Below, piece by piece: positions 1 to 55,553 of a stretch of DNA of 55,553 nt. The notes below the pieces were generated by a model, which was not told where the DNA came from, did not search any database, and worked only from the letters and a program-made list of their open reading frames with translations. This DNA comes from a virus: positions 1-55,553 of the IMG/VR virus record IMGVR_UViG_3300023265_000002; one strand, given 5' to 3'. Position numbers and translations under genes: made by a program. The first letter of the stretch is position 1; every line of letters starts with the position of its first letter.

Positions 1-127
1 CCCGGTCATGGAACACCCCGCGCCAGCGCGCAGGAGTGCGGTCGTTCAAGCAGGACGCCTCCGGGTTGAACTCGGGTAACCGAGTTCACGAGGTGGGGAA
101 ATCCGGGTATCGAATCCCGGTCGCACA
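1..127. repeat. Terminal direct repeat, left copy (assembly overlap)
   Basis: These 127 bases are identical to the last 127 of the window. An exact repeat of an odd length used as an assembler k-mer points to a circular contig not trimmed at the join, rather than a biological terminal repeat. The real circle would then be about 55,426 bp. A genuine short terminal redundancy cannot be excluded from sequence alone. Confidence 0.9.
36..126 (+). other. tRNA-like element 1 (not a standard tRNA)
   Basis: A possible 7-bp acceptor stem (GTGCGGT at 36-42 with GTCGCAC at 120-126, two G-U pairs) closes 91 nt. A T-arm-like hairpin, CCGGG/CCCGG, has an 8-nt loop containing TATCGAAT instead of the usual 7-nt TTCGAAT. 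A 7-bp hairpin occupies the middle, and no acceptable D-arm or anticodon arm with U33 could be drawn. No CCA is encoded. It looks like a decayed or rearranged tRNA. Confidence 0.25.
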
Positions 128-173
128 CGCAGTAGGTGAACGTGGCCCGTGAAGCCCTAGTAGCCGGCAAGCA

Positions 174-267
174 GGGCGACTGACATTGGACGTCGGCGCG
201 CTTAGTAGCGGGTAGTCACGCCCCCGCGAACCGCGCGCTGTTGCGGGGTTCGAGCCCCTGCTCGCTC
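174..267 (+). other. tRNA-like element 2 (T-arm with weak acceptor)
   Basis: CGGGG-TTCGAGC-CCCTG at 244-260 is a textbook T-arm with a 7-nt loop. An upstream GGGCGAC (174-180) could pair with CTCGCTC (261-267) at six of seven positions, giving about 94 nt. No standard D-arm or anticodon loop could be assigned and no CCA follows. Only the T-arm is convincing. Confidence 0.25.
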
Positions 268-623
268 GCTGGTCGCAGACGATCGCGACCACGGAATCCA
301 TAACCTGCCACGTCAAGCGGGGGGCCGAGCACCGAAGGGCGCTCGCATCGAACCGCTAGGTGCAGGGGCGGATGGTTTGGGAACCGCTGGGTTGGGCCTG
401 ACGCAGATGGCCAGCGGCAGCACCGGGGGACGGAGTTGGCCCGGTGCACGGTGTGGCTTCGCCGTCAGCCTGTTCGCGGGCTCGCCGCGTTAGGTCACAC
501 CAGCTCGGCCGCCCGCCAAGCAGCGAGGGCCCTTGAGGCTCATCAAGCAACGGGGGCGGCCGAGCACCACAGGTTCCCCGCCCGCCAGCGGGACGACCTG
601 CCGCTGCATCGGCTGGTCGAGCA

Positions 624-656
624 GGGCCCCCTCGTTCGCTGCGACCGAGGGGGCCC
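624..656 (+). terminator. Stem-loop terminator before the first gene
   Basis: Perfect 11-bp inverted repeat GGGCCCCCTCG/CGAGGGGGCCC with an 11-nt loop, just upstream of the promoter at 663-692. It insulates that promoter from the untranslated region to its left. No long U-tract follows, which is usual in high-GC actinobacteria and their phages. Confidence 0.7.
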
Positions 657-662
657 AACTAT

Positions 663-692
663 TTGACACCCCCCACGGTGGGGGGTTAAGGT
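663..692 (+). promoter_or_regulatory. Operator-promoter 1 (leaderless)
   Basis: TTGACA (663-668), 18-nt spacer and TAAGGT (687-692). The spacer is filled by the palindrome CCCCCCACGGTGGGGGG. The -10 ends 6 nt before the ATG at 699, so transcription should start at the start codon itself. Confidence 0.85.
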
Positions 693-698
693 GAGCGC

Positions 699-947
699 AT
701 GACGAACGCAGACGACTTCCCCACCTTCTCCGGCGACCTGACCGAGGAGTACGCGCTCGCGCTGCTCATCGACCCGAACGGCCCGCAGGTCTACGCCGCG
801 GCCCGCGCAGCGCTCGCCCGTCCGGTGACCTACGCCGCCCCGCGCCAGTCCACCCGCCCCGCGGCCTCCCCGGTCGGCGGCCTCCGCTTCACCGGCATGA
901 CGCACGACGGCCTGGCCTGCTACTCCGGCCCGGTCGTGGGAATCTGA
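699..947 (+). CDS. Small leaderless protein of unknown function (MTN family start)
   Basis: 82 aa. The start is fixed by the promoter at 663-692, whose -10 lies 6 nt upstream; there is no Shine-Dalgarno, in keeping with leaderless translation. The gene begins ATGACGAAC, a prefix shared with seven other operator-driven genes here, although the rest of the protein is not visibly related to them. It is soluble with no recognised domain. Its stop overlaps the next start (TGATG), so it heads a cassette of small genes running to about 1433. An early-expressed accessory role is an inference from the promoter. Confidence 0.8.
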   Translation: MTNADDFPTFSGDLTEEYALALLIDPNGPQVYAAARAALARPVTYAAPRQSTRPAASPVGGLRFTGMTHDGLACYSGPVVGI

Positions 948-1126
948 TGTTCACCCCGCGAGCAGGCGCTGACCTGCCTTACGTGATGATCGCCGACGAC
1001 GGCAGCGAGTGGGTCAACCACAACGACCCGGACCAGACGGTCGACTTGATCGGCGGCGACCCGGAAGACACGTCGACCCTGGGCATCCTCGAGGCGCACG
1101 GCTACCTGTTCCGGAACGCGTCGTGA
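947..1126 (+). CDS. Small hypothetical protein, 59 aa
   Basis: Begins at an ATG overlapping the preceding stop by one base (TGATG) and ends overlapping the GTG of the next gene. Rich in Asp/Glu with one central Trp and no signal or membrane segment. Third codon positions are almost all G or C, supporting real coding. The two-sided translational coupling implies it is made together with its neighbours. No family recognised. Confidence 0.65.
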   Translation: MFTPRAGADLPYVMIADDGSEWVNHNDPDQTVDLIGGDPEDTSTLGILEAHGYLFRNAS

Positions 1127-1329
1127 CCAGCTCGCCGGTCGTCCGGCACTTCCCGCTGCGCGACGGCGGGACCGACATGACCGTGACGCTGCACGGGGAC
1201 GGCACGGTCTGGGTGGGGGACTCATGGGACAACTTGGTCCAGCTCGAGGGGGACCGCCTGCACGCGCTGGCGGACGCGCTGCTCGCGGTGCACGTGTTCC
1301 GCGGGCGTCAAGCGGGCACGAAGCGGTGA
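1123..1329 (+). CDS. Small hypothetical protein, 68 aa
   Basis: Starts at GTG 1123 within a GTGA overlap with the previous stop, preferred over upstream alternatives because of the tight coupling. The sequence alternates short beta-like stretches (TVTLHGDGTVWVGD) with an Ala/Leu-rich helix and ends in basic residues. A small beta-hairpin plus helix fold is plausible, but no family is recognised. Its stop overlaps the next GTG. Confidence 0.65.
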   Translation: MTSSPVVRHFPLRDGGTDMTVTLHGDGTVWVGDSWDNLVQLEGDRLHALADALLAVHVFRGRQAGTKR

Positions 1330-1433
1330 GGGAGTTCCTCAAGGCCGTGGCCGTCGTCTGTGCCGCGGTGACCTGTGCGCTGGTGGTGGGTGTCGCGCTG
1401 CTCGTGATCCTGCTGCAGCTCCGATGGATCTAG
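1326..1433 (+). CDS. Tiny single-pass membrane protein, 35 aa
   Basis: Starts at GTG 1326 in a GTGA overlap. After the charged VREFLK leader almost the whole chain is one hydrophobic helix (Ala/Val/Leu, residues about 7-31), ending LRWI. This is a typical small phage inner-membrane peptide. Possible roles include membrane-protein modulation or superinfection exclusion, but nothing in the sequence decides this. Confidence 0.55.
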   Translation: MREFLKAVAVVCAAVTCALVVGVALLVILLQLRWI

Positions 1434-1888
1434 CGGTCCGGTGCGCCGTGCGGGTGACCCGCTTCCTGCACGCGCTGCTGTACGGCGTCGGCCTGACGAT
1501 GATGTTCGCGCGGCTGTGGGCGCAGGTGGCGGCCTCGCGGTACTGGCTTCCCGAGTGGCACGCGCCCGTCATGGTGGCGTTCTGCTCGGTCGTGCTGGTG
1601 GCGTGCCTGGCCTACGCCAGTTGCGTACCCCCCACGATGGGGGGTACAGTCCGCGGTAGCAAGACACCCGCAACCCAGGAGGCACCCCGTGGACACGCTC
1701 GTCGGCTGGCTCATGATCGGCGGAACACTCTGGCTGTCGTGGCCCGGCTTCACTACCGGACGCCAGCGCGTCGCGCTCGTCGCCCTGGTGCTGCTCGTCC
1801 CGCTCGTCTCCTGGGTGTGGACCATTACGCGGGGCGTTCGCGCACGTCGCGCACAAGCCGCAGACCGGCGGCTCGCCCAGCTCCGTGA
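1424..1888 (+). CDS. Membrane protein whose frame runs through an operator into the next gene
   Basis: Begins at ATG 1424, overlapping the end of the previous gene by 10 bases. Residues about 12-30 and 46-64 are hydrophobic and could form two membrane helices. From about codon 68 the frame crosses the operator-promoter at 1621-1650 and then overlaps the 1689 gene out of frame for 200 bases. That tail (many Arg, mixed third positions) reads like a shadow, so the original gene probably ended near 1620 and has lost its stop. The N-terminal part is likely real; the tail is doubtful. Confidence 0.45.
   Translation: MDLAVRCAVRVTRFLHALLYGVGLTMMFARLWAQVAASRYWLPEWHAPVMVAFCSVVLVACLAYASCVPPTMGGTVRGSKTPATQEAPRGHARRLAHDRRNTLAVVARLHYRTPARRARRPGAARPARLLGVDHYAGRSRTSRTSRRPAARPAP
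1621..1650 (+). promoter_or_regulatory. Operator-promoter 2 (with leader)
   Basis: TTGCGT (1621-1626), 18-nt spacer with ACCCCCCACGATGGGGGG, and TACAGT (1645-1650). The gene it serves starts at 1689 with an AGGAGG ribosome site, so this copy gives a short leader rather than a leaderless message. Confidence 0.8.
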
Positions 1889-2054
1889 GCAGTCCGTGCA
1901 GCGAGCGCGGGACATCACCTACTGGCGCGAGCAGCGCGCCGTCGCCATCACCCTCGGCGCAGCGCGAGACCAGGCCGTCGCCGAGGACGTGCTCGACGCG
2001 CTCGGCGCAACCTACCGTCAACCCAGTAGCCCTACCCCCCATCATGGGTGGTAG
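1689..2054 (+). CDS. Two-helix membrane protein with a basic cytoplasmic tail
   Basis: 121 aa from GTG 1689, chosen for the good ribosome site AGGAGG ten bases upstream and the promoter at 1621-1650. Residues about 4-20 and 29-47 are hydrophobic membrane helices. Residues 50-105 are rich in Arg, Gln and Ala and probably form an amphipathic or coiled helix on the cytoplasmic face. The last codons (SPTPHHGW) are written by the next operator, and its stop TAG lies in that promoter's -10. Function unknown; a holin-like or host-membrane modulator is conceivable. Confidence 0.65.
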   Translation: MDTLVGWLMIGGTLWLSWPGFTTGRQRVALVALVLLVPLVSWVWTITRGVRARRAQAADRRLAQLREQSVQRARDITYWREQRAVAITLGAARDQAVAEDVLDALGATYRQPSSPTPHHGW

Positions 2055-2057
2055 GGT
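2033..2057 (+). promoter_or_regulatory. Degenerate operator 3
   Basis: TACCCCCCATCATGGGTGGTA (one interrupted G-run) followed by TAGGGT as a possible -10. No good -35 exists at the usual distance, so this may be a weak promoter or a binding site only. It sits before the small gene at 2082. Confidence 0.55.
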
Positions 2058-2081
2058 GTCGCTACCCCGAAAGGACCCGAC

Positions 2082-2186
2082 GTGTTGCAGCACGCAGCCC
2101 CGAGGAAGGGCTGCTTCGGCTCCATCGCGACCGCCCTCGCCGCCGTCCTCGTGACGTTCGGCCTCATCCGGAAGGCACTCCGGTGA
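2082..2186 (+). CDS. Tiny membrane peptide, 34 aa
   Basis: GTG 2082, with GAAAGG seven bases upstream. A short basic head (residues 1-10) precedes one hydrophobic helix (about residues 12-28) and an RKALR end. Its stop overlaps the GTG of the next gene (GTGA). The shape resembles small membrane toxins or regulators but no family is recognised. Coding is supported by the coupling, the ribosome site and G/C third positions. Confidence 0.5.
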   Translation: MLQHAAPRKGCFGSIATALAAVLVTFGLIRKALR

Positions 2187-2368
2187 CCACCAAACCGATC
2201 AAGCGCAGCACCGTTGCGGAGCCGCTCGCCGTGCTCGTGCTGCTGGGCGGGCTCAGCGCCTCGCTCATCCTGTCCGGCTGGCTTCCGCTGTGGGGCAGCG
2301 TCGCCGTCGCGAGCTTCCCGCTGGCGCTGGCCGTCGCCGGGTTCCGCACCGTGGCGCGTGTCCGGTGA
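2183..2368 (+). CDS. Small two-helix membrane protein, 61 aa
   Basis: Begins at GTG 2183 inside a GTGA overlap. A basic head (TTKPIKRS) leads into hydrophobic stretches at about residues 14-32 and 35-52, split by a WLPLWG turn, and ends in Arg/Val. This predicts a helical hairpin. Size and topology fit small holins, but the position among accessory cassettes, far from the endolysin, gives no support for that. The stop overlaps the next GTG. Confidence 0.6.
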   Translation: MTTKPIKRSTVAEPLAVLVLLGGLSASLILSGWLPLWGSVAVASFPLALAVAGFRTVARVR

Positions 2369-3321
2369 GCATCCACGACAAGATCCTCCGCGCGCTCGAC
2401 GTGCTGACGTTCCTCTTCCTGGCCTTCCTGATGGTCACGGGCGCTCGCCGCCTGTGGATCGAGGACGGCCCGATCAGCCTGTTCGTGCTGCTCGTCGTGT
2501 CCGTGGTGCTGTACCTGCTGGCGGACTACACCGTCCTGCAGTACCGGCGCTGGCAGCACGGCCGGAGCCGCGACCGGTGCGAGCACGAGCGCGCGCTGCA
2601 GGAGGCGCTCTACCTGCTCGAGTGCCACATCGACACCGACCTCGGCGAGTGCCGCGTCGACCTGTTCGGCGAGTGCTCCGCGCACTGGCCGAGGGACGCG
2701 CACGGCAACTGCGCCTACCCGCAGGCGAAAGCCCTGCTCGACCGATACCCCGTGGAGGCCACGCCCGATGTCCAATCCGCCGACTCCCCCGAACGACCCG
2801 CCCCCGCCGGACCTGATGGACAAGGTCCAGAAGCGCCTGCGCGAGGAGCTGGACAAGCCGAAGCCGCCGAAGCGGTAGAGCGCAAGTTCGTCCGCTGGTC
2901 GGGGACGCTCGGCATGGTGGAGCAGCCCAGCGTCGACCGGCGCAAGCTGGTGCGTCCGGAGATGTTCCTCGGCTACCGCGAAACCCCTCTGCCGATCACG
3001 GTGCGCGACAGCGAGGGGATGACGCAGGTCGGCGGCACCATCCTGGGTGTCGGCCTCCTCGAGGAGCACATCGTCGCGCACGGGGTGCTGCGCGTGGACT
3101 ACCTGACCGAGCACTGCCCGGAACTCCTCGAGCGCCTACTGCGCGGCGAGGCCGCCGCGGTCGGCCTCGAGGTGACGGCGGTCGACGGCGACTACACCTA
3201 CGGCGACGACGCGAGCCTGACGTTCCACACGTGGACCATCCGCGGTGCGCTGCTCGGCGTGGACAAGGCCGCATGGCCGGAGGCACAGATCCGACTCGAT
3301 GCAGAGGAGATCCGTTCATGA
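2365..3321 (+). CDS. Membrane protein with a long linker and soluble C-terminal domain
   Basis: 318 aa from GTG 2365 (GTGA coupling). Residues about 12-29 and 37-52 form two membrane helices. Residues 70-125 are cysteine-containing and charged. Residues about 130-170 are a low-complexity Pro/Ala/Glu linker, and 175-318 form a mixed alpha/beta soluble domain. In the linker the third-position G/C bias drops sharply while another frame (2768-2878) shows strong bias. This may therefore be two genes joined across a small overlapping one; an internal ATG at 2914 is a possible separate start. Family unknown. Confidence 0.6.
   Translation: MSIHDKILRALDVLTFLFLAFLMVTGARRLWIEDGPISLFVLLVVSVVLYLLADYTVLQYRRWQHGRSRDRCEHERALQEALYLLECHIDTDLGECRVDLFGECSAHWPRDAHGNCAYPQAKALLDRYPVEATPDVQSADSPERPAPAGPDGQGPEAPARGAGQAEAAEAVERKFVRWSGTLGMVEQPSVDRRKLVRPEMFLGYRETPLPITVRDSEGMTQVGGTILGVGLLEEHIVAHGVLRVDYLTEHCPELLERLLRGEAAAVGLEVTAVDGDYTYGDDASLTFHTWTIRGALLGVDKAAWPEAQIRLDAEEIRS
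2768..2878 (+). CDS. Small proline-rich ORF overlapping out of frame, 36 aa
   Basis: ATG 2768 follows GTGGAGG at a good distance. The peptide starts MSNPPTPPNDPPPPD and continues with a charged helix (residues about 16-31). Nearly every codon ends in G or C, whereas the overlapping longer frame loses that bias exactly here. That contrast is the main evidence that this short frame is translated. A Pro-rich head with a basic/acidic helix suggests a small interaction peptide; no family known. Confidence 0.45.
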   Translation: MSNPPTPPNDPPPPDLMDKVQKRLREELDKPKPPKR

Positions 3322-3722
3322 TCGACTACCACAAGGGTGACACGCTCACCGTGTCCACACCCGACGGCACGAAGCAGGTCTTTCAGGTGATGGCCGTCCA
3401 GCGTGACGACGTCCGCCCCGACGCCCTGACGGTTGCGCTGCAGCGCGTTCAGGACACGCCCGTCGTCGGGGTGCCGACCACGCTCGCCGAAGCGCTCACG
3501 GCGGCCTCAGTCCCATCCGTGGCCGTCGCACCGCTGGCGGAGAAGCTCGCCGCCTACCGCGTGCACCCCTCCCCCGCCGAGAGCCCCAGCGCCGTCAGCG
3601 TGGAGCACGAGCCGTGCACCTGGTATTCGACGGTCGACGGCTACCCCGAAGGCTGCTCGCTGCCGCACCTGCTGGCGCTCGCCCTCGAGCACCACCTGAC
3701 CGGATGCAAGGTGCCGCGATGA
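3318..3722 (+). CDS. Hypothetical protein, 134 aa
   Basis: Starts at ATG 3318, overlapping the preceding stop (ATGA). The N-terminal half (residues 3-40) is strand-rich and resembles a small beta-barrel (LTVSTPDGTKQVFQVMAV). A Pro/Ala/Ser linker follows, then a C-terminal segment with two cysteines and PEGCSLPHLLALALEHHL. It is coupled both sides within the 2365-5570 operon. No recognised domain; soluble. Confidence 0.7.
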   Translation: MIDYHKGDTLTVSTPDGTKQVFQVMAVQRDDVRPDALTVALQRVQDTPVVGVPTTLAEALTAASVPSVAVAPLAEKLAAYRVHPSPAESPSAVSVEHEPCTWYSTVDGYPEGCSLPHLLALALEHHLTGCKVPR

Positions 3723-4351
3723 GGGAGGGCGTCCGGCTCGCCGACGTGCGTCACCCGATCAAGGTCGCCGCCGAGCTGCCGACCGAACCGGCCATGCCAC
3801 CGACGGGGGTCGCCGACCACCGGCCCCACCAGATCGGCACCCATGACGCCGAGGGGTTCCGCACCCACTCCATCCCCGGAGACGTTTGCCTGGGCTGCTC
3901 GGACCCCGGCGCTGGACGGTGGGTGCCGATCTCCCAGTGTCCTCGAGCGCTGGCCGTGCTGGACGGCGAGGGCACCCTGTCCATCCCGGAGTCCCTCGCC
4001 ATCCCAGCACGGTTCGCCGAGCCGGACGTGACCGATTTCGACACCGACGCCCGCCCGCCTGGCGTACCCCTGCCGGAGTCGCTGGGCGGGGTGCCCGACT
4101 GGATCGAGGAGCACGGGCGGGAGATCGACGACCACCTGCGCGACATGCGGCAGGGGCTGGTCACCGTGCTCGCCGAGCTGGACCAGATCGGCGAGTCGAC
4201 GCAGGCGCTACTGTCCTCGCGCCTGTACTGGGTGGAGTTCACCGAGACGGCGGACGGCCCCGACTTCGCGACCGAGTTGGCGAATGTGGCCACGAAGGCG
4301 CGGCACCTGCAGCGCATCCTCGCCGCGGCCGAGGGGCGGTCGTCCTCGTGA
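3719..4351 (+). CDS. Hypothetical protein with CxxC and a helical C-terminus, 210 aa
   Basis: ATG 3719 overlaps the previous stop (ATGA). Residues about 47-75 contain a VCLGCSDP motif and a further Cys in QCPR, possibly a small metal site. Residues 135-205 form long helices (IDDHLRDMRQGLVTVLAELDQ). This layout, a short Cys motif with a helical tail, recurs in phage accessory proteins of unknown role. Ends in a GTGA overlap with the next gene. Confidence 0.7.
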   Translation: MREGVRLADVRHPIKVAAELPTEPAMPPTGVADHRPHQIGTHDAEGFRTHSIPGDVCLGCSDPGAGRWVPISQCPRALAVLDGEGTLSIPESLAIPARFAEPDVTDFDTDARPPGVPLPESLGGVPDWIEEHGREIDDHLRDMRQGLVTVLAELDQIGESTQALLSSRLYWVEFTETADGPDFATELANVATKARHLQRILAAAEGRSSS

Positions 4352-4923
4352 GCTGGTCGCGCCGGGACCGGGCGAAGTTCGACCGGTGGACGGACGCGGT
4401 GTTCCGGGCGGCGGAGGCGCGCGAGCGCACTGCCACCTGGTCGCGTCACGTGGTCACCCGCGACGGCAACGTCCGACCGCTGCTGCACGCGGACTTCGTC
4501 CCGGTGGACGGGCAGGTCTTCTGGGTGGGCGACTACCCCAGGCAGCGCGTCAACAACTGGATGACGTGGTCGCCCCCGTCGGTCGGCATCCGCGAGGACA
4601 GGTTCGTCCATCCGAGCTGGGCTCGTCCGGGCCCGGCACCACTCACGAAGAGGGCGAAGCGAGGTCGGCCCGTGCCCAGTACCCAGCTCAAGCGAGCGGC
4701 GCGCCGGTATCAGCAGGAGCACGGCGTGCCCTACACGGCTGCTCTGCGCGCCGTGCGCGAGCGAGGCCAGGTTCAGCAGGAGACGAGAGGAGCAGCACCG
4801 ATGAAGATCAACACCCCGCTCCGGATGTCCGGCGGCAAAGAGGACGAGGGAACCGCGGACGCCCGCAAGGAACTCGAGAAGATGGTCGACGCCGAGGAGA
4901 AGAAACAGGGGGGCGGCAAGTGA
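4348..4923 (+). CDS. Hypothetical basic protein, 191 aa, with internal restart
   Basis: GTG 4348 in a GTGA overlap. Residues 1-90 hold many Arg and Trp residues and look like a compact nucleic-acid-binding fold; residues about 110-140 are a basic helix. At ATG 4801 (residue 152) a strong GAGAGGAGCAG ribosome site precedes an in-frame MKINTPLRM. A 40-aa C-terminal product could therefore be made separately. It is charged and ends KKQGGGK. No family recognised. Confidence 0.6.
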   Translation: MSWSRRDRAKFDRWTDAVFRAAEARERTATWSRHVVTRDGNVRPLLHADFVPVDGQVFWVGDYPRQRVNNWMTWSPPSVGIREDRFVHPSWARPGPAPLTKRAKRGRPVPSTQLKRAARRYQQEHGVPYTAALRAVRERGQVQQETRGAAPMKINTPLRMSGGKEDEGTADARKELEKMVDAEEKKQGGGK

Positions 4924-5570
4924 ACGACGCGCAGCGCACCATCGAGCACATCAGCGGCACGCGAGGCCAGCACGAGCACCTGGACGACCTGCTCGGCGAG
5001 CTGTGGCCCGACCACGACGGCACGGGCTCCGCAGTCCCGGAGCTGCTCTCCGAGTACCGGGGTGCCGCGGGACGGTGGGAGGTCCGCGTGCACCAGGTCT
5101 ACCGGTTCCCCGACGACAGCCTCGCCGACCTCGCCCAGTCCGTGCCGCTCGGCCCCGACGGCAACGACGTGCAGCCCCAGTGCGCCGGCACCGTGGTCTA
5201 CGCCGTCGCCCGCCAGGTCGTCGAGTACCTGACCGGCGACCAGCGCAACGCCCTCGGCCTCCTCGAGCGCAAGGACTACCGCCAGCCCGTCGACCACGCC
5301 ACCGAGTGGGCCCTCGGCTACTGGCGCGCCGGGCAGCGCGTCACCCTCGAGAGCATCGGCAGTGGCGACCACGCCGAGAGGCTCGCCCGCGGCTACCACG
5401 CCAAGCAGGCCGACCCGACACAGCTCGCCCTCACCACCTGGGAGCGAGTCACCCTCGAGGCACGCGACGTCTACCTCGCCCCGTGGCACACCATCGACAC
5501 CCCCACCACGGGGACCAGCACCGACCAGCCCAGCACCAGCAGCACCCCTCAAACCACGGGGCAAAAGTAG
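4920..5570 (+). CDS. Hypothetical protein, 216 aa, last gene of the first operon
   Basis: Starts at GTG 4920 in a GTGA overlap with the preceding stop. It is acidic and soluble with a well-folded look (residues 1-180 alternate strands and helices, several Trp and Tyr). The Thr/Ser/Pro-rich tail after residue 190 is probably disordered. The gene ends the coupled cluster begun near 2082 and a stem-loop follows at 5603-5641. No known family. Confidence 0.7.
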   Translation: MNDAQRTIEHISGTRGQHEHLDDLLGELWPDHDGTGSAVPELLSEYRGAAGRWEVRVHQVYRFPDDSLADLAQSVPLGPDGNDVQPQCAGTVVYAVARQVVEYLTGDQRNALGLLERKDYRQPVDHATEWALGYWRAGQRVTLESIGSGDHAERLARGYHAKQADPTQLALTTWERVTLEARDVYLAPWHTIDTPTTGTSTDQPSTSSTPQTTGQK

Positions 5571-5602
5571 ACGACCACCAGTGGGAACGCCCGCTGACCT
5601 GC

Positions 5603-5641
5603 GGCCGAGGTGTTGGGGGCTGGACCCCTGACCCCTCGGCC
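5603..5641 (+). terminator. Stem-loop terminator after the 4920-5570 gene
   Basis: GGCCGAGG pairs with CCTCGGCC, and an inner GGGG/CCCC pairing extends the stem. It is followed by GTTTGG. It closes the first accessory operon immediately before the next operator-promoter. Confidence 0.6.
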
Positions 5642-5660
5642 GTTTGGTTGGGCCCCAGAT

Positions 5661-5689
5661 TTGACACCCCCCATCATGGGGGGTAAGGT
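5661..5689 (+). promoter_or_regulatory. Operator-promoter 4 (leaderless)
   Basis: TTGACA (5661-5666), 17-nt spacer CCCCCCATCATGGGGGG, TAAGGT (5684-5689). The -10 ends 7 nt before ATG 5697. Confidence 0.85.
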
Positions 5690-5696
5690 CACTCCC

Positions 5697-12801: not shown

Positions 12802-13251
12802 ATGCCGCAACGCGTGCCCCGCCCGACCCCCCGCCGTGGAAGCGCTCTCACGGACCCGCCCCGCCCGCCCGCCCCGATGCCGAACCACATCTACGCATCG
12901 TGGTTCCCCGCCATCGTGACGCTGCCCGGCGGCGAGGTCGTCCGCAAGGCCAAGGTCTTCGCCGCCGACACCGGGCTCTACGTGTACGGCCACGCCCCGG
13001 ACAACCCGCGCGACCCGAACAACGAGCCCACCTGGTACGCGCCCGTCGCTTACGACAAGACGCCCCGCCCGCCGTCCGGCACGATTGCGGCGAGCGGGTT
13101 CACCATCGAGACCGAGAACGGCACGCCGAGCATCCTGCCGCAGGCCATCTGCGCACCCTGCTCGGCGCACCGGATGAAGTCGTGGGCCCCCCCGTGGGCG
13201 AGCGTCATCCAGGCGTGGCCGGACCAGGTGGAGCAGGAGGCGCAGGCGTGA
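12802..13251 (+). CDS. Hypothetical protein preceding the portal, 149 aa
   Basis: ATG 12802 follows GAGGAG at seven bases. The first 25 residues are Pro/Arg-rich. A strand-rich domain follows (IYASWFPAIVTLPGGEVVRKA) and a CAPCSAH motif near residue 125 may be a metal site. An alternative start is the ATG at 12877. Coupled by GTGA to the next gene and close to the portal, it may be head-associated, but no family is certain. Confidence 0.6.
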   Translation: MPQRVPRPTPRRGSALTDPPRPPAPMPNHIYASWFPAIVTLPGGEVVRKAKVFAADTGLYVYGHAPDNPRDPNNEPTWYAPVAYDKTPRPPSGTIAASGFTIETENGTPSILPQAICAPCSAHRMKSWAPPWASVIQAWPDQVEQEAQA

Positions 13252-13577
13252 ACCTCAAATGGACCCGCGACGCGCTCACCGTCGCCGTGACGGCGGCCGC
13301 GGCCTTCCGGCTCACCCGTCTGTGGCTGCGCGACAGCCTGCCCGGAGTGGTCCACGCCCGCGAGGCCGCCGTCCGCGCGCTCGAGGAGCGCGCCCCCGAC
13401 GGCGAGGAGCACCCGCTGCTGCCGCTCACCTACTGCGCCTGGTGCGCTGGCTTCTGGATCTCGGCCGCCGTGGTCGCCGTCGCCAGCACTCCTGAGCTGG
13501 CTCCCCTGTGGAGGCCGCTGTCCACCGTGCTCGCCGTGAGCGCCGTGGTCGGTGTGGCATCCGCGCACGACGAATAG
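13248..13577 (+). CDS. DUF1360-like membrane protein, 109 aa
   Basis: GTG 13248 in a GTGA overlap. Residues 8-25 are helical. LTYCAWCAGFWISAAVVAVAS (split about residues 63-83) has the two-cysteine, Trp-rich membrane segment of the DUF1360 phage/Bacillus family, followed by a second hydrophobic helix at about 90-105. Role in the family is unknown. Its place just before the portal is common in actinophages. Confidence 0.65.
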   Translation: MNLKWTRDALTVAVTAAAAFRLTRLWLRDSLPGVVHAREAAVRALEERAPDGEEHPLLPLTYCAWCAGFWISAAVVAVASTPELAPLWRPLSTVLAVSAVVGVASAHDE

Positions 13578-13587
13578 GAGCGACGAC

Positions 13588-16452
13588 GTGCCCGTGACCG
13601 AACGGGGCCGAGTAGCCGCCCAGGCCTTCCGCCAGGCGGCTACCGCGGCCGCCCCCCCGCCCAGGGAGCCTGCAGCCGCGGCCTTCGCCGCGCGCCCAGG
13701 TGAGCCACGGCGCACGGCTCCGAAGGTGATGCGGGCGTCCGGGGCCCGCATCGACAGCAGCAACCCGGACGCCGTGCGCTCGCTGATCGCGGGCAGGCGC
13801 AGCCAGCAGTGGCAGGCGCTGGCCTGGGGCTACCGGGACATGATCGGCGAACTCCGCTACGGCCTGCAGTACCGGGCGCGTGCGATCAGCCGCGTGCGGT
13901 TCTTCGTCGCGCAGATCGTCGGCGACGACGACGAGCCCATCCCGCTGTCCCTGCGCAACGACGAGGACGCCGAGAAGCGGGCCCGCATCACCCTGCCGCC
14001 CGCGCTCTGCCAGGCCGCCGAGGAGGAACTCGCCCGCCTGCCGCTGGACGCGGGTTACCAGTTTCTCGGAGTCTGGTCGGAGAACTTCGACGTCGCGGGC
14101 GAGTGCTACCTGCACGGGTTCTACGACGAGTGGACCGGTGAGGAGCAGTGGAAGATCCGCTCGGTCGACGAGGTCGAGTTCGGCACCGACGGCCGGACCG
14201 TGCACCTGATCGACGAGACCGTGCCCGGTGGAATCGGCCGGCGGATCGACCTGTCCGACGAGGGCGGCGAGGAGCTGTACCGGCTGTGGGTGCCGCACCC
14301 GCGACGCAGTCACCTCGCCGACTCGGCGCTGCACGCGATGATCGGCACGATGGAGGACATCTGCCTCATCGGCCGCGAGATGCGCGCAGTGATGCGGTCC
14401 CGGATCATGGCCAACGGCGTGATCTTGATGCCCGATGGCATGACGATGATGCGCAACGTGCGCGAGGACGCGGACGGCGACGAGGAGGACTCGCCGTTCA
14501 TGGCCGAGTTCACCGAAGCGATCAACGCGCCGATCGCGAACGAGGGCGACCCCGGCGGCACGGTGCCCGTGGTGCTGACCGGCAGCATCGAGGACATTCA
14601 GGCGTGGCGTCACGAGCGCCTCGAGCGCGAGGACTCGGAGGAGCTGAACGACAAGCTCGCCGCGTGTCTCGGCCGCCTGGCCGCTGGGATGGACATCCCC
14701 CCGGAGATCCTCAAGGGGATGGGGGACGCGAACCACTGGACCGCGTGGCAGATCGACGCGTCAACCGCGCGCCACCACATCGAGCCCGGCGTCCGGCTCA
14801 TGGCGGACAGCCTGACCGGGGCGCTGCTGCGCGCGGCTCTGCTCAAGCGCGGTTTCCCCATCGACCAGGTGCGGCAGGTCCGGACCTGGTACGACCTCGG
14901 CACCCTGACCGAGAACCCGAACCGGCGGCAGGACGCGCTCGACGCACGCCGCGAGGGCGCGATCGGCAACGCCTCGTTCCGGCGCGCGCTCGGCTTCAAC
15001 GACGGCGACGCGCCGACGCCGCAGGAGGTCGTCGAGATGGTCGCCCTCAAGGCCGGTTTCGATCAGGCCACGGCGACCGCGCTGCTGCGCTACCTGGTGG
15101 CCAACGACCCGGACCAGCCGTTCGAGTTCCCCGCGGCCGCCGAGCAGGGGGCCCCCGCTCCGGCGCTGCCCGCGGGCACTCCGCCGCGCGGTCCGGCCGG
15201 TCCGGCGGATGGGCCCGGCACGGTGCCGAGCACGGCCCCACCTGCCATCGCGGCAAGTGCTCATGAGAGCGCTCTCATGAGGGTCACTGCACCTCAAGTG
15301 CCCTACCTCGGTTTGTCCGGACAGGCTTTCGCGACCGTCCCAAGTGGACGCCAGCATCAGGCCGACGAGCAGTACCGCATCGCGCTCGACGAGTCCCGAC
15401 GCCTCATGGAGGTAGACCGCACCCTGCGCGACACCCTCCTCGCCGCGTGCGACGCGGCCATGACCCGCGCGCTCGAGGTCGCCGGGGCCCGCCTGCGCGG
15501 CAAGGCGACCGCCGACGCCACCCTGCACGCCGAGCTGCGCGGCATGAGCGTGCTCGTCCTCGGCCGTCACGTCGGCCGCGAGCGCGCCCTCGCCCTCAAC
15601 GCTGACGACGACCACCTGCTGCGCGAGGCCTTCGCCCAGCTCGGCACCCTGTTCACGAAGTGGGTGCTCGCCGCGATCGAGAACGTCGTCGAGCGCGTGC
15701 TGCAGCTCCTCGGCCTCGACGCCGAGTCGCGCGCCGGACGGGCCGCGGCGAAGCGGATGCGCGACGACATGGGCAGCAGGGTCGACGACGGCTGGTCGCG
15801 GCTGCACGACGGCCTGCGCGACCGGGCGTCGAAGCTGCTCTTCGAGGGCGAGGACGACGAGGAGTTGCCCGGCGAGATTCCCCCCGGCGCGGTCCCGCCG
15901 TACCTGCTGCGCACCGCGCTCGCCATCGTCGGCGGCCTCCCGGAGACCTCCGGCGGCCTCGACGAGTACGGCCGGTCGGTCACCGGGGAGCCGGTCGGCG
16001 GCCTCGCCAACGGCGACACGGTCCGGCGCGAGATGGAGCAGCACGGCGCGGTCGAGCTGGGCTACCTGTGGGTGTACGGCATCACCCTGGACCCGCGGAA
16101 GTTCGACCCTCACTGGGACCTCGAGGGCGCGAAGTTCGCCGACTGGTCCGACCCGAAGCTCGAGACGGCGGGCGTGTACGGCGGCAAGTTCGCGTGGGTC
16201 GGCACCCACTTCCGGCCCGGCGATCACCGCGGCTGCATGTGCGACTACGTCCCCGCCTACGCGGTCCCCGCCTACGCCGAGCAGGTGCGGGAGCGCCTGG
16301 CGGTTCCCACTCGCCAAATGGCGGACCTGATCAAGCTCGCCGAGAGCGACGACGCGGCAGGCCGCACCGGCACCACGGCGCAGATCATGCGCGACCAGCA
16401 CGAGCAGATTCAGACCCTGCAGGCACGATTCCTCGGAGGTAAGCGGCCATGA
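13588..16452 (+). CDS. Portal protein fused to a MuF-like minor head protein
   Basis: 954 aa from GTG 13588, chosen for TAGGAG seven bases upstream. Residues about 45-520 are an actinophage portal: the dodecameric ring through which DNA enters the head and to which terminase and connector dock. Residues 520-600 are a Pro/Ala-rich linker. Residues 620-954 are helical and end in a MuF-type domain with H880-R-G-C883-M-C885. Portal and MuF are normally separate genes, the MuF protein joining the portal inside the head. At the linker the G/C content drops and a perfect 22-bp palindrome (15260-15281) is translated, suggesting the fusion join. Confidence 0.88.
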   Translation: MPVTERGRVAAQAFRQAATAAAPPPREPAAAAFAARPGEPRRTAPKVMRASGARIDSSNPDAVRSLIAGRRSQQWQALAWGYRDMIGELRYGLQYRARAISRVRFFVAQIVGDDDEPIPLSLRNDEDAEKRARITLPPALCQAAEEELARLPLDAGYQFLGVWSENFDVAGECYLHGFYDEWTGEEQWKIRSVDEVEFGTDGRTVHLIDETVPGGIGRRIDLSDEGGEELYRLWVPHPRRSHLADSALHAMIGTMEDICLIGREMRAVMRSRIMANGVILMPDGMTMMRNVREDADGDEEDSPFMAEFTEAINAPIANEGDPGGTVPVVLTGSIEDIQAWRHERLEREDSEELNDKLAACLGRLAAGMDIPPEILKGMGDANHWTAWQIDASTARHHIEPGVRLMADSLTGALLRAALLKRGFPIDQVRQVRTWYDLGTLTENPNRRQDALDARREGAIGNASFRRALGFNDGDAPTPQEVVEMVALKAGFDQATATALLRYLVANDPDQPFEFPAAAEQGAPAPALPAGTPPRGPAGPADGPGTVPSTAPPAIAASAHESALMRVTAPQVPYLGLSGQAFATVPSGRQHQADEQYRIALDESRRLMEVDRTLRDTLLAACDAAMTRALEVAGARLRGKATADATLHAELRGMSVLVLGRHVGRERALALNADDDHLLREAFAQLGTLFTKWVLAAIENVVERVLQLLGLDAESRAGRAAAKRMRDDMGSRVDDGWSRLHDGLRDRASKLLFEGEDDEELPGEIPPGAVPPYLLRTALAIVGGLPETSGGLDEYGRSVTGEPVGGLANGDTVRREMEQHGAVELGYLWVYGITLDPRKFDPHWDLEGAKFADWSDPKLETAGVYGGKFAWVGTHFRPGDHRGCMCDYVPAYAVPAYAEQVRERLAVPTRQMADLIKLAESDDAAGRTGTTAQIMRDQHEQIQTLQARFLGGKRP
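15260..15281. repeat. Perfect 22-bp palindrome at the portal-MuF junction
   Basis: Each 11-base arm reads CTCATGAGAGC and its exact complement, with no spacer. It lies in the low-complexity linker of the fused gene, and a 10-bp palindrome TGTCCGGACA follows at 15314-15323. It could be the relic of an intergenic site or a recombination joint. Confidence 0.7.
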
Positions 16453-18860
16453 CGGCACCTACGATCGAAGCGCCCGAAGTCGACGAGGAGCTGCCCGTCG
16501 AGGACGTCCCGGCCGAGGAGCTGCCCGCGGCTCCGACCACGATGCCGGAGGGCGCGAAGCCGATCAGCCTTCCCGTGATGGCGATCGAGGGGATGGACAC
16601 CGCCGACGGCCGTTGGCTCGAGCCCGGAGGCATCAGCCACCGAGCACTGCCCCTGTCCCTGCTCGCGCAGGTGCGCACCCCGGACGGCGGGGGCGGAGGC
16701 CACGACAACGCCTACATCGTCGGCGCGATCACCGAGATGGTGCGTCGACCGGGCCCGGAGGTCGTGCAGAAGACGACCGGCCAGCCGTTCCCCGAAGGCA
16801 CGTTCGTCTGGTCCGGGAAGGGCTGGATGTACCCGGACGTGCCGGAGGGCAAGAGCGCTTACCAGATGGTGATGGACCGGGCGCTCTCCGGGAACTCCGT
16901 CGACCTGTCGGACCTGGTCGTCGAACTCGAGTACCCGGAGGACTCCAACCCGGACGACCCGAACGAGCGCCCCTCGCGGATGCGCATGATGCAGGCCGTC
17001 ATCGCGGCGAGCACCCTGGTCGCGCAGCCCGCGTTCGCGGACGCGTACGTCGAGGTCGACGGCGAGCTGATGGTCCCGGACGGCGGGCAGGTGATCACGG
17101 CCTCCGCCGTGTCGTTCCGCGCGATCGGTCTGGACTCGCACTGCGCCCCGTGCGCGCTCGGCCTGGGCCTGGCGGACGGCGAGGAGGACATCGTGCCGGG
17201 CAGCGAGGCCGACCCGGACGTGCAGGTCGAGCCGGACGAGAAGCCTGCCCACACGGGCGGCATGGTCGCGCTCGTGCCAGCCGACCCGACGCTGCTGGCC
17301 GTGCCCGGCGGCGACCCGGCCGAAGAGCTGCACATGACGCTGGCCTACCTCGGCGACGACGTCACCGGCTGGGATGGCGAGATCGTCGCCGCGGTGCATC
17401 AGCGAGCGCTGAGCATCACGGACCACTCGCTCGAGGGCGCGCCCGGCGGGCCCGTCGAGGAGGTCGCCGTCGGCGACTACCGCGGCCCCGGTCAGATGGG
17501 GCCGGTCACGTTGAACGTGTTCGCGCACGCCCTGTTCAACCCGAACGGCGGCGCGGACGGGCAGGAGCCTGCGACGGTCTACCTCTTCGACGGGTCGGAG
17601 CAGCGTGGCACGGCGGAAGCGATTCAGTCGGAGGTCGTTTACCGGTTGCGCGAGCTGCTCGGCGAGCTGCGATTCCCGGAGCAGCACGAGCGCTGGGAGC
17701 CCCACGTCACCGCGGGCTACGGAGTTGAGCCGAGCGCGCTCAACTTTACCGGTCCCGTGACCTTCGACCGGCTGCGCGTCGCACTCGGCGGGAACGTCAC
17801 CGACTACCCGCTCGGCGGAGGCGAGCCGATGGTCGCCGCCATCGCCCCCCCGCCCCTACCGGCGGAGGCCTTCCACATCCCGGAGCCCGACGGTCCGCAG
17901 GCGCTGGCCATCACCGAGGGGCCCGACGGCAGGCACTACCTCTCCGGCCACATCGCGGCCTGGGGGGTGTGCCACATCGGGTTTCCGGGGCAGTGCCGCA
18001 CCGCCCCCCGGTCGCCGTCCGGATACGCCTACTTCCACACGGGCGCAGTGCTCACCGACGCGGGCGAGCTGGCGGTCGGGCAGATCACGCTCGACGCCAG
18101 CCACGCCGAGCTGACCAGCAACGCGCAGATGGCCGCGCGGCACTACGACCACACCGGCACGGCGGCCGCCGACGTCCGGCTCACCGACGGCGAACACGGC
18201 ATCTGGGCATCGGGGGTGGTGCGCGGCACGCTCACGGCCGAGCAGCTCCACCGGTTCCGGGCGTCCGCCGCGTCCGGCGACTGGCGGGCGGTGCGCGGGC
18301 AGCTCGAGATGGTGGCCGTGCTCAGCGTCAACGTGCCCGGCTTCCCCGTGCCGCGGGCCCGCGTGGCGTCCGGCGCACCCATCTCGCTCGTCGCCGCCGG
18401 CGCTCTGCCCGCGAACGTGCCGGACGGGCAGCTCGGCCTCAACCGGGCCGACCGCGAGCTGCTCGCGTGGGCCCGCGAGAAGATGCTTGCCGAGCGCCAG
18501 GCGACCGCCCTCGCCGAGCTGGACGCGCTCGTCGACGTGGGCGCGCTGCACGAGGGCGCGCTCGCCGAGCTGGACGAGGTGTTCGCCGACTGGCCTCCGC
18601 TGGTCGACGACCTCGCCAACTGGGTGGAGAAGGCGGGCGGCCTGCCGAAGTACATCAAGCGCATCGCGAAGCACCTGCAGGAAAAGGGGATGGACCAGTC
18701 GCAGGCCATCGCCACGGCGGTGAACGCAGCCAAGAAAATGTGCTCGACTGGCGACACCAACTGGCCCGGTAGCCAGGAGGTGAACGCGGGGAGCCGCGCG
18801 GAGGCGTGTGCCGCGGTCGAGGAGTGGGAAGCCAAAAAGGCAAAGGCTACGGAGGAGTAA
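16449..18860 (+). CDS. Capsid maturation protease with an inserted 2H phosphoesterase domain
   Basis: 803 aa, ATG overlapping the portal stop. Residues 35-230 and about 475-640 match the actinophage head-protease type: SGHIAAWGVCHIGFPGQC, AARHYDHTG and SGDWRAVRGQLEMVAVLSVN are its hallmarks. Between them, residues about 275-455 hold two H-x-T motifs, H295-M-T297 in LHMTLAYLG and H419-V-T421 in EPHVTAGYG, the signature of 2H phosphoesterases (LigT, CPDase, Acb1). The C-terminus (KYIKRIAKHLQEKGMDQSQA) is the small helical domain often attached to such proteases. The protease trims the prohead. The 2H domain may act on cyclic or 2',5'-linked nucleotides, which is inference. Confidence 0.85.
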   Translation: MTAPTIEAPEVDEELPVEDVPAEELPAAPTTMPEGAKPISLPVMAIEGMDTADGRWLEPGGISHRALPLSLLAQVRTPDGGGGGHDNAYIVGAITEMVRRPGPEVVQKTTGQPFPEGTFVWSGKGWMYPDVPEGKSAYQMVMDRALSGNSVDLSDLVVELEYPEDSNPDDPNERPSRMRMMQAVIAASTLVAQPAFADAYVEVDGELMVPDGGQVITASAVSFRAIGLDSHCAPCALGLGLADGEEDIVPGSEADPDVQVEPDEKPAHTGGMVALVPADPTLLAVPGGDPAEELHMTLAYLGDDVTGWDGEIVAAVHQRALSITDHSLEGAPGGPVEEVAVGDYRGPGQMGPVTLNVFAHALFNPNGGADGQEPATVYLFDGSEQRGTAEAIQSEVVYRLRELLGELRFPEQHERWEPHVTAGYGVEPSALNFTGPVTFDRLRVALGGNVTDYPLGGGEPMVAAIAPPPLPAEAFHIPEPDGPQALAITEGPDGRHYLSGHIAAWGVCHIGFPGQCRTAPRSPSGYAYFHTGAVLTDAGELAVGQITLDASHAELTSNAQMAARHYDHTGTAAADVRLTDGEHGIWASGVVRGTLTAEQLHRFRASAASGDWRAVRGQLEMVAVLSVNVPGFPVPRARVASGAPISLVAAGALPANVPDGQLGLNRADRELLAWAREKMLAERQATALAELDALVDVGALHEGALAELDEVFADWPPLVDDLANWVEKAGGLPKYIKRIAKHLQEKGMDQSQAIATAVNAAKKMCSTGDTNWPGSQEVNAGSRAEACAAVEEWEAKKAKATEE

Positions 18861-18862
18861 CC

Positions 18863-19078
18863 ATGTCGAAGAGGTTCACGGCGAAGGTGGTCGTCGAGTC
18901 GAGGGTCGAGCACGGGGACCAGGTCAGCCTGCAGTTCCGGCCCGACTACGAGCAGGGTCGTAACGCCGAGTGGGCGGAGGCGACCCCGGCGCTCAGTCTG
19001 GGCATGACGGTCAAGGGCGAAGTCGCCGAAGAGGTCGAGGTCGGCGACGCCTGGACGCTGACCTTCTCGAGGGGCTGA
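18863..19078 (+). CDS. Small beta-rich protein, 71 aa
   Basis: ATG 18863 just after the protease stop, with GGAGGAG upstream. Alternating strands (FTAKVVVESRVEHGDQVSLQF, then MTVKGEVAEEVEVGDAWTLTF) suggest a small beta-barrel. Such proteins in this place may be capsid-associated, but no family is known. It ends at a strong terminator. Confidence 0.7.
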   Translation: MSKRFTAKVVVESRVEHGDQVSLQFRPDYEQGRNAEWAEATPALSLGMTVKGEVAEEVEVGDAWTLTFSRG

Positions 19079-19091
19079 CCCTCGGCACGAC

Positions 19092-19128
19092 GAAGGGCCC
19101 GCGCCTCTCCCCAGGGCGCGGGCCCTTC
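19092..19128 (+). terminator. Strong stem-loop terminator
   Basis: Perfect 14-bp repeat GAAGGGCCCGCGCC/GGCGCGGGCCCTTC with a 9-nt loop, followed by TGC. It separates the head-protease genes from the inserted small-gene block. Confidence 0.8.
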
Positions 19129-19187
19129 TGCACCGCCGCAGTGAACCACTTCCGCGCGTCGACTCTAGCGGTCGTGATCATGCCCAT

Positions 19188-19216
19188 TTGACACCCCCCA
19201 CGATGGGGGGTACTGT
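19188..19216 (+). promoter_or_regulatory. Operator-promoter 11 (inside the structural block)
   Basis: TTGACA (19188-19193), 17-nt spacer CCCCCCACGATGGGGGG, TACTGT (19211-19216). The start codon is 32 bases on, so the message has a leader with a GAGAGGGG ribosome site. It is the only good copy within the head and tail genes. Confidence 0.85.
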
Positions 19217-19248
19217 TCGCGCTACCGACACCGAGAGGGGTAGCCCGG

Positions 19249-19515
19249 ATGAGCGCCTTCCCGAAGACCATGCGAGCCGCGGCCAGCGGCATCGCGCGCC
19301 ACCTGCTCGCCGAGAAGGTCGAGGCACCGGGCGCGACCCTGAACGCCATCGCGATGAAGGACTACGTCGCCGTCACCAGCACGACCCGCACCGTCGTCGA
19401 GGCCGACTGGATGGCCGCGCTGCAGACGCTGCCCTACCGCACCAGCTTCACCCTCAAGCGCAACGGCGACGGCACCCTGACCGCGATCGTCCGACGACTG
19501 GACGAGGCGGCCTGA
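19249..19515 (+). CDS. Hypothetical protein, 88 aa
   Basis: ATG 19249 with GAGAGGGG ten bases upstream, driven by the promoter at 19188-19216. Helix (RAAASGIARHLLAEKVEAPG) followed by strands (NAIAMKDYVAVTSTTRTVVEA), a mixed alpha/beta fold. First gene of a four-gene insertion (19249-20806) between the protease and the major capsid gene; it is regulated like the accessory genes, not like the head genes. Unknown function. Confidence 0.75.
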   Translation: MSAFPKTMRAAASGIARHLLAEKVEAPGATLNAIAMKDYVAVTSTTRTVVEADWMAALQTLPYRTSFTLKRNGDGTLTAIVRRLDEAA

Positions 19516-19516
19516 C

Positions 19517-19792
19517 GTGCGCGTCCCCACCTACGACCAGCAGCGCTGCCCGAAGTGCAAGGGGCGCGTCGTCAACGCGAAGACTGGCCGCATGTCGAGG
19601 GGCGCGCCCGTCATCGTCGCGCTGGTGCCCGAAGAGGACACCGTCAACGACAAGCCCAACGACTCCTACCTGCTCACCGTGACCGGCGACACCTACACGG
19701 CAGGTCTGCCGACGAGCAGGCTGCAGCGTGAGGCGCTCCGCCGCGCAGGCCACGTGTTCCACCTACCCCACAAGTGCCCGCCCCTGCGCTGA
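19517..19792 (+). CDS. Small protein with zinc-ribbon-like CxxC, 91 aa
   Basis: GTG 19517, one base after the previous stop. C11-P-K-C14 at the start and a single HKC near the end could together hold a metal. The middle is strand-rich with PEEDTVNDKPND. It reads like a half zinc ribbon, common in small phage proteins and sometimes DNA- or RNA-binding. No specific family. Confidence 0.65.
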   Translation: MRVPTYDQQRCPKCKGRVVNAKTGRMSRGAPVIVALVPEEDTVNDKPNDSYLLTVTGDTYTAGLPTSRLQREALRRAGHVFHLPHKCPPLR

Positions 19793-19821
19793 CCAGCGCC
19801 AACCCGAAAGGCACGTCCGAC

Positions 19822-20292
19822 ATGGAAGCCCTGTTCCGACGGCACGGCGCGCTGGCTGTCGCAGCCATTGCCGTCGTTGCCCTGCTCCTGCTGGTGTTCG
19901 CGGTCCCCGCGTTCGGCCAGCGCCCCGCCGACGCTCCCGCGGTCGAGGTCGCCGACACGCACCAGCTCGGCACCGACGCGCCGTCGGTGAACCTCACCCC
20001 AGACGACCCCGGCGTGATGCTGACCTCGCCCAGCGCGACGCCCGAACCGATGAGCAGCTCCGCCACCCAGGGGACGACCGGCACGCCCGCCGGACAGGCC
20101 GCGCCCGTCGCGGTGAACTCCGACGACCCGGCACCCGTGCCGGACCCGACCACCACCCCGGAGCCGACCCCGACCGACCCGTACAACGGCGCTCAGCCCA
20201 ACGGGCCGAACGGCGAACTCGGCCCGACCACCCCGCCCCCGCTGCCCAACCCGGCGGAGGCCACCAACCCGACCATCAACCCGACCCCGTAG
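19822..20292 (+). CDS. Membrane-anchored Pro/Thr-rich protein, 156 aa
   Basis: ATG 19822 with GAAAGG upstream. Residues 9-30 form a signal anchor (ALAVAAIAVVALLLLVFAVPA). The rest, about 125 residues, is a low-complexity stalk of Pro, Thr, Ala, Asn and Asp (DPTTTPEPTPTDP) predicted to lie outside the membrane. It may be an exported cell-surface protein of the infected cell, for example for exclusion, or a virion-attached tether. Actinobacterial hosts can O-mannosylate such Pro/Thr stretches. Function unknown. Confidence 0.7.
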   Translation: MEALFRRHGALAVAAIAVVALLLLVFAVPAFGQRPADAPAVEVADTHQLGTDAPSVNLTPDDPGVMLTSPSATPEPMSSSATQGTTGTPAGQAAPVAVNSDDPAPVPDPTTTPEPTPTDPYNGAQPNGPNGELGPTTPPPLPNPAEATNPTINPTP

Positions 20293-20305
20293 GAGACCGG
20301 CCCCG

Positions 20306-20806
20306 ATGACCACCATCCCCGCGAAGCGCCAACCGAACCCGATCGACGAGCAGGCCGGAGAGCACATCTATGCCGTGCTGCTCGGTGTCGTGCGGTCGGG
20401 GGCGCTCGCCGTCCACATCGAGCCCTACCTCGTGATGCAGTACACCGCGGCCGTGACCTCCTCGGTCGTGCGAAACCTGAAGATGCTTCGCGTCCTGGCC
20501 TGGGAGATGCACAACCTGCTGGCCGGTCTGCACGTCCGCGGCCTCGAGCTGAGCGAGTACAACACGAAGAACAACCCCTGCAAGTGCCCCTACGAGCACG
20601 ACTGGGACCGGGACACCTGCGACGCGGTCCGGAGGGCAGCGCTGCAGGGCGACTTCAACCCCGGTATGCAGGCGCTCGACAGGCTGATCGAGGCCCCGCC
20701 CACGGAGGCCAGCATCCTCGACGTGGGCGTTCAGGTGTTCGCGCCCTACCTCTGCGAGATCATGCGCGACGTCGTCAAGGGTGGGCAGAAGGCCAGCCAG
20801 AACTAG
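20306..20806 (+). CDS. Hypothetical helical protein, 166 aa
   Basis: ATG 20306, with GGAGACC nine bases upstream. Mostly long helices (IYAVLLGVVRSGALAVHIEP, LKMLRVLAWEMHNLLAG) with a CKCPYEHDWDRDTC segment around residues 91-105, three Cys and one His. Possibly a helical bundle with a zinc knuckle. Last gene of the inserted block; a strong terminator follows. No family recognised. Confidence 0.7.
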   Translation: MTTIPAKRQPNPIDEQAGEHIYAVLLGVVRSGALAVHIEPYLVMQYTAAVTSSVVRNLKMLRVLAWEMHNLLAGLHVRGLELSEYNTKNNPCKCPYEHDWDRDTCDAVRRAALQGDFNPGMQALDRLIEAPPTEASILDVGVQVFAPYLCEIMRDVVKGGQKASQN

Positions 20807-20844
20807 ACAAAAGCAGGACAGAAACCGGTCAATCCCGCACCGCG

Positions 20845-20878
20845 AGCGCCCCCCGTAGTGGCACCTACGGGGGGCGCT
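20845..20878 (+). terminator. Strong stem-loop terminator before the major capsid gene
   Basis: Perfect 14-bp repeat AGCGCCCCCCGTAG/CTACGGGGGGCGCT with a 6-nt loop. The 159 bases from here to the capsid gene show no gene. A promoter for the capsid gene could lie there, but none of the operator type is present. Confidence 0.8.
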
Positions 20879-21037
20879 CTGCGCGCAACCACGCAAGTTC
20901 GCGACCCTCTTCCGCGACCTCACCTACGATCACGCTCGAACGGGGCAAGACCCGCACGGACGTCGGCCTAGCTGCACGATCGTGTTTCCGGCCTAGCTGG
21001 AGCCGCCCTACCGAATCGAACGGAGAGGACGGGAACC

Positions 21038-22735
21038 GTGGACATCGCGGAAATCCTGACTCGGCTCCAGGATGCAACCCCCCAGGAGCTGAACGCGGCA
21101 CTCGCCGCCATTCGCACGGCCAGCGCCCAGTACACCGGCACCCCGACCGCGGAGTCCGCGGCCGCCGTGACCGAGCTGGCGACGCAGGCGCGGCAGGTGT
21201 CGGGCGAGCTGTCCCGGCGCGCCGAGCTGGCCAACACCCAGGCCGCGCAGCTCGCCGAGCTGCAGGCGCTGACGGAGACGCCCGCCCCGGAGCCCGAAGT
21301 GGTCCCGGAGCCGCAGGCCGACCCGCCCGCGGCCGACCCGGCACCCGAGGGCGACCCGGCTCCGGTCGAGCCCGCGGCCGACCCGCAGGCCGTCACGGCT
21401 GCAGGGCGTCGACTGGGAGGCACCCAGCCGCAGACGCCGATCGCGCCCATCGCGCGCCCGCGGGCGACCGCGACCACGGTGGCGCTGCCCGGCTCGAGCC
21501 TCGAGGGCGAGCAGCAGCTCACCCGGCGCGGCATCGCGGAGGCCTTCGCCCGCCGGAACGACCAGCTCCGACGCGCGCCGTCCAGCGTGCGCGCCGACAT
21601 GGTCCGCATCGTCACGCGGTACCCGGAGGAGCGGCACCTCGGCGCGAACGCGGACGCCTTCACGAACATCGAGAAGGTGGAGCGCGTCCAGAACGACGTG
21701 CTCAGCCGGAGCGCTCAGCAGAACGCGCTCGTCGCGGCTGGCCTGTGCGCCCCGCTCGAGGTGCTCTACGACATCCCCGTGCTGGGCGACGAGGACCGTC
21801 CGGTCCGCGACGCGCTGACCCGCTTCGGCGCTGACCGGGGCGGCATCACCTACCGCCCGGCGCTGGACGGCGTCACCCAGACGGGCGGCATCGGCACGTG
21901 GACGAAGGCGAACGACGTCGCCGACCCGCTGGTGCCGAAGACCTGCGTCGAGATCGCGTGCCCCGGCATCCTGACCGCCGAGGTCGAGGCCACGTACATG
22001 TGCCTCACGTTCTCGAACATGTCCTCGCGGTTCGACCCGGAACAGATGGACGCGAGCATCCGCGCGCAGCGGATCGCGCACGCCCGGTTCTCCGAGAACA
22101 AGCTCCTCACCCAGCTTCGCGCGGGCAGCAAGCCGCTCTACACGAACCGCCTGCTCGGCGCGGTGCGCGACATCCTGGCCACCCTGGACAAGGTGACGGC
22201 GTACTTCCGCAACGTGCACCGTCTGGCGCAGAGCGCTTCGCTGCGCGCCATCCTGCCCGCGTGGGCGCAGAACCTGATGCGCGCCGACATGGTCCGGCAG
22301 ATGGTCGGCGACGGCCCGACCGTGCTGGCCATCGCGGACGCGATGATCGACGAGTGGTTCCGGGTGCGGAACGTCAACATCACGTGGCACCTGGACGGCA
22401 TCGCCGGTCGCACGCTGGCCACGCCGACCCCGGACGTCGTCATCCCGGACCAGTTCTACGCGCTCGCCGCGGCGCAGGCCGAGGTGCCCGGCTTCCCGGA
22501 CGTCGTCGAGATGATGCTGTTCCAGGAGGGCTCCTGGCTCTACCTGGACGGCGGCGAGCTGAACCTCGGCCTGGTCCGGGACAGCACGCTCAACGCCGAC
22601 AACCGGTTCCAGACGTTCTCGGAGTCCTTCGAGATCGCGGCGAACCGCGGCATCGAGTCCATGTCGGTGAACATGGCCGTGCAGCCGACCGGCCAGTCCG
22701 CGGCTACGGTCACGACCGCATCGGCCGCCGACTAG
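21038..22735 (+). CDS. Major capsid protein with N-terminal scaffold domain
   Basis: 565 aa from GTG 21038, with GGAGAGG upstream. Residues 1-75 are a helical, probably coiled scaffold (ILTRLQDATPQELNAALAAI), 80-150 an Ala/Pro/Glu linker. Residues about 165-565 form the HK97-like capsid fold of actinophages, with E-loop and A-domain segments such as NQFYALAAAQAEVPGF-like and DGGELNLGLVRDS. The scaffold part is normally removed by the prohead protease (16449 gene). It is followed by a stem-loop, giving high separate expression. Confidence 0.85.
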   Translation: MDIAEILTRLQDATPQELNAALAAIRTASAQYTGTPTAESAAAVTELATQARQVSGELSRRAELANTQAAQLAELQALTETPAPEPEVVPEPQADPPAADPAPEGDPAPVEPAADPQAVTAAGRRLGGTQPQTPIAPIARPRATATTVALPGSSLEGEQQLTRRGIAEAFARRNDQLRRAPSSVRADMVRIVTRYPEERHLGANADAFTNIEKVERVQNDVLSRSAQQNALVAAGLCAPLEVLYDIPVLGDEDRPVRDALTRFGADRGGITYRPALDGVTQTGGIGTWTKANDVADPLVPKTCVEIACPGILTAEVEATYMCLTFSNMSSRFDPEQMDASIRAQRIAHARFSENKLLTQLRAGSKPLYTNRLLGAVRDILATLDKVTAYFRNVHRLAQSASLRAILPAWAQNLMRADMVRQMVGDGPTVLAIADAMIDEWFRVRNVNITWHLDGIAGRTLATPTPDVVIPDQFYALAAAQAEVPGFPDVVEMMLFQEGSWLYLDGGELNLGLVRDSTLNADNRFQTFSESFEIAANRGIESMSVNMAVQPTGQSAATVTTASAAD

Positions 22736-22744
22736 CAGACGACC

Positions 22745-22779
22745 GCCGTCCCGCCCTGACACCCACGGGGCGGGACGGC
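22745..22779 (+). terminator. Stem-loop after the major capsid gene
   Basis: Perfect 11-bp repeat GCCGTCCCGCC/GGCGGGACGGC with a 13-nt loop. It may be a partial terminator, boosting capsid message over the genes downstream. Confidence 0.7.
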
Positions 22780-22799
22780 GCTCCTGAAAGGAGACTGGG

Positions 22800-23966
22800 A
22801 TGCAGTTCGCACCAGTGTCGGCACCCGCGCCCGCGCAGGCTCCGGCACGGAGCTTGGTCTCGTCAGCGCTCACCCCGAACGACGAGGCGCGCTGGGAAAA
22901 CGGCATCGCCTGGCGTCCGGAGCGCTGCCCGCAGGGGCGGCTCTTCGACCCCTGCGACGACGCGACCGGCTTCGGTCCGCTCGTCGGCGAAGGGGACGAG
23001 GGCGTCGTCTACTACGTGCCGTCGCCCCTGCGCGTCGAAGATCGCTGCAGCACCCGCTACGGCGACACCACCGACGACCAGGCGCGCGTGCGCCGTCAGC
23101 TCGAGGGCTCGACGTCCTGGTTCCTCGCCCGCGAACTCTGGTCGGGCGACTGGACGAGGACGCACTCCTACACCGACCCGGAGGGCACGGCAGGCGTGGT
23201 GAACGCCTACCTCGCCGACGAGTCGCGGGTGACCGTGCACGCGGGCTCCCGCACCCCGGCCGAAGCGCTGGGGTTCCTCGAGGAGGCCACGCGCGACGCG
23301 GCGCTCGGCATGGACGTCGTGCTGCACGTGCCGATCGAGGTCGTTCCGCACATCGCGCACGCCCTGGTGGTCGAGGGCAACCTGCTCAAGACCATGACCG
23401 GCGCGCGCGTCATCGCCGACGCTGGTTACCCCGGCACCGGCCCGTTCGACACAGGCACGGCCGAGGTGCAGAGCGTCGCGCTGACGGGCGTCCCCACGGG
23501 CGGAACGTTCACGCTCACCTACTCCGGCCAGACGACCGCGGCCATCGCCTACAACGCGGCCGCCAGCGCGGTGCAGGCGGCGCTCATCGCGCTGTCGAAC
23601 ATCGCCCCCGGCGACCTGGTGGTGACCGGGGGGCCCGCTCCGGGCGCGGCCTACACGGTGACGTGGAACGTGGCGCTCGGCAACGTCGCCCAGATGACCG
23701 GGTCCGGCGCAGGGCTCACGGGCGGCACGGCTCCGGCCGTCGCCGTCACGACCACCACGGCAGGGGTTGCCCCCTCCGTCGCGGCTGGCCTGTGGATGTA
23801 CGGGACCGGTCCGGTCGCCGTGCGCCTCTCGCCCGTCGTGACCGAGGAGCTGATCGACCACCGGGAGAACCTGCGCCTGGTCACGGCAGAGCGGATGGGC
23901 GCTGCCTACTTCGACCCCTGCATCGTTCACGGCCTGACCGTGACGCTGCCCGAACCCACCCCGTAA
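22800..23966 (+). CDS. Structural protein with an Ig-like domain, after the capsid gene
   Basis: 388 aa, ATG 22800 with AAAGGAG nine bases upstream. Residues 20-215 form a domain common after the capsid gene in actinophages (ENGIAWRPERCPQG, VEDRCSTRYGD). Residues about 222-325 are an Ig-like beta sandwich (LTGVPTGGTFTLTYSGQTT) closely resembled by one in the next gene. The remaining C-terminus finishes the first domain. A virion component, perhaps of the head surface, is likely; the exact role is unknown. Confidence 0.7.
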   Translation: MQFAPVSAPAPAQAPARSLVSSALTPNDEARWENGIAWRPERCPQGRLFDPCDDATGFGPLVGEGDEGVVYYVPSPLRVEDRCSTRYGDTTDDQARVRRQLEGSTSWFLARELWSGDWTRTHSYTDPEGTAGVVNAYLADESRVTVHAGSRTPAEALGFLEEATRDAALGMDVVLHVPIEVVPHIAHALVVEGNLLKTMTGARVIADAGYPGTGPFDTGTAEVQSVALTGVPTGGTFTLTYSGQTTAAIAYNAAASAVQAALIALSNIAPGDLVVTGGPAPGAAYTVTWNVALGNVAQMTGSGAGLTGGTAPAVAVTTTTAGVAPSVAAGLWMYGTGPVAVRLSPVVTEELIDHRENLRLVTAERMGAAYFDPCIVHGLTVTLPEPTP

Positions 23967-23977
23967 GGAGAACCGCT

Positions 23978-24949
23978 GTGGCGGACTACGACGGCGCAGG
24001 GTCTCTCTTTGCGCTCGGCCTCCGGGCCACCCTCCTCGACGCGACCGGCGCGCCCCTCGCGGGCGATGACACCTGCTACACGACGGACGCCTTGGTCGCG
24101 GCGACCATCGGCCTCGAGTACAACGAGGCCGAGGAGATCAGCCAGACGAACGGTTCGGGCGTGGTGTGCCTCGCCTACCGCGCGCCGGACACCCTCAAGC
24201 AGGGCACGATTTCCGACCTGCAGCTCTGCACCCCTGACCCGAACGTGCAGTCGTTCTTCATCGGCGGCGACACGATCGAGCGGGCGGCAGTGCAGGAGGT
24301 CCAGAACATCACGATCACGGGCACGCCGACCGGCGGTACTTTCACCCTGACCTACGCAGGTCAGACGACGACCGCCATCGCCTACAACGCGGCCGCGGCC
24401 GCGGTGACGGCGGCCCTCGAGGCGCTGTCGAACGTCGCCCCTGCCGACGTGGTGGTGACCGGCGGCCCCGGTCCCGGCACGCCGTACGTGGCCACGTGGA
24501 AGGCCACCCTCGGCAACGTCGCCCAGATGACGGCGGACGGCGCGCTGCTGACCGGCGGAGCGTCGCCCGCGGTGGCCGTCACCACCGTGACGCCCGGCGT
24601 GCTGGCGTCGACCATCGGCTACCGCGCCCCGCAGGTGGGCGTCACGGCCAACCCGAACGGCATCTCGCTCGAGCTGTGGACGCGCGCCGTGGTCGACTCC
24701 GCCTACGCGGCCGACCTGCCGTACTTCCACTGGGTCCTGCCGCGGGTGTTCCTCAAGCCCTCCGAGGGGTGGACCGCGTCGGGCTCCGACCCGATGCTGC
24801 CCGGCTTCGAGGGGTTCTCGAACCAGAACGCGAACTGGGGTGACGGCCCGCTGCCCGGCGGTTGGGCCTTCCCCTCCGACCGCGTCTGGCAGTACGCGCG
24901 CGTCGCCGACGTCCCGGACCTGTCGCCGGGTTTCGTGACGGTCGCGTAA
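23978..24949 (+). CDS. Probable major tail (tube) protein with an inserted Ig-like domain
   Basis: 323 aa from GTG 23978 with AAGGAG seven bases upstream. Residues 1-105 and about 210-323 look like one tail-tube fold (GISLELWTRAVVDSAYAADL, YFHWVLPRVFLKP). Residues about 108-208 are an Ig-like domain near-identical in pattern to that in the preceding gene, including TPTGGTFTLTYAGQTT. Ig-like insertions project from tubes and heads and may bind cell-surface sugars. The place before the head-tail connectors is unusual for a tube gene, so a head-decoration role remains possible. Confidence 0.6.
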   Translation: MADYDGAGSLFALGLRATLLDATGAPLAGDDTCYTTDALVAATIGLEYNEAEEISQTNGSGVVCLAYRAPDTLKQGTISDLQLCTPDPNVQSFFIGGDTIERAAVQEVQNITITGTPTGGTFTLTYAGQTTTAIAYNAAAAAVTAALEALSNVAPADVVVTGGPGPGTPYVATWKATLGNVAQMTADGALLTGGASPAVAVTTVTPGVLASTIGYRAPQVGVTANPNGISLELWTRAVVDSAYAADLPYFHWVLPRVFLKPSEGWTASGSDPMLPGFEGFSNQNANWGDGPLPGGWAFPSDRVWQYARVADVPDLSPGFVTVA

Positions 24950-24992
24950 GGCCTGGTCTCGCGCCACGGTGCGAGACAGGATGGGTGAGAAG

Positions 24993-25024
24993 AGGGGGCG
25001 ACGGTTCATGGGCCGTCGCCCCCT
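24993..25024 (+). terminator. Stem-loop terminator
   Basis: Perfect 12-bp repeat AGGGGGCGACGG/CCGTCGCCCCCT with an 8-nt loop and following TCCC. A shorter hairpin GTCTCGC/GCGAGAC lies just upstream (24956-24977). Confidence 0.7.
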
Positions 25025-25051
25025 TCCCAGCAGCACAGGAAGGCTCCGACG

Positions 25052-25390
25052 ATGTCCCACTCCGTAGCCGCCCGCAACGCGGCTGTTGCCGCGGTGACGG
25101 CGCTCGGCAACTGGTGCAGCCTGAACACGGGCGACCCCGGCACGACCGGCGCGAACGAGGGCGCAGGGGTGACGCGCACGCAGACCACCTGGGCGGCCCC
25201 CTCCGGCGGCAGCTCGGTCGGCTCGCAAGCCCTCATCCCCGTACCCGCGGGGGGCCCTTACACCCACTACAGCGTCTGGTCGCTGGCGTCGGGGGGCAGC
25301 TTCGTCACGGGCGGGGCACTGCCCGCGCCGGAGACCTACGGCGCGCCGGGCACCTACGGCCTGACCCCGACCGAGACCGCGACGGGCTGA
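25052..25390 (+). CDS. Small beta-rich structural protein, 112 aa
   Basis: ATG 25052 follows GGAAGG. The pattern LGNWCSLNTGDPGTTGANE, then TWAAPSGGSS and THYSVWS, is that of a small jelly-roll-like domain common in actinophage virions, often next to fibre or DUF4082 proteins. It could be a decoration or fibre-adaptor protein. Sits directly before the DUF4082 fusion. Confidence 0.65.
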   Translation: MSHSVAARNAAVAAVTALGNWCSLNTGDPGTTGANEGAGVTRTQTTWAAPSGGSSVGSQALIPVPAGGPYTHYSVWSLASGGSFVTGGALPAPETYGAPGTYGLTPTETATG

Positions 25391-25393
25391 CCT

Positions 25394-26935
25394 GTGGCCG
25401 AGCTGCTGCTGTGGCCGGCGACATCGGGCCCCGGCGCGTCCGCCGCTGACTCGCCGGTCAACCTGGGTGTGCAGGTGCGCGTCTCCGCGCAGGCCTGGCT
25501 GGTCGGGTTCCGGTTCTGGCGTCCCGATACCGGCATCACAGGTGCGGTGAAGGCCGTGCTCTACGAGCTGGGTGGGGCAGAGGTGCCCGGCACGCGCGTG
25601 ACGTTCGCCGTCAGCGGAACCGGGTGGCTGCGCGCCGATCTGGACACCCCGGTCGAGCTGACCGCGGGCGTGCAGTACGTGGCGACCATCCACTTTCCGA
25701 GCGGCCTGGTCGCCACCGGCCTCTACTGGCGGTCGGGCCCCGGCTCCGCTGGCATCGTGAACGGCCTGCTCTCCGCCCCGTCGGAGGCCGCGGCCGCCAG
25801 CAACGCGCAGGGCAGGTTCTTCTACGCCGCCGACTACGCGTACCCCGCCAACGGGTCCGGCTCCGCGGCGAACTACTGGGTAGACGTGGTGGTCACCGAC
25901 GAGGAGCCTGCCGCCGGACCCGTCGGCGACGTGGTGTCGACGGTCGCCCTGGCCACCACCGTCGCGGGCAGCAAGGCGACGGCCGGAGTCACGGGCACCA
26001 GCGTCGCCCTGTCGACCATGATCGACGGAGGCAAGTCGGCGGCCTCCGCCAGGACGTCACCCCTTACGCTGGGGGGTGCCGCGCTCGGCGAGACGATCCG
26101 CGGTTCCGCACGGACGAGCACGCTCGCGCTCGTCAGCTCATCGACAGGGGGACCCGTGACCGGACCGATTCCCGCCGTGGTGTCGCCGGTCTTGTGCGCC
26201 CCCTGGGCCACGCCCGCCGACGTTCCCGCGGCCATCCGCACCGAACTCGGCCTCACCGACGACCAGCTCGCCGTGCAGCTCATGCGGGCGAGCGAACTGC
26301 TGTGGATGCTGACCGGTCGCGTCTGGTACGGCATCGGCTGCCACGAAGAGGTCACGCTGCGCTCGCTGCCGACCTCGGCACCGTGGCGCGGCGACTGGAT
26401 CACCCACTCGTCATGGGGGGAGTGCCCGTGCTGGATGACGTCCGGTTCGGTCGTCGACCACATCGCCCAGCCGCGCCGGGTGAAGCTGCCCCGTTCGCCC
26501 GTTCAGGCCATCACCTCCGTGACGGTCGAGGGCGTCCTGCTCGACCCGACCGCCTACCGGCTGAACCACGCTGGCGTGCTCGAGCGCACGGACGGCGGCC
26601 TCTGGCAGGTGTGCGCAGGCGAGACCGTCATCGTCTACACCTACGGCGAAGCGCCCCCCGCGGGAGGCCGCGACGCCGCGGTGACCCTGGGGGTCGAGTT
26701 CGCCCGCGACTTCCACGGCATCGCCGGGTGTCGCCTGCCGAGCAACGTCACCAGCCTGACCCGCCAAGAGGTCACCACCACCTACGCGGACCCGAACGAG
26801 TTCCTCGAGAAGGGGCTCACCGGCCTGCGCTCCGTCGACCTGTGGGTGAAGGCCATCAACCCGCAGGGTCGCCCGCAGAGGGCCCGCGTCTACAGCCCCG
26901 ATGTCCCGCGCACCAACCGGAGGAACCTGTCGTGA
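25394..26935 (+). CDS. DUF4082-like domain fused to head-tail adaptor
   Basis: 513 aa from GTG 25394, three bases after the previous stop. Residues 1-175 are a DUF4082 beta sandwich (GFRFWRPDTGITGAVKAVLY, VATIHFPSG), found in actinobacterial surface and sugar-binding proteins. Residues 180-250 are a Thr/Ser/Ala linker. Residues about 265-513 resemble a siphophage head-tail adaptor that docks under the portal. An in-frame GTG at 26156 (residue 255) behind CAGGGGG could start the adaptor alone, so both products may be made. A sugar-binding collar on the neck is an inference. Confidence 0.65.
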   Translation: MAELLLWPATSGPGASAADSPVNLGVQVRVSAQAWLVGFRFWRPDTGITGAVKAVLYELGGAEVPGTRVTFAVSGTGWLRADLDTPVELTAGVQYVATIHFPSGLVATGLYWRSGPGSAGIVNGLLSAPSEAAAASNAQGRFFYAADYAYPANGSGSAANYWVDVVVTDEEPAAGPVGDVVSTVALATTVAGSKATAGVTGTSVALSTMIDGGKSAASARTSPLTLGGAALGETIRGSARTSTLALVSSSTGGPVTGPIPAVVSPVLCAPWATPADVPAAIRTELGLTDDQLAVQLMRASELLWMLTGRVWYGIGCHEEVTLRSLPTSAPWRGDWITHSSWGECPCWMTSGSVVDHIAQPRRVKLPRSPVQAITSVTVEGVLLDPTAYRLNHAGVLERTDGGLWQVCAGETVIVYTYGEAPPAGGRDAAVTLGVEFARDFHGIAGCRLPSNVTSLTRQEVTTTYADPNEFLEKGLTGLRSVDLWVKAINPQGRPQRARVYSPDVPRTNRRNLS

Positions 26936-27525
26936 CGTTCGTCGACCCATTCGCCCCGTACGACTCGCCGCACCACCCCGTCAACGCGGGCAAGCAGGTG
27001 CGGCCGCGCGGCGAGATTCCCGCGCCGGACCTGACCGACGACGAGCTGCAGAGCCTGCTCGAGCTGTGGCCGTTCATGCTGACCACGTTCGGCCTCGAGG
27101 AGGAGCAGGCGCGCGAGTTCGACCCGTGGCTCGCCGAGGAGCTGATCGGTCGACGCGCCGAGTACCTCGACCTCCTGCAGCGGTACGGCACCACCGAGGA
27201 ACTCGACGAGACGAGCCTCGCCGAGGACGAAGAGGACGAGGACGAGTACGGCGACAACGCGCCCACGCTGCGCGACCTGCGCGCCCGCCAGGCGGAGCGC
27301 CAGGCGGACGAGCACGTCGACGTGGAAGGGGACGGGACGCTCGCCGCCGACCTCGACGCGATCTCGGCGGAGGCGCTCGTGCGTCCCGCGGCGAGCGCGC
27401 CTAAGGCAGCGTGGAAGGCGCACCTCCGCGCGCTGGACCCGGAGGTCAGCGACGAGGACGCGGAGGCCATGACGGTCGACGTGCTCAAGGCGCGTACCCG
27501 CGAGCTGGCAGCGGCACGCTCGTGA
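26932..27525 (+). CDS. Head-tail region protein, acidic, 197 aa
   Basis: GTG 26932 in a GTGA overlap. Residues 30-70 are helical (DDELQSLLELWPFMLTTFGL), 80-105 are very acidic (EDEEDEDEYGDN) and the tail is a helix ending in basic residues. Its place between adaptor and next connector suggests a neck or assembly protein. No domain recognised with confidence. Confidence 0.6.
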   Translation: MTFVDPFAPYDSPHHPVNAGKQVRPRGEIPAPDLTDDELQSLLELWPFMLTTFGLEEEQAREFDPWLAEELIGRRAEYLDLLQRYGTTEELDETSLAEDEEDEDEYGDNAPTLRDLRARQAERQADEHVDVEGDGTLAADLDAISAEALVRPAASAPKAAWKAHLRALDPEVSDEDAEAMTVDVLKARTRELAAARS

Positions 27526-28061
27526 GCGCCGGTCAGGGGCTGGACGTGCACGCGATGGGGACGAAGATCCTCGCCGCCGTGGTCGCCCACTTCGCCGCGT
27601 CGACCAACCCGAACGACGTCGACCTGCCCGCCCGGCGCTACGTCGGCGCGGGCGACCCGCTCGCTGTGGCCTGGGACTGCGAGCAGCTCACGATCACCAT
27701 GCAGGGGGTGACAACGGGCGCGGCTGTCGACGCGCGCCCGTTGTCGCCCCGTTCAGGCACGCCCGCGGGCGTCTCGCTCGTGCGCAGCGTGACCTACGTG
27801 GTCTCGCTGGTGCGCTGCCACCCCGTGCAGGACGACTCCGGCAACCCGCCCCCGGTCGCCGCGCTCGAGGCCGCGGGCGTCGTGTTCGCCCGCGACATGG
27901 GCCTGCTGTCGCAGGCGCTCGTCGAGCTGGTCTCGCAGCTCCGCGAGAATCTCCCGGTAGGCCAGACCGTTCAGGCGGGCGAGGTCGCGCCGGTCGGGCC
28001 GGACGGGCAGTTCGTCGCGCTGGTCGCGCCGATCGCGTTCACGGTCGGGGCGCTGGTGTAG
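27522..28061 (+). CDS. Head-tail connector/stopper-like protein, 179 aa
   Basis: GTG 27522 in a GTGA overlap. Residues about 60-120 are strand-rich (LTITMQGVTTGA, SVTYVVSLVRCHPV), followed by a helix (GLLSQALVELVSQL) and further strands. Order and size fit an actinophage connector or tail-terminator protein, but the fold is not certain from sequence. Confidence 0.55.
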   Translation: MSAGQGLDVHAMGTKILAAVVAHFAASTNPNDVDLPARRYVGAGDPLAVAWDCEQLTITMQGVTTGAAVDARPLSPRSGTPAGVSLVRSVTYVVSLVRCHPVQDDSGNPPPVAALEAAGVVFARDMGLLSQALVELVSQLRENLPVGQTVQAGEVAPVGPDGQFVALVAPIAFTVGALV

Positions 28062-28063
28062 CC

Positions 28064-28474
28064 GTGAGCCTCAAGCTGACTCCGGAGCGCGTGACGCTCG
28101 ACCCCGGCCAGCCCTACATCTGGGTGCGGACCGAGGGCAGCGTCGGGCGCGAACTCGAGCTGCGCATGACCCGCGCGCAGCTCGCCGCCCGCGGCCTCGT
28201 GCGGGTCCGGACCGGCTCGCTGCTCTCGACCATCCGGAAGAACAACGGCCTGAACTCGCAGGGCATCTACACGGACGTCATCGCGGGGGGCGGACGCGTC
28301 CGCTACACGATGTTCGAGCACGACGGCACGGTGCCGCACCGGATCACGGCGCGAAGACGAAAGAGCCTGCGCTACATCAAAAACGGGCAGGTCGTCTTTC
28401 GACGCTCGGTGTGGCACCCCGGCACGCGAGGGACTCACTTCCTCATCAACGCCCTGCCAGCCGCGGGCGGCTAG
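28064..28474 (+). CDS. HK97-gp10-like tail completion protein, 136 aa
   Basis: GTG 28064, two bases after the previous stop. Early strand-rich part, then a basic segment with GRVRYTMFEHDGTVPHRITA and a WHPGTRGTHFLINAL end, the pattern of the HK97 gp10/minor tail family that caps or joins the tail tube. Consistent with its place before the chaperone genes. Confidence 0.7.
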   Translation: MSLKLTPERVTLDPGQPYIWVRTEGSVGRELELRMTRAQLAARGLVRVRTGSLLSTIRKNNGLNSQGIYTDVIAGGGRVRYTMFEHDGTVPHRITARRRKSLRYIKNGQVVFRRSVWHPGTRGTHFLINALPAAGG

Positions 28475-28521
28475 GCTCCACCCATTCTCACCCATCCCAT
28501 GAAAACGAAAGGCCACACCAC

Positions 28522-29124
28522 GTGAAGCGTTTCGGTGCGACCAAGAGGAATGCGCCCCCCGCCCGGCGCGAGGATTTCGAATTCGCCGTCCAGCGCGACG
28601 GACTGGACGAGGTGCACACGTTCACCGCCGTGGTGAACCTCGATTTCGTCGGCCTCGTCCAGATGCTGTGGAACTCGAAGAACGATCCCAGCATGGCCGG
28701 TCAGGGAATGCTCGTCACCATCGCGAAGATGCTCGACAACACCGACGGCACCCCGAACAAGTGGGAGCCCGAAGTCGTCAAGCCCCCGAAGCGCGAGCGC
28801 CCCCCGCAGGTGGTCGAGGTCGAACTCGGCCCCGGACGGAGCACCTCGCACTGGCCCAGCGAGGTCGGCACGCTGCCGGTCGAGCAGGAGGTCGACGAGG
28901 ACGAGGAGCTGCCCCCCGTCTTCCGCGCGCCGTGCGGCCCGGAGAAGGGCGAACTCCTGCCCCTCGAGCGCGCCGAGGAGTTCCTCGTGCACGAGGCTGG
29001 ATCGTCGCGTCGCCGCTGGCGCGAGGTGCTCCTCGACGACGACGAGGTGAGCGTGAAGCAGGAGGCGATTACCGAGCTGTTCGAGTGGCTCATGGGGCTG
29101 GCTGCAGAGCGCCCTACGCGGTAG
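28522..29124 (+). CDS. Tail assembly chaperone (G-like)
   Basis: 200 aa from GTG 28522, with GAAAGG ten bases upstream. Starts with a strand-rich region (FEFAVQRDGLDEVHTFTAVV), then helices and a long charged linker, ending in the typical EAITELFEWLMGLAAERPT of siphophage chaperones. It lies directly before the tape measure gene. In most phages a -1 slip near the end makes a longer GT form; the next ORF is in the -1 frame, as that model requires. Confidence 0.75.
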   Translation: MKRFGATKRNAPPARREDFEFAVQRDGLDEVHTFTAVVNLDFVGLVQMLWNSKNDPSMAGQGMLVTIAKMLDNTDGTPNKWEPEVVKPPKRERPPQVVEVELGPGRSTSHWPSEVGTLPVEQEVDEDEELPPVFRAPCGPEKGELLPLERAEEFLVHEAGSSRRRWREVLLDDDEVSVKQEAITELFEWLMGLAAERPTR

Positions 29125-29141
29125 TCATCCTCCTGCACGGG

Positions 29142-29471
29142 ATGACAACGGACCCGATCTCCGGGCCGTACTTCAGGGGCAGACTGGCACTTGCAGGCAT
29201 CGGGTTGCACACCCCGCTCCGGCAGTGGCTAGATGCGGTCTACGCCATCTGGCTCGACGCCCCGTCGGAGAAGTTCGAGAAGGCCTCGCGCACGATGGTG
29301 ATCAGCAGCGCGAAGCTTCGACCGAACCGCGACACGTGGGGCATCACGCCAGAGCAGCAGGCGCTCGGCGGCAGGCTGCAGGCGGGACCGGGGTTGGAAG
29401 CGGCAGGGCATGGTGCGCCCGGCTCGCCGCTGCCGCCCGCGATTCAACGGACGGTGCGTCAGCACCGGTAG
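29142..29471 (+). CDS. Second tail assembly chaperone (T-like), possibly made by -1 frameshift
   Basis: The frame is -1 relative to the 28522 gene and overlaps its end, as in G/GT pairs. The first ATG is at 29142, with no good ribosome site, so either weak independent start or a frameshift is possible. The protein (LRQWLDAVYAIWLDAPSEKF, then NRDTWGITPEQQALGGRL) resembles the T part of actinophage chaperones that hold tape measure protein during tube assembly. No clear slippery heptamer was found near 29080-29110. 109 aa from the ATG. Confidence 0.6.
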   Translation: MTTDPISGPYFRGRLALAGIGLHTPLRQWLDAVYAIWLDAPSEKFEKASRTMVISSAKLRPNRDTWGITPEQQALGGRLQAGPGLEAAGHGAPGSPLPPAIQRTVRQHR

Positions 29472-29480
29472 ACGAAGGGG

Positions 29481-32378
29481 GTGGCGAGCATCGCGAAGAT
29501 CATCGGCACGGCGGCCATCCGGCTCACGGCCAGTGAACGCGGGCTCGCCCTCTCGTTCCGCAACACGATCCGCAAGGCGCTCGCGGAGGCGACCGTCGGG
29601 CTGGGCGAGGACAGTACGGCGGGCGTCGAAAAGGACGCGGACAAGACGAGTCGACGCGTAAAGCAAATCTTCTCGTCGATGTTCCAGTCCGTCGGCAAGC
29701 TCGGCTCGAGCCTGCTCGGCGCAGCGCTGTCCGGCGGGAAGCTGCTCCTCCTGGCGTCCGCCGCGGGCACAGCCCTGTCTGCGGTCGGCGCGCTCTCGGC
29801 TGGGGTGATCGCCCTCGTCGGGGCGGCCGCGCAGGCAGCGGGGGCGATAGGCATCTTGCCTGCCGCGCTCGCCGGGGTGGTCGCCGTGGCGGCGACCCTC
29901 AAGCTGGGCATGAAGGGCGTCGGTGATGCGCTCAAGGCGGTTGGCTCCGGCGACGCGGAGGCGCTGAACAAGGCGCTCGAGAAGCTGTCGCCGAACGCCC
30001 GCGACTTCGTGCGGTCGATCCAGGGGATAAAGCCCGAATTCGACCGGATGCAGCTCGGCGTGCAGGACGCGCTGTTCGATGGACTGGGCGGGACCGTGCA
30101 GGCGTTGGCCGCGCGGTACCTGCCGCTGGCGAGCGCCGGGTTCAAGCTGCTGGCGGGCGAGATCAACTCGACGGTGAAGAACGTCGGCGCGATCCTCGAC
30201 AGCCCGGAGGCCTTCGACCGGATCAAGGCCAGCACAGAGGGCATCGTCGTCGGGTTCTCCAACGCCCGCCAGGCCGCGCTGCCGCTGACGCAGGCCGTGC
30301 TCGACATCGTCAAGGCGGGCTCGAGCCAACTGCCCCGCCTGGGCGACGCGGTGAACACCCTCGCCACCCGGTTCGCGAACTTCATCCGCGCGGGTGCCGA
30401 GTCCGGCTCGCTCGAGGCGTTCTTCTCGAAGTCGCTGGACGTGGCCTCCCAGCTCGGCCGCATCCTGGGCAACCTGGGTGGCGCGATCGGTGCCGTGTTC
30501 AGCGCCGGACAGGCCGCGGGCGGTGGCCTGCTCAACTCACTGGAGAAGCTGACCGGCGCGGCCGAGACGTTCTTCAAGAGCGCCCAGGGGCAGGACGCGC
30601 TCGCCGCGTTCTTCGGCTCGATCGCCACTGTGGGCGAGGCCGCGTTCCCCGTGCTGCGCGAGCTGGCGCTGCTCATCGGCGGCGACATCGCCCCGCTGCT
30701 GTCCAACATCGCGGCAGGCGTCGGGCCCGGAGTGGTCGCCGTCATCGGCCAGCTACGCGAGACCGTGACGGCGCTGACCCCCGGCATGTCGGCGCTCGGC
30801 GAGGCCTTCGGTCGGGTGCTGACCGCCGTCGCCCCGATCCTGCCCGCGATCGGCGACCTGATCGGCAAGATCGCGACCGGCCTGGCGTCGGCGCTGAACG
30901 CTGCCGTCGGTCCGCTGACGACCTTCATCAACTTCCTGGTCGCCAACCCAGGTGCGCTCGCCGGGTTCGCCGCGGCCGCAGGCGCGATCGGCCTGGCCAT
31001 CGGTCCGCTTGCCCCCGTGCTGTCCTCGGTCGGCGGCATCATCGGCGACCTGATCACGAAGGTGGGCGGCTTCAGCAGGGTGTTCAGCCTGCTGACCGGT
31101 CCGGTCGGCCTGGTCATCGGCCTGCTGGTCGCGCTGTTCGCTGGCTCCGAGGACTTCCGGAACGCCGTGCTCGGCCTCGTCTCGGTGATCGGCGGCCTGG
31201 TCGGTCAGCTCGTCTCGGCCTTGATGCCTGCGTTCGACGCGATCATCGGCGCTATCGGTCCGCTGATTTCCCAGCTCGGAACCGCGCTAGCTCCGATCAT
31301 TACGACGGTGGCGAATTTGCTTTCCGCCGTGCTGCCTCCGGTAATTGCAGCGCTGGTTCCGATCATTAATTCGCTGATTCCGATCGTCATGCAGGCCGCT
31401 GACGTGCTCGGCCTTATCGTCTCCGCGGTCGCGCCAATCATCGAGATCATCGCAAATGCGTTGATTCCGATCATTACCAATTTGCTACCCGTGGTGACCA
31501 CGGTCTTTAACGCGATTGCGTCCGTGATTACTGCCGCCATGCAAATCGTGCAGGGCGTTATCGACGTCGTCCTAGGATTGATTTCCGGCGATTTCGATCG
31601 GGTTTGGACCGGCATTCAAAACATCGTGCGCGGCGCGGTAAACCTGATTGTTTCCGTCGTTTCCGGCGCGCTGAACATCGTCGTATCGGTCGTCTCGAGC
31701 ACATTCAACGCGGCCGTTTCGCTGGTGAAATCGGCGTGGAACGCGATCTCGTCCGCCGTCTCGTCGGGCGTCGACAGCGTCCTGTCGTTCTTCCGCAACC
31801 TGCCCGGCAACATCTCCTCCGCGCTCGGCTCGCTGGGCAGCCTGCTCGCGTCCGCTGGTCGGGACCTGATCAACGGCCTGATCAACGGCGTGAAGGCCGC
31901 GGCCGCCGGTATCGCCGACGCCGTGCTCGCCCCGATCAAAAACGCCGTCGCCGGGGTGAAGTCGTTCCTCGGCATCAACTCGCCGTCGAAGCTCTTCGCC
32001 GAGATCGGCGTCGACACCGGGCGCGGCCTGGTGGTCGGCCTCGAGCGCATTACCCCGGCCGTGGTGGCGGCGACGACGGACGTCGCGGCGAGCATGGCCG
32101 GAGCGCTCGCGACGCCCGCGGCGAACCTGTCGCTCACCAGCCTGGCCAACGGGGCGGGCTCGACCGGCGCGAGCACCGGGGCGGACGGTCGCCCGCTGGT
32201 GCTGCAGCAGACGAACGTCATGCAGCCCGGCTCCGACCTCGAGCGCTTCGCCGACGCGGTCTACCGCAACGGGCTCTACGACCTGCAGTCGGCAGGCTCC
32301 CTGTCCGCGGTCAGCCTGGGCAACGTCCAGTCGGGCATGTCCTCCCCCGACGCCATTTTCGGAGTAAGGGGAGTCTGA
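29481..32378 (+). CDS. Tape measure protein
   Basis: 965 aa from GTG 29481 with GAAGGGG upstream; length implies a tail of roughly 145 nm at about 1.5 angstrom per residue. Residues 1-60 are basic helix, 70-130 a hydrophobic stretch, and many Ala/Gly/Ile-rich repeats follow. Residues about 580-750 are strongly hydrophobic (PPVIAALVPIINSLIPIVMQ) and coded with far more A/T (ATT, TTG, AAT) than the rest, suggesting import of this segment. It occupies the tail lumen and may enter the host membrane during DNA delivery. Confidence 0.88.
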   Translation: MASIAKIIGTAAIRLTASERGLALSFRNTIRKALAEATVGLGEDSTAGVEKDADKTSRRVKQIFSSMFQSVGKLGSSLLGAALSGGKLLLLASAAGTALSAVGALSAGVIALVGAAAQAAGAIGILPAALAGVVAVAATLKLGMKGVGDALKAVGSGDAEALNKALEKLSPNARDFVRSIQGIKPEFDRMQLGVQDALFDGLGGTVQALAARYLPLASAGFKLLAGEINSTVKNVGAILDSPEAFDRIKASTEGIVVGFSNARQAALPLTQAVLDIVKAGSSQLPRLGDAVNTLATRFANFIRAGAESGSLEAFFSKSLDVASQLGRILGNLGGAIGAVFSAGQAAGGGLLNSLEKLTGAAETFFKSAQGQDALAAFFGSIATVGEAAFPVLRELALLIGGDIAPLLSNIAAGVGPGVVAVIGQLRETVTALTPGMSALGEAFGRVLTAVAPILPAIGDLIGKIATGLASALNAAVGPLTTFINFLVANPGALAGFAAAAGAIGLAIGPLAPVLSSVGGIIGDLITKVGGFSRVFSLLTGPVGLVIGLLVALFAGSEDFRNAVLGLVSVIGGLVGQLVSALMPAFDAIIGAIGPLISQLGTALAPIITTVANLLSAVLPPVIAALVPIINSLIPIVMQAADVLGLIVSAVAPIIEIIANALIPIITNLLPVVTTVFNAIASVITAAMQIVQGVIDVVLGLISGDFDRVWTGIQNIVRGAVNLIVSVVSGALNIVVSVVSSTFNAAVSLVKSAWNAISSAVSSGVDSVLSFFRNLPGNISSALGSLGSLLASAGRDLINGLINGVKAAAAGIADAVLAPIKNAVAGVKSFLGINSPSKLFAEIGVDTGRGLVVGLERITPAVVAATTDVAASMAGALATPAANLSLTSLANGAGSTGASTGADGRPLVLQQTNVMQPGSDLERFADAVYRNGLYDLQSAGSLSAVSLGNVQSGMSSPDAIFGVRGV

Positions 32379-32384
32379 CCAGCC

Positions 32385-33326
32385 ATGACCGTGCCGAACC
32401 CGATGGCCACGTTCGCCGTCCCCAGCCAAGACGTGCAGTACCGGATGGGCCCGCTGTACGTGCCGAACGACGTCGACATCTGGTGGAACACCCAGCTACC
32501 CGACGGCACCTACACGGTGTGCGCGGAACCGCGCGGCTGGGAAGGGCTCGACTACATCACGCCCCTGGACCAGGTGGGCGGCCGCGACGGCGCGCTCACC
32601 GGACCGCCCTCCATCGGGCCCCGTGTGCTCGACTGTGTGGCGATGATGGTCGCCCCCGACCCGCACACCCTCCGGATGAACATCGCCCGCGTGAGGCGCA
32701 TCCTGGGCCCGCAGAGCCTGACTGGCGTCCGCGGCCTCATCGTCTGGGAGCAGTACGACTTCGGCGCAGACCGACGGCTCGCGCTGCTGACCCGGCCGTC
32801 CGGCAAGTTCGACCCCTCGCCGCCCTTCGGTCACGAGGAGGGCGGAGTCGCGTGCACGATGTCCTTCACCCTCGTGGCCGCGAACCCCCCGTGGAAGTAC
32901 AGCAGCGGGCTCGTCGACTCCGCCGAGGTCGGCCTGCTGAACCCGGCGCTGCTCGGCGGCCGCACCTACGACAAGACGTACAACTTCACCTACGGGGTGT
33001 CGACCAACCCCGGCGGGGAGATGGTCGTCAACAACACCGGGACCATCGACGCCTACCCCGTCTTTCGGGTGACCGGGCCGGTCCCGTACCCGGTGATCGG
33101 CAACGTGACCACCGGGCGCGAGTTCACGATCAACCGGAACATGCCTGCGGGCGACGTGGTCACCGTGGACTCGCGTACCGGCGTGGTCACCCCCGGCACC
33201 GTCCGGATCATCGGCCGCCCGTTCACGCTCGCCCCCGGCCTGAACACGATCAAGTGGCGCAGCGCCTTCGACAGCTACGATCCAGCCGCCCGCCTGCGCC
33301 TCGAGTGGCGCTCGACCTACAGCTAG
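32385..33326 (+). CDS. Distal tail (Dit-like) protein
   Basis: 313 aa, ATG 32385 six bases after the tape measure stop. Residues 25-60 and 75-130 (ARVRRILGPQ, TCTMSFTLVAANPPW-like) match the actinophage distal tail family with its beta-sandwich hub and following galectin-like half (residues 150-310). It forms the ring at the tail tip to which fibres attach. Position right after the tape measure gene supports this. Confidence 0.75.
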   Translation: MTVPNPMATFAVPSQDVQYRMGPLYVPNDVDIWWNTQLPDGTYTVCAEPRGWEGLDYITPLDQVGGRDGALTGPPSIGPRVLDCVAMMVAPDPHTLRMNIARVRRILGPQSLTGVRGLIVWEQYDFGADRRLALLTRPSGKFDPSPPFGHEEGGVACTMSFTLVAANPPWKYSSGLVDSAEVGLLNPALLGGRTYDKTYNFTYGVSTNPGGEMVVNNTGTIDAYPVFRVTGPVPYPVIGNVTTGREFTINRNMPAGDVVTVDSRTGVVTPGTVRIIGRPFTLAPGLNTIKWRSAFDSYDPAARLRLEWRSTYS

Positions 33327-33337
33327 GAGCAGCCCCG

Positions 33338-34555
33338 ATGACCGTCCTCACCCCACCGGGCTACGTGCAGGCAGGCACCTACTCGGCGAAGCTCGACCGG
33401 CAGTACATCACCTCGGCCCACTCGATCGCGAACATGGCGACCGTCTCGACCGCGCGCCAAGGGTTCTACGCGGGGCGCGTCCCTGCGTTCATCGTGTCCA
33501 GCGGCATGGACTGCATCATCAGCCAGACCGCCGGCATCATCCAGAACACCTTTGCCACGGGCGCGGGCGACTACAAGTTCGTCAACGACAACAACATCAT
33601 CGTCAGCCACGCGGCGAGCAGCCCGACCCTGAACCGGCACGACATCGTGGGGTTTCAGGTCAAGGACAATTTCTACGACTCGTCCGGCCTGAACACTGTC
33701 GTTCCCGCCATCATCCAGGGGGCGAACTCCGCGGGCACCCCCGTCGACCCGGCGCTGCCCGCGTCGTTCATCCCGGTTTACCGCGGCTTGGTGAGCGCTG
33801 CCTCGACGTCGCCCGTGCTGACCTCGCTGGTCAAGCGCACCACGAACGACGGCGGCCTGCTCCCGGTCGACGACGTGACCGAGCGGAACGCGTTCGTCGC
33901 CCCGTGGGACGGCCTGTCCGTCTACCGGCGCGACCGGGACTGGACGGAGATTTACGACGGCACCGCCTGGCGGGTCCAGGGGACCGCCATCGCCACCACC
34001 TTCGCCGACCTGACGGGGGCCGTGACGAACCCGGCGCTCGGCCAGCAGGGCTACTGCTCGTCGACCGGCCTGCGCTACGCGTGGGACGGTGCCGTCTGGG
34101 TGCCGGACAACATCGTTGCCCTGCGGGTCGCCACGACGACCGGGTTCATGGCCTCGACGTCGGGCACCACGGAGCTGAACCTGCCGAAGCTCGCGATCGA
34201 GAACTACCGGGTGACGTCCGGGTTCTTCTACACGTTCGCGCTCAGCCTGTTCTACAACTTCACCACCGTGGCCGCGGGCGACTCCTACTCGGTGCGCATC
34301 CGCAAGGACACCGCCGTATCGGGTCCCGTGGTCGGCCTGTTCGTCATCCGGCCCGCCAGCCCGGACACCTTCGACGACTCGAAGACGTTCTACCTGCCGT
34401 GGCGCGCGACGGCCACCGACGTCGATGCGGACTTCTACGTCAGCATCCAGCGCGCGGCAGGGACCGGCACGCTGGGCATCAACGGTGACCGGCTGTCCGC
34501 GTTCGAGATCACCCCGCGCGGCGGCGACACGGCGCTCGCCCTCGAGGTCGCCTGA
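33338..34555 (+). CDS. Minor tail protein / baseplate upper protein
   Basis: 405 aa from ATG 33338, with TAGGAGCAG upstream. Opens with the actinophage fibre pattern PPGYVQAGTYSAKLDRQYIT. Residues 180-240 contain GLSVYRRDRDWTEIYDGTAW, a common tail-fibre module, and residues 270-405 form a beta-rich tip domain. Probably part of the host-binding apparatus. Its stop overlaps the next ATG. Confidence 0.7.
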   Translation: MTVLTPPGYVQAGTYSAKLDRQYITSAHSIANMATVSTARQGFYAGRVPAFIVSSGMDCIISQTAGIIQNTFATGAGDYKFVNDNNIIVSHAASSPTLNRHDIVGFQVKDNFYDSSGLNTVVPAIIQGANSAGTPVDPALPASFIPVYRGLVSAASTSPVLTSLVKRTTNDGGLLPVDDVTERNAFVAPWDGLSVYRRDRDWTEIYDGTAWRVQGTAIATTFADLTGAVTNPALGQQGYCSSTGLRYAWDGAVWVPDNIVALRVATTTGFMASTSGTTELNLPKLAIENYRVTSGFFYTFALSLFYNFTTVAAGDSYSVRIRKDTAVSGPVVGLFVIRPASPDTFDDSKTFYLPWRATATDVDADFYVSIQRAAGTGTLGINGDRLSAFEITPRGGDTALALEVA

Positions 34556-35826
34556 TGTCGTACCCGCTGCTGGTCGACGCCACGACCGGCGCGCAGCAGC
34601 AGGTGCGCTGGACGTATTGGCCGGTCAACTTCGCTTTCGGGAATCTGACCGTCATCGCGAACACACCACTGCCGCTGTCGGGCGTGAAGATGTCGAAGGT
34701 CATGCGGGGCGTCGGCATGATGCGGGCGACCCTGCAGCTCTCCGACGAGGAGGTGCGCGCACAGGACCCGTGGTCCACGGTGGTCGCGCGCAAGACCGGC
34801 ATCGTCGCGGTGCGCACGGTCACCGACCCGCAGACGGGCGCGGTGAACAGCACGATTCCCTGGTACGGCACGGTGTGGGCTGCGCCCCGCAACCCTGCTG
34901 ACGGGCGCATGAACATCACCGCGATGACGATCGAGTCCCACTGGGCCCGACGCCTCATCACGAAGGGGAAGCGCTGGGTAGGCGTCGATCAGACCACGCT
35001 CGCCGCGGACCTGCTGAACCCGGCCATCTGGTCGCTACTGCCCGCGGGCTCCCCGATGTGGCCAGGCTGGGTGACCGTCGACCCGCCGACCAACTTCACC
35101 GGAGTGCCGCGCACCTTCGAGTACGACGACCACCAGGAGACGAACCTCCTCGAGGCCATCCAGAAGCGCTCGCAGCTCAGCACCAACAGCTACGAGTGGA
35201 CGACGAACATCCGCGTGCTGTCCGGCGCGGACCCGTTGAGCGCTGCCGCGTTCCGGCCCGTGTTCGAACTCGGCTTCCCCCAGCTCGGCCGAACGCTGGG
35301 CTCGACGTTCCCCGCGCCCCGCTTCCGGTTCGACACGTCCGGTTCCGGCAACGTGACCACCTTCGATTACGCCTACGACGGTTCGGACGTCCCGAACGTG
35401 GTGTGGGGAACCGGCAAGGGCTACGAGGATCTGCAGACCCGTGTGCAGATCCAGAACGTCGACAGCTACGGCAATGACGAATGGGACTACGGGTTCCTGA
35501 TCACCGAGCAGCGATTCTCCGATCCGGACGTCAGCGTCGAATCGACATTGATCGACTACTGCTACCGGTTCATGTGGGACCGGTTGGGCAGTGAGCAATT
35601 CCTCGCGTCGCTCACGGTGCGCGGAGACCTGCTCCCCTACTTCGACACCTACACCATCGGCGACGCGCTCATCCTCGAGACGAACGACCGCACCTGGCCT
35701 CCGAGCTGGTACAACGCCGAGGGCTGGCTCGAGCTTTCGACGCGCATCTTCGGGTGGACGATCACCCCTCCACAGGGCGAGACGAGCGAAACGGTCGAAT
35801 TGCTGATCAGTGGAGGGCAGCTCTGA
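34555..35826 (+). CDS. Tail-associated (Tal-like) minor tail protein
   Basis: 423 aa, ATG 34555 overlapping the preceding stop by one base. Residues 10-200 hold the hub-like fold of siphophage tip proteins (VKMSKVMRGVGMMRATLQLS, ITAMTIESHWARRLI). Residues 200-423 are beta-rich with a conserved-looking FRPVFELGFPQLG. No lysin motif is visible. From about 35330 to the end the coding is richer in A/T than before, which suggests a mosaic boundary. Confidence 0.7.
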   Translation: MSYPLLVDATTGAQQQVRWTYWPVNFAFGNLTVIANTPLPLSGVKMSKVMRGVGMMRATLQLSDEEVRAQDPWSTVVARKTGIVAVRTVTDPQTGAVNSTIPWYGTVWAAPRNPADGRMNITAMTIESHWARRLITKGKRWVGVDQTTLAADLLNPAIWSLLPAGSPMWPGWVTVDPPTNFTGVPRTFEYDDHQETNLLEAIQKRSQLSTNSYEWTTNIRVLSGADPLSAAAFRPVFELGFPQLGRTLGSTFPAPRFRFDTSGSGNVTTFDYAYDGSDVPNVVWGTGKGYEDLQTRVQIQNVDSYGNDEWDYGFLITEQRFSDPDVSVESTLIDYCYRFMWDRLGSEQFLASLTVRGDLLPYFDTYTIGDALILETNDRTWPPSWYNAEGWLELSTRIFGWTITPPQGETSETVELLISGGQL

Positions 35827-36602
35827 TGACGGCACCACAGGATAGCTACGCGCCGAAGAGCCCCTCTGTTGTCGACAACATTGGCTACACCCAGCGGGTG
35901 ACGGAGTCGATTCTGCGAAACAATCCACTTACCGACGCCACGGTTTCGCGTGGGTTGATTCGCTGGATCGGCAACTACGTTTCCGGTGGCGGGCCCGACA
36001 AGATTAATTACCTGTGGATCGGCGAGTTCTTCCCTGCGGACCCGAACCTCGGCGGAGTCGCGCAGCGCGGCTTCTCGCTCGTGCGCGACGACTCGCGCGG
36101 GGGCGTGTCCGCCATCGCCATGTTCGACCCGGACCCGACCGCGTCCCCAGGGTTGAAGCAGATCCTCTTCATCACCTCCGGCGACAACAAGCGGATCTTC
36201 TCCGAGCACCGCGACGGCGGGCAGCAGTGGCCGCAGTTCCCGGTCACGGTCAACCCGACCGGCGGGAACGTCGCGCTCTGGCCGACCACCACGGCGGCGA
36301 CGTACTCGACGCTGGCCGAGGGGAAGGCGAACATCCTCGGCAACAAGCTCCACTACCGGGTGTGGGCGGCGACCGACACTGGCGCGACAGGCGACTTTCA
36401 GGTCCGCGTGGTCACCTCCGGCGGCGACCTGGTGAGCGTGACGCACTCGCTGCTGGCCAACACGAACAACGTGTTCGACGGTTTCGTTGATGTGGCCAGC
36501 GCGCGCGGGCAGACGTGCCAGGTGTTCTACGAGGGCAAGCGCTCCAACGCCGTCGGCAACGTCCGGGGCACCCCGATTGCCTTCACCTGCTACACCCCTT
36601 GA
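35826..36602 (+). CDS. Minor tail protein, probable tail fibre or receptor-binding, 258 aa
   Basis: ATG 35826 overlaps the preceding stop (TGATG). Residues 1-60 are A/T-richer in coding and helical. Residues 65-258 are a beta-rich domain (GFSLVRDDSRGGVSAIAMF, FQVRVVTSGGDLVSVTHSLL). Last gene of the tail block; its final codons and stop lie next to the degenerate operator at 36591. Receptor binding is inferred from position and fold. Confidence 0.6.
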   Translation: MTAPQDSYAPKSPSVVDNIGYTQRVTESILRNNPLTDATVSRGLIRWIGNYVSGGGPDKINYLWIGEFFPADPNLGGVAQRGFSLVRDDSRGGVSAIAMFDPDPTASPGLKQILFITSGDNKRIFSEHRDGGQQWPQFPVTVNPTGGNVALWPTTTAATYSTLAEGKANILGNKLHYRVWAATDTGATGDFQVRVVTSGGDLVSVTHSLLANTNNVFDGFVDVASARGQTCQVFYEGKRSNAVGNVRGTPIAFTCYTP

Positions 36603-36615
36603 TGGGGGGTAGTGC
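36591..36615 (+). promoter_or_regulatory. Degenerate operator 12 before the lysis-region genes
   Basis: TACACCCCTTGATGGGGGGTA, with the right half intact and the left degraded, followed by TAGTGC as a weak -10. It lies at the end of the last tail gene and about 80 bases before GTG 36691, so it could set off a separate promoter for the membrane-protein genes. Confidence 0.5.
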
Positions 36616-36690
36616 AACAGTCGACTACGGTGCCAGGTCCCGCGTGCGAGACTCCGGGAGAGATACGTCCGACCATCCCAGGGAGCGCCC

Positions 36691-37116
36691 GTGAACTTGC
36701 CGGACCTCGCTGGTCAGCCGCCGTGGGTGGTGGTGGTGGTGTTCTTCCTGTTCGTCGCGGGAACCCTCGGCGTGACGTGGATTCGCCGCGGCCGCCCGGA
36801 GGTCGCAGACGGCGAAGAGGCGCAGAGCGCGAGCCAGCTCGAGCCCGGCGCGGTACCGTCAGCCCTGACCAGCACCGACAACAGTGCCAACACCGTCGCA
36901 CAGACGGCGTTGATGCACCTGGCCGCAGTAGCGGAGCGGGAAGCGGCAGAGTCCGCGGCCGCCCGCATCGAGGCCGACCGGCTGCGAGAGCGGCTCGAGG
37001 TCTGCAGCGAGGAGCGTCAGCGCCTGGCGCACCTGCTCGAGGCCAACGAGCGGGAACGCCAGCGGCTCACGTGGCAACTGGAGACCTGCCAACGGCACAC
37101 CGAGGGACGAGCATGA
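36691..37116 (+). CDS. Membrane protein with coiled-coil tail (holin or spanin-like candidate)
   Basis: 141 aa from GTG 36691, with GGGAGCG upstream. Residues 11-28 form one membrane helix (VVVVVFFLFVAGTLGVTW) followed by RRGR. Residues 70-138 form a charged coiled coil (AEREAAESAAARIEADRLRE). N-out with a cytoplasmic coil is the likely layout. Such proteins neighbour holins in actinophages; class unproven. Overlaps the next ATG (ATGA). Confidence 0.65.
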   Translation: MNLPDLAGQPPWVVVVVFFLFVAGTLGVTWIRRGRPEVADGEEAQSASQLEPGAVPSALTSTDNSANTVAQTALMHLAAVAEREAAESAAARIEADRLRERLEVCSEERQRLAHLLEANERERQRLTWQLETCQRHTEGRA

Positions 37117-37940
37117 CGGATACCGAGCGCCAGCCGAACGAGGTACGCGACACGCTCAGCGTCGGGCTCGCGGCATCCCGAACCGTTGGGGGTGCGTTGA
37201 GCCGGAAGGCCGACCGCACCGACGTGTGGAAGATGGTCACGGTCGGCGGCCTGTTCGCCGCGGCTGTGGCTATCGCGATCTCCGTGCCTGCCGCCATCTC
37301 GGCGGCCAACACGCGCGCTGTGGCCTCCGCTGCCCAGCAGGCGGGTAACGAGTCCCGCCAGCGTGCCGAGCAGGCGTACGCGGCCGCTCAGCTTGCGAAC
37401 GAGGAACTCAAGCGGCGTGGGCAGGAGCCGGTCGCGCTGCCCGCGCCGTCGGAGGACAACGCGCCGGAGACGCTCGTCGCCGCGGCGACGGCCCGCGTGC
37501 TGGCCTCGCTGTCGGAGGACTCGACCCGCGACGCGCAGGCGCTCGGCCGCGCCGTCGCCTCCTACTTCCTGGCCAACCCGGTGACCGTGCCCCCGGAGCT
37601 GGTGTCCGCGCGGGTCGCCGACTACCTGCAGCGCAACCCTCCGCCCTCCGGCGAGGACGGCATCGACGGGCGGGACGGCACCGACGGCAAGGACGGAGCG
37701 GACGGGAAGAACGGCGACCCCGGCGCGAAGGGCGACAAGGGCGACACCGGCCCGCCCCCCACGGGCGCGGAGATCATGGCCGCGTTCAGCCAGGCCGCGC
37801 AGGAGAACCCCTCCCTGCTGTGCGCGGGGAAAGGCTCGTTCACGCTGGTGCGCGGAGTGCTCACCAGGCCCAACCCGGACAACCCGGCCGAGCAGATTCC
37901 GCAGGACATCTGGACGTGCGTACCGACGCCGTCCGGCTGA
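37113..37940 (+). CDS. Membrane-anchored protein with collagen-like repeats
   Basis: 275 aa, ATG 37113 in an ATGA overlap. Residues 42-66 are a membrane helix (VGGLFAAAVAIAISVPAAIS), 68-110 a helix, 115-180 a mixed domain. Residues about 183-215 are Gly-X-Y repeats (DGIDGRDGTDGKDGADGKNG) that should trimerise. The C-terminal 60 residues contain two Cys and may be a compact head. Collagen repeats are common in phage fibres but rarer on a membrane-anchored protein. It may be an envelope-spanning lysis or exclusion protein; role unknown. Confidence 0.65.
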   Translation: MTDTERQPNEVRDTLSVGLAASRTVGGALSRKADRTDVWKMVTVGGLFAAAVAIAISVPAAISAANTRAVASAAQQAGNESRQRAEQAYAAAQLANEELKRRGQEPVALPAPSEDNAPETLVAAATARVLASLSEDSTRDAQALGRAVASYFLANPVTVPPELVSARVADYLQRNPPPSGEDGIDGRDGTDGKDGADGKNGDPGAKGDKGDTGPPPTGAEIMAAFSQAAQENPSLLCAGKGSFTLVRGVLTRPNPDNPAEQIPQDIWTCVPTPSG

Positions 37941-37958
37941 CGACAGGAGCAACCACCC

Positions 37959-38360
37959 ATGAACCAGTTCCCCGCTGACGACCCGTTCGGCCGGATCGAG
38001 TCCGGCGGCCCGACCGCGGTCCCGTCGCCCTCCATCCGGAGCACGGTGCTCGTCGACCGCGTCCGCGACTACGGCGTCTCGCTGCTGCGCACGGGCGTGC
38101 CGATCGCCTGGGGCTACGTGCTGACCTGGCTCGTCGGCCTCATCCCCGCGCTGCAGCCCGTCCTCGAGCGCCCGGAAGTGGTCGGCCTGTCGAACGCGAT
38201 CACGTTCGGCCTGGCGCTGGGCTGGTACGCCGTAATGCGGTGGATCGAGCCGCGCCTGCCCGCGTGGCTGACGCGCATCGTGCTCGGCGCGAACGCGGCC
38301 CCCGTGTACGTCGAGGGCACGGCCACAGCCGTGGTGCGCGAACTGCCGAACCCGAGGTAG
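37959..38360 (+). CDS. Two-helix membrane protein, holin candidate
   Basis: 133 aa, ATG 37959 with CAGGAGC upstream. Residues about 46-64 (GVPIAWGYVLTWLVGLIPAL) and 76-96 (LSNAITFGLALGWYAVMRWI) are membrane helices, joined by a short polar turn and followed by a soluble tail. This is like actinophage class II holins. Last gene before a strong terminator. The endolysin lies elsewhere (49846), so the assignment rests on topology. Confidence 0.6.
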   Translation: MNQFPADDPFGRIESGGPTAVPSPSIRSTVLVDRVRDYGVSLLRTGVPIAWGYVLTWLVGLIPALQPVLERPEVVGLSNAITFGLALGWYAVMRWIEPRLPAWLTRIVLGANAAPVYVEGTATAVVRELPNPR

Positions 38361-38391
38361 TGTCTGGCCTGGCGGTCATTCGGGGCCCCTG

Positions 38392-38431
38392 GCAGACCCC
38401 CCACTCGAGTCGGTTCGGGTGGGGGGTCTGC
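38392..38431 (+). terminator. Strong terminator ending the rightward late genes
   Basis: Perfect 13-bp repeat GCAGACCCCCCAC/GTGGGGGGTCTGC with a 14-nt loop. The C/G runs resemble the operator, but the arms are too far apart and there is no promoter. Confidence 0.8.
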
Positions 38432-38448
38432 TGCTGTACGGTGCACGG

Positions 38449-38560
38449 GTGCCCGGTCCGGGTGACGCGGTAGGCGCGAGCTGGAACGTCACGGCAAGCG
38501 GGGGCCGTCGCGCGGCTGGTGAGGCCGCAGGCGCAGGTTCGAGTCCTGACGGGTACGCCA
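38449..38560 (+). tRNA. tRNA-like element with encoded CCA (expanded or decayed)
   Basis: GTGCCCG (38449-38455) pairs with CGGGTAC (38550-38556) as a 7-bp acceptor with one G-U, then GCCA follows, exactly as a tRNA 3' end. CAGG-TTCGAGT-CCTG is a T-arm. Before it GCGGC-TGGTGAG-GCCGC forms a 5-bp stem with a 7-nt loop, though position 33 is G rather than U; its anticodon would be GTG (His). About 35 extra bases, themselves a GTGACG/CGTCAC hairpin, sit before a possible D-arm. It may be a disrupted tRNA or an attachment site copying a host tRNA end. Confidence 0.35.
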
Positions 38561-38564
38561 ACGC

Positions 38565-38602
38565 GGAAGGGCCCCCAGTTCCTAGCAACTGGGGGCCCTT
38601 CC
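38565..38602. terminator. Bidirectional terminator between rightward and leftward genes
   Basis: Perfect 16-bp repeat GGAAGGGCCCCCAGTT/AACTGGGGGCCCTTCC with a 6-nt loop. It separates the plus-strand late genes (and the tRNA-like element) from the minus-strand operon ending at 38629. Confidence 0.85.
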
Positions 38603-38628
38603 GATGTCACCTCTTGGCAGCAGCCAAC

Positions 38629-39126
38629 CTACAACAAGGTGATCTGCTCGCCTGCACCGATCCGCTTGAGCGCGTCGCGACCCTCGTCGGTCACCTGCCA
38701 CACCGTCCAGGGTGAGGAGTTGTGCACGCGAGTGAGCGCGCCCTCGTCCGCCATCGCGGCCTGCACGTAGCCAGCGTCGACCAGCTCGCCGCGGCGACGG
38801 CGCTCCGAGCTGATGCCGATCGCGAGGTCGGCCTGCAGCTCGAAGTCGGTCGCCCCGTAGTCCCCCATGTGGGCGAGCTGCTCGAGCACGCGGGAACGCT
38901 GGGTGCCCGTGGCCAGCACGACCGGGCGAGGCGTGCCCGGCATCGTGTGCGGCTCCTCGACGCTCAACCACTGCACCAGCCCGGCGGCCGCGAGCTGCAG
39001 CTCGTGCCCCAGGGCGGCCGCCACCTGGGCGACGTCGGCGGGTCGACGCGACCGGTCGAGGTCGACGAGCAGGGCGCGGGCCCGCTGCACGGCGTGCAGG
39101 CTCATGCCGGGCCCGGACAGGGTCAC
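38629..39126 (-). CDS. Winged-helix DNA-binding-like protein, 165 aa
   Basis: Start GTG at 39126 (GTGA overlap with the upstream gene). Residues 1-80 are helical. Residues about 85-160 (QLAHMGDYGATDFELQADLA, then RRRRGELVDAGYVQ and WQVTDEGRDALKRI) are a winged helix as seen in many actinophage proteins. Last gene of the second leftward operon. A regulator of phage genes is possible, and it is one of three candidates here for the operator-binding factor. That is inference. Confidence 0.65.
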   Translation of the reverse strand: MTLSGPGMSLHAVQRARALLVDLDRSRRPADVAQVAAALGHELQLAAAGLVQWLSVEEPHTMPGTPRPVVLATGTQRSRVLEQLAHMGDYGATDFELQADLAIGISSERRRRGELVDAGYVQAAMADEGALTRVHNSSPWTVWQVTDEGRDALKRIGAGEQITLL

Positions 39127-39749
39127 GTCGGCCGACCGGCTGCAGGAGTGCGTGCGACCAGGGCGGCCGCGTCGGCGAAGCTGATGCCGAGGGCGTTCGC
39201 GACCCCCTGGACCTGCTCGTCGCTGGCCACGGGCTCCTCCTCCTGCTGGACCGTTCCGGCCGAGTGCTGCTCGGCGGTCGGGTTGACCTCGCCGGTCCAC
39301 CACTCGCACGGCCACGGCATCCCGTCCTGCCCGCACACCTCGCGGCCTTCGACGTTGAGGATGAAGTGCGGGCGGTTGGAGTAGTCGACGTTCGACGGGG
39401 GGCGGCTCATCTCCTGGTCGAACCAGGCCTGCCGCTCGCGCTGGGCGGCCTCGACGTAGGCGGCGAACTCGGCGGCCTTGACCTCGCGGGACATCTTGCG
39501 GACCGGGTCCTCGTAGGGCGCTGCCGGTCCGGCCGGGCCCTCGTCACGGAACCGGCGCAGGTCGGTGACGCGCCAGCCGTCCATGCCTTCCGGCGCGCCG
39601 TCGGGCACGTCGTAGTCGACGGGCTCGAGGCTGTCCGGGTCGATCCAGCGACCCTGCTCGTCCCGCCAAGCGGGCGTGTTCAGGCTGTAGCTGGCGCGCG
39701 GGTCGAGGCTCTCGACGACCTCGGCGCTGGTCTCTTCGGGTGCCGTCAC
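39123..39749 (-). CDS. Hypothetical protein, 208 aa
   Basis: GTG 39749 in a GTGA overlap. Central residues 70-125 form helices with Arg/Glu (VRKMSREVKAAEFAAYVEAA), then aromatic-rich VDYSNRPHFILNVEGREVCG with CxxxxxPWPCEW near residue 150. The C-terminal 35 residues (VQGVANALGISFADAAALVA) look like a UBA-type or small helix bundle. Unknown family. Confidence 0.65.
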   Translation of the reverse strand: MTAPEETSAEVVESLDPRASYSLNTPAWRDEQGRWIDPDSLEPVDYDVPDGAPEGMDGWRVTDLRRFRDEGPAGPAAPYEDPVRKMSREVKAAEFAAYVEAAQRERQAWFDQEMSRPPSNVDYSNRPHFILNVEGREVCGQDGMPWPCEWWTGEVNPTAEQHSAGTVQQEEEPVASDEQVQGVANALGISFADAAALVARTPAAGRPT

Positions 39750-40483
39750 GGCTTGGTTCCCTTCCGCGTGATCTTCACGCCCTTGTGCTCCGTGGTCTTC
39801 GTGATGGCCGCGGAGACGACTGCCGCCAGCGGGTCGGACCCCTGCCGCGCGATCTCGGCAGCGTAAGCCCTGACTTTGCTCACCTGCGGGTCGAACTTGC
39901 CGCACGTGGTGAGCTTGCGCTGCGCGTCGATCATGGCCTGCGCGAGGACGTCCGGGAGGTCGCCGGGCCCGCGGGCGTGGTCGCCCTCGACGATCGCCGT
40001 CACCTCGGCGGCGAGGTCGTGGCCAGCGTTGTCGACGCTCGGCGTGGACACGGTCGCGGCGACGGCGGCGAACAGGGTCTCGACGTCGATGTCGTAGGTG
40101 TGCTTCTGGTCCAGGGTGATGGACACGTCACCCTGCGCGTCGGGGACCTTGAGCGGCCCGACCGGCAGGCCGTCCTGTTCGCCGACGGCGAGGATGAGTT
40201 CCTCCTCGACGTACTGCTTGAGCAGCTTGCTCGCCGCGGTGAAGGCTGCACCGAACGCGGTGCACTTCTCGAGGGAGTTGGCGAGCCTGCGCTGCACGTC
40301 GTAGGTGTCCTCGCGCGACACGACCTCGCCGCGCGTCGCGGTCAGCTCGGCGTAGCCCTCGTTGATCGCACGGAGCAGGGTGTCTTTGAACTGCGCTGGC
40401 TCCGGCATCCCGGACAGCACGGTCGGGACCGGCTCGAGCTGGAAACCCGGCTCGTCGGGGGCGGCTTCGGGGGTGGTGCTCAT
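39746..40483 (-). CDS. Hypothetical replication/recombination-region protein, 245 aa
   Basis: ATG 40483 in an ATGA overlap. Residues 30-100 are helical (FKDTLLRAINEGYAELTATR), 105-140 strand-rich (LKVPDAQGDVSITLDQKHTY), 140-245 helical with a basic end. Mostly soluble alpha/beta, found near SSB/ERF genes in this genome, but I do not recognise a family. Confidence 0.65.
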   Translation of the reverse strand: MSTTPEAAPDEPGFQLEPVPTVLSGMPEPAQFKDTLLRAINEGYAELTATRGEVVSREDTYDVQRRLANSLEKCTAFGAAFTAASKLLKQYVEEELILAVGEQDGLPVGPLKVPDAQGDVSITLDQKHTYDIDVETLFAAVAATVSTPSVDNAGHDLAAEVTAIVEGDHARGPGDLPDVLAQAMIDAQRKLTTCGKFDPQVSKVRAYAAEIARQGSDPLAAVVSAAITKTTEHKGVKITRKGTKP

Positions 40484-40776
40484 CGTGCGAGTGCCTCTCG
40501 GATTGCGTGGCTGGCCTCGTCGAGGCTCGAGCCGAACTCGTTCAGCGTGAGGGCGCGCTCGACGTGGCCGAGCGCGAAGAGGTCGAGTGCCTGCTCGTAG
40601 GCGTCGTCGGAGATGTCGGCGAGCAGGTCGGCGCGGATGAGCGGGTCGGCCGCGTGCAGGGCGGCGAAGACGAGCTGCTCGGCCGCGTCGGGGGTGAGCA
40701 GCACACCCCCGACGTACTGCACCGCGTCGAGCGCGGGCAGCGCGCCGGGGATGTGCGCGAGGACGACCTGCCTCAC
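40480..40776 (-). CDS. Small helical protein, 98 aa
   Basis: GTG 40776 in a GTGA overlap. All-helical by eye (VQYVGGVLLTPDAAEQLVFA and AYEQALDLFALGHVERAL), acidic and soluble. Fits a short TPR-like or bundle protein. Unknown role; coupled both sides. Confidence 0.65.
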   Translation of the reverse strand: MRQVVLAHIPGALPALDAVQYVGGVLLTPDAAEQLVFAALHAADPLIRADLLADISDDAYEQALDLFALGHVERALTLNEFGSSLDEASHAIREALAR

Positions 40777-41249
40777 CAGCGCCCCCGTCGACTGGGGAAC
40801 GGGTCGATCCGCGGCCGCTCGGAGAAGCGTCGACGCTCGCGGGCGTGGTGGTCCAGCTCTTCGGCGCGCCGGGCGGGGGGCTCCTCCGGGGCGGTCCACG
40901 TGCCGAAGCGCTCCTGCTGCCAGCGTGTGCGGGTGACCTGCCGCGAGAGGTAGCCAGCGCTCGAGGGGCAGTCGCCCGACTTGCACTCGCAGCACGTGCC
41001 GCCCGCCTGCCAGCAGGAGCAGTGCGCGGGCAGCTCGGCGTACCGGTTGACCGATTGGGCTGGCTGGGTGGCGGGCCCCTGCAGGTCGTGCATCACGTGC
41101 CAGGGGGCGCGCCCGATGACACTGGCCAGCAGGTAGGCGCGCTGCTCCGCGGTCGAGCTGTCCTCGCGCGCTTCGCGGGGCAGGGCGGCGATGAACCAGC
41201 TCGGCGTGCGCCGGGACCAGCGCCGGCGGATCGCGTGAATCCAGTTCAC
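40773..41249 (-). CDS. Basic cysteine-containing protein, 158 aa
   Basis: GTG 41249 in a GTGA overlap. Residues 1-30 are Arg/Trp-rich. CSCWQAGGTCCECKSGDCPS at about residues 82-101 has six Cys, a probable metal cluster. The tail (ARERRRFSERPRIDPFPSRR) is strongly basic. It likely binds nucleic acid or an anionic partner. No family named. Confidence 0.65.
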   Translation of the reverse strand: MNWIHAIRRRWSRRTPSWFIAALPREAREDSSTAEQRAYLLASVIGRAPWHVMHDLQGPATQPAQSVNRYAELPAHCSCWQAGGTCCECKSGDCPSSAGYLSRQVTRTRWQQERFGTWTAPEEPPARRAEELDHHARERRRFSERPRIDPFPSRRGRW

Positions 41250-41719
41250 GACGCCCTCCCGACGCGCTGGTTCAGCTCGGCCCACAGGGCGGCCGCGGGG
41301 TGCTCGACCCACGCGGACGAGTCCATCGGGCCCGCCGCGCCGATGGTGCCGGTCAGCCACGCGAGCGTGCTCTGCATCTGCGGCATGGTCAGCACGAGGA
41401 CGCCGAAGTCGCCCTTCGGCCAGCGCAACGGGGGCGGCAGGATGAGCGGCTCGAGGGCGCGCTCCGAGAGCTGGTCGAGCGGCTCCGGCGGCGGGGGCGC
41501 GGGGTAGGCAGCCTCCGGGTCGGTGACCACCTCGGCGGGCGGGTCGCAGTAGTCCTGGTGGTGGATGCAGTACTCGGTACCGGGGACGGTGTCGACGTCG
41601 CAGTGCTCGCCGTCCTCCGGGTCGGACGAGGCCTGCACGCTGGCGATGCAGCCGCCGACCAGGCCGAGCGGGTCGAGCACCTCCGTCGTCTGCTCCTCGT
41701 AGTGGTGTTCGCCGGTCAC
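41246..41719 (-). CDS. Hypothetical protein, 157 aa, Cys/His then Pro-rich
   Basis: GTG 41719 in a GTGA overlap. The first half contains GGCIASVQ, EHCDVDTVPGTEYCIHHQDYC (four Cys, three His), suggesting zinc. A Pro-rich linker (AYPAPPPPEPLDQ) precedes a helical half with MPQMQSTLAWLTGTIGAAG. Unknown. Confidence 0.65.
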   Translation of the reverse strand: MTGEHHYEEQTTEVLDPLGLVGGCIASVQASSDPEDGEHCDVDTVPGTEYCIHHQDYCDPPAEVVTDPEAAYPAPPPPEPLDQLSERALEPLILPPPLRWPKGDFGVLVLTMPQMQSTLAWLTGTIGAAGPMDSSAWVEHPAAALWAELNQRVGRAS

Positions 41720-42204
41720 GGGGCCACACTCCTTTCGACGATGACTTTCCTCGACGGGTCGGTGTCGTGCTCGCCGTCGATCACCTGCAGGACGCAGGCG
41801 CTGCAGCAGTCGTCCTCGAGGGGGCGACCGTCCATGTCGTATGCGTACACCGTGCAGTCGCGCAGGGCGGCCGCGCGCCCGCTGGTGCCGCCGAAACCGT
41901 CGCGCGGGATGGTGACACCGGGGCAGTTCGTCTTGTCGCACCAGTCCCAGGATGGGACCTCGCGCTCGACGATTCGGTACTCGATGAGGTAGGTCCGGAG
42001 CGCGTCGCCGATGGCGTAGCCGCCGACGATCAGGTTCCGGCGGGCGACGTAGGAGCGCTCGAGTTCGGAGCGCTGCACCTTGACGGTGAGGTTCCCGTCG
42101 GTGATTTCGTACCAGTCGCCGCGGAAACCGGGCGGGGCGGGACACGCGCCGAGCATGGTCCACTCCGTGCGGTCCCACGGTCGGAGGAGCTTTCGGTTCG
42201 TCAT
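41716..42204 (-). CDS. Leaderless head gene of the second leftward operon, 162 aa
   Basis: Begins ATGACGAACCGA, with the -10 ending 7 nt upstream. WDRTEWTMLGACPAPPGFRG and later WDWCDKTNCPG plus DCCSACVLQV give several Cys that may bind metal. The body is strand-rich (TVKVQRSELERSY). Its stop overlaps the next GTG, starting a chain of five coupled downstream genes down to 38629. Function unknown, but its promoter places it with the operator regulon. Confidence 0.75.
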   Translation of the reverse strand: MTNRKLLRPWDRTEWTMLGACPAPPGFRGDWYEITDGNLTVKVQRSELERSYVARRNLIVGGYAIGDALRTYLIEYRIVEREVPSWDWCDKTNCPGVTIPRDGFGGTSGRAAALRDCTVYAYDMDGRPLEDDCCSACVLQVIDGEHDTDPSRKVIVERSVAP

Positions 42205-42211
42205 GTCAGTG

Positions 42212-42241
42212 ACACTACCCCCCCACCGTGGGGGGTGTCAA
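42212..42241 (-). promoter_or_regulatory. Operator-promoter 13 (minus strand, leaderless, heads leftward operon 2)
   Basis: On the minus strand: TTGACA (42241-42236), 18-nt spacer CCCCCCACGGTGGGGGGG, TAGTGT (42217-42212), 7 nt before ATG 42204. Confidence 0.85.
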
Positions 42242-42337
42242 ACGATCTGTAGACCGAAGGCCCAATCCCACAGTTCGACCAGCCTGGACGGCCTCGCCAG
42301 GCGGTGACGCCCGCGCGCCGGGGTGCTGGCACGCACC

Positions 42338-42375
42338 CCCCACCGCCCACGGCGGGCGTGCCGTGGGCGGTGGGG
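42338..42375 (-). terminator. Strong terminator after the ssb gene
   Basis: Perfect 16-bp repeat CCCCACCGCCCACGGC/GCCGTGGGCGGTGGGG with a 6-nt loop. It ends the first leftward operon just before the promoter of the second. Confidence 0.85.
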
Positions 42376-42386
42376 CAGTACGGCCA

Positions 42387-42902
42387 CTAGAACGGGGGCT
42401 CGTCGGCGAAGCCGCCACGACCGGCCGGAGCGGGTGAGGATGCCCACGGGTCGTCAGCGGGTGCAGACGATCGCGTTCCCGACCCGGATGCAGCCGCGCC
42501 CCCGAACCCTCCCCCCTGGGCACCACCGCCCCCGGAGCGGGAGACCTTCTGCACCTTCGCCGTGGCGTACTTGAGCGACGGGCCGATCTCCTCGACGTCC
42601 AGCTCGACGACGGTGCGCTTCTCGCCGTCCTTCGTCTCGAAGCTGCGCTGCTTGAGCCAGCCCGTGACGAGCACGCGCGAGCCGCGGGTGAGGGACTCCG
42701 CCACGTTCTCGGCCACCTGCCGCCACACGTTGCAGCGCATGAACAGCGCCTCGCCGTCCTTCCACTGCCCCGACGCCTTGTCGTAGGTGCGCGGCGTGCT
42801 GGCGACGGTGAAGCTCGCGACGGCGGCACCCGACTGGGTGAACCGCAGTTCGGGGTCCGCGGTCAGGTTCCCCGCGATGGTGATGGTCGTTTCGCCTGCC
42901 AC
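42387..42902 (-). CDS. ssb: Single-stranded DNA-binding protein
   Basis: 171 aa from GTG 42902. Residues 5-110 are the OB fold of bacterial-type SSB ([78 protein letters not shown]). After a Gly-rich linker comes the acidic tip ADEPPF, the usual partner-docking tail. It coats ssDNA during replication and recombination and sits in the same operon as the ERF annealing protein. Confidence 0.95.
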
Positions 42903-42905
42903 TGG

Positions 42906-43286
42906 TCAGCCCTTCATCTGCAGAACGTGAAGTCGGTCGGTGTACTTCGCCGCCTTGAGCGGGTCGTCGGCGATCTGCTCCGTGAGCCACTGTGCGTACT
43001 CGGTGTCGGTCCACCCGGTCAGCTCCTGCGGGAACCGGTCGAAGTAGTCCGAGTCCTGCTCGCAGTCCCAGTCCTCGCCGCGGAGCTTCGTGGCGATCTT
43101 GACCACGAACGGCCGGAGGACGTCGTCGATCTTGGCGCGAAGCGCCGGGTCCGCGTTGAGGGCGTTCGCGAACTCCGGCGTGCGGGCGTCCTCGTTGCCG
43201 CTGGCGATCTGCCACGCGGCCGCGACGGCGCGCTCGGCGGCCTCGAGGGCGTTGTCGATGATCTCGGTTGCGCTGCACCAGCCCAT
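42906..43286 (-). CDS. Hypothetical protein, 126 aa
   Basis: ATG 43286 with a strong AGGAGG ten bases upstream. Helical with acidic second half (KLRGEDWDCEQDSDYFDRFP, WTDTEYAQWLTEQIADDPLK). It stands between two recombination genes, suggesting a minor helper, but no family is visible. Confidence 0.65.
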   Translation of the reverse strand: MGWCSATEIIDNALEAAERAVAAAWQIASGNEDARTPEFANALNADPALRAKIDDVLRPFVVKIATKLRGEDWDCEQDSDYFDRFPQELTGWTDTEYAQWLTEQIADDPLKAAKYTDRLHVLQMKG

Positions 43287-43329
43287 CGGCTGTGCACCTC
43301 CTGTGGGTAAACCTGTGGATGGACGGCGG

Positions 43330-43773
43330 TCAGGTCCGGATGGTGTTCGGCGCGAGCTTGTCGACGACCTGGCGGAGGGCGGAGCGGCTGATGCCGATCT
43401 CCTGCAGGGAGGCCGACGAGACCTGGTCGTCGACCACGGTGCCCAGCAGGCGGATGAGCGAGGTCAGCTCGCGCGAGGGCTCGTAGTCGGCGAGCGGCTT
43501 CGGGGTGGCGACGTCGAACGTCGCGGTGCGCCGGTAGCCGTGACGGTTCCCGTCGGCGGGCAGGTCGGACTCGCGGATCGGCACGCCCGCGCGGAGCTGC
43601 TTGCGCAGGCGGGTCAGCGTCTCGAGCCAGGCCTCGCCGTGCGCGGCCATCCACTGCACCTTCGCCTGCGCGAACTCGTCCGCCTGGTCGGTCACCTTGC
43701 GGACGTGGTGCGCCTTCTCCTCGGAAAGCGCCTGCTCGGCGGCCTTGATGAGGGCGCGTCGGTCGTACTTCAT
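43330..43773 (-). CDS. Hypothetical helical protein, 147 aa
   Basis: ATG 43773 with GAAAGG upstream. Residues 1-65 form a long charged helix (MKYDRRALIKAAEQALSEEK) that may be coiled. The C-terminal 55 residues (LTSLIRLLGTVVDDQVSSAS, then GISRSALRQVVDKLAPN) resemble a small helix-turn-helix. Could be a DNA-binding coiled-coil protein; family not known. Confidence 0.65.
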   Translation of the reverse strand: MKYDRRALIKAAEQALSEEKAHHVRKVTDQADEFAQAKVQWMAAHGEAWLETLTRLRKQLRAGVPIRESDLPADGNRHGYRRTATFDVATPKPLADYEPSRELTSLIRLLGTVVDDQVSSASLQEIGISRSALRQVVDKLAPNTIRT

Positions 43774-43808
43774 GCCGTGCCTTTCGTGATCATTCGGGGG
43801 ATGGACGG

Positions 43809-44069
43809 TCAGCCGACCCCGACCAGCTCCTCGTGCTGCTGGTGCTGGACGGCGGCCGAGGACGTGAGGCCTCCGCCGACGTGCGGGGGGTCGGCGCGGT
43901 GGATGTTGTTCAGCGTGTCCACCAGCTTCCAACCGGCGACGGCGAGGAGCGCGACCTTCAACCCGGCGAACGGGGTGTAGTACGCGATCGTCGACCACAG
44001 GCCGGTCATGAGCAGGCCGGTCACGGTGCCGGAGGAACGGCGCTGGGCGCGCCGAAGGGTGTCGAGCAT
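43809..44069 (-). CDS. Small membrane protein, 86 aa
   Basis: ATG 44069 two bases after the upstream stop. Residues 17-35 (VTGLLMTGLWSTIAYYTPF) and 36-50 are hydrophobic, then HNIHRADPPHVGGG, a likely cytoplasmic tail. One or two membrane passes. Unusual among recombination genes; possible link of replication to membrane is speculative. Confidence 0.6.
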   Translation of the reverse strand: MLDTLRRAQRRSSGTVTGLLMTGLWSTIAYYTPFAGLKVALLAVAGWKLVDTLNNIHRADPPHVGGGLTSSAAVQHQQHEELVGVG

Positions 44070-44071
44070 GG

Positions 44072-44926
44072 TCAGGTTCGTCCCGTGTGTGATGCGCCGT
44101 AGGTGTTCGCGATCGACTTGCCTACCGACTGGTAACCGGAGAGCACCGATCGCAGGTTGTGCATCGTGGACTGGATGGCCTTGCGCACCATGCGCGCCTG
44201 CACGAACGCGTCGTGCAGCTCGCGGGTCGTGACCATCGCGTCCGCCTTGCGGGTGTCGGCCGCGCCGAGCTTCGAGTTCAGCACGGCCAGGTCGAAGGCG
44301 TTGGACCACTCGAGTTCGGTGCGCCCCTCCTCCTCGATCGCGGCCCGCTCGAAGTGGGCTCCGCGCTCAAGGCGGGCGTTGCAGTCGAGGATCTGCTGCT
44401 CGATCTGCTCCGGGGTGTAGACCTTCGTCGGGTCGATCAGGGCGATGGTCGCCGCGATCGGGTCGTCCGGGTGGTAGCTCCGTCGACCCGCGACGGCGGC
44501 CTCGCCGTTGACCATCGCGGGAACGAGGTCGGCTTCGCCCTGCACGCCGATCGGCTTGCCGTGCTTCACGAGCACCTTGCACCCGCACTGCGCGGTCTCC
44601 GGGTACTTCGCGTCGGCGGGCAGGTACTGCACCCGCTTGATCTGCGCGCACCCGACGTGCCCGTGCAGGGCGAGCAGCTCCTCGCCGCGGCCGCTGTACT
44701 TCGTGGCCACCTTCTCCGCGAGGTCGCGCGCCGTGGTGTTGGGCTCGATCCGGAACGGGTCGTCCTCGGCCACCGTGGCGAGCGTGTCGTCGGGCAGGTC
44801 CCACGGCGGCTCATCCGGCATGGGCGGGGGCGGGGTGCTTGACGAGCGTCGGTAGAACCGCTCGCCGAGTCCGCCCATCTCCGGGTCGGACAGGCGCGCG
44901 ACCTCGGCATCGGCGTAGTCGCCCAC
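44072..44926 (-). CDS. Hypothetical protein next to ERF, 284 aa
   Basis: GTG 44926 behind GGAGGC. Residues about 70-170 contain a CAQIKRVQ and QCGCKVLVKHG segment and strand-rich elements (IGVQGEADLVPAMV); residues 190-284 are helical. In many phages the ERF neighbour is an exonuclease or helper, but I see no PD-(D/E)XK motif with certainty. Left unnamed. Confidence 0.65.
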   Translation of the reverse strand: MGDYADAEVARLSDPEMGGLGERFYRRSSSTPPPPMPDEPPWDLPDDTLATVAEDDPFRIEPNTTARDLAEKVATKYSGRGEELLALHGHVGCAQIKRVQYLPADAKYPETAQCGCKVLVKHGKPIGVQGEADLVPAMVNGEAAVAGRRSYHPDDPIAATIALIDPTKVYTPEQIEQQILDCNARLERGAHFERAAIEEEGRTELEWSNAFDLAVLNSKLGAADTRKADAMVTTRELHDAFVQARMVRKAIQSTMHNLRSVLSGYQSVGKSIANTYGASHTGRT

Positions 44927-44927
44927 G

Positions 44928-46193
44928 TCACCAGCCTCCGTCAGGAGTCGGCAGGGTGGCCCGTGCGCCGAGCACGTGCTGCGCGACGGTGCTGCCCCGG
45001 ATCACGATGTGCCCGATGCCGAGTTTGCGGCACTGCTTCTCGATGGCCTGCAGCCGCGGGGGCTGGTCGTGCGGGAAGAGCTGACCGAGTGCGTCGATGG
45101 CCTGCACCGCGCGCAGCGCCTGCGCGTTCAGCTCGTCGTCGACCGACGCGGCCAGCTCCTCGCGCGAGGGCGTGTCGTCGGGCGGCTCCGGCGCGGACTC
45201 CTGCCGCTGCTGCTGGGCGGGACGCTGCTCCTGCTGGCGCGGGTCCTCGCGCTCGATCGGCGGAGTGGTCTCGCCGTCGGACTCCGGGGCGTTGAACGGG
45301 ATGCAGAGCGACTGCAGGAGGCCGTACTTGAGCGCCATGCTGACGGCCTTGCTGGTGGCCTTGTCGCCGAGGTCGCGACCCTCGCCCACCATCTCGATGG
45401 CGTGCTCGGAGCCGTCGTCCGGGTCGACGAACACGTACCGCATTTCTGCGGAAACGCTGGTCCAGACGCGACCGTTGACGACGGTCTTCACCTCGTCGCG
45501 CTTGATCACCTCGGAGCGCATGATCAGGCCGACGTGCCGCATCCCGTGGCCGACCGCGTCCATCGCCGAGTCGATCGAACGGAACGTGTAGCCGCCCATC
45601 TCCGGCGACGCCTGCTTGTCCTTGCCCAGGCTGTCGACGACGTTCATCAGCGCGAGGAACTTGCGCAGCGCACCGCGGGGCGTGCCGTCGGACAGGGTCA
45701 CGACCTCGCCCGCAACGGCGACCGGCCTGCGCTCGACCTCGGCCAGCCTCTTCGTCAGCGCGTCCAGCGCCCGGCCGTAGCTGCCGTGCTCCTCGCGCAG
45801 GTGCTGGACGTCCTTGTCGAGTTCGCCCTGCTCGCGGTTGAGCTTCTCGACGTCGCCGCCGACGGCCTCGGCCGTGGTGGCGCGCAGCTCGGCCAGCGTC
45901 TTCGCGATGTCCTCGCGCAGCTTCTCGGTCTCGCCGGGCTGCAGCGCGTCGACCTTCGACGCCAGCGCGTTGAAAGCGTCAGCGAGCGCGGTCAGGTCCG
46001 TGTCGAGCGCCTTCACCTGCTCGACCATCTCCGGGGTGCCAGCGGGCATCGGCTCGCCGGACGGAACGCCTGCGGCGAGGGTGCGCTCGAGTTCGTCGAG
46101 CCGGTCGAGCGCGAGATCCGCTTTCTGGGTGGCGGTCGTCGGGCGGGCGTTGGGCGGGGGCACGTCCGGCGCGCCGGAAGTGGGGGCAGTCAT
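44928..46193 (-). CDS. ERF-family ssDNA annealing recombinase with coiled-coil N-terminus
   Basis: 421 aa from ATG 46193 with AAGGGAA upstream. Residues about 185-320 are the ERF domain: ALRKFLALMNVVDSLGKDKQ, GGYTFRSIDSAMDAVGHGMR, IEMVGEGRDLGDKATSKAVS and ALKYGLLQSLCIP, as in P22 Erf. It anneals complementary single strands with SSB in phage recombination. Residues 1-180 are a long charged coiled coil (EMVEQVKALDTDLTALADAF), longer than usual. The tail is Gln/Pro-rich then helical. Second gene of the leftward operon. Confidence 0.9.
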   Translation of the reverse strand: MTAPTSGAPDVPPPNARPTTATQKADLALDRLDELERTLAAGVPSGEPMPAGTPEMVEQVKALDTDLTALADAFNALASKVDALQPGETEKLREDIAKTLAELRATTAEAVGGDVEKLNREQGELDKDVQHLREEHGSYGRALDALTKRLAEVERRPVAVAGEVVTLSDGTPRGALRKFLALMNVVDSLGKDKQASPEMGGYTFRSIDSAMDAVGHGMRHVGLIMRSEVIKRDEVKTVVNGRVWTSVSAEMRYVFVDPDDGSEHAIEMVGEGRDLGDKATSKAVSMALKYGLLQSLCIPFNAPESDGETTPPIEREDPRQQEQRPAQQQRQESAPEPPDDTPSREELAASVDDELNAQALRAVQAIDALGQLFPHDQPPRLQAIEKQCRKLGIGHIVIRGSTVAQHVLGARATLPTPDGGW

Positions 46194-46228
46194 CGGGGTT
46201 CCCTTGCTGGTCGGGGATTGGGTGACGG

Positions 46229-46582
46229 TCAGACCTTGCCCGGCTTGTCCGGGTCCGCGTAGCGCTCGAGGTTGTACTCGATCCACCGGGCGACACTCTG
46301 CCCGGCACCACCGACAGCGGCCTTCATCTCGGCGTACTTGTCGCGCGGCATCCCGAAGCGGAACTTCCTCCGGGTGTCGGTTGCCGTGCGGTCGGCCGCG
46401 GGCAGGTGCTTCAACATGAACGCGTACTCGGGCTCGACGGCGCGGTTCATGATCTGCCGCGCGACCGCCGAGAGCTGGTCGCCTTCCCTGACCGCCACAG
46501 CTAGTGCTGACTTGTAGACCCGGTCCAGGATCTCGACCTCCACCCGCTGCAGCGCGGGGGCGTCCGGGGGCTTTTGGGCCAC
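46229..46582 (-). CDS. First gene of leftward operon 1, basic protein, 117 aa
   Basis: GTG 46582 with GAGAGGAGG ten bases upstream, better than the GTG at 46615. Residues 12-50 (LQRVEVEILDRVYKSALAVA, QIMNRAVEPEYAFMLK) are helical; residues 60-110 are basic with FRFGMPRDKYAEMKAA and end in YADPDKPGKV. Served by the minus-strand promoter in the operator at 46618-46646. Function unknown. Confidence 0.7.
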   Translation of the reverse strand: MAQKPPDAPALQRVEVEILDRVYKSALAVAVREGDQLSAVARQIMNRAVEPEYAFMLKHLPAADRTATDTRRKFRFGMPRDKYAEMKAAVGGAGQSVARWIEYNLERYADPDKPGKV

Positions 46583-46617
46583 GGTGTCGTGACCTCCTCT
46601 CGTGCTCGACTGCACCG

Positions 46618-46646
46618 ACCATACCCCCTATGATGGGGGGGCACAA
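46618..46646 (-). promoter_or_regulatory. Operator-promoter 14 (minus strand, between divergent genes)
   Basis: On the minus strand: TTGTGC (46646-46641), 17-nt spacer CCCCCCATCATAGGGGG, TATGGT (46623-46618). It drives the ERF-ssb operon. On the plus strand the HNH gene begins at 46666, but no matching -10 exists in that direction. Confidence 0.7.
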
Positions 46647-46665
46647 GTCGAGAGGAGCAACGCAG

Positions 46666-47025
46666 ATGACACCCCGCGTCGACTGGACCGACCTGCGCGA
46701 GAAACTATGGACCCGGTGCGCCGGACGCTGCGAGGCGTCCGGCCGTCGGCTGGACCCGGAGACCTTCGACGCCCACCACAGGCGGAACAAGGGAATGGGT
46801 GGGACGACCCGTCCCGACCGCGACTGGCTGACGAACCTGCTGGCACTCGACCCGCAGGTGCACAACGGCGGCCCCCGGTCCGTGCACGGCCAGCGCGTCT
46901 GGAGCGAGAGCCGCGGCCTGCTCGTGCCGAAGCACGTCGACGTGGCGGGCTCCTGGCCGTTCCGCCGGTACGACCTGGCCTGGCTCATGCTCGACGACGA
47001 GGGCGGGTACCGCGTGCTGGGCTGA
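46666..47025 (+). CDS. HNH endonuclease
   Basis: 119 aa, ATG 46666 with AGAGGAG eleven bases upstream. Residues 15-25 (TRCAGRCEASG) contain a Cys pair, D35-A-H37-H38-R is the first HNH box, and TNLLALDPQVHNGGPRSVHG near residue 58-77 the second. Phage HNH nucleases often stand near terminase and may assist packaging cleavage; here the neighbours are replication genes. Divergent to the ERF operon. Confidence 0.85.
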   Translation: MTPRVDWTDLREKLWTRCAGRCEASGRRLDPETFDAHHRRNKGMGGTTRPDRDWLTNLLALDPQVHNGGPRSVHGQRVWSESRGLLVPKHVDVAGSWPFRRYDLAWLMLDDEGGYRVLG

Positions 47026-47030
47026 ACAAT

Positions 47031-47054
47031 CCCCCCTGCGACGGGGGGTATTGG
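47031..47054 (+). promoter_or_regulatory. Degenerate operator 15
   Basis: CCCCCCTGCGACGGGGGG followed by TATTGG; no recognisable -35 at the right spacing. The 288 bases from 47026 to 47313 carry no gene but hold two operator-like sites and two hairpins. Confidence 0.45.
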
Positions 47055-47081
47055 TGAAATCGTCGCAGGTCAGAGACGGAA

Positions 47082-47115
47082 CAGGCGCTCGAGGTGATCC
47101 ACCCTCGAGCGCCTG
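47082..47115 (+). terminator. Stem-loop after the HNH gene
   Basis: Perfect 12-bp repeat CAGGCGCTCGAG/CTCGAGCGCCTG with a 10-nt loop. Confidence 0.65.
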
Positions 47116-47165
47116 CCGCCCGCGGGGACGGGCTCCGACCTTCGTGCCGCAGTTCCAGCCAGCGC

Positions 47166-47189
47166 ACCCCCTATCCGAGGGGGTACAGG
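47166..47189 (+). promoter_or_regulatory. Degenerate operator 16 before the antirepressor gene
   Basis: ACCCCCTATCCGAGGGGGTA with TACAGG at the -10 position but a poor -35. It stands 125 bases upstream of the antirepressor start. Confidence 0.45.
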
Positions 47190-47254
47190 CGGAGCGTACA
47201 TCGGCGGTCCGGAGCGCGGTAGATCGACCGTGATAAGTTCGGCAGGCAAAGTAA

Positions 47255-47286
47255 AGGGCCCGCGACGTGGCAAGCGTCCGGGCCCT
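47255..47286 (+). promoter_or_regulatory. Leader hairpin (possible attenuator) before the antirepressor gene
   Basis: AGGGCCCG/CGGGCCCT outer stem and GACG/CGTC inner stem with a 7-nt loop, 28 bases before GTG 47314. It lies between the operator and the ribosome site, where it could act as an attenuator. A second hairpin GTGCTC-GTT-GAGCAC (47316-47330) covers the start region. Confidence 0.45.
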
Positions 47287-47313
47287 CGGAGACACCCTGA
47301 ACGAAGGAAGGGG

Positions 47314-48060
47314 GTGTGCTCGTTGAGCACCCTACCTGATGTACGGCGTAGCCACGAAACCGGCTCGCCCTTCGACGCCCTCCGGCAGTATCGGCCCGAC
47401 GGCACCGAGTTCTGGTCAGGCCGTGACCTCTGCCCGCTGATGGGCTACGGGCGCTGGGAGCGCTTCGCCGACGCGATCGACCGGGCGAAGATCGCAGCGC
47501 GGAACACCGGCATGGACGTGACCAGCCACTTTCGCGCCTCCGCGAAAATGGTCGCACGCTCGCAGGGGGGCGGCACTCCGCAGGAGGACGTCCAGCTCAC
47601 CCGCCAGGCGGCCTACCTGGTGGCCATGAACGGCGACCCGCGCAAGCGGGAGATCGCCGACGCGCAGGCCTACTTCGTGGTGCGCACCATGCAGGCCGAG
47701 GTCGCTGTCCCTGTGCAGCCGACGATGTCCTCCATCGACGTGCTGCGCCACGCCCTCGACCGGATCGAAGAGGCGCAGCAGGAGGCCGCGAACGCAACCC
47801 TGCTGGCGCGCACGGTGACGGCGAGGGTCGACGCGATCGAAGGGCACTACGACGAGTTCGCCGCGCTCGGCTACGCGAAGCTGCACAAGCTTCGGACCGA
47901 CCGGCCGTACCTCATCCGGCTGGGCAAGGCGGCGACCGCGGCCATGCGCACCGAGGGGCAGGAGCCGCGCAAGCGACAGGATGCGACGTTCGGGCAGATC
48001 AACGTCTACCCGACGTGGGCCCTCGACGAGGCGCTGCTGCAGCTCGAGGGCAACGCGTGA
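47314..48060 (+). CDS. DinD/BRO-like phage antirepressor
   Basis: 248 aa from GTG 47314 with GAAGGAAGG directly upstream; TTG 47323 is an alternative. Residues 17-110 are the DinD/BRO-N type domain (FDALRQYRPDGTEFWSGRDL, LMGYGRWERFADAIDRAKIA, QLTRQAAYLVAMNGD and AQAYFVVRT). Such proteins counteract repressors or bind DNA. Residues 150-248 are helical with a basic C-terminal part, probably a second DNA-binding or oligomerisation domain. It precedes the initiator gene with a GTGA overlap. It may lift repression of the operator regulon, an inference. Confidence 0.75.
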   Translation: MCSLSTLPDVRRSHETGSPFDALRQYRPDGTEFWSGRDLCPLMGYGRWERFADAIDRAKIAARNTGMDVTSHFRASAKMVARSQGGGTPQEDVQLTRQAAYLVAMNGDPRKREIADAQAYFVVRTMQAEVAVPVQPTMSSIDVLRHALDRIEEAQQEAANATLLARTVTARVDAIEGHYDEFAALGYAKLHKLRTDRPYLIRLGKAATAAMRTEGQEPRKRQDATFGQINVYPTWALDEALLQLEGNA

Positions 48061-48977
48061 GCACGGTTCGCCGCGTGAACCGGCCGGACGCCGAGTTCAC
48101 CATGATCCGGAACGCGTTTCTCCGGGACGGCTCGCTCAGCTTCCACGCCCGCGGACTCGGCGGTTGGCTGCTCTCCCACTCGGAAGGCTGGGAGTGCAGC
48201 ACGGTCAGCATCGCGAAGCAGGCAGGCATCGGCAGGGACCAGGTTCGGCGTGCGCTGCGCGAGCTTGAGGCCGCGCGCTACTTGCGCCGGACGAGGGTCC
48301 GCACGCAGTCTGGGACGCTCGGCGACGCCGTGTACGAAATCCAGTGCGAGCCCTTCCCGGAGGAGGAAAAGCCCAGCTCAAACCTGCGACTGGAAAATCA
48401 GGCGCTGGTTCCCCCGCCCCTGGTGAGGCCACAGCATAAGAAGACCATTCCTCAGAAGACCAACCCAGAAGACCAACCCTCCGGGGGAGACGGCGCTTCG
48501 CCGCCGCTCGCGGAGACGGTCGTCGATCTCTCCCAGGAGGACCCCGTGCCGCAGGAAGCGTTGTTCGAAGTCGCCCGCCCGCCGAAGCCTCCTCGCCCTC
48601 AAGGCGCTGGGGACGTGGTCGCTGCCTACGTCGTCGCCTACCGCGAGCACCACGCGGACCGCGAGCCGCTCAAGGCCGACCGGGGGCGGGTCGGCCGTGA
48701 CGCGGCACAGATCCTGAACTCCGGGCAGGCGACGGTCGACGAGCTGCTCGCTGCCGCGGCGACGCTGGGCACGACGCAGTGGGCGAACCTCGGCCAGCAG
48801 CTCAAGTTCGAGCGGGACGGCAACCGCGGGGGGCAGCGTGCGGGGCGGGCCCCTGGCATGGCCCCGGCGCTGCCGAACGAGGCACCGGTCTGGGGTGAGC
48901 TGGCGGAGACGCACCGCTTCGACGGGTTCGACGACGCCCTCGAGCAGGCGTTCCTCGAGCGGGTCGCCGATGTCTGA
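48057..48977 (+). CDS. Replication initiator-like protein with winged helix
   Basis: 306 aa from GTG 48057 in a GTGA overlap. Residues 8-100 (FTMIRNAFLRDGSLSFHARG, LLSHSEGWECSTVSIAKQAG, RDQVRRALRELEAARYLRRT) form a clear winged helix as in RepA/DnaD-type initiators. Residues 110-180 are a polar linker; 190-260 are a helical domain (VVAAYVVAYREHHADREPLK, GQATVDELLAAAATL). With the DnaC-like ATPase next door it should open the origin and load the host helicase. Confidence 0.8.
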   Translation: MSTVRRVNRPDAEFTMIRNAFLRDGSLSFHARGLGGWLLSHSEGWECSTVSIAKQAGIGRDQVRRALRELEAARYLRRTRVRTQSGTLGDAVYEIQCEPFPEEEKPSSNLRLENQALVPPPLVRPQHKKTIPQKTNPEDQPSGGDGASPPLAETVVDLSQEDPVPQEALFEVARPPKPPRPQGAGDVVAAYVVAYREHHADREPLKADRGRVGRDAAQILNSGQATVDELLAAAATLGTTQWANLGQQLKFERDGNRGGQRAGRAPGMAPALPNEAPVWGELAETHRFDGFDDALEQAFLERVADV

Positions 48978-48982
48978 CCTAG

Positions 48983-49011
48983 TTGCACCCCCTAACGGTT
49001 GGGGGTACGGT
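48983..49011 (+). promoter_or_regulatory. Operator-promoter 17 (leaderless variant, helicase loader)
   Basis: TTGCAC (48983-48988), 17-nt spacer CCCCTAACGGTTGGGGG, TACGGT (49006-49011), 6 nt before ATG 49018. The palindrome keeps dyad symmetry but has shorter runs, so affinity may differ. Confidence 0.7.
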
Positions 49012-49017
49012 TGGCGC

Positions 49018-49755
49018 ATGGAGGACAGCGACCGCCTGGACGACCGGGTCGGCAAGCTCGCGCACGGCCTGATGGCGCAGGGCTTCCGGGCCCGCGGCCT
49101 CGACCCGCGCCGGATGCCGCGCCTCACCGAGGAGGAGAAGCGCAACGAGGAAGCGCGCGCCTTCGGCGAGTGGCAGCGGGCGAAGGCCGAGATCATGCTC
49201 TCGACGCTGCCCGCCCTCTACCGGGACGCGACGTTCCCGAACACGGCCGAGGGGCGCAAGGCCTTCGGCTGGTGCGACGAGTACCGGCGCGGCATCCGCC
49301 GACCCCTCGCGATCATGGGCCCGGTCGGCACCGGCAAGACGTGGATCGCTGCCGCCGTCGCCCGCGAACTCCTGCTGCGCGGAGCCCCCGCCCCGCACGA
49401 CCCGACCGGGCCCGGCACGCTGCCGGTCCCCGTGCGGTTCATCGCGGTGAACGAGATGCTGCAGTCGCTGCGCCCTGGTAACGAGTCCGTCGACCTGGTG
49501 GCCTACTCGGTGCCGCCCGTGCTGGTGCTCGACGACCTCGGCACCGAGCGGCTGACGGAGTGGGAGTCCGACCAGTTGTTCATGCTGGCCAACGCCCGCG
49601 TGAACGCGCAGCTCCCGATCGTCCTGACGACGAACCTCGAGCCCGCCCAGCTCAAGGCGCGTTACGAGCAGCGCACCGTTCAGCGCCTCTTCGCCGGGGC
49701 CGAGGTCGTGGCCACCCACGGGCAGAGCATCCGCAAGATGCCCGAAGGGTTCTGA
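49018..49755 (+). CDS. DnaC-like helicase loader ATPase
   Basis: 245 aa. ATG 49018 is set by the -10 ending 6 nt upstream. G101-P-V-G-T-G-K-T108 is Walker A, LVLDDLG with D172-D173 is Walker B, and VLTTNLEPAQLKARYEQRTV contains the sensor and Arg region of the DnaC/IstB group. The N-terminal 90 residues are a helical, basic domain that would bind the helicase or initiator. The first 20 residues follow no Shine-Dalgarno. Loads host DnaB-type helicase on phage DNA. Confidence 0.88.
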   Translation: MEDSDRLDDRVGKLAHGLMAQGFRARGLDPRRMPRLTEEEKRNEEARAFGEWQRAKAEIMLSTLPALYRDATFPNTAEGRKAFGWCDEYRRGIRRPLAIMGPVGTGKTWIAAAVARELLLRGAPAPHDPTGPGTLPVPVRFIAVNEMLQSLRPGNESVDLVAYSVPPVLVLDDLGTERLTEWESDQLFMLANARVNAQLPIVLTTNLEPAQLKARYEQRTVQRLFAGAEVVATHGQSIRKMPEGF

Positions 49756-49762
49756 CCAGCAC

Positions 49763-49813
49763 GCCCCCGCGGGACGGCATCCTCCCCTGGTGCCACCCCC
49801 CAGCCCGCGGGGG
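49763..49813 (+). terminator. Stem-loop after the helicase loader gene
   Basis: GCCCCCGCGGG pairs with CCCGCGGGGGC (11 bp), with an inner GGCA/TGCC. It lies between the loader and the endolysin gene. Confidence 0.7.
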
Positions 49814-49845
49814 CCGTGCGCCCCCGATCGCAGAGAGGAACCCGC

Positions 49846-50883
49846 ATGGACGTCGACCACTTGATCGACATCGCCGTTTACAACAAGGTCACCGACTGGC
49901 AGAAGGTCGCGAACGACGGCATCAAGGGCGCGAGCATCAAGGTCAGCCAGCAGGTCAACTACCTGAACCCGCTCGCCGCCAGCCAGTTCGCCGGGGCCAG
50001 GTCGGTCGGCATCGCCGGGGGCGGCTACCACTTCGGCGACCCGCGCGTCTCGGCCGCTCGGCAGGCCAGCTACTTCGTCGCCAACGCCCGCCCACTCGGC
50101 GCGTTCGAACAGGGCGCGCTCGCGCCGATGTACGACGCCGAGAACTGGGAGGGTGGCGGCCTGGTCTGGCCCGACCCGAAGACCCTGAACGACCACATCG
50201 CGGAGCACATCCGCGTGGTGCGTGAGGAGACGGGCGTCCTCGAGCACTTGGTCTACGGCTCGCTGTCCTGGTGGCAGACCGGCTGGATCGACCCGGACCG
50301 CTGGGCTGACGAGCACGTCCTGCTGTGGATCGCGGTCTACAACGGACGGCCCGGCGACCTGCAGGGCTGGGACCACCCGAACGACGCGCTGCACCAGCAC
50401 ACGTCGAAGGGCATCGTCCCCGGAGTCGCTGGGGACGTCGACAAGAACACGACCCTGCGCGGTCGGAAGATCGCGGACCTGACCATCGGCAACACGAAGG
50501 ACGACGACATGAAGCTCACGGACCGGATGGAAAACGCGTGGGGCGGCACCCCGACGATGGAAGAGGTCTTCCGCTACATCGACTGGCGTACCGCGCAGGC
50601 CGCGGAAGGGGTCGAGCAGATCCAGCTCACCCTGAAGGCGCAGGCCGACACCCTCGCGGCCATCTCCGAGGACGCCAACATCGACGCCGAGCGCCTGACC
50701 GCGATCATCAACACGTCGGTGAACGAGGGGCTCGCCCGCGTGCAGGAGGGGCTCGTCGAGATCGTCCGCTCCGCGGTGCACCAGGAGCTGGGCTCCGACA
50801 ACGAAGAGCAGGCCGACCGCATCCTCGACGCCATCGCGCGCCAGCTCGCGAAGAAGGTGCAGCCGCCGAGCCAGTCGCAGTAG
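49846..50883 (+). CDS. Endolysin, GH25 lysozyme (muramidase)
   Basis: 345 aa, ATG 49846 behind GAGAGGA. Residues 5-205 are the GH25 barrel: IDIAVYNKVTDWQKVANDGI, GASIKVSQQVNY and YHFGDPRVSAARQASYFVAN, with the catalytic D97-A-E99 pair after PMY. It cuts the N-acetylmuramyl bonds of peptidoglycan. Residues 225-345 are helical (DAERLTAIINTSVNEGLARV) with no known cell-wall-binding repeat and may oligomerise. It is apart from the membrane-protein genes at 36.7-38.4 kb. Confidence 0.88.
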   Translation: MDVDHLIDIAVYNKVTDWQKVANDGIKGASIKVSQQVNYLNPLAASQFAGARSVGIAGGGYHFGDPRVSAARQASYFVANARPLGAFEQGALAPMYDAENWEGGGLVWPDPKTLNDHIAEHIRVVREETGVLEHLVYGSLSWWQTGWIDPDRWADEHVLLWIAVYNGRPGDLQGWDHPNDALHQHTSKGIVPGVAGDVDKNTTLRGRKIADLTIGNTKDDDMKLTDRMENAWGGTPTMEEVFRYIDWRTAQAAEGVEQIQLTLKAQADTLAAISEDANIDAERLTAIINTSVNEGLARVQEGLVEIVRSAVHQELGSDNEEQADRILDAIARQLAKKVQPPSQSQ

Positions 50884-50898
50884 CCCGACGTCCACCCG

Positions 50899-50936
50899 GT
50901 CAGCCCCCCGTCACCCAGCGTGCACGGGGGGCTGAC
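50899..50936 (+). terminator. Strong terminator after the endolysin gene
   Basis: Perfect 13-bp repeat GTCAGCCCCCCGT/ACGGGGGGCTGAC with a 12-nt loop. Confidence 0.8.
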
Positions 50937-50956
50937 CCCTCTCCGAAGGGGGTGCC

Positions 50957-51439
50957 GTGCACCTCGCCCCGCGACCGACCGACTGGGCAATCCAGATGCC
51001 GTGGCCTCGCCCGCCCATCACCCTCAACGACCGGCACCACATGCGCGAGCGCGCCAGCCTGACCAGGCTCATTCGCAACGACACGAACGTGCTCGCCCTC
51101 GCCGCCCGCCTACCTCAGCTCGACCGCGTCACGCTCGGCCTGATCTGGTACCCCGGCGACAACAAGGTGACCGACGCGGACAACATCGCCCCCACGTTGA
51201 AGGCCGCGATCGACGGACTCCGCGACGCGCACGTCCTGGTCGACGACAACGGTCGCCACGTGCTCACCACCTGGCAGCGGGTGGTGGCCCGCCGCGACGA
51301 CCCGTTCAAGAGCAACCGCCCGCGCGTGCTGCTGGTGGTGCACGACGCCACGGGCGACAATCCGTTGCAGCACTACCCGCCCGCCCACACGGGAAGCCTG
51401 GTCTCCGGCAGCTTTGGACCGGGCTGCGATGGGGGGTAA
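50957..51439 (+). CDS. RusA-like Holliday junction resolvase
   Basis: 160 aa from GTG 50957, with GAAGGGGG upstream. WPRPPITLNDRHHMRERASL near residue 16-35 is the RusA start. D73-A-D75-N-I-A-P-T-L and GLRDAHVLVDDNGRHV (residues about 87-102) carry the acidic residues that bind the catalytic metal. It should cut branched recombination intermediates before packaging. The last ten codons extend into the half-operator promoter of the terminase gene. Confidence 0.85.
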   Translation: MHLAPRPTDWAIQMPWPRPPITLNDRHHMRERASLTRLIRNDTNVLALAARLPQLDRVTLGLIWYPGDNKVTDADNIAPTLKAAIDGLRDAHVLVDDNGRHVLTTWQRVVARRDDPFKSNRPRVLLVVHDATGDNPLQHYPPAHTGSLVSGSFGPGCDGG

Positions 51440-51442
51440 TCT
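51414..51442 (+). promoter_or_regulatory. Promoter with half-operator before the terminase genes
   Basis: TTGGAC (51414-51419), 17-nt spacer ending GATGGGGGG, TAATCT (51437-51442). Only the right half of the palindrome is kept. Start of transcription would be near 51449, giving a 34-nt leader. Confidence 0.6.
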
Positions 51443-51482
51443 CGACGCATCAAGATCCGTTCGACCGAGGAGCGTGCCAACG

Positions 51483-52055
51483 ATGAGTGATCGGCTCGTG
51501 CCACGGAAGAAATGCGGAGCCAAGACCCGCACCGAGGACAAGCACCCGTGCGGGCAGTGGCCGGAGAAGGGCACCAACCGCTGCCGCTTCCACGGCGGAC
51601 GCTCGCCGCAGGTGAAGGCGAAGGCCGCGGCGAACCTCGAGGAGGAGCGCGTCGAGGAGGGCGCGCTCCGCCTGCTCCGGAAGATGAAGATCGAGCCCGT
51701 CGACAACCCGCTGCAGGCGCTGCACGACCTGGCAGGCACCGTGCTCGCCTGGCAGAAGGTCATGCAGAAGATGGTCAACGACCTGGCCGAGGTGCGTTAC
51801 CGCGGCCTCGACAGCGAGCAGATTCGCGGCGAGGTGCTCCTGTTCGAACGCTCGATGGACCGTGCCGCGAGCGTGCTCACGTCGATGGCCCGGCTCGACA
51901 TCGACGCGCGCCTCGTGCGCATCAGCGAGCGGCAGGCCGAGCTGGTCGAGCAGGCGCTCATGGCCGGAATGTACGACGCCCACCTGCCGCCGGCGCTGAT
52001 GGAGAAGACCATCGGCGCAACCGTCGTCCACCTGCGCGCGCTGGCTGCGAGCTGA
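51483..52055 (+). CDS. Terminase small subunit-like protein
   Basis: 190 aa, ATG 51483, with GAGGAGC twelve bases upstream. Residues 9-40 (CGAKTRTEDKHPCGQWPEKG, then CRFHGGRSP) are the zinc-binding start of many actinophage small terminases. Residues 45-190 are helical (NLEEERVEEGALRLLRKMKI, QIRGEVLLFERSMDRAASVL) as an oligomer ring. It would recognise the pac/cos site and deliver DNA to the large subunit, which starts two bases after its stop. Confidence 0.75.
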   Translation: MSDRLVPRKKCGAKTRTEDKHPCGQWPEKGTNRCRFHGGRSPQVKAKAAANLEEERVEEGALRLLRKMKIEPVDNPLQALHDLAGTVLAWQKVMQKMVNDLAEVRYRGLDSEQIRGEVLLFERSMDRAASVLTSMARLDIDARLVRISERQAELVEQALMAGMYDAHLPPALMEKTIGATVVHLRALAAS

Positions 52056-52056
52056 C

Positions 52057-53856
52057 GTGACGTCCGCGCTGTTCTCGCGCCTCGCGGACCGGTTCGAACA
52101 ACGGGTGAACCCGAAGCCGAACGAGACCCTGCTCCGCTTCCCCACCCCCGGCGAGCTGGCGCGCTTCGTCCGCAACGACACGGTTCAGACCCCGATGCTG
52201 GACAAGTTCGACGAGGCCATCGTCCTCGCCGACAAGGGCGAGCAGCGACGTTGGATCATCAACTGCCCCCCGCAGGAGGGCAAGAGCACCCGCGCGCAGG
52301 CGGCCGCCCTGTGGCTACTGCTGCGCGACCCGACCAGGCGCATCGCGTTCGCCTCCTACGAGCAGTCCCTCGCCCGCGTGTCCGGCCTCGCCGTGCGCCA
52401 GTACCTCGAGACGCACGGCTCCGGCTACCTCGGCGCTCGCCGCGACGCGGACCGGAAGGACGTCCTCGGCCTCGCGCTGGACCCGGTCCGCGGCGAGGCG
52501 ACGAAGTGGGCGCTCGCGAAGACCCCTACCCTCCCGCTGCCCGGAGGCGTGATCAGCGTCGGTGTGGGCTCCGGCTTCACCGGCCGTCCGGCGGACGTCC
52601 TGTTCATCGACGACCCGATCAAGGACGCGCAGGCCGCGGACTCGCCGAAGATCCGGCAGAACGTGATCGACTGGTACCTCGCCGTCGCGTCGACCCGCCT
52701 GTCCTCCGACGCGATCGTGATCGTGGTCCAGACCAGGTGGCACGAGCAGGATCTCGCGGGGTGGCTCGAGGCCGAGGACGACCCGGACGAGCCCGCCTGG
52801 CGGAAGGTGGCCGTCGCCGCGCAGGCGATGAAGCCCGACCCGGAGGCGCAGCCCCCGATCGGCGAGGACCCCCTCGGCCGCAAGCCCGGCGAGTTCATGA
52901 TCTCGGCTCGAGGCCGGACCGCCGAGGACTGGGAGAAGATCAAGAAAGCCCAGGGTCGCGGCACCTCGCGCTGGTGGTTCGCGATGTACCAGCAGCGCCC
53001 CGCCCCGCCCGCGGGCGGCGTGTTCCAGCGCGAGTGGTTCCGGCGCGACCGGCTCACCGAGCGGCCGCCGATGAAGCGCACCCTCGTGATGGTGGACCCT
53101 GCGGACAACGAGGGCGACGGCGACGAGGCGGGCATCATCGTCGGCGGCGTGTCGACCGACGGCCGGTATGCCGTGCTCGCCGACTGGTCCGGGCACTACA
53201 CGATCGACCAGTGGTTCCGGCGCGCCTACCTCGCGTGCTTCGAGTTCGACGCCTCCGCCGTGTGCTGGGAGGCCAGCCTCTCCGGCCTTCGTCGCTCGGC
53301 GGCCTCGACGTGGAAGCGCGTCCGCGAGGAGGCGCGCGTCCTGGTCGCCGCGTGGAAGCACGTGCACGGGGAAGACGCCGTGTTCCCGGAGCGCGACCAG
53401 CACCCGCGTGCCGCCGTGCTGGTGGTCGCCTGCGAGATGCTCGCCCGCGAGGAGGACGACAAGCAGGACGCGATGGCGCAGCGGCAGAAACTGGTCCAGC
53501 TCTGGCCGTACGTGCGCGCCATCCGCTCCGCCCCGCGCACCGGGCCCCCGCTCAAGTCGGTCACGGCGAAGGGCAGCAAGACGCAGCGCGCCGAGTTCAT
53601 CGCCCCGCTGTACGACAACCGCGAGGTGTCCCACGTCGGGCACCTCGCCCAGCTCGAACACGAGATGTCCACATGGCAGGTCACCCAGAAGTCGCCCAAC
53701 CGGATGGACGCGAACGTCCACCTGCTCACGGAGCTGTCGCGCTCCGACGGCGGCTCGCTGCAGCGGGCGTCCGGCCCGGACCTGCAGCGTCACGGGGGCG
53801 TGCGCCAGGCGCAGCAGGTGCCCACGACCAGCGTCGGTAGCAGGGGGTGGCGATGA
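52057..53856 (+). CDS. Terminase large subunit
   Basis: 599 aa from GTG 52057, right after the small subunit. N-terminal ATPase: N69-C-P-P-Q-E-G75-K76-S77-T is Walker A, LFID185-D186 Walker B. C-terminal nuclease: MVD347PADNEGDGD, with the acidic residues of the RNase H-like site, continues to about residue 560. Pumps DNA into the prohead through the portal and cuts it. The tail is low complexity. The stop overlaps the next ATG (ATGA). Confidence 0.93.
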   Translation: MTSALFSRLADRFEQRVNPKPNETLLRFPTPGELARFVRNDTVQTPMLDKFDEAIVLADKGEQRRWIINCPPQEGKSTRAQAAALWLLLRDPTRRIAFASYEQSLARVSGLAVRQYLETHGSGYLGARRDADRKDVLGLALDPVRGEATKWALAKTPTLPLPGGVISVGVGSGFTGRPADVLFIDDPIKDAQAADSPKIRQNVIDWYLAVASTRLSSDAIVIVVQTRWHEQDLAGWLEAEDDPDEPAWRKVAVAAQAMKPDPEAQPPIGEDPLGRKPGEFMISARGRTAEDWEKIKKAQGRGTSRWWFAMYQQRPAPPAGGVFQREWFRRDRLTERPPMKRTLVMVDPADNEGDGDEAGIIVGGVSTDGRYAVLADWSGHYTIDQWFRRAYLACFEFDASAVCWEASLSGLRRSAASTWKRVREEARVLVAAWKHVHGEDAVFPERDQHPRAAVLVVACEMLAREEDDKQDAMAQRQKLVQLWPYVRAIRSAPRTGPPLKSVTAKGSKTQRAEFIAPLYDNREVSHVGHLAQLEHEMSTWQVTQKSPNRMDANVHLLTELSRSDGGSLQRASGPDLQRHGGVRQAQQVPTTSVGSRGWR

Positions 53857-54296
53857 CCCGCCGAGTTCCGCACCAGCCGTCCGCGATCATGCTGCAGGTC
53901 GAGACCCTGCCGTCCGGCGGCTACCGGTTCAGCAGCCCGCAGGCGCGCGGCTGGGCTGCTGTGGCGGCAAACCCTGGGGACGTCCTGCGCAGCCTGCACA
54001 CGGCCTTTCAGGAGGTGCAGATCGCGTCCTACGCGCGGGCCCGCGCGGAGGTCTACGACCTGGACGCGCTCACGGCGCACGTGCCCGGCGACCCTCTGGC
54101 GGCCGCGCCACAGCAGCGCATCCGCCGGCCGCGCAACCCGAACACCCGGCGCACCCACTCGCCCGCGGACTGGTCGAAGATGACCGACCAGTCCGGCACC
54201 CGCTGGCGCTCGCCGTCGGGGCGCATGTACCGCGAGGACACGGCGACAGTGCGCAACATGGTCGCCAAGAGGACGGCGCTCGGCCTCCCCATCTAG
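53853..54296 (+). CDS. Hypothetical protein following terminase, 147 aa
   Basis: ATG 53853 in an ATGA overlap. Residues 12-60 (SAIMLQVETLPSGGYRFSSP, VAANPGDVLRSLHTAFQEV) are alpha/beta, similar in outline to small HicB-like or ssrAB-like domains but without clear identity. The basic middle (RIRRPRNPNTRRTH) and tail may contact DNA. It is coupled to terminase, so it may belong to packaging. Confidence 0.65.
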   Translation: MTRRVPHQPSAIMLQVETLPSGGYRFSSPQARGWAAVAANPGDVLRSLHTAFQEVQIASYARARAEVYDLDALTAHVPGDPLAAAPQQRIRRPRNPNTRRTHSPADWSKMTDQSGTRWRSPSGRMYREDTATVRNMVAKRTALGLPI

Positions 54297-54323
54297 ACCC
54301 CCCACGGTGGGGGGTGCTAACGT
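54294..54323 (+). promoter_or_regulatory. Operator-promoter 19 (leaderless)
   Basis: TAGACC (54294-54299) as a weak -35, 18-nt spacer with CCCCCCACGGTGGGGGG shifted left by two bases, TAACGT (54318-54323), 6 nt before ATG 54330. Confidence 0.7.
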
Positions 54324-54329
54324 GGTGAC

Positions 54330-54656
54330 ATGAAAACTGCAGCAGTCGCCCTCCCGCGCAGGGGAGCCATCGCGGCACTCGAGGACTACGGGTTCGGGCA
54401 CAAGGTCCGGAGCGGCCGATCCACGTACACGCTGACGACCGGGTTATTCCGAATCCGGGCGTCCTGGTCGGCGGCATCCGGGGATAACGCCGTGCTCACC
54501 ATTGCCATGCGGGACGGCAAGGGCGCCTACGTGGACATCAGCCGATCCGAGCTTGCCGTCCCGTTCGACGACCCGCGCACCAGCGGCGAGGTCGCTCGCG
54601 CAGCGCTGGCTTTCGCTCGCAACGTCGAGGCCTACTGGGGTTACGGCGGCGACTAG
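54330..54656 (+). CDS. Small leaderless protein, 108 aa
   Basis: ATG 54330, 6 nt after the -10. Unlike the others it starts ATGAAAACT. Alternates helix and strands (TYTLTTGLFRIRASWSAASG, LTIAMRDGKGAYVDISRSEL), a compact alpha/beta fold. Single-gene cassette without its own terminator before the next operator. Function unknown; coding has more A/T at the third position than neighbours, hinting at recent gain. Confidence 0.7.
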   Translation: MKTAAVALPRRGAIAALEDYGFGHKVRSGRSTYTLTTGLFRIRASWSAASGDNAVLTIAMRDGKGAYVDISRSELAVPFDDPRTSGEVARAALAFARNVEAYWGYGGD

Positions 54657-54663
54657 TTCCGAC

Positions 54664-54693
54664 TTGACACCCCCCAATGATGGGGGGTACGGT
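54664..54693 (+). promoter_or_regulatory. Operator-promoter 20 (with leader)
   Basis: TTGACA (54664-54669), 18-nt spacer CCCCCCAATGATGGGGGG, TACGGT (54688-54693). The start codon is 37 bases on, behind GAGAGGAAC. Confidence 0.85.
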
Positions 54694-54730
54694 TGCGGAG
54701 CACGGCAAGCAACCGAGAGGAACACCCCGA

Positions 54731-55006
54731 ATGATCACCCGCAAGAGGATCGCCCTCGCGCTGGCACTCGCCGCACCGCTGCTCATGGCGGCGAAGTGCG
54801 GCGAGGCCGCCAACGACGACGGCCCGGAGAAGCTGACCGGGTCCATCGGCCTCAAGTTCGGTCCCGACGTCCCCGCCACCCTCGACGGCCGGAAGTGCAC
54901 CTACGGTGGCTTCTGGGTGACCAGCACTGAGGGCAAGTGGTACGTCTGCGCACCCAGCCAGAAGGTCTGGGACGCAGCCAAAGAGGGCGACACCTTCACC
55001 CGCTGA
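54731..55006 (+). CDS. Exported small protein with signal peptide, 91 aa
   Basis: ATG 54731 with GAGAGGAAC upstream. Residues 1-21 (ITRKRIALALALAAPLLMAA) are a signal peptide; a Cys at 23 is nearly at a lipobox but K22 breaks the rule. The mature part has Cys at about 23, 57 and 73 and a strand-rich core (SIGLKFGPDVPATLDGRKCT, GFWVTSTEGKWYVC). A secreted phage protein of the infected cell could block superinfection or act on the envelope; this is inferred from export only. Confidence 0.7.
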   Translation: MITRKRIALALALAAPLLMAAKCGEAANDDGPEKLTGSIGLKFGPDVPATLDGRKCTYGGFWVTSTEGKWYVCAPSQKVWDAAKEGDTFTR

Positions 55007-55052
55007 CCCGATTCGCGATTCGCGAATCACCCGACGAACAGGAGGGAACCGA

Positions 55053-55151
55053 GTGCGCAAGCGCAGGCGCAAGCGGTCGAACATCCAGCTCGAGCCGCCG
55101 ACGTGCCCGTACTGCTGGCGCGTGGCCGGGCACATGGGGCCATGCAGGTGA
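55053..55151 (+). CDS. Tiny basic zinc-finger-like protein, 32 aa
   Basis: GTG 55053 with a strong AGGAGGG eight bases upstream. Starts RKRRRKRSN, then TCPYCWRVAGHMGPC: C-x2-C, His and a final Cys could hold one zinc. Such mini zinc fingers bind nucleic acid or act as adaptors. Overlaps the next gene by GTGA. The palindrome GATTCGCGAATC lies just upstream (55017-55028). Confidence 0.6.
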   Translation: MRKRRRKRSNIQLEPPTCPYCWRVAGHMGPCR

Positions 55152-55324
55152 GCCGTCGGCGAGAGCGCGCAGTCAGCCTGCCGCCGAACTCGATCGGCCC
55201 CCGTGAGGCCCCGGAGTACCGGGGCGGTGCGTCCCGCGCCAGCCACGCCGAGCTGACCGAGCTGGCGGACGTGCGGGACAACGAGCGCCCGCCGGGCTGG
55301 GTGCCGCCGGAGATCCCGGAGTAG
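55148..55324 (+). CDS. Small hypothetical protein, 58 aa
   Basis: GTG 55148 in a GTGA overlap. Basic head (SRRRERAVS), then Pro/Arg/Glu-rich sequence with SHAELTELADVRDNERPPGW; probably partly unstructured. Real by coupling; unknown family. Last recognised gene before the untranslated region round the circular join. Confidence 0.55.
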   Translation: MSRRRERAVSLPPNSIGPREAPEYRGGASRASHAELTELADVRDNERPPGWVPPEIPE

Positions 55325-55332
55325 ACCCCGAC

Positions 55333-55361
55333 TTGCACCCCCCCACGGGGGCGGGTATGGT
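55333..55361 (+). promoter_or_regulatory. Operator-promoter 21, reading into the untranslated region
   Basis: TTGCAC (55333-55338), 17-nt spacer CCCCCCACGGGGGCGGG, TATGGT (55356-55361). The palindrome is degraded on the right. An ATG lies 5 nt on (55367), but the 42-codon frame from it lacks the coding bias of real genes. Confidence 0.65.
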
Positions 55362-55426
55362 CGGCGATGTTGCAGCGCGGCACGGGGCATGGGGTCGGAG
55401 GAGAACTCCGGACGAAGGGCGCTCGT

Positions 55427-55553
55427 CCCGGTCATGGAACACCCCGCGCCAGCGCGCAGGAGTGCGGTCGTTCAAGCAGGACGCCTCCGGGTTGAACTCG
55501 GGTAACCGAGTTCACGAGGTGGGGAAATCCGGGTATCGAATCCCGGTCGCACA
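55427..55553. repeat. Terminal direct repeat, right copy (assembly overlap)
   Basis: Identical to bases 1-127. Treat one of the two as redundant when closing the circle. Confidence 0.9.

Follow-up and report, generated by a model that had tools for sequence, protein, structure and literature searches.

What is a predicted phosphoesterase of the 2H superfamily doing inside a viral head-assembly protein? The question is raised by a virus contig from IMG/VR, 55,553 bases long (the window, which here means this whole stretch of DNA), in which an open reading frame of 803 amino acids lies between the portal gene and the major head gene; an identical protein is also encoded on one further contig. 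The fusion is carried by an actinobacterial phage. The features needed for the analysis are the following:

13552..16452, plus strand: portal protein with a C-terminal extension (phrog_776, 2.3e-90); its gene runs into the start of the polyprotein gene
16449..18860, plus strand: head-morphogenesis polyprotein, 803 aa, a late protein with the order S78 protease domain (A), 2H domain, domain B, helical C-terminus
16536..17093, plus strand: domain A, about residues 30-215, assigned as S78-type prohead serine protease (S78 in relatives, conserved H85 and S150)
17094..17246, plus strand: linker, residues 216-266, predicted disordered (pLDDT <50 at 215-266)
17250..17828, plus strand: 2H phosphoesterase domain, residues 268-460 (profile matches, conservation, predicted fold)
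17331..17339, plus strand: first HxT motif, H295-M-T297 (H and T invariant, 32/32)
17703..17711, plus strand: second HxT motif, H419-V-T421 (H invariant, 32/32; T in 26/32, C in 4, A in 2)
17718..17720, plus strand: Y424, at the position equivalent to LigT Arg130 and T4 Acb1 Tyr118 (sequence alignment)
17886..18416, plus strand: domain B, residues 480-656, in no Pfam family (conservation; named 'head maturation protease' in PHROGs)
21038..22735, plus strand: major head protein (phrog_777, 1.6e-65)

Identification of the 2H domain

The first-pass annotation had placed a 2H domain at 17250-17830 of this head-morphogenesis gene, and both the call and its boundaries are borne out. H295-M-T297 and H419-V-T421 are the sole H-x-T/S triplets in the 803-aa protein. 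Taken as proof by itself, the HxT pair was rejected, given that two HxT triplets lying 50-160 residues apart also occur in 10% of composition shuffles of the polyprotein; the full flanking pattern of both motifs was found in 0 of 5000 shuffles. It is the combination of conservation, matches to 2H-family profiles and a confident 2H fold that lifts the call above chance. Conservation of the motifs among homologues, by which the annotation had proposed to judge its claim, is high: H295, T297 and H419 are unchanged in every one of 32 homologous 2H domains, a set that takes in copies of the window's own domain and spans several architectures with identities down to ~22%, and T421 is the one motif position that varies. 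In one 2H subgroup (L025, L026, L074 and L076) the second motif reads H-x-C instead of H-x-T (HICAGY), with the catalytic histidines kept, a natural active-site variant.

Profile searches gave a consistent picture. The isolated 2H segment is matched by PF13563 (2'-5' RNA ligase superfamily) with an E-value of 0.0029-0.0036, which lies under the Pfam cut-off, and the same family matches all 14 related segments; TIGR02258 matches 11 of these 14, the window reaching 14.7 bits where the cut-off is 65.7. When a profile of the 14 segments was compared with the PDB, the matches were Thermus LigT (1iuh, 2e-6), PH0099 (1vdx, 2e-5), Deinococcus CPDase (5h7e, 3e-4) and an Acb1 (0.005): by this profile comparison, the significant PDB matches are 2H enzymes. 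The stand-alone homologue gp74 of Rhodococcus phage E3, searched against the PDB as a single sequence, gave no match. In a viral library search, 'RNA ligase' proteins of Gordonia and Mycobacterium phages came first.

The structure prediction that had been suggested as a check, with comparison to Acb1 and LigT, returned a 2H fold carrying both motifs. The AlphaFold2 model of the domain, computed from a 21-sequence alignment, has a pLDDT of 86 and a pTM of 0.83, with core strands 34-40 and 157-162 (model numbering) starting at the HxT motifs. The best 47 matches of a PDB fold search with this model are all 2H-superfamily structures, including LigT, Acb1, CPDase, YjcG, Usb1 and ASCC1 as well as AKAP18, rotavirus VP3, poxvirus cGAMP PDE and mitoribosomal AKAP7-like chains. 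Both the profile and the fold comparison rank Thermus LigT first among PDB matches, and Acb1 (7t27) is second by fold E-value (1.6e-5). Judging from the model, residues 268-460 almost certainly adopt the 2H fold.

Is the domain also an enzyme? The 2H segment is under purifying selection, with a dN/dS of 0.13-0.49 in close pairs, below 1; values for the neighbouring segments are 0-0.24, and in most close pairs the 2H segment evolves faster than its neighbours. This faster evolution, together with the loss of the second threonine in 6 of 32 homologues, would fit an inactive, purely structural 2H fold, for example a head assembly or spacing module. Such a role appears very improbable to us: both catalytic histidines and the first threonine persist without exception despite the low identities, and many otherwise similar head proteins do without the domain. 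We take the 2H domain to be very probably an active enzyme.

Domains A and B and the linkers

The annotation had further described the 2H domain as inserted between the two halves of a head protease, and this description did not survive closer analysis. Among the domain A homologues, 14 of 35 match PF04586 (Peptidase_S78; best 6.5e-5) and one matches S77, whilst the window's own domain A has no match to Peptidase_S78 or S77 at E 0.1; S150 is present in 100% and H85 in 93% of the homologues, and a fold search with the full-length model yielded weak matches to herpesvirus proteases. On this evidence from relatives, domain A by itself is assigned as an S78-type prohead protease. Domain B (~175 aa) is well conserved in its own right, exhibiting 31 invariant columns in 24 sequences, with the motifs CH..C, HYD, SGDWR and VN..GF (conserved residues H501, C508-H509, C516, H552, H565-Y-D567 and S609-G-D-W-R613), and occurs in >60 head polyproteins, some carrying 2H and some lacking it. 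When 24 members were compared with Pfam, neither a family nor a protease match was found for domain B, and comparison of domains A and B by hhalign gave a probability of 0.3%, with no detectable relation between them. A and B as halves of one protease were thus rejected, and the 2H domain does not interrupt a protease fold: A is the protease domain alone and B is an unrelated domain. Domain B is possibly a head domain with a catalytic or metal-binding role that has so far gone undescribed. Predicted disordered linkers bound the 2H domain on both sides (215-266 and 457-466), and in the AlphaFold model of the full-length polyprotein (pTM 0.36) domain A is confident and the placement of the domains relative to each other is not.

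Distribution and domain architectures

A survey of the kind that the annotation had called for, covering 78 viral contigs plus ten phage records, turned up proteins with and without the insertion. The A-2H-B order of the window recurs in seven other distinct loci, whilst nineteen distinct proteins exhibit the order 2H-A-B, many of them preceded by MuF (MuF-2H-A-B). Gordonia phage Kwekel has the order B-2H: its gene 17 (L008:2765-5611) contains no detectable S78 domain A. At its end, the Kwekel gene 17 protein carries imperfect GGKLVSFGDGVAVYDDGTETDGKQW-type repeats. A stand-alone 2H gene directly follows the portal gene in Mycobacterium I3, Rhodococcus E3, Gordonia Skog and Mycobacterium Phrappuccino, stand-alone 2H genes adjoining portal genes in large phages. 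The domain is missing from 33 distinct proteins, and some of the phages concerned could carry 2H as a separate gene. On the domain B tree, the presence of 2H requires 13 changes by parsimony, at least 3 of them on strongly supported branches. The 2H module is optional and mobile, and its repeated gain and loss fits an accessory effector, not an essential part of assembly.

A tblastn search with the 2H segment found matches in 350 phage records, in which the proteins are mostly labelled RNA ligase, head maturation protease or capsid maturation protease, and among the 2H-bearing actinophage records are phages cultured on Mycobacterium smegmatis and Gordonia terrae. Coverage of the window protein stays under 80% in every named phage record. 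Alignment A1 offered no stretch from which a conserved-pattern search could be built. Searching genome contigs for bacterial or prophage copies with just two short peptide patterns from the full-length family alignment confirmed none. Proteins of Gordonia, Streptomyces and Mycobacterium phages (phrog_2659, phrog_18402) carry homologous 2H domains with 28-40% identity over 90% of the length and are annotated as 'RNA ligase' or as 'capsid maturation protease and MuF-like fusion'; their 2H domain lies beside domain B or stands alone near the portal gene, a domain order unlike that of the window. 'RNA ligase' is a misleading family name, a holdover from the earlier labelling of LigT as a 2'-5' RNA ligase.

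Fusions of this general kind are not without precedent. In phages, according to Iyer et al. (2017, PMC5512222), 2H domains occur both within polyvalent proteins and as genes of their own; these authors described fusions to MuF or portal domains, noted that phage 2H domains never occur with RNA ligases, and proposed either Usb1-like RNase action or the degradation of immune nucleotides. The resemblance to their 2H-MuF/portal fusions is close, as in both cases a predicted effector 2H domain sits on a head protein, has solo counterparts and is associated with no RNA ligase; in the window, however, 2H lies between the S78 domain and domain B and not directly on MuF or portal, and the MuF-2H-protease-B arrangement is seen in other relatives of the window protein. 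The general idea is accordingly a rediscovery of the 2017 proposal, whereas the domain order is new. A 2020 survey of Microbacterium phages reported MuF-protease and MuF-VIP2 toxin fusions (PMC7302621), which makes fusions of effectors to head proteins a known theme.

Candidate substrates

The annotation had likened the motifs to those of LigT, CPDase and Acb1 enzymes. This kinship holds for the 2H fold and the motifs; it does not extend to the cut-offs of the Acb1 family PF23474 and of TIGR02258 or to Arg130. In E. coli LigT, Arg130 lies five residues past the second histidine and coordinates the nucleophilic water and the phosphate (PMC5283653). This column is invariant as Arg in 55 ThpR sequences and is occupied by Tyr118 in 28 Acb1 sequences; in the phage 2H family it holds Tyr (26/32) or Gln (5/32), with one gap. 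Plain hydrolysis of 2',3'-cyclic phosphates is less favoured as a result, Arg130 being replaced by Tyr or Gln and the Tyr being that of Acb1. LigT/ThpR and the window do share the fold and a very similar first motif (NLHLTLAFLGE in ThpR, ELHMTLAYLGD in the window). Membership of the typical LigT/ThpR group was nevertheless rejected, on the grounds of the Arg130 replacement and the unreached TIGR02258 cut-off.

With T4 Acb1 the window domain has in common the 2H fold, the HxT/HxT tetrad, the tyrosine five residues past the second histidine and a phage origin, although Acb1 is free-standing with its own ligand contacts whereas the window domain is fused. These contacts (Y12, W74, F107, E141 and W147; PMC9117128) are near-invariant across 28 Acb1 sequences, and sequence alignment places no like residue in the window 2H domain opposite any of the five; the W74 position has an aromatic residue one column away, and structural superposition could alter the outcome for W74. 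PF23474 has no match in the window at E 0.1, and the best relative (L007) attains 19.8 bits at a cut-off of 27. Membership of Acb1 was likewise rejected, based on the unreached PF23474 cut-off and the five ligand contacts lacking an aligned counterpart. Profile comparison revealed no clear preference of the phage 2H family for Acb1 over LigT.

These results bear on the possibility, also raised by the annotation, that the domain processes RNA or RNA ends, either as a LigT/CPDase-like 2',3'-cyclic phosphodiesterase or as a Usb1-like RNase with host or phage RNA as its target. The nearest profiles (PF13563 in 14/14 segments, TIGR02258 in 11/14 with the window far under its cut-off) and Thermus LigT as best PDB match speak for RNA processing, and RNase action would fit MuF/portal fusions resembling the PBECR RNase fusions of Iyer et al. 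(2017, PMC5512222). The Tyr/Gln in place of LigT Arg130 speaks against it, as does the lack of RNA-repair partners: RNA ligase (PF09414; RtcB PF01139) and the AAA_33 kinase have no match in the record, a search that does not cover T4-type ligases given that the PF09511 control was itself unmatched. We regard RNA processing as rather unlikely, and the sequence evidence leans away from classical RNA-end healing. That the substrate is an immune nucleotide would come close to an even chance whilst falling just short of it; anti-signalling activity is our best guess for the 2H domain.

Possible action in the head and in the host cell

Our preferred explanation, held tentatively, is that the 2H domain is a catalytically competent, optional cargo domain of the head polyprotein. 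It would be made late together with the S78 protease domain and would enter the prohead along with it, where the flexible linkers may let it be freed; its site of action could be the prohead, or the cytoplasm before assembly. The two HxT histidines would drive attack on a 3'-5' or 2'-5' phosphodiester, via a 2'-OH or water, by which signalling oligonucleotides produced by the host (of the CBASS, type III CRISPR or OAS-like kind) would be destroyed or RNA would be cut. Virion delivery of the domain is plausible, whilst its presence in mature virions seems to us possible but on balance doubtful. A scheme in which the phage pre-loads an immune-nucleotide hydrolase via the prohead protease fusion, maturation frees it, and injection with the DNA lets it act before phage gene expression must be considered improbable.

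In the literature searched, no proteomic report of 2H proteins in virions was found, and the record of Rhodococcus phage E3 tags several proteins as 'structural protein', gp74 not being among them. The missing label of gp74, the second threonine lost in 6 of 32 homologues, the missing Acb1 contacts and profile scores that do not favour Acb1 over LigT all count against the cargo explanation. Head proteins can set off CBASS, and the 2H enzyme might act late within the infected cell, removing signals raised on sensing capsid assembly, with packaging being incidental. The head-gene context of 2H would suit such late protection, as would the unlabelled gp74 and the stand-alone 2H genes in the same operons, which have no need of a packaged partner; co-packaging is suggested by fusion with a protease whose normal destination is the prohead, and we rate late protection as rather unlikely.

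Should the cargo domain indeed be delivered with the genome, nucleotide-signalling immunity could be disarmed at time zero, too early for inhibitors such as Acb1 that are expressed after infection. With ~350 public actinophage records exhibiting the domain, cultured phages included, the question could be taken up with existing laboratory phages.

Further observations on the contig

The C-terminal extension of the portal protein (13552-16452) is long and contains a GDHRGCMCDYVP stretch that appears MuF-like by eye; neither Pfam nor a MuF HMM built from relatives matched MuF in the portal C-terminus of the window. A predicted DNA methyltransferase at 8340-8924 (phrog_757, 3e-64) possibly affords anti-restriction protection. 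The terminase large subunit is encoded at 52057-53856, near the right end of the contig and far from the head genes (13.5-22.7 kb), and because of this distance the contig may have been opened within a circularly permuted or circular map.
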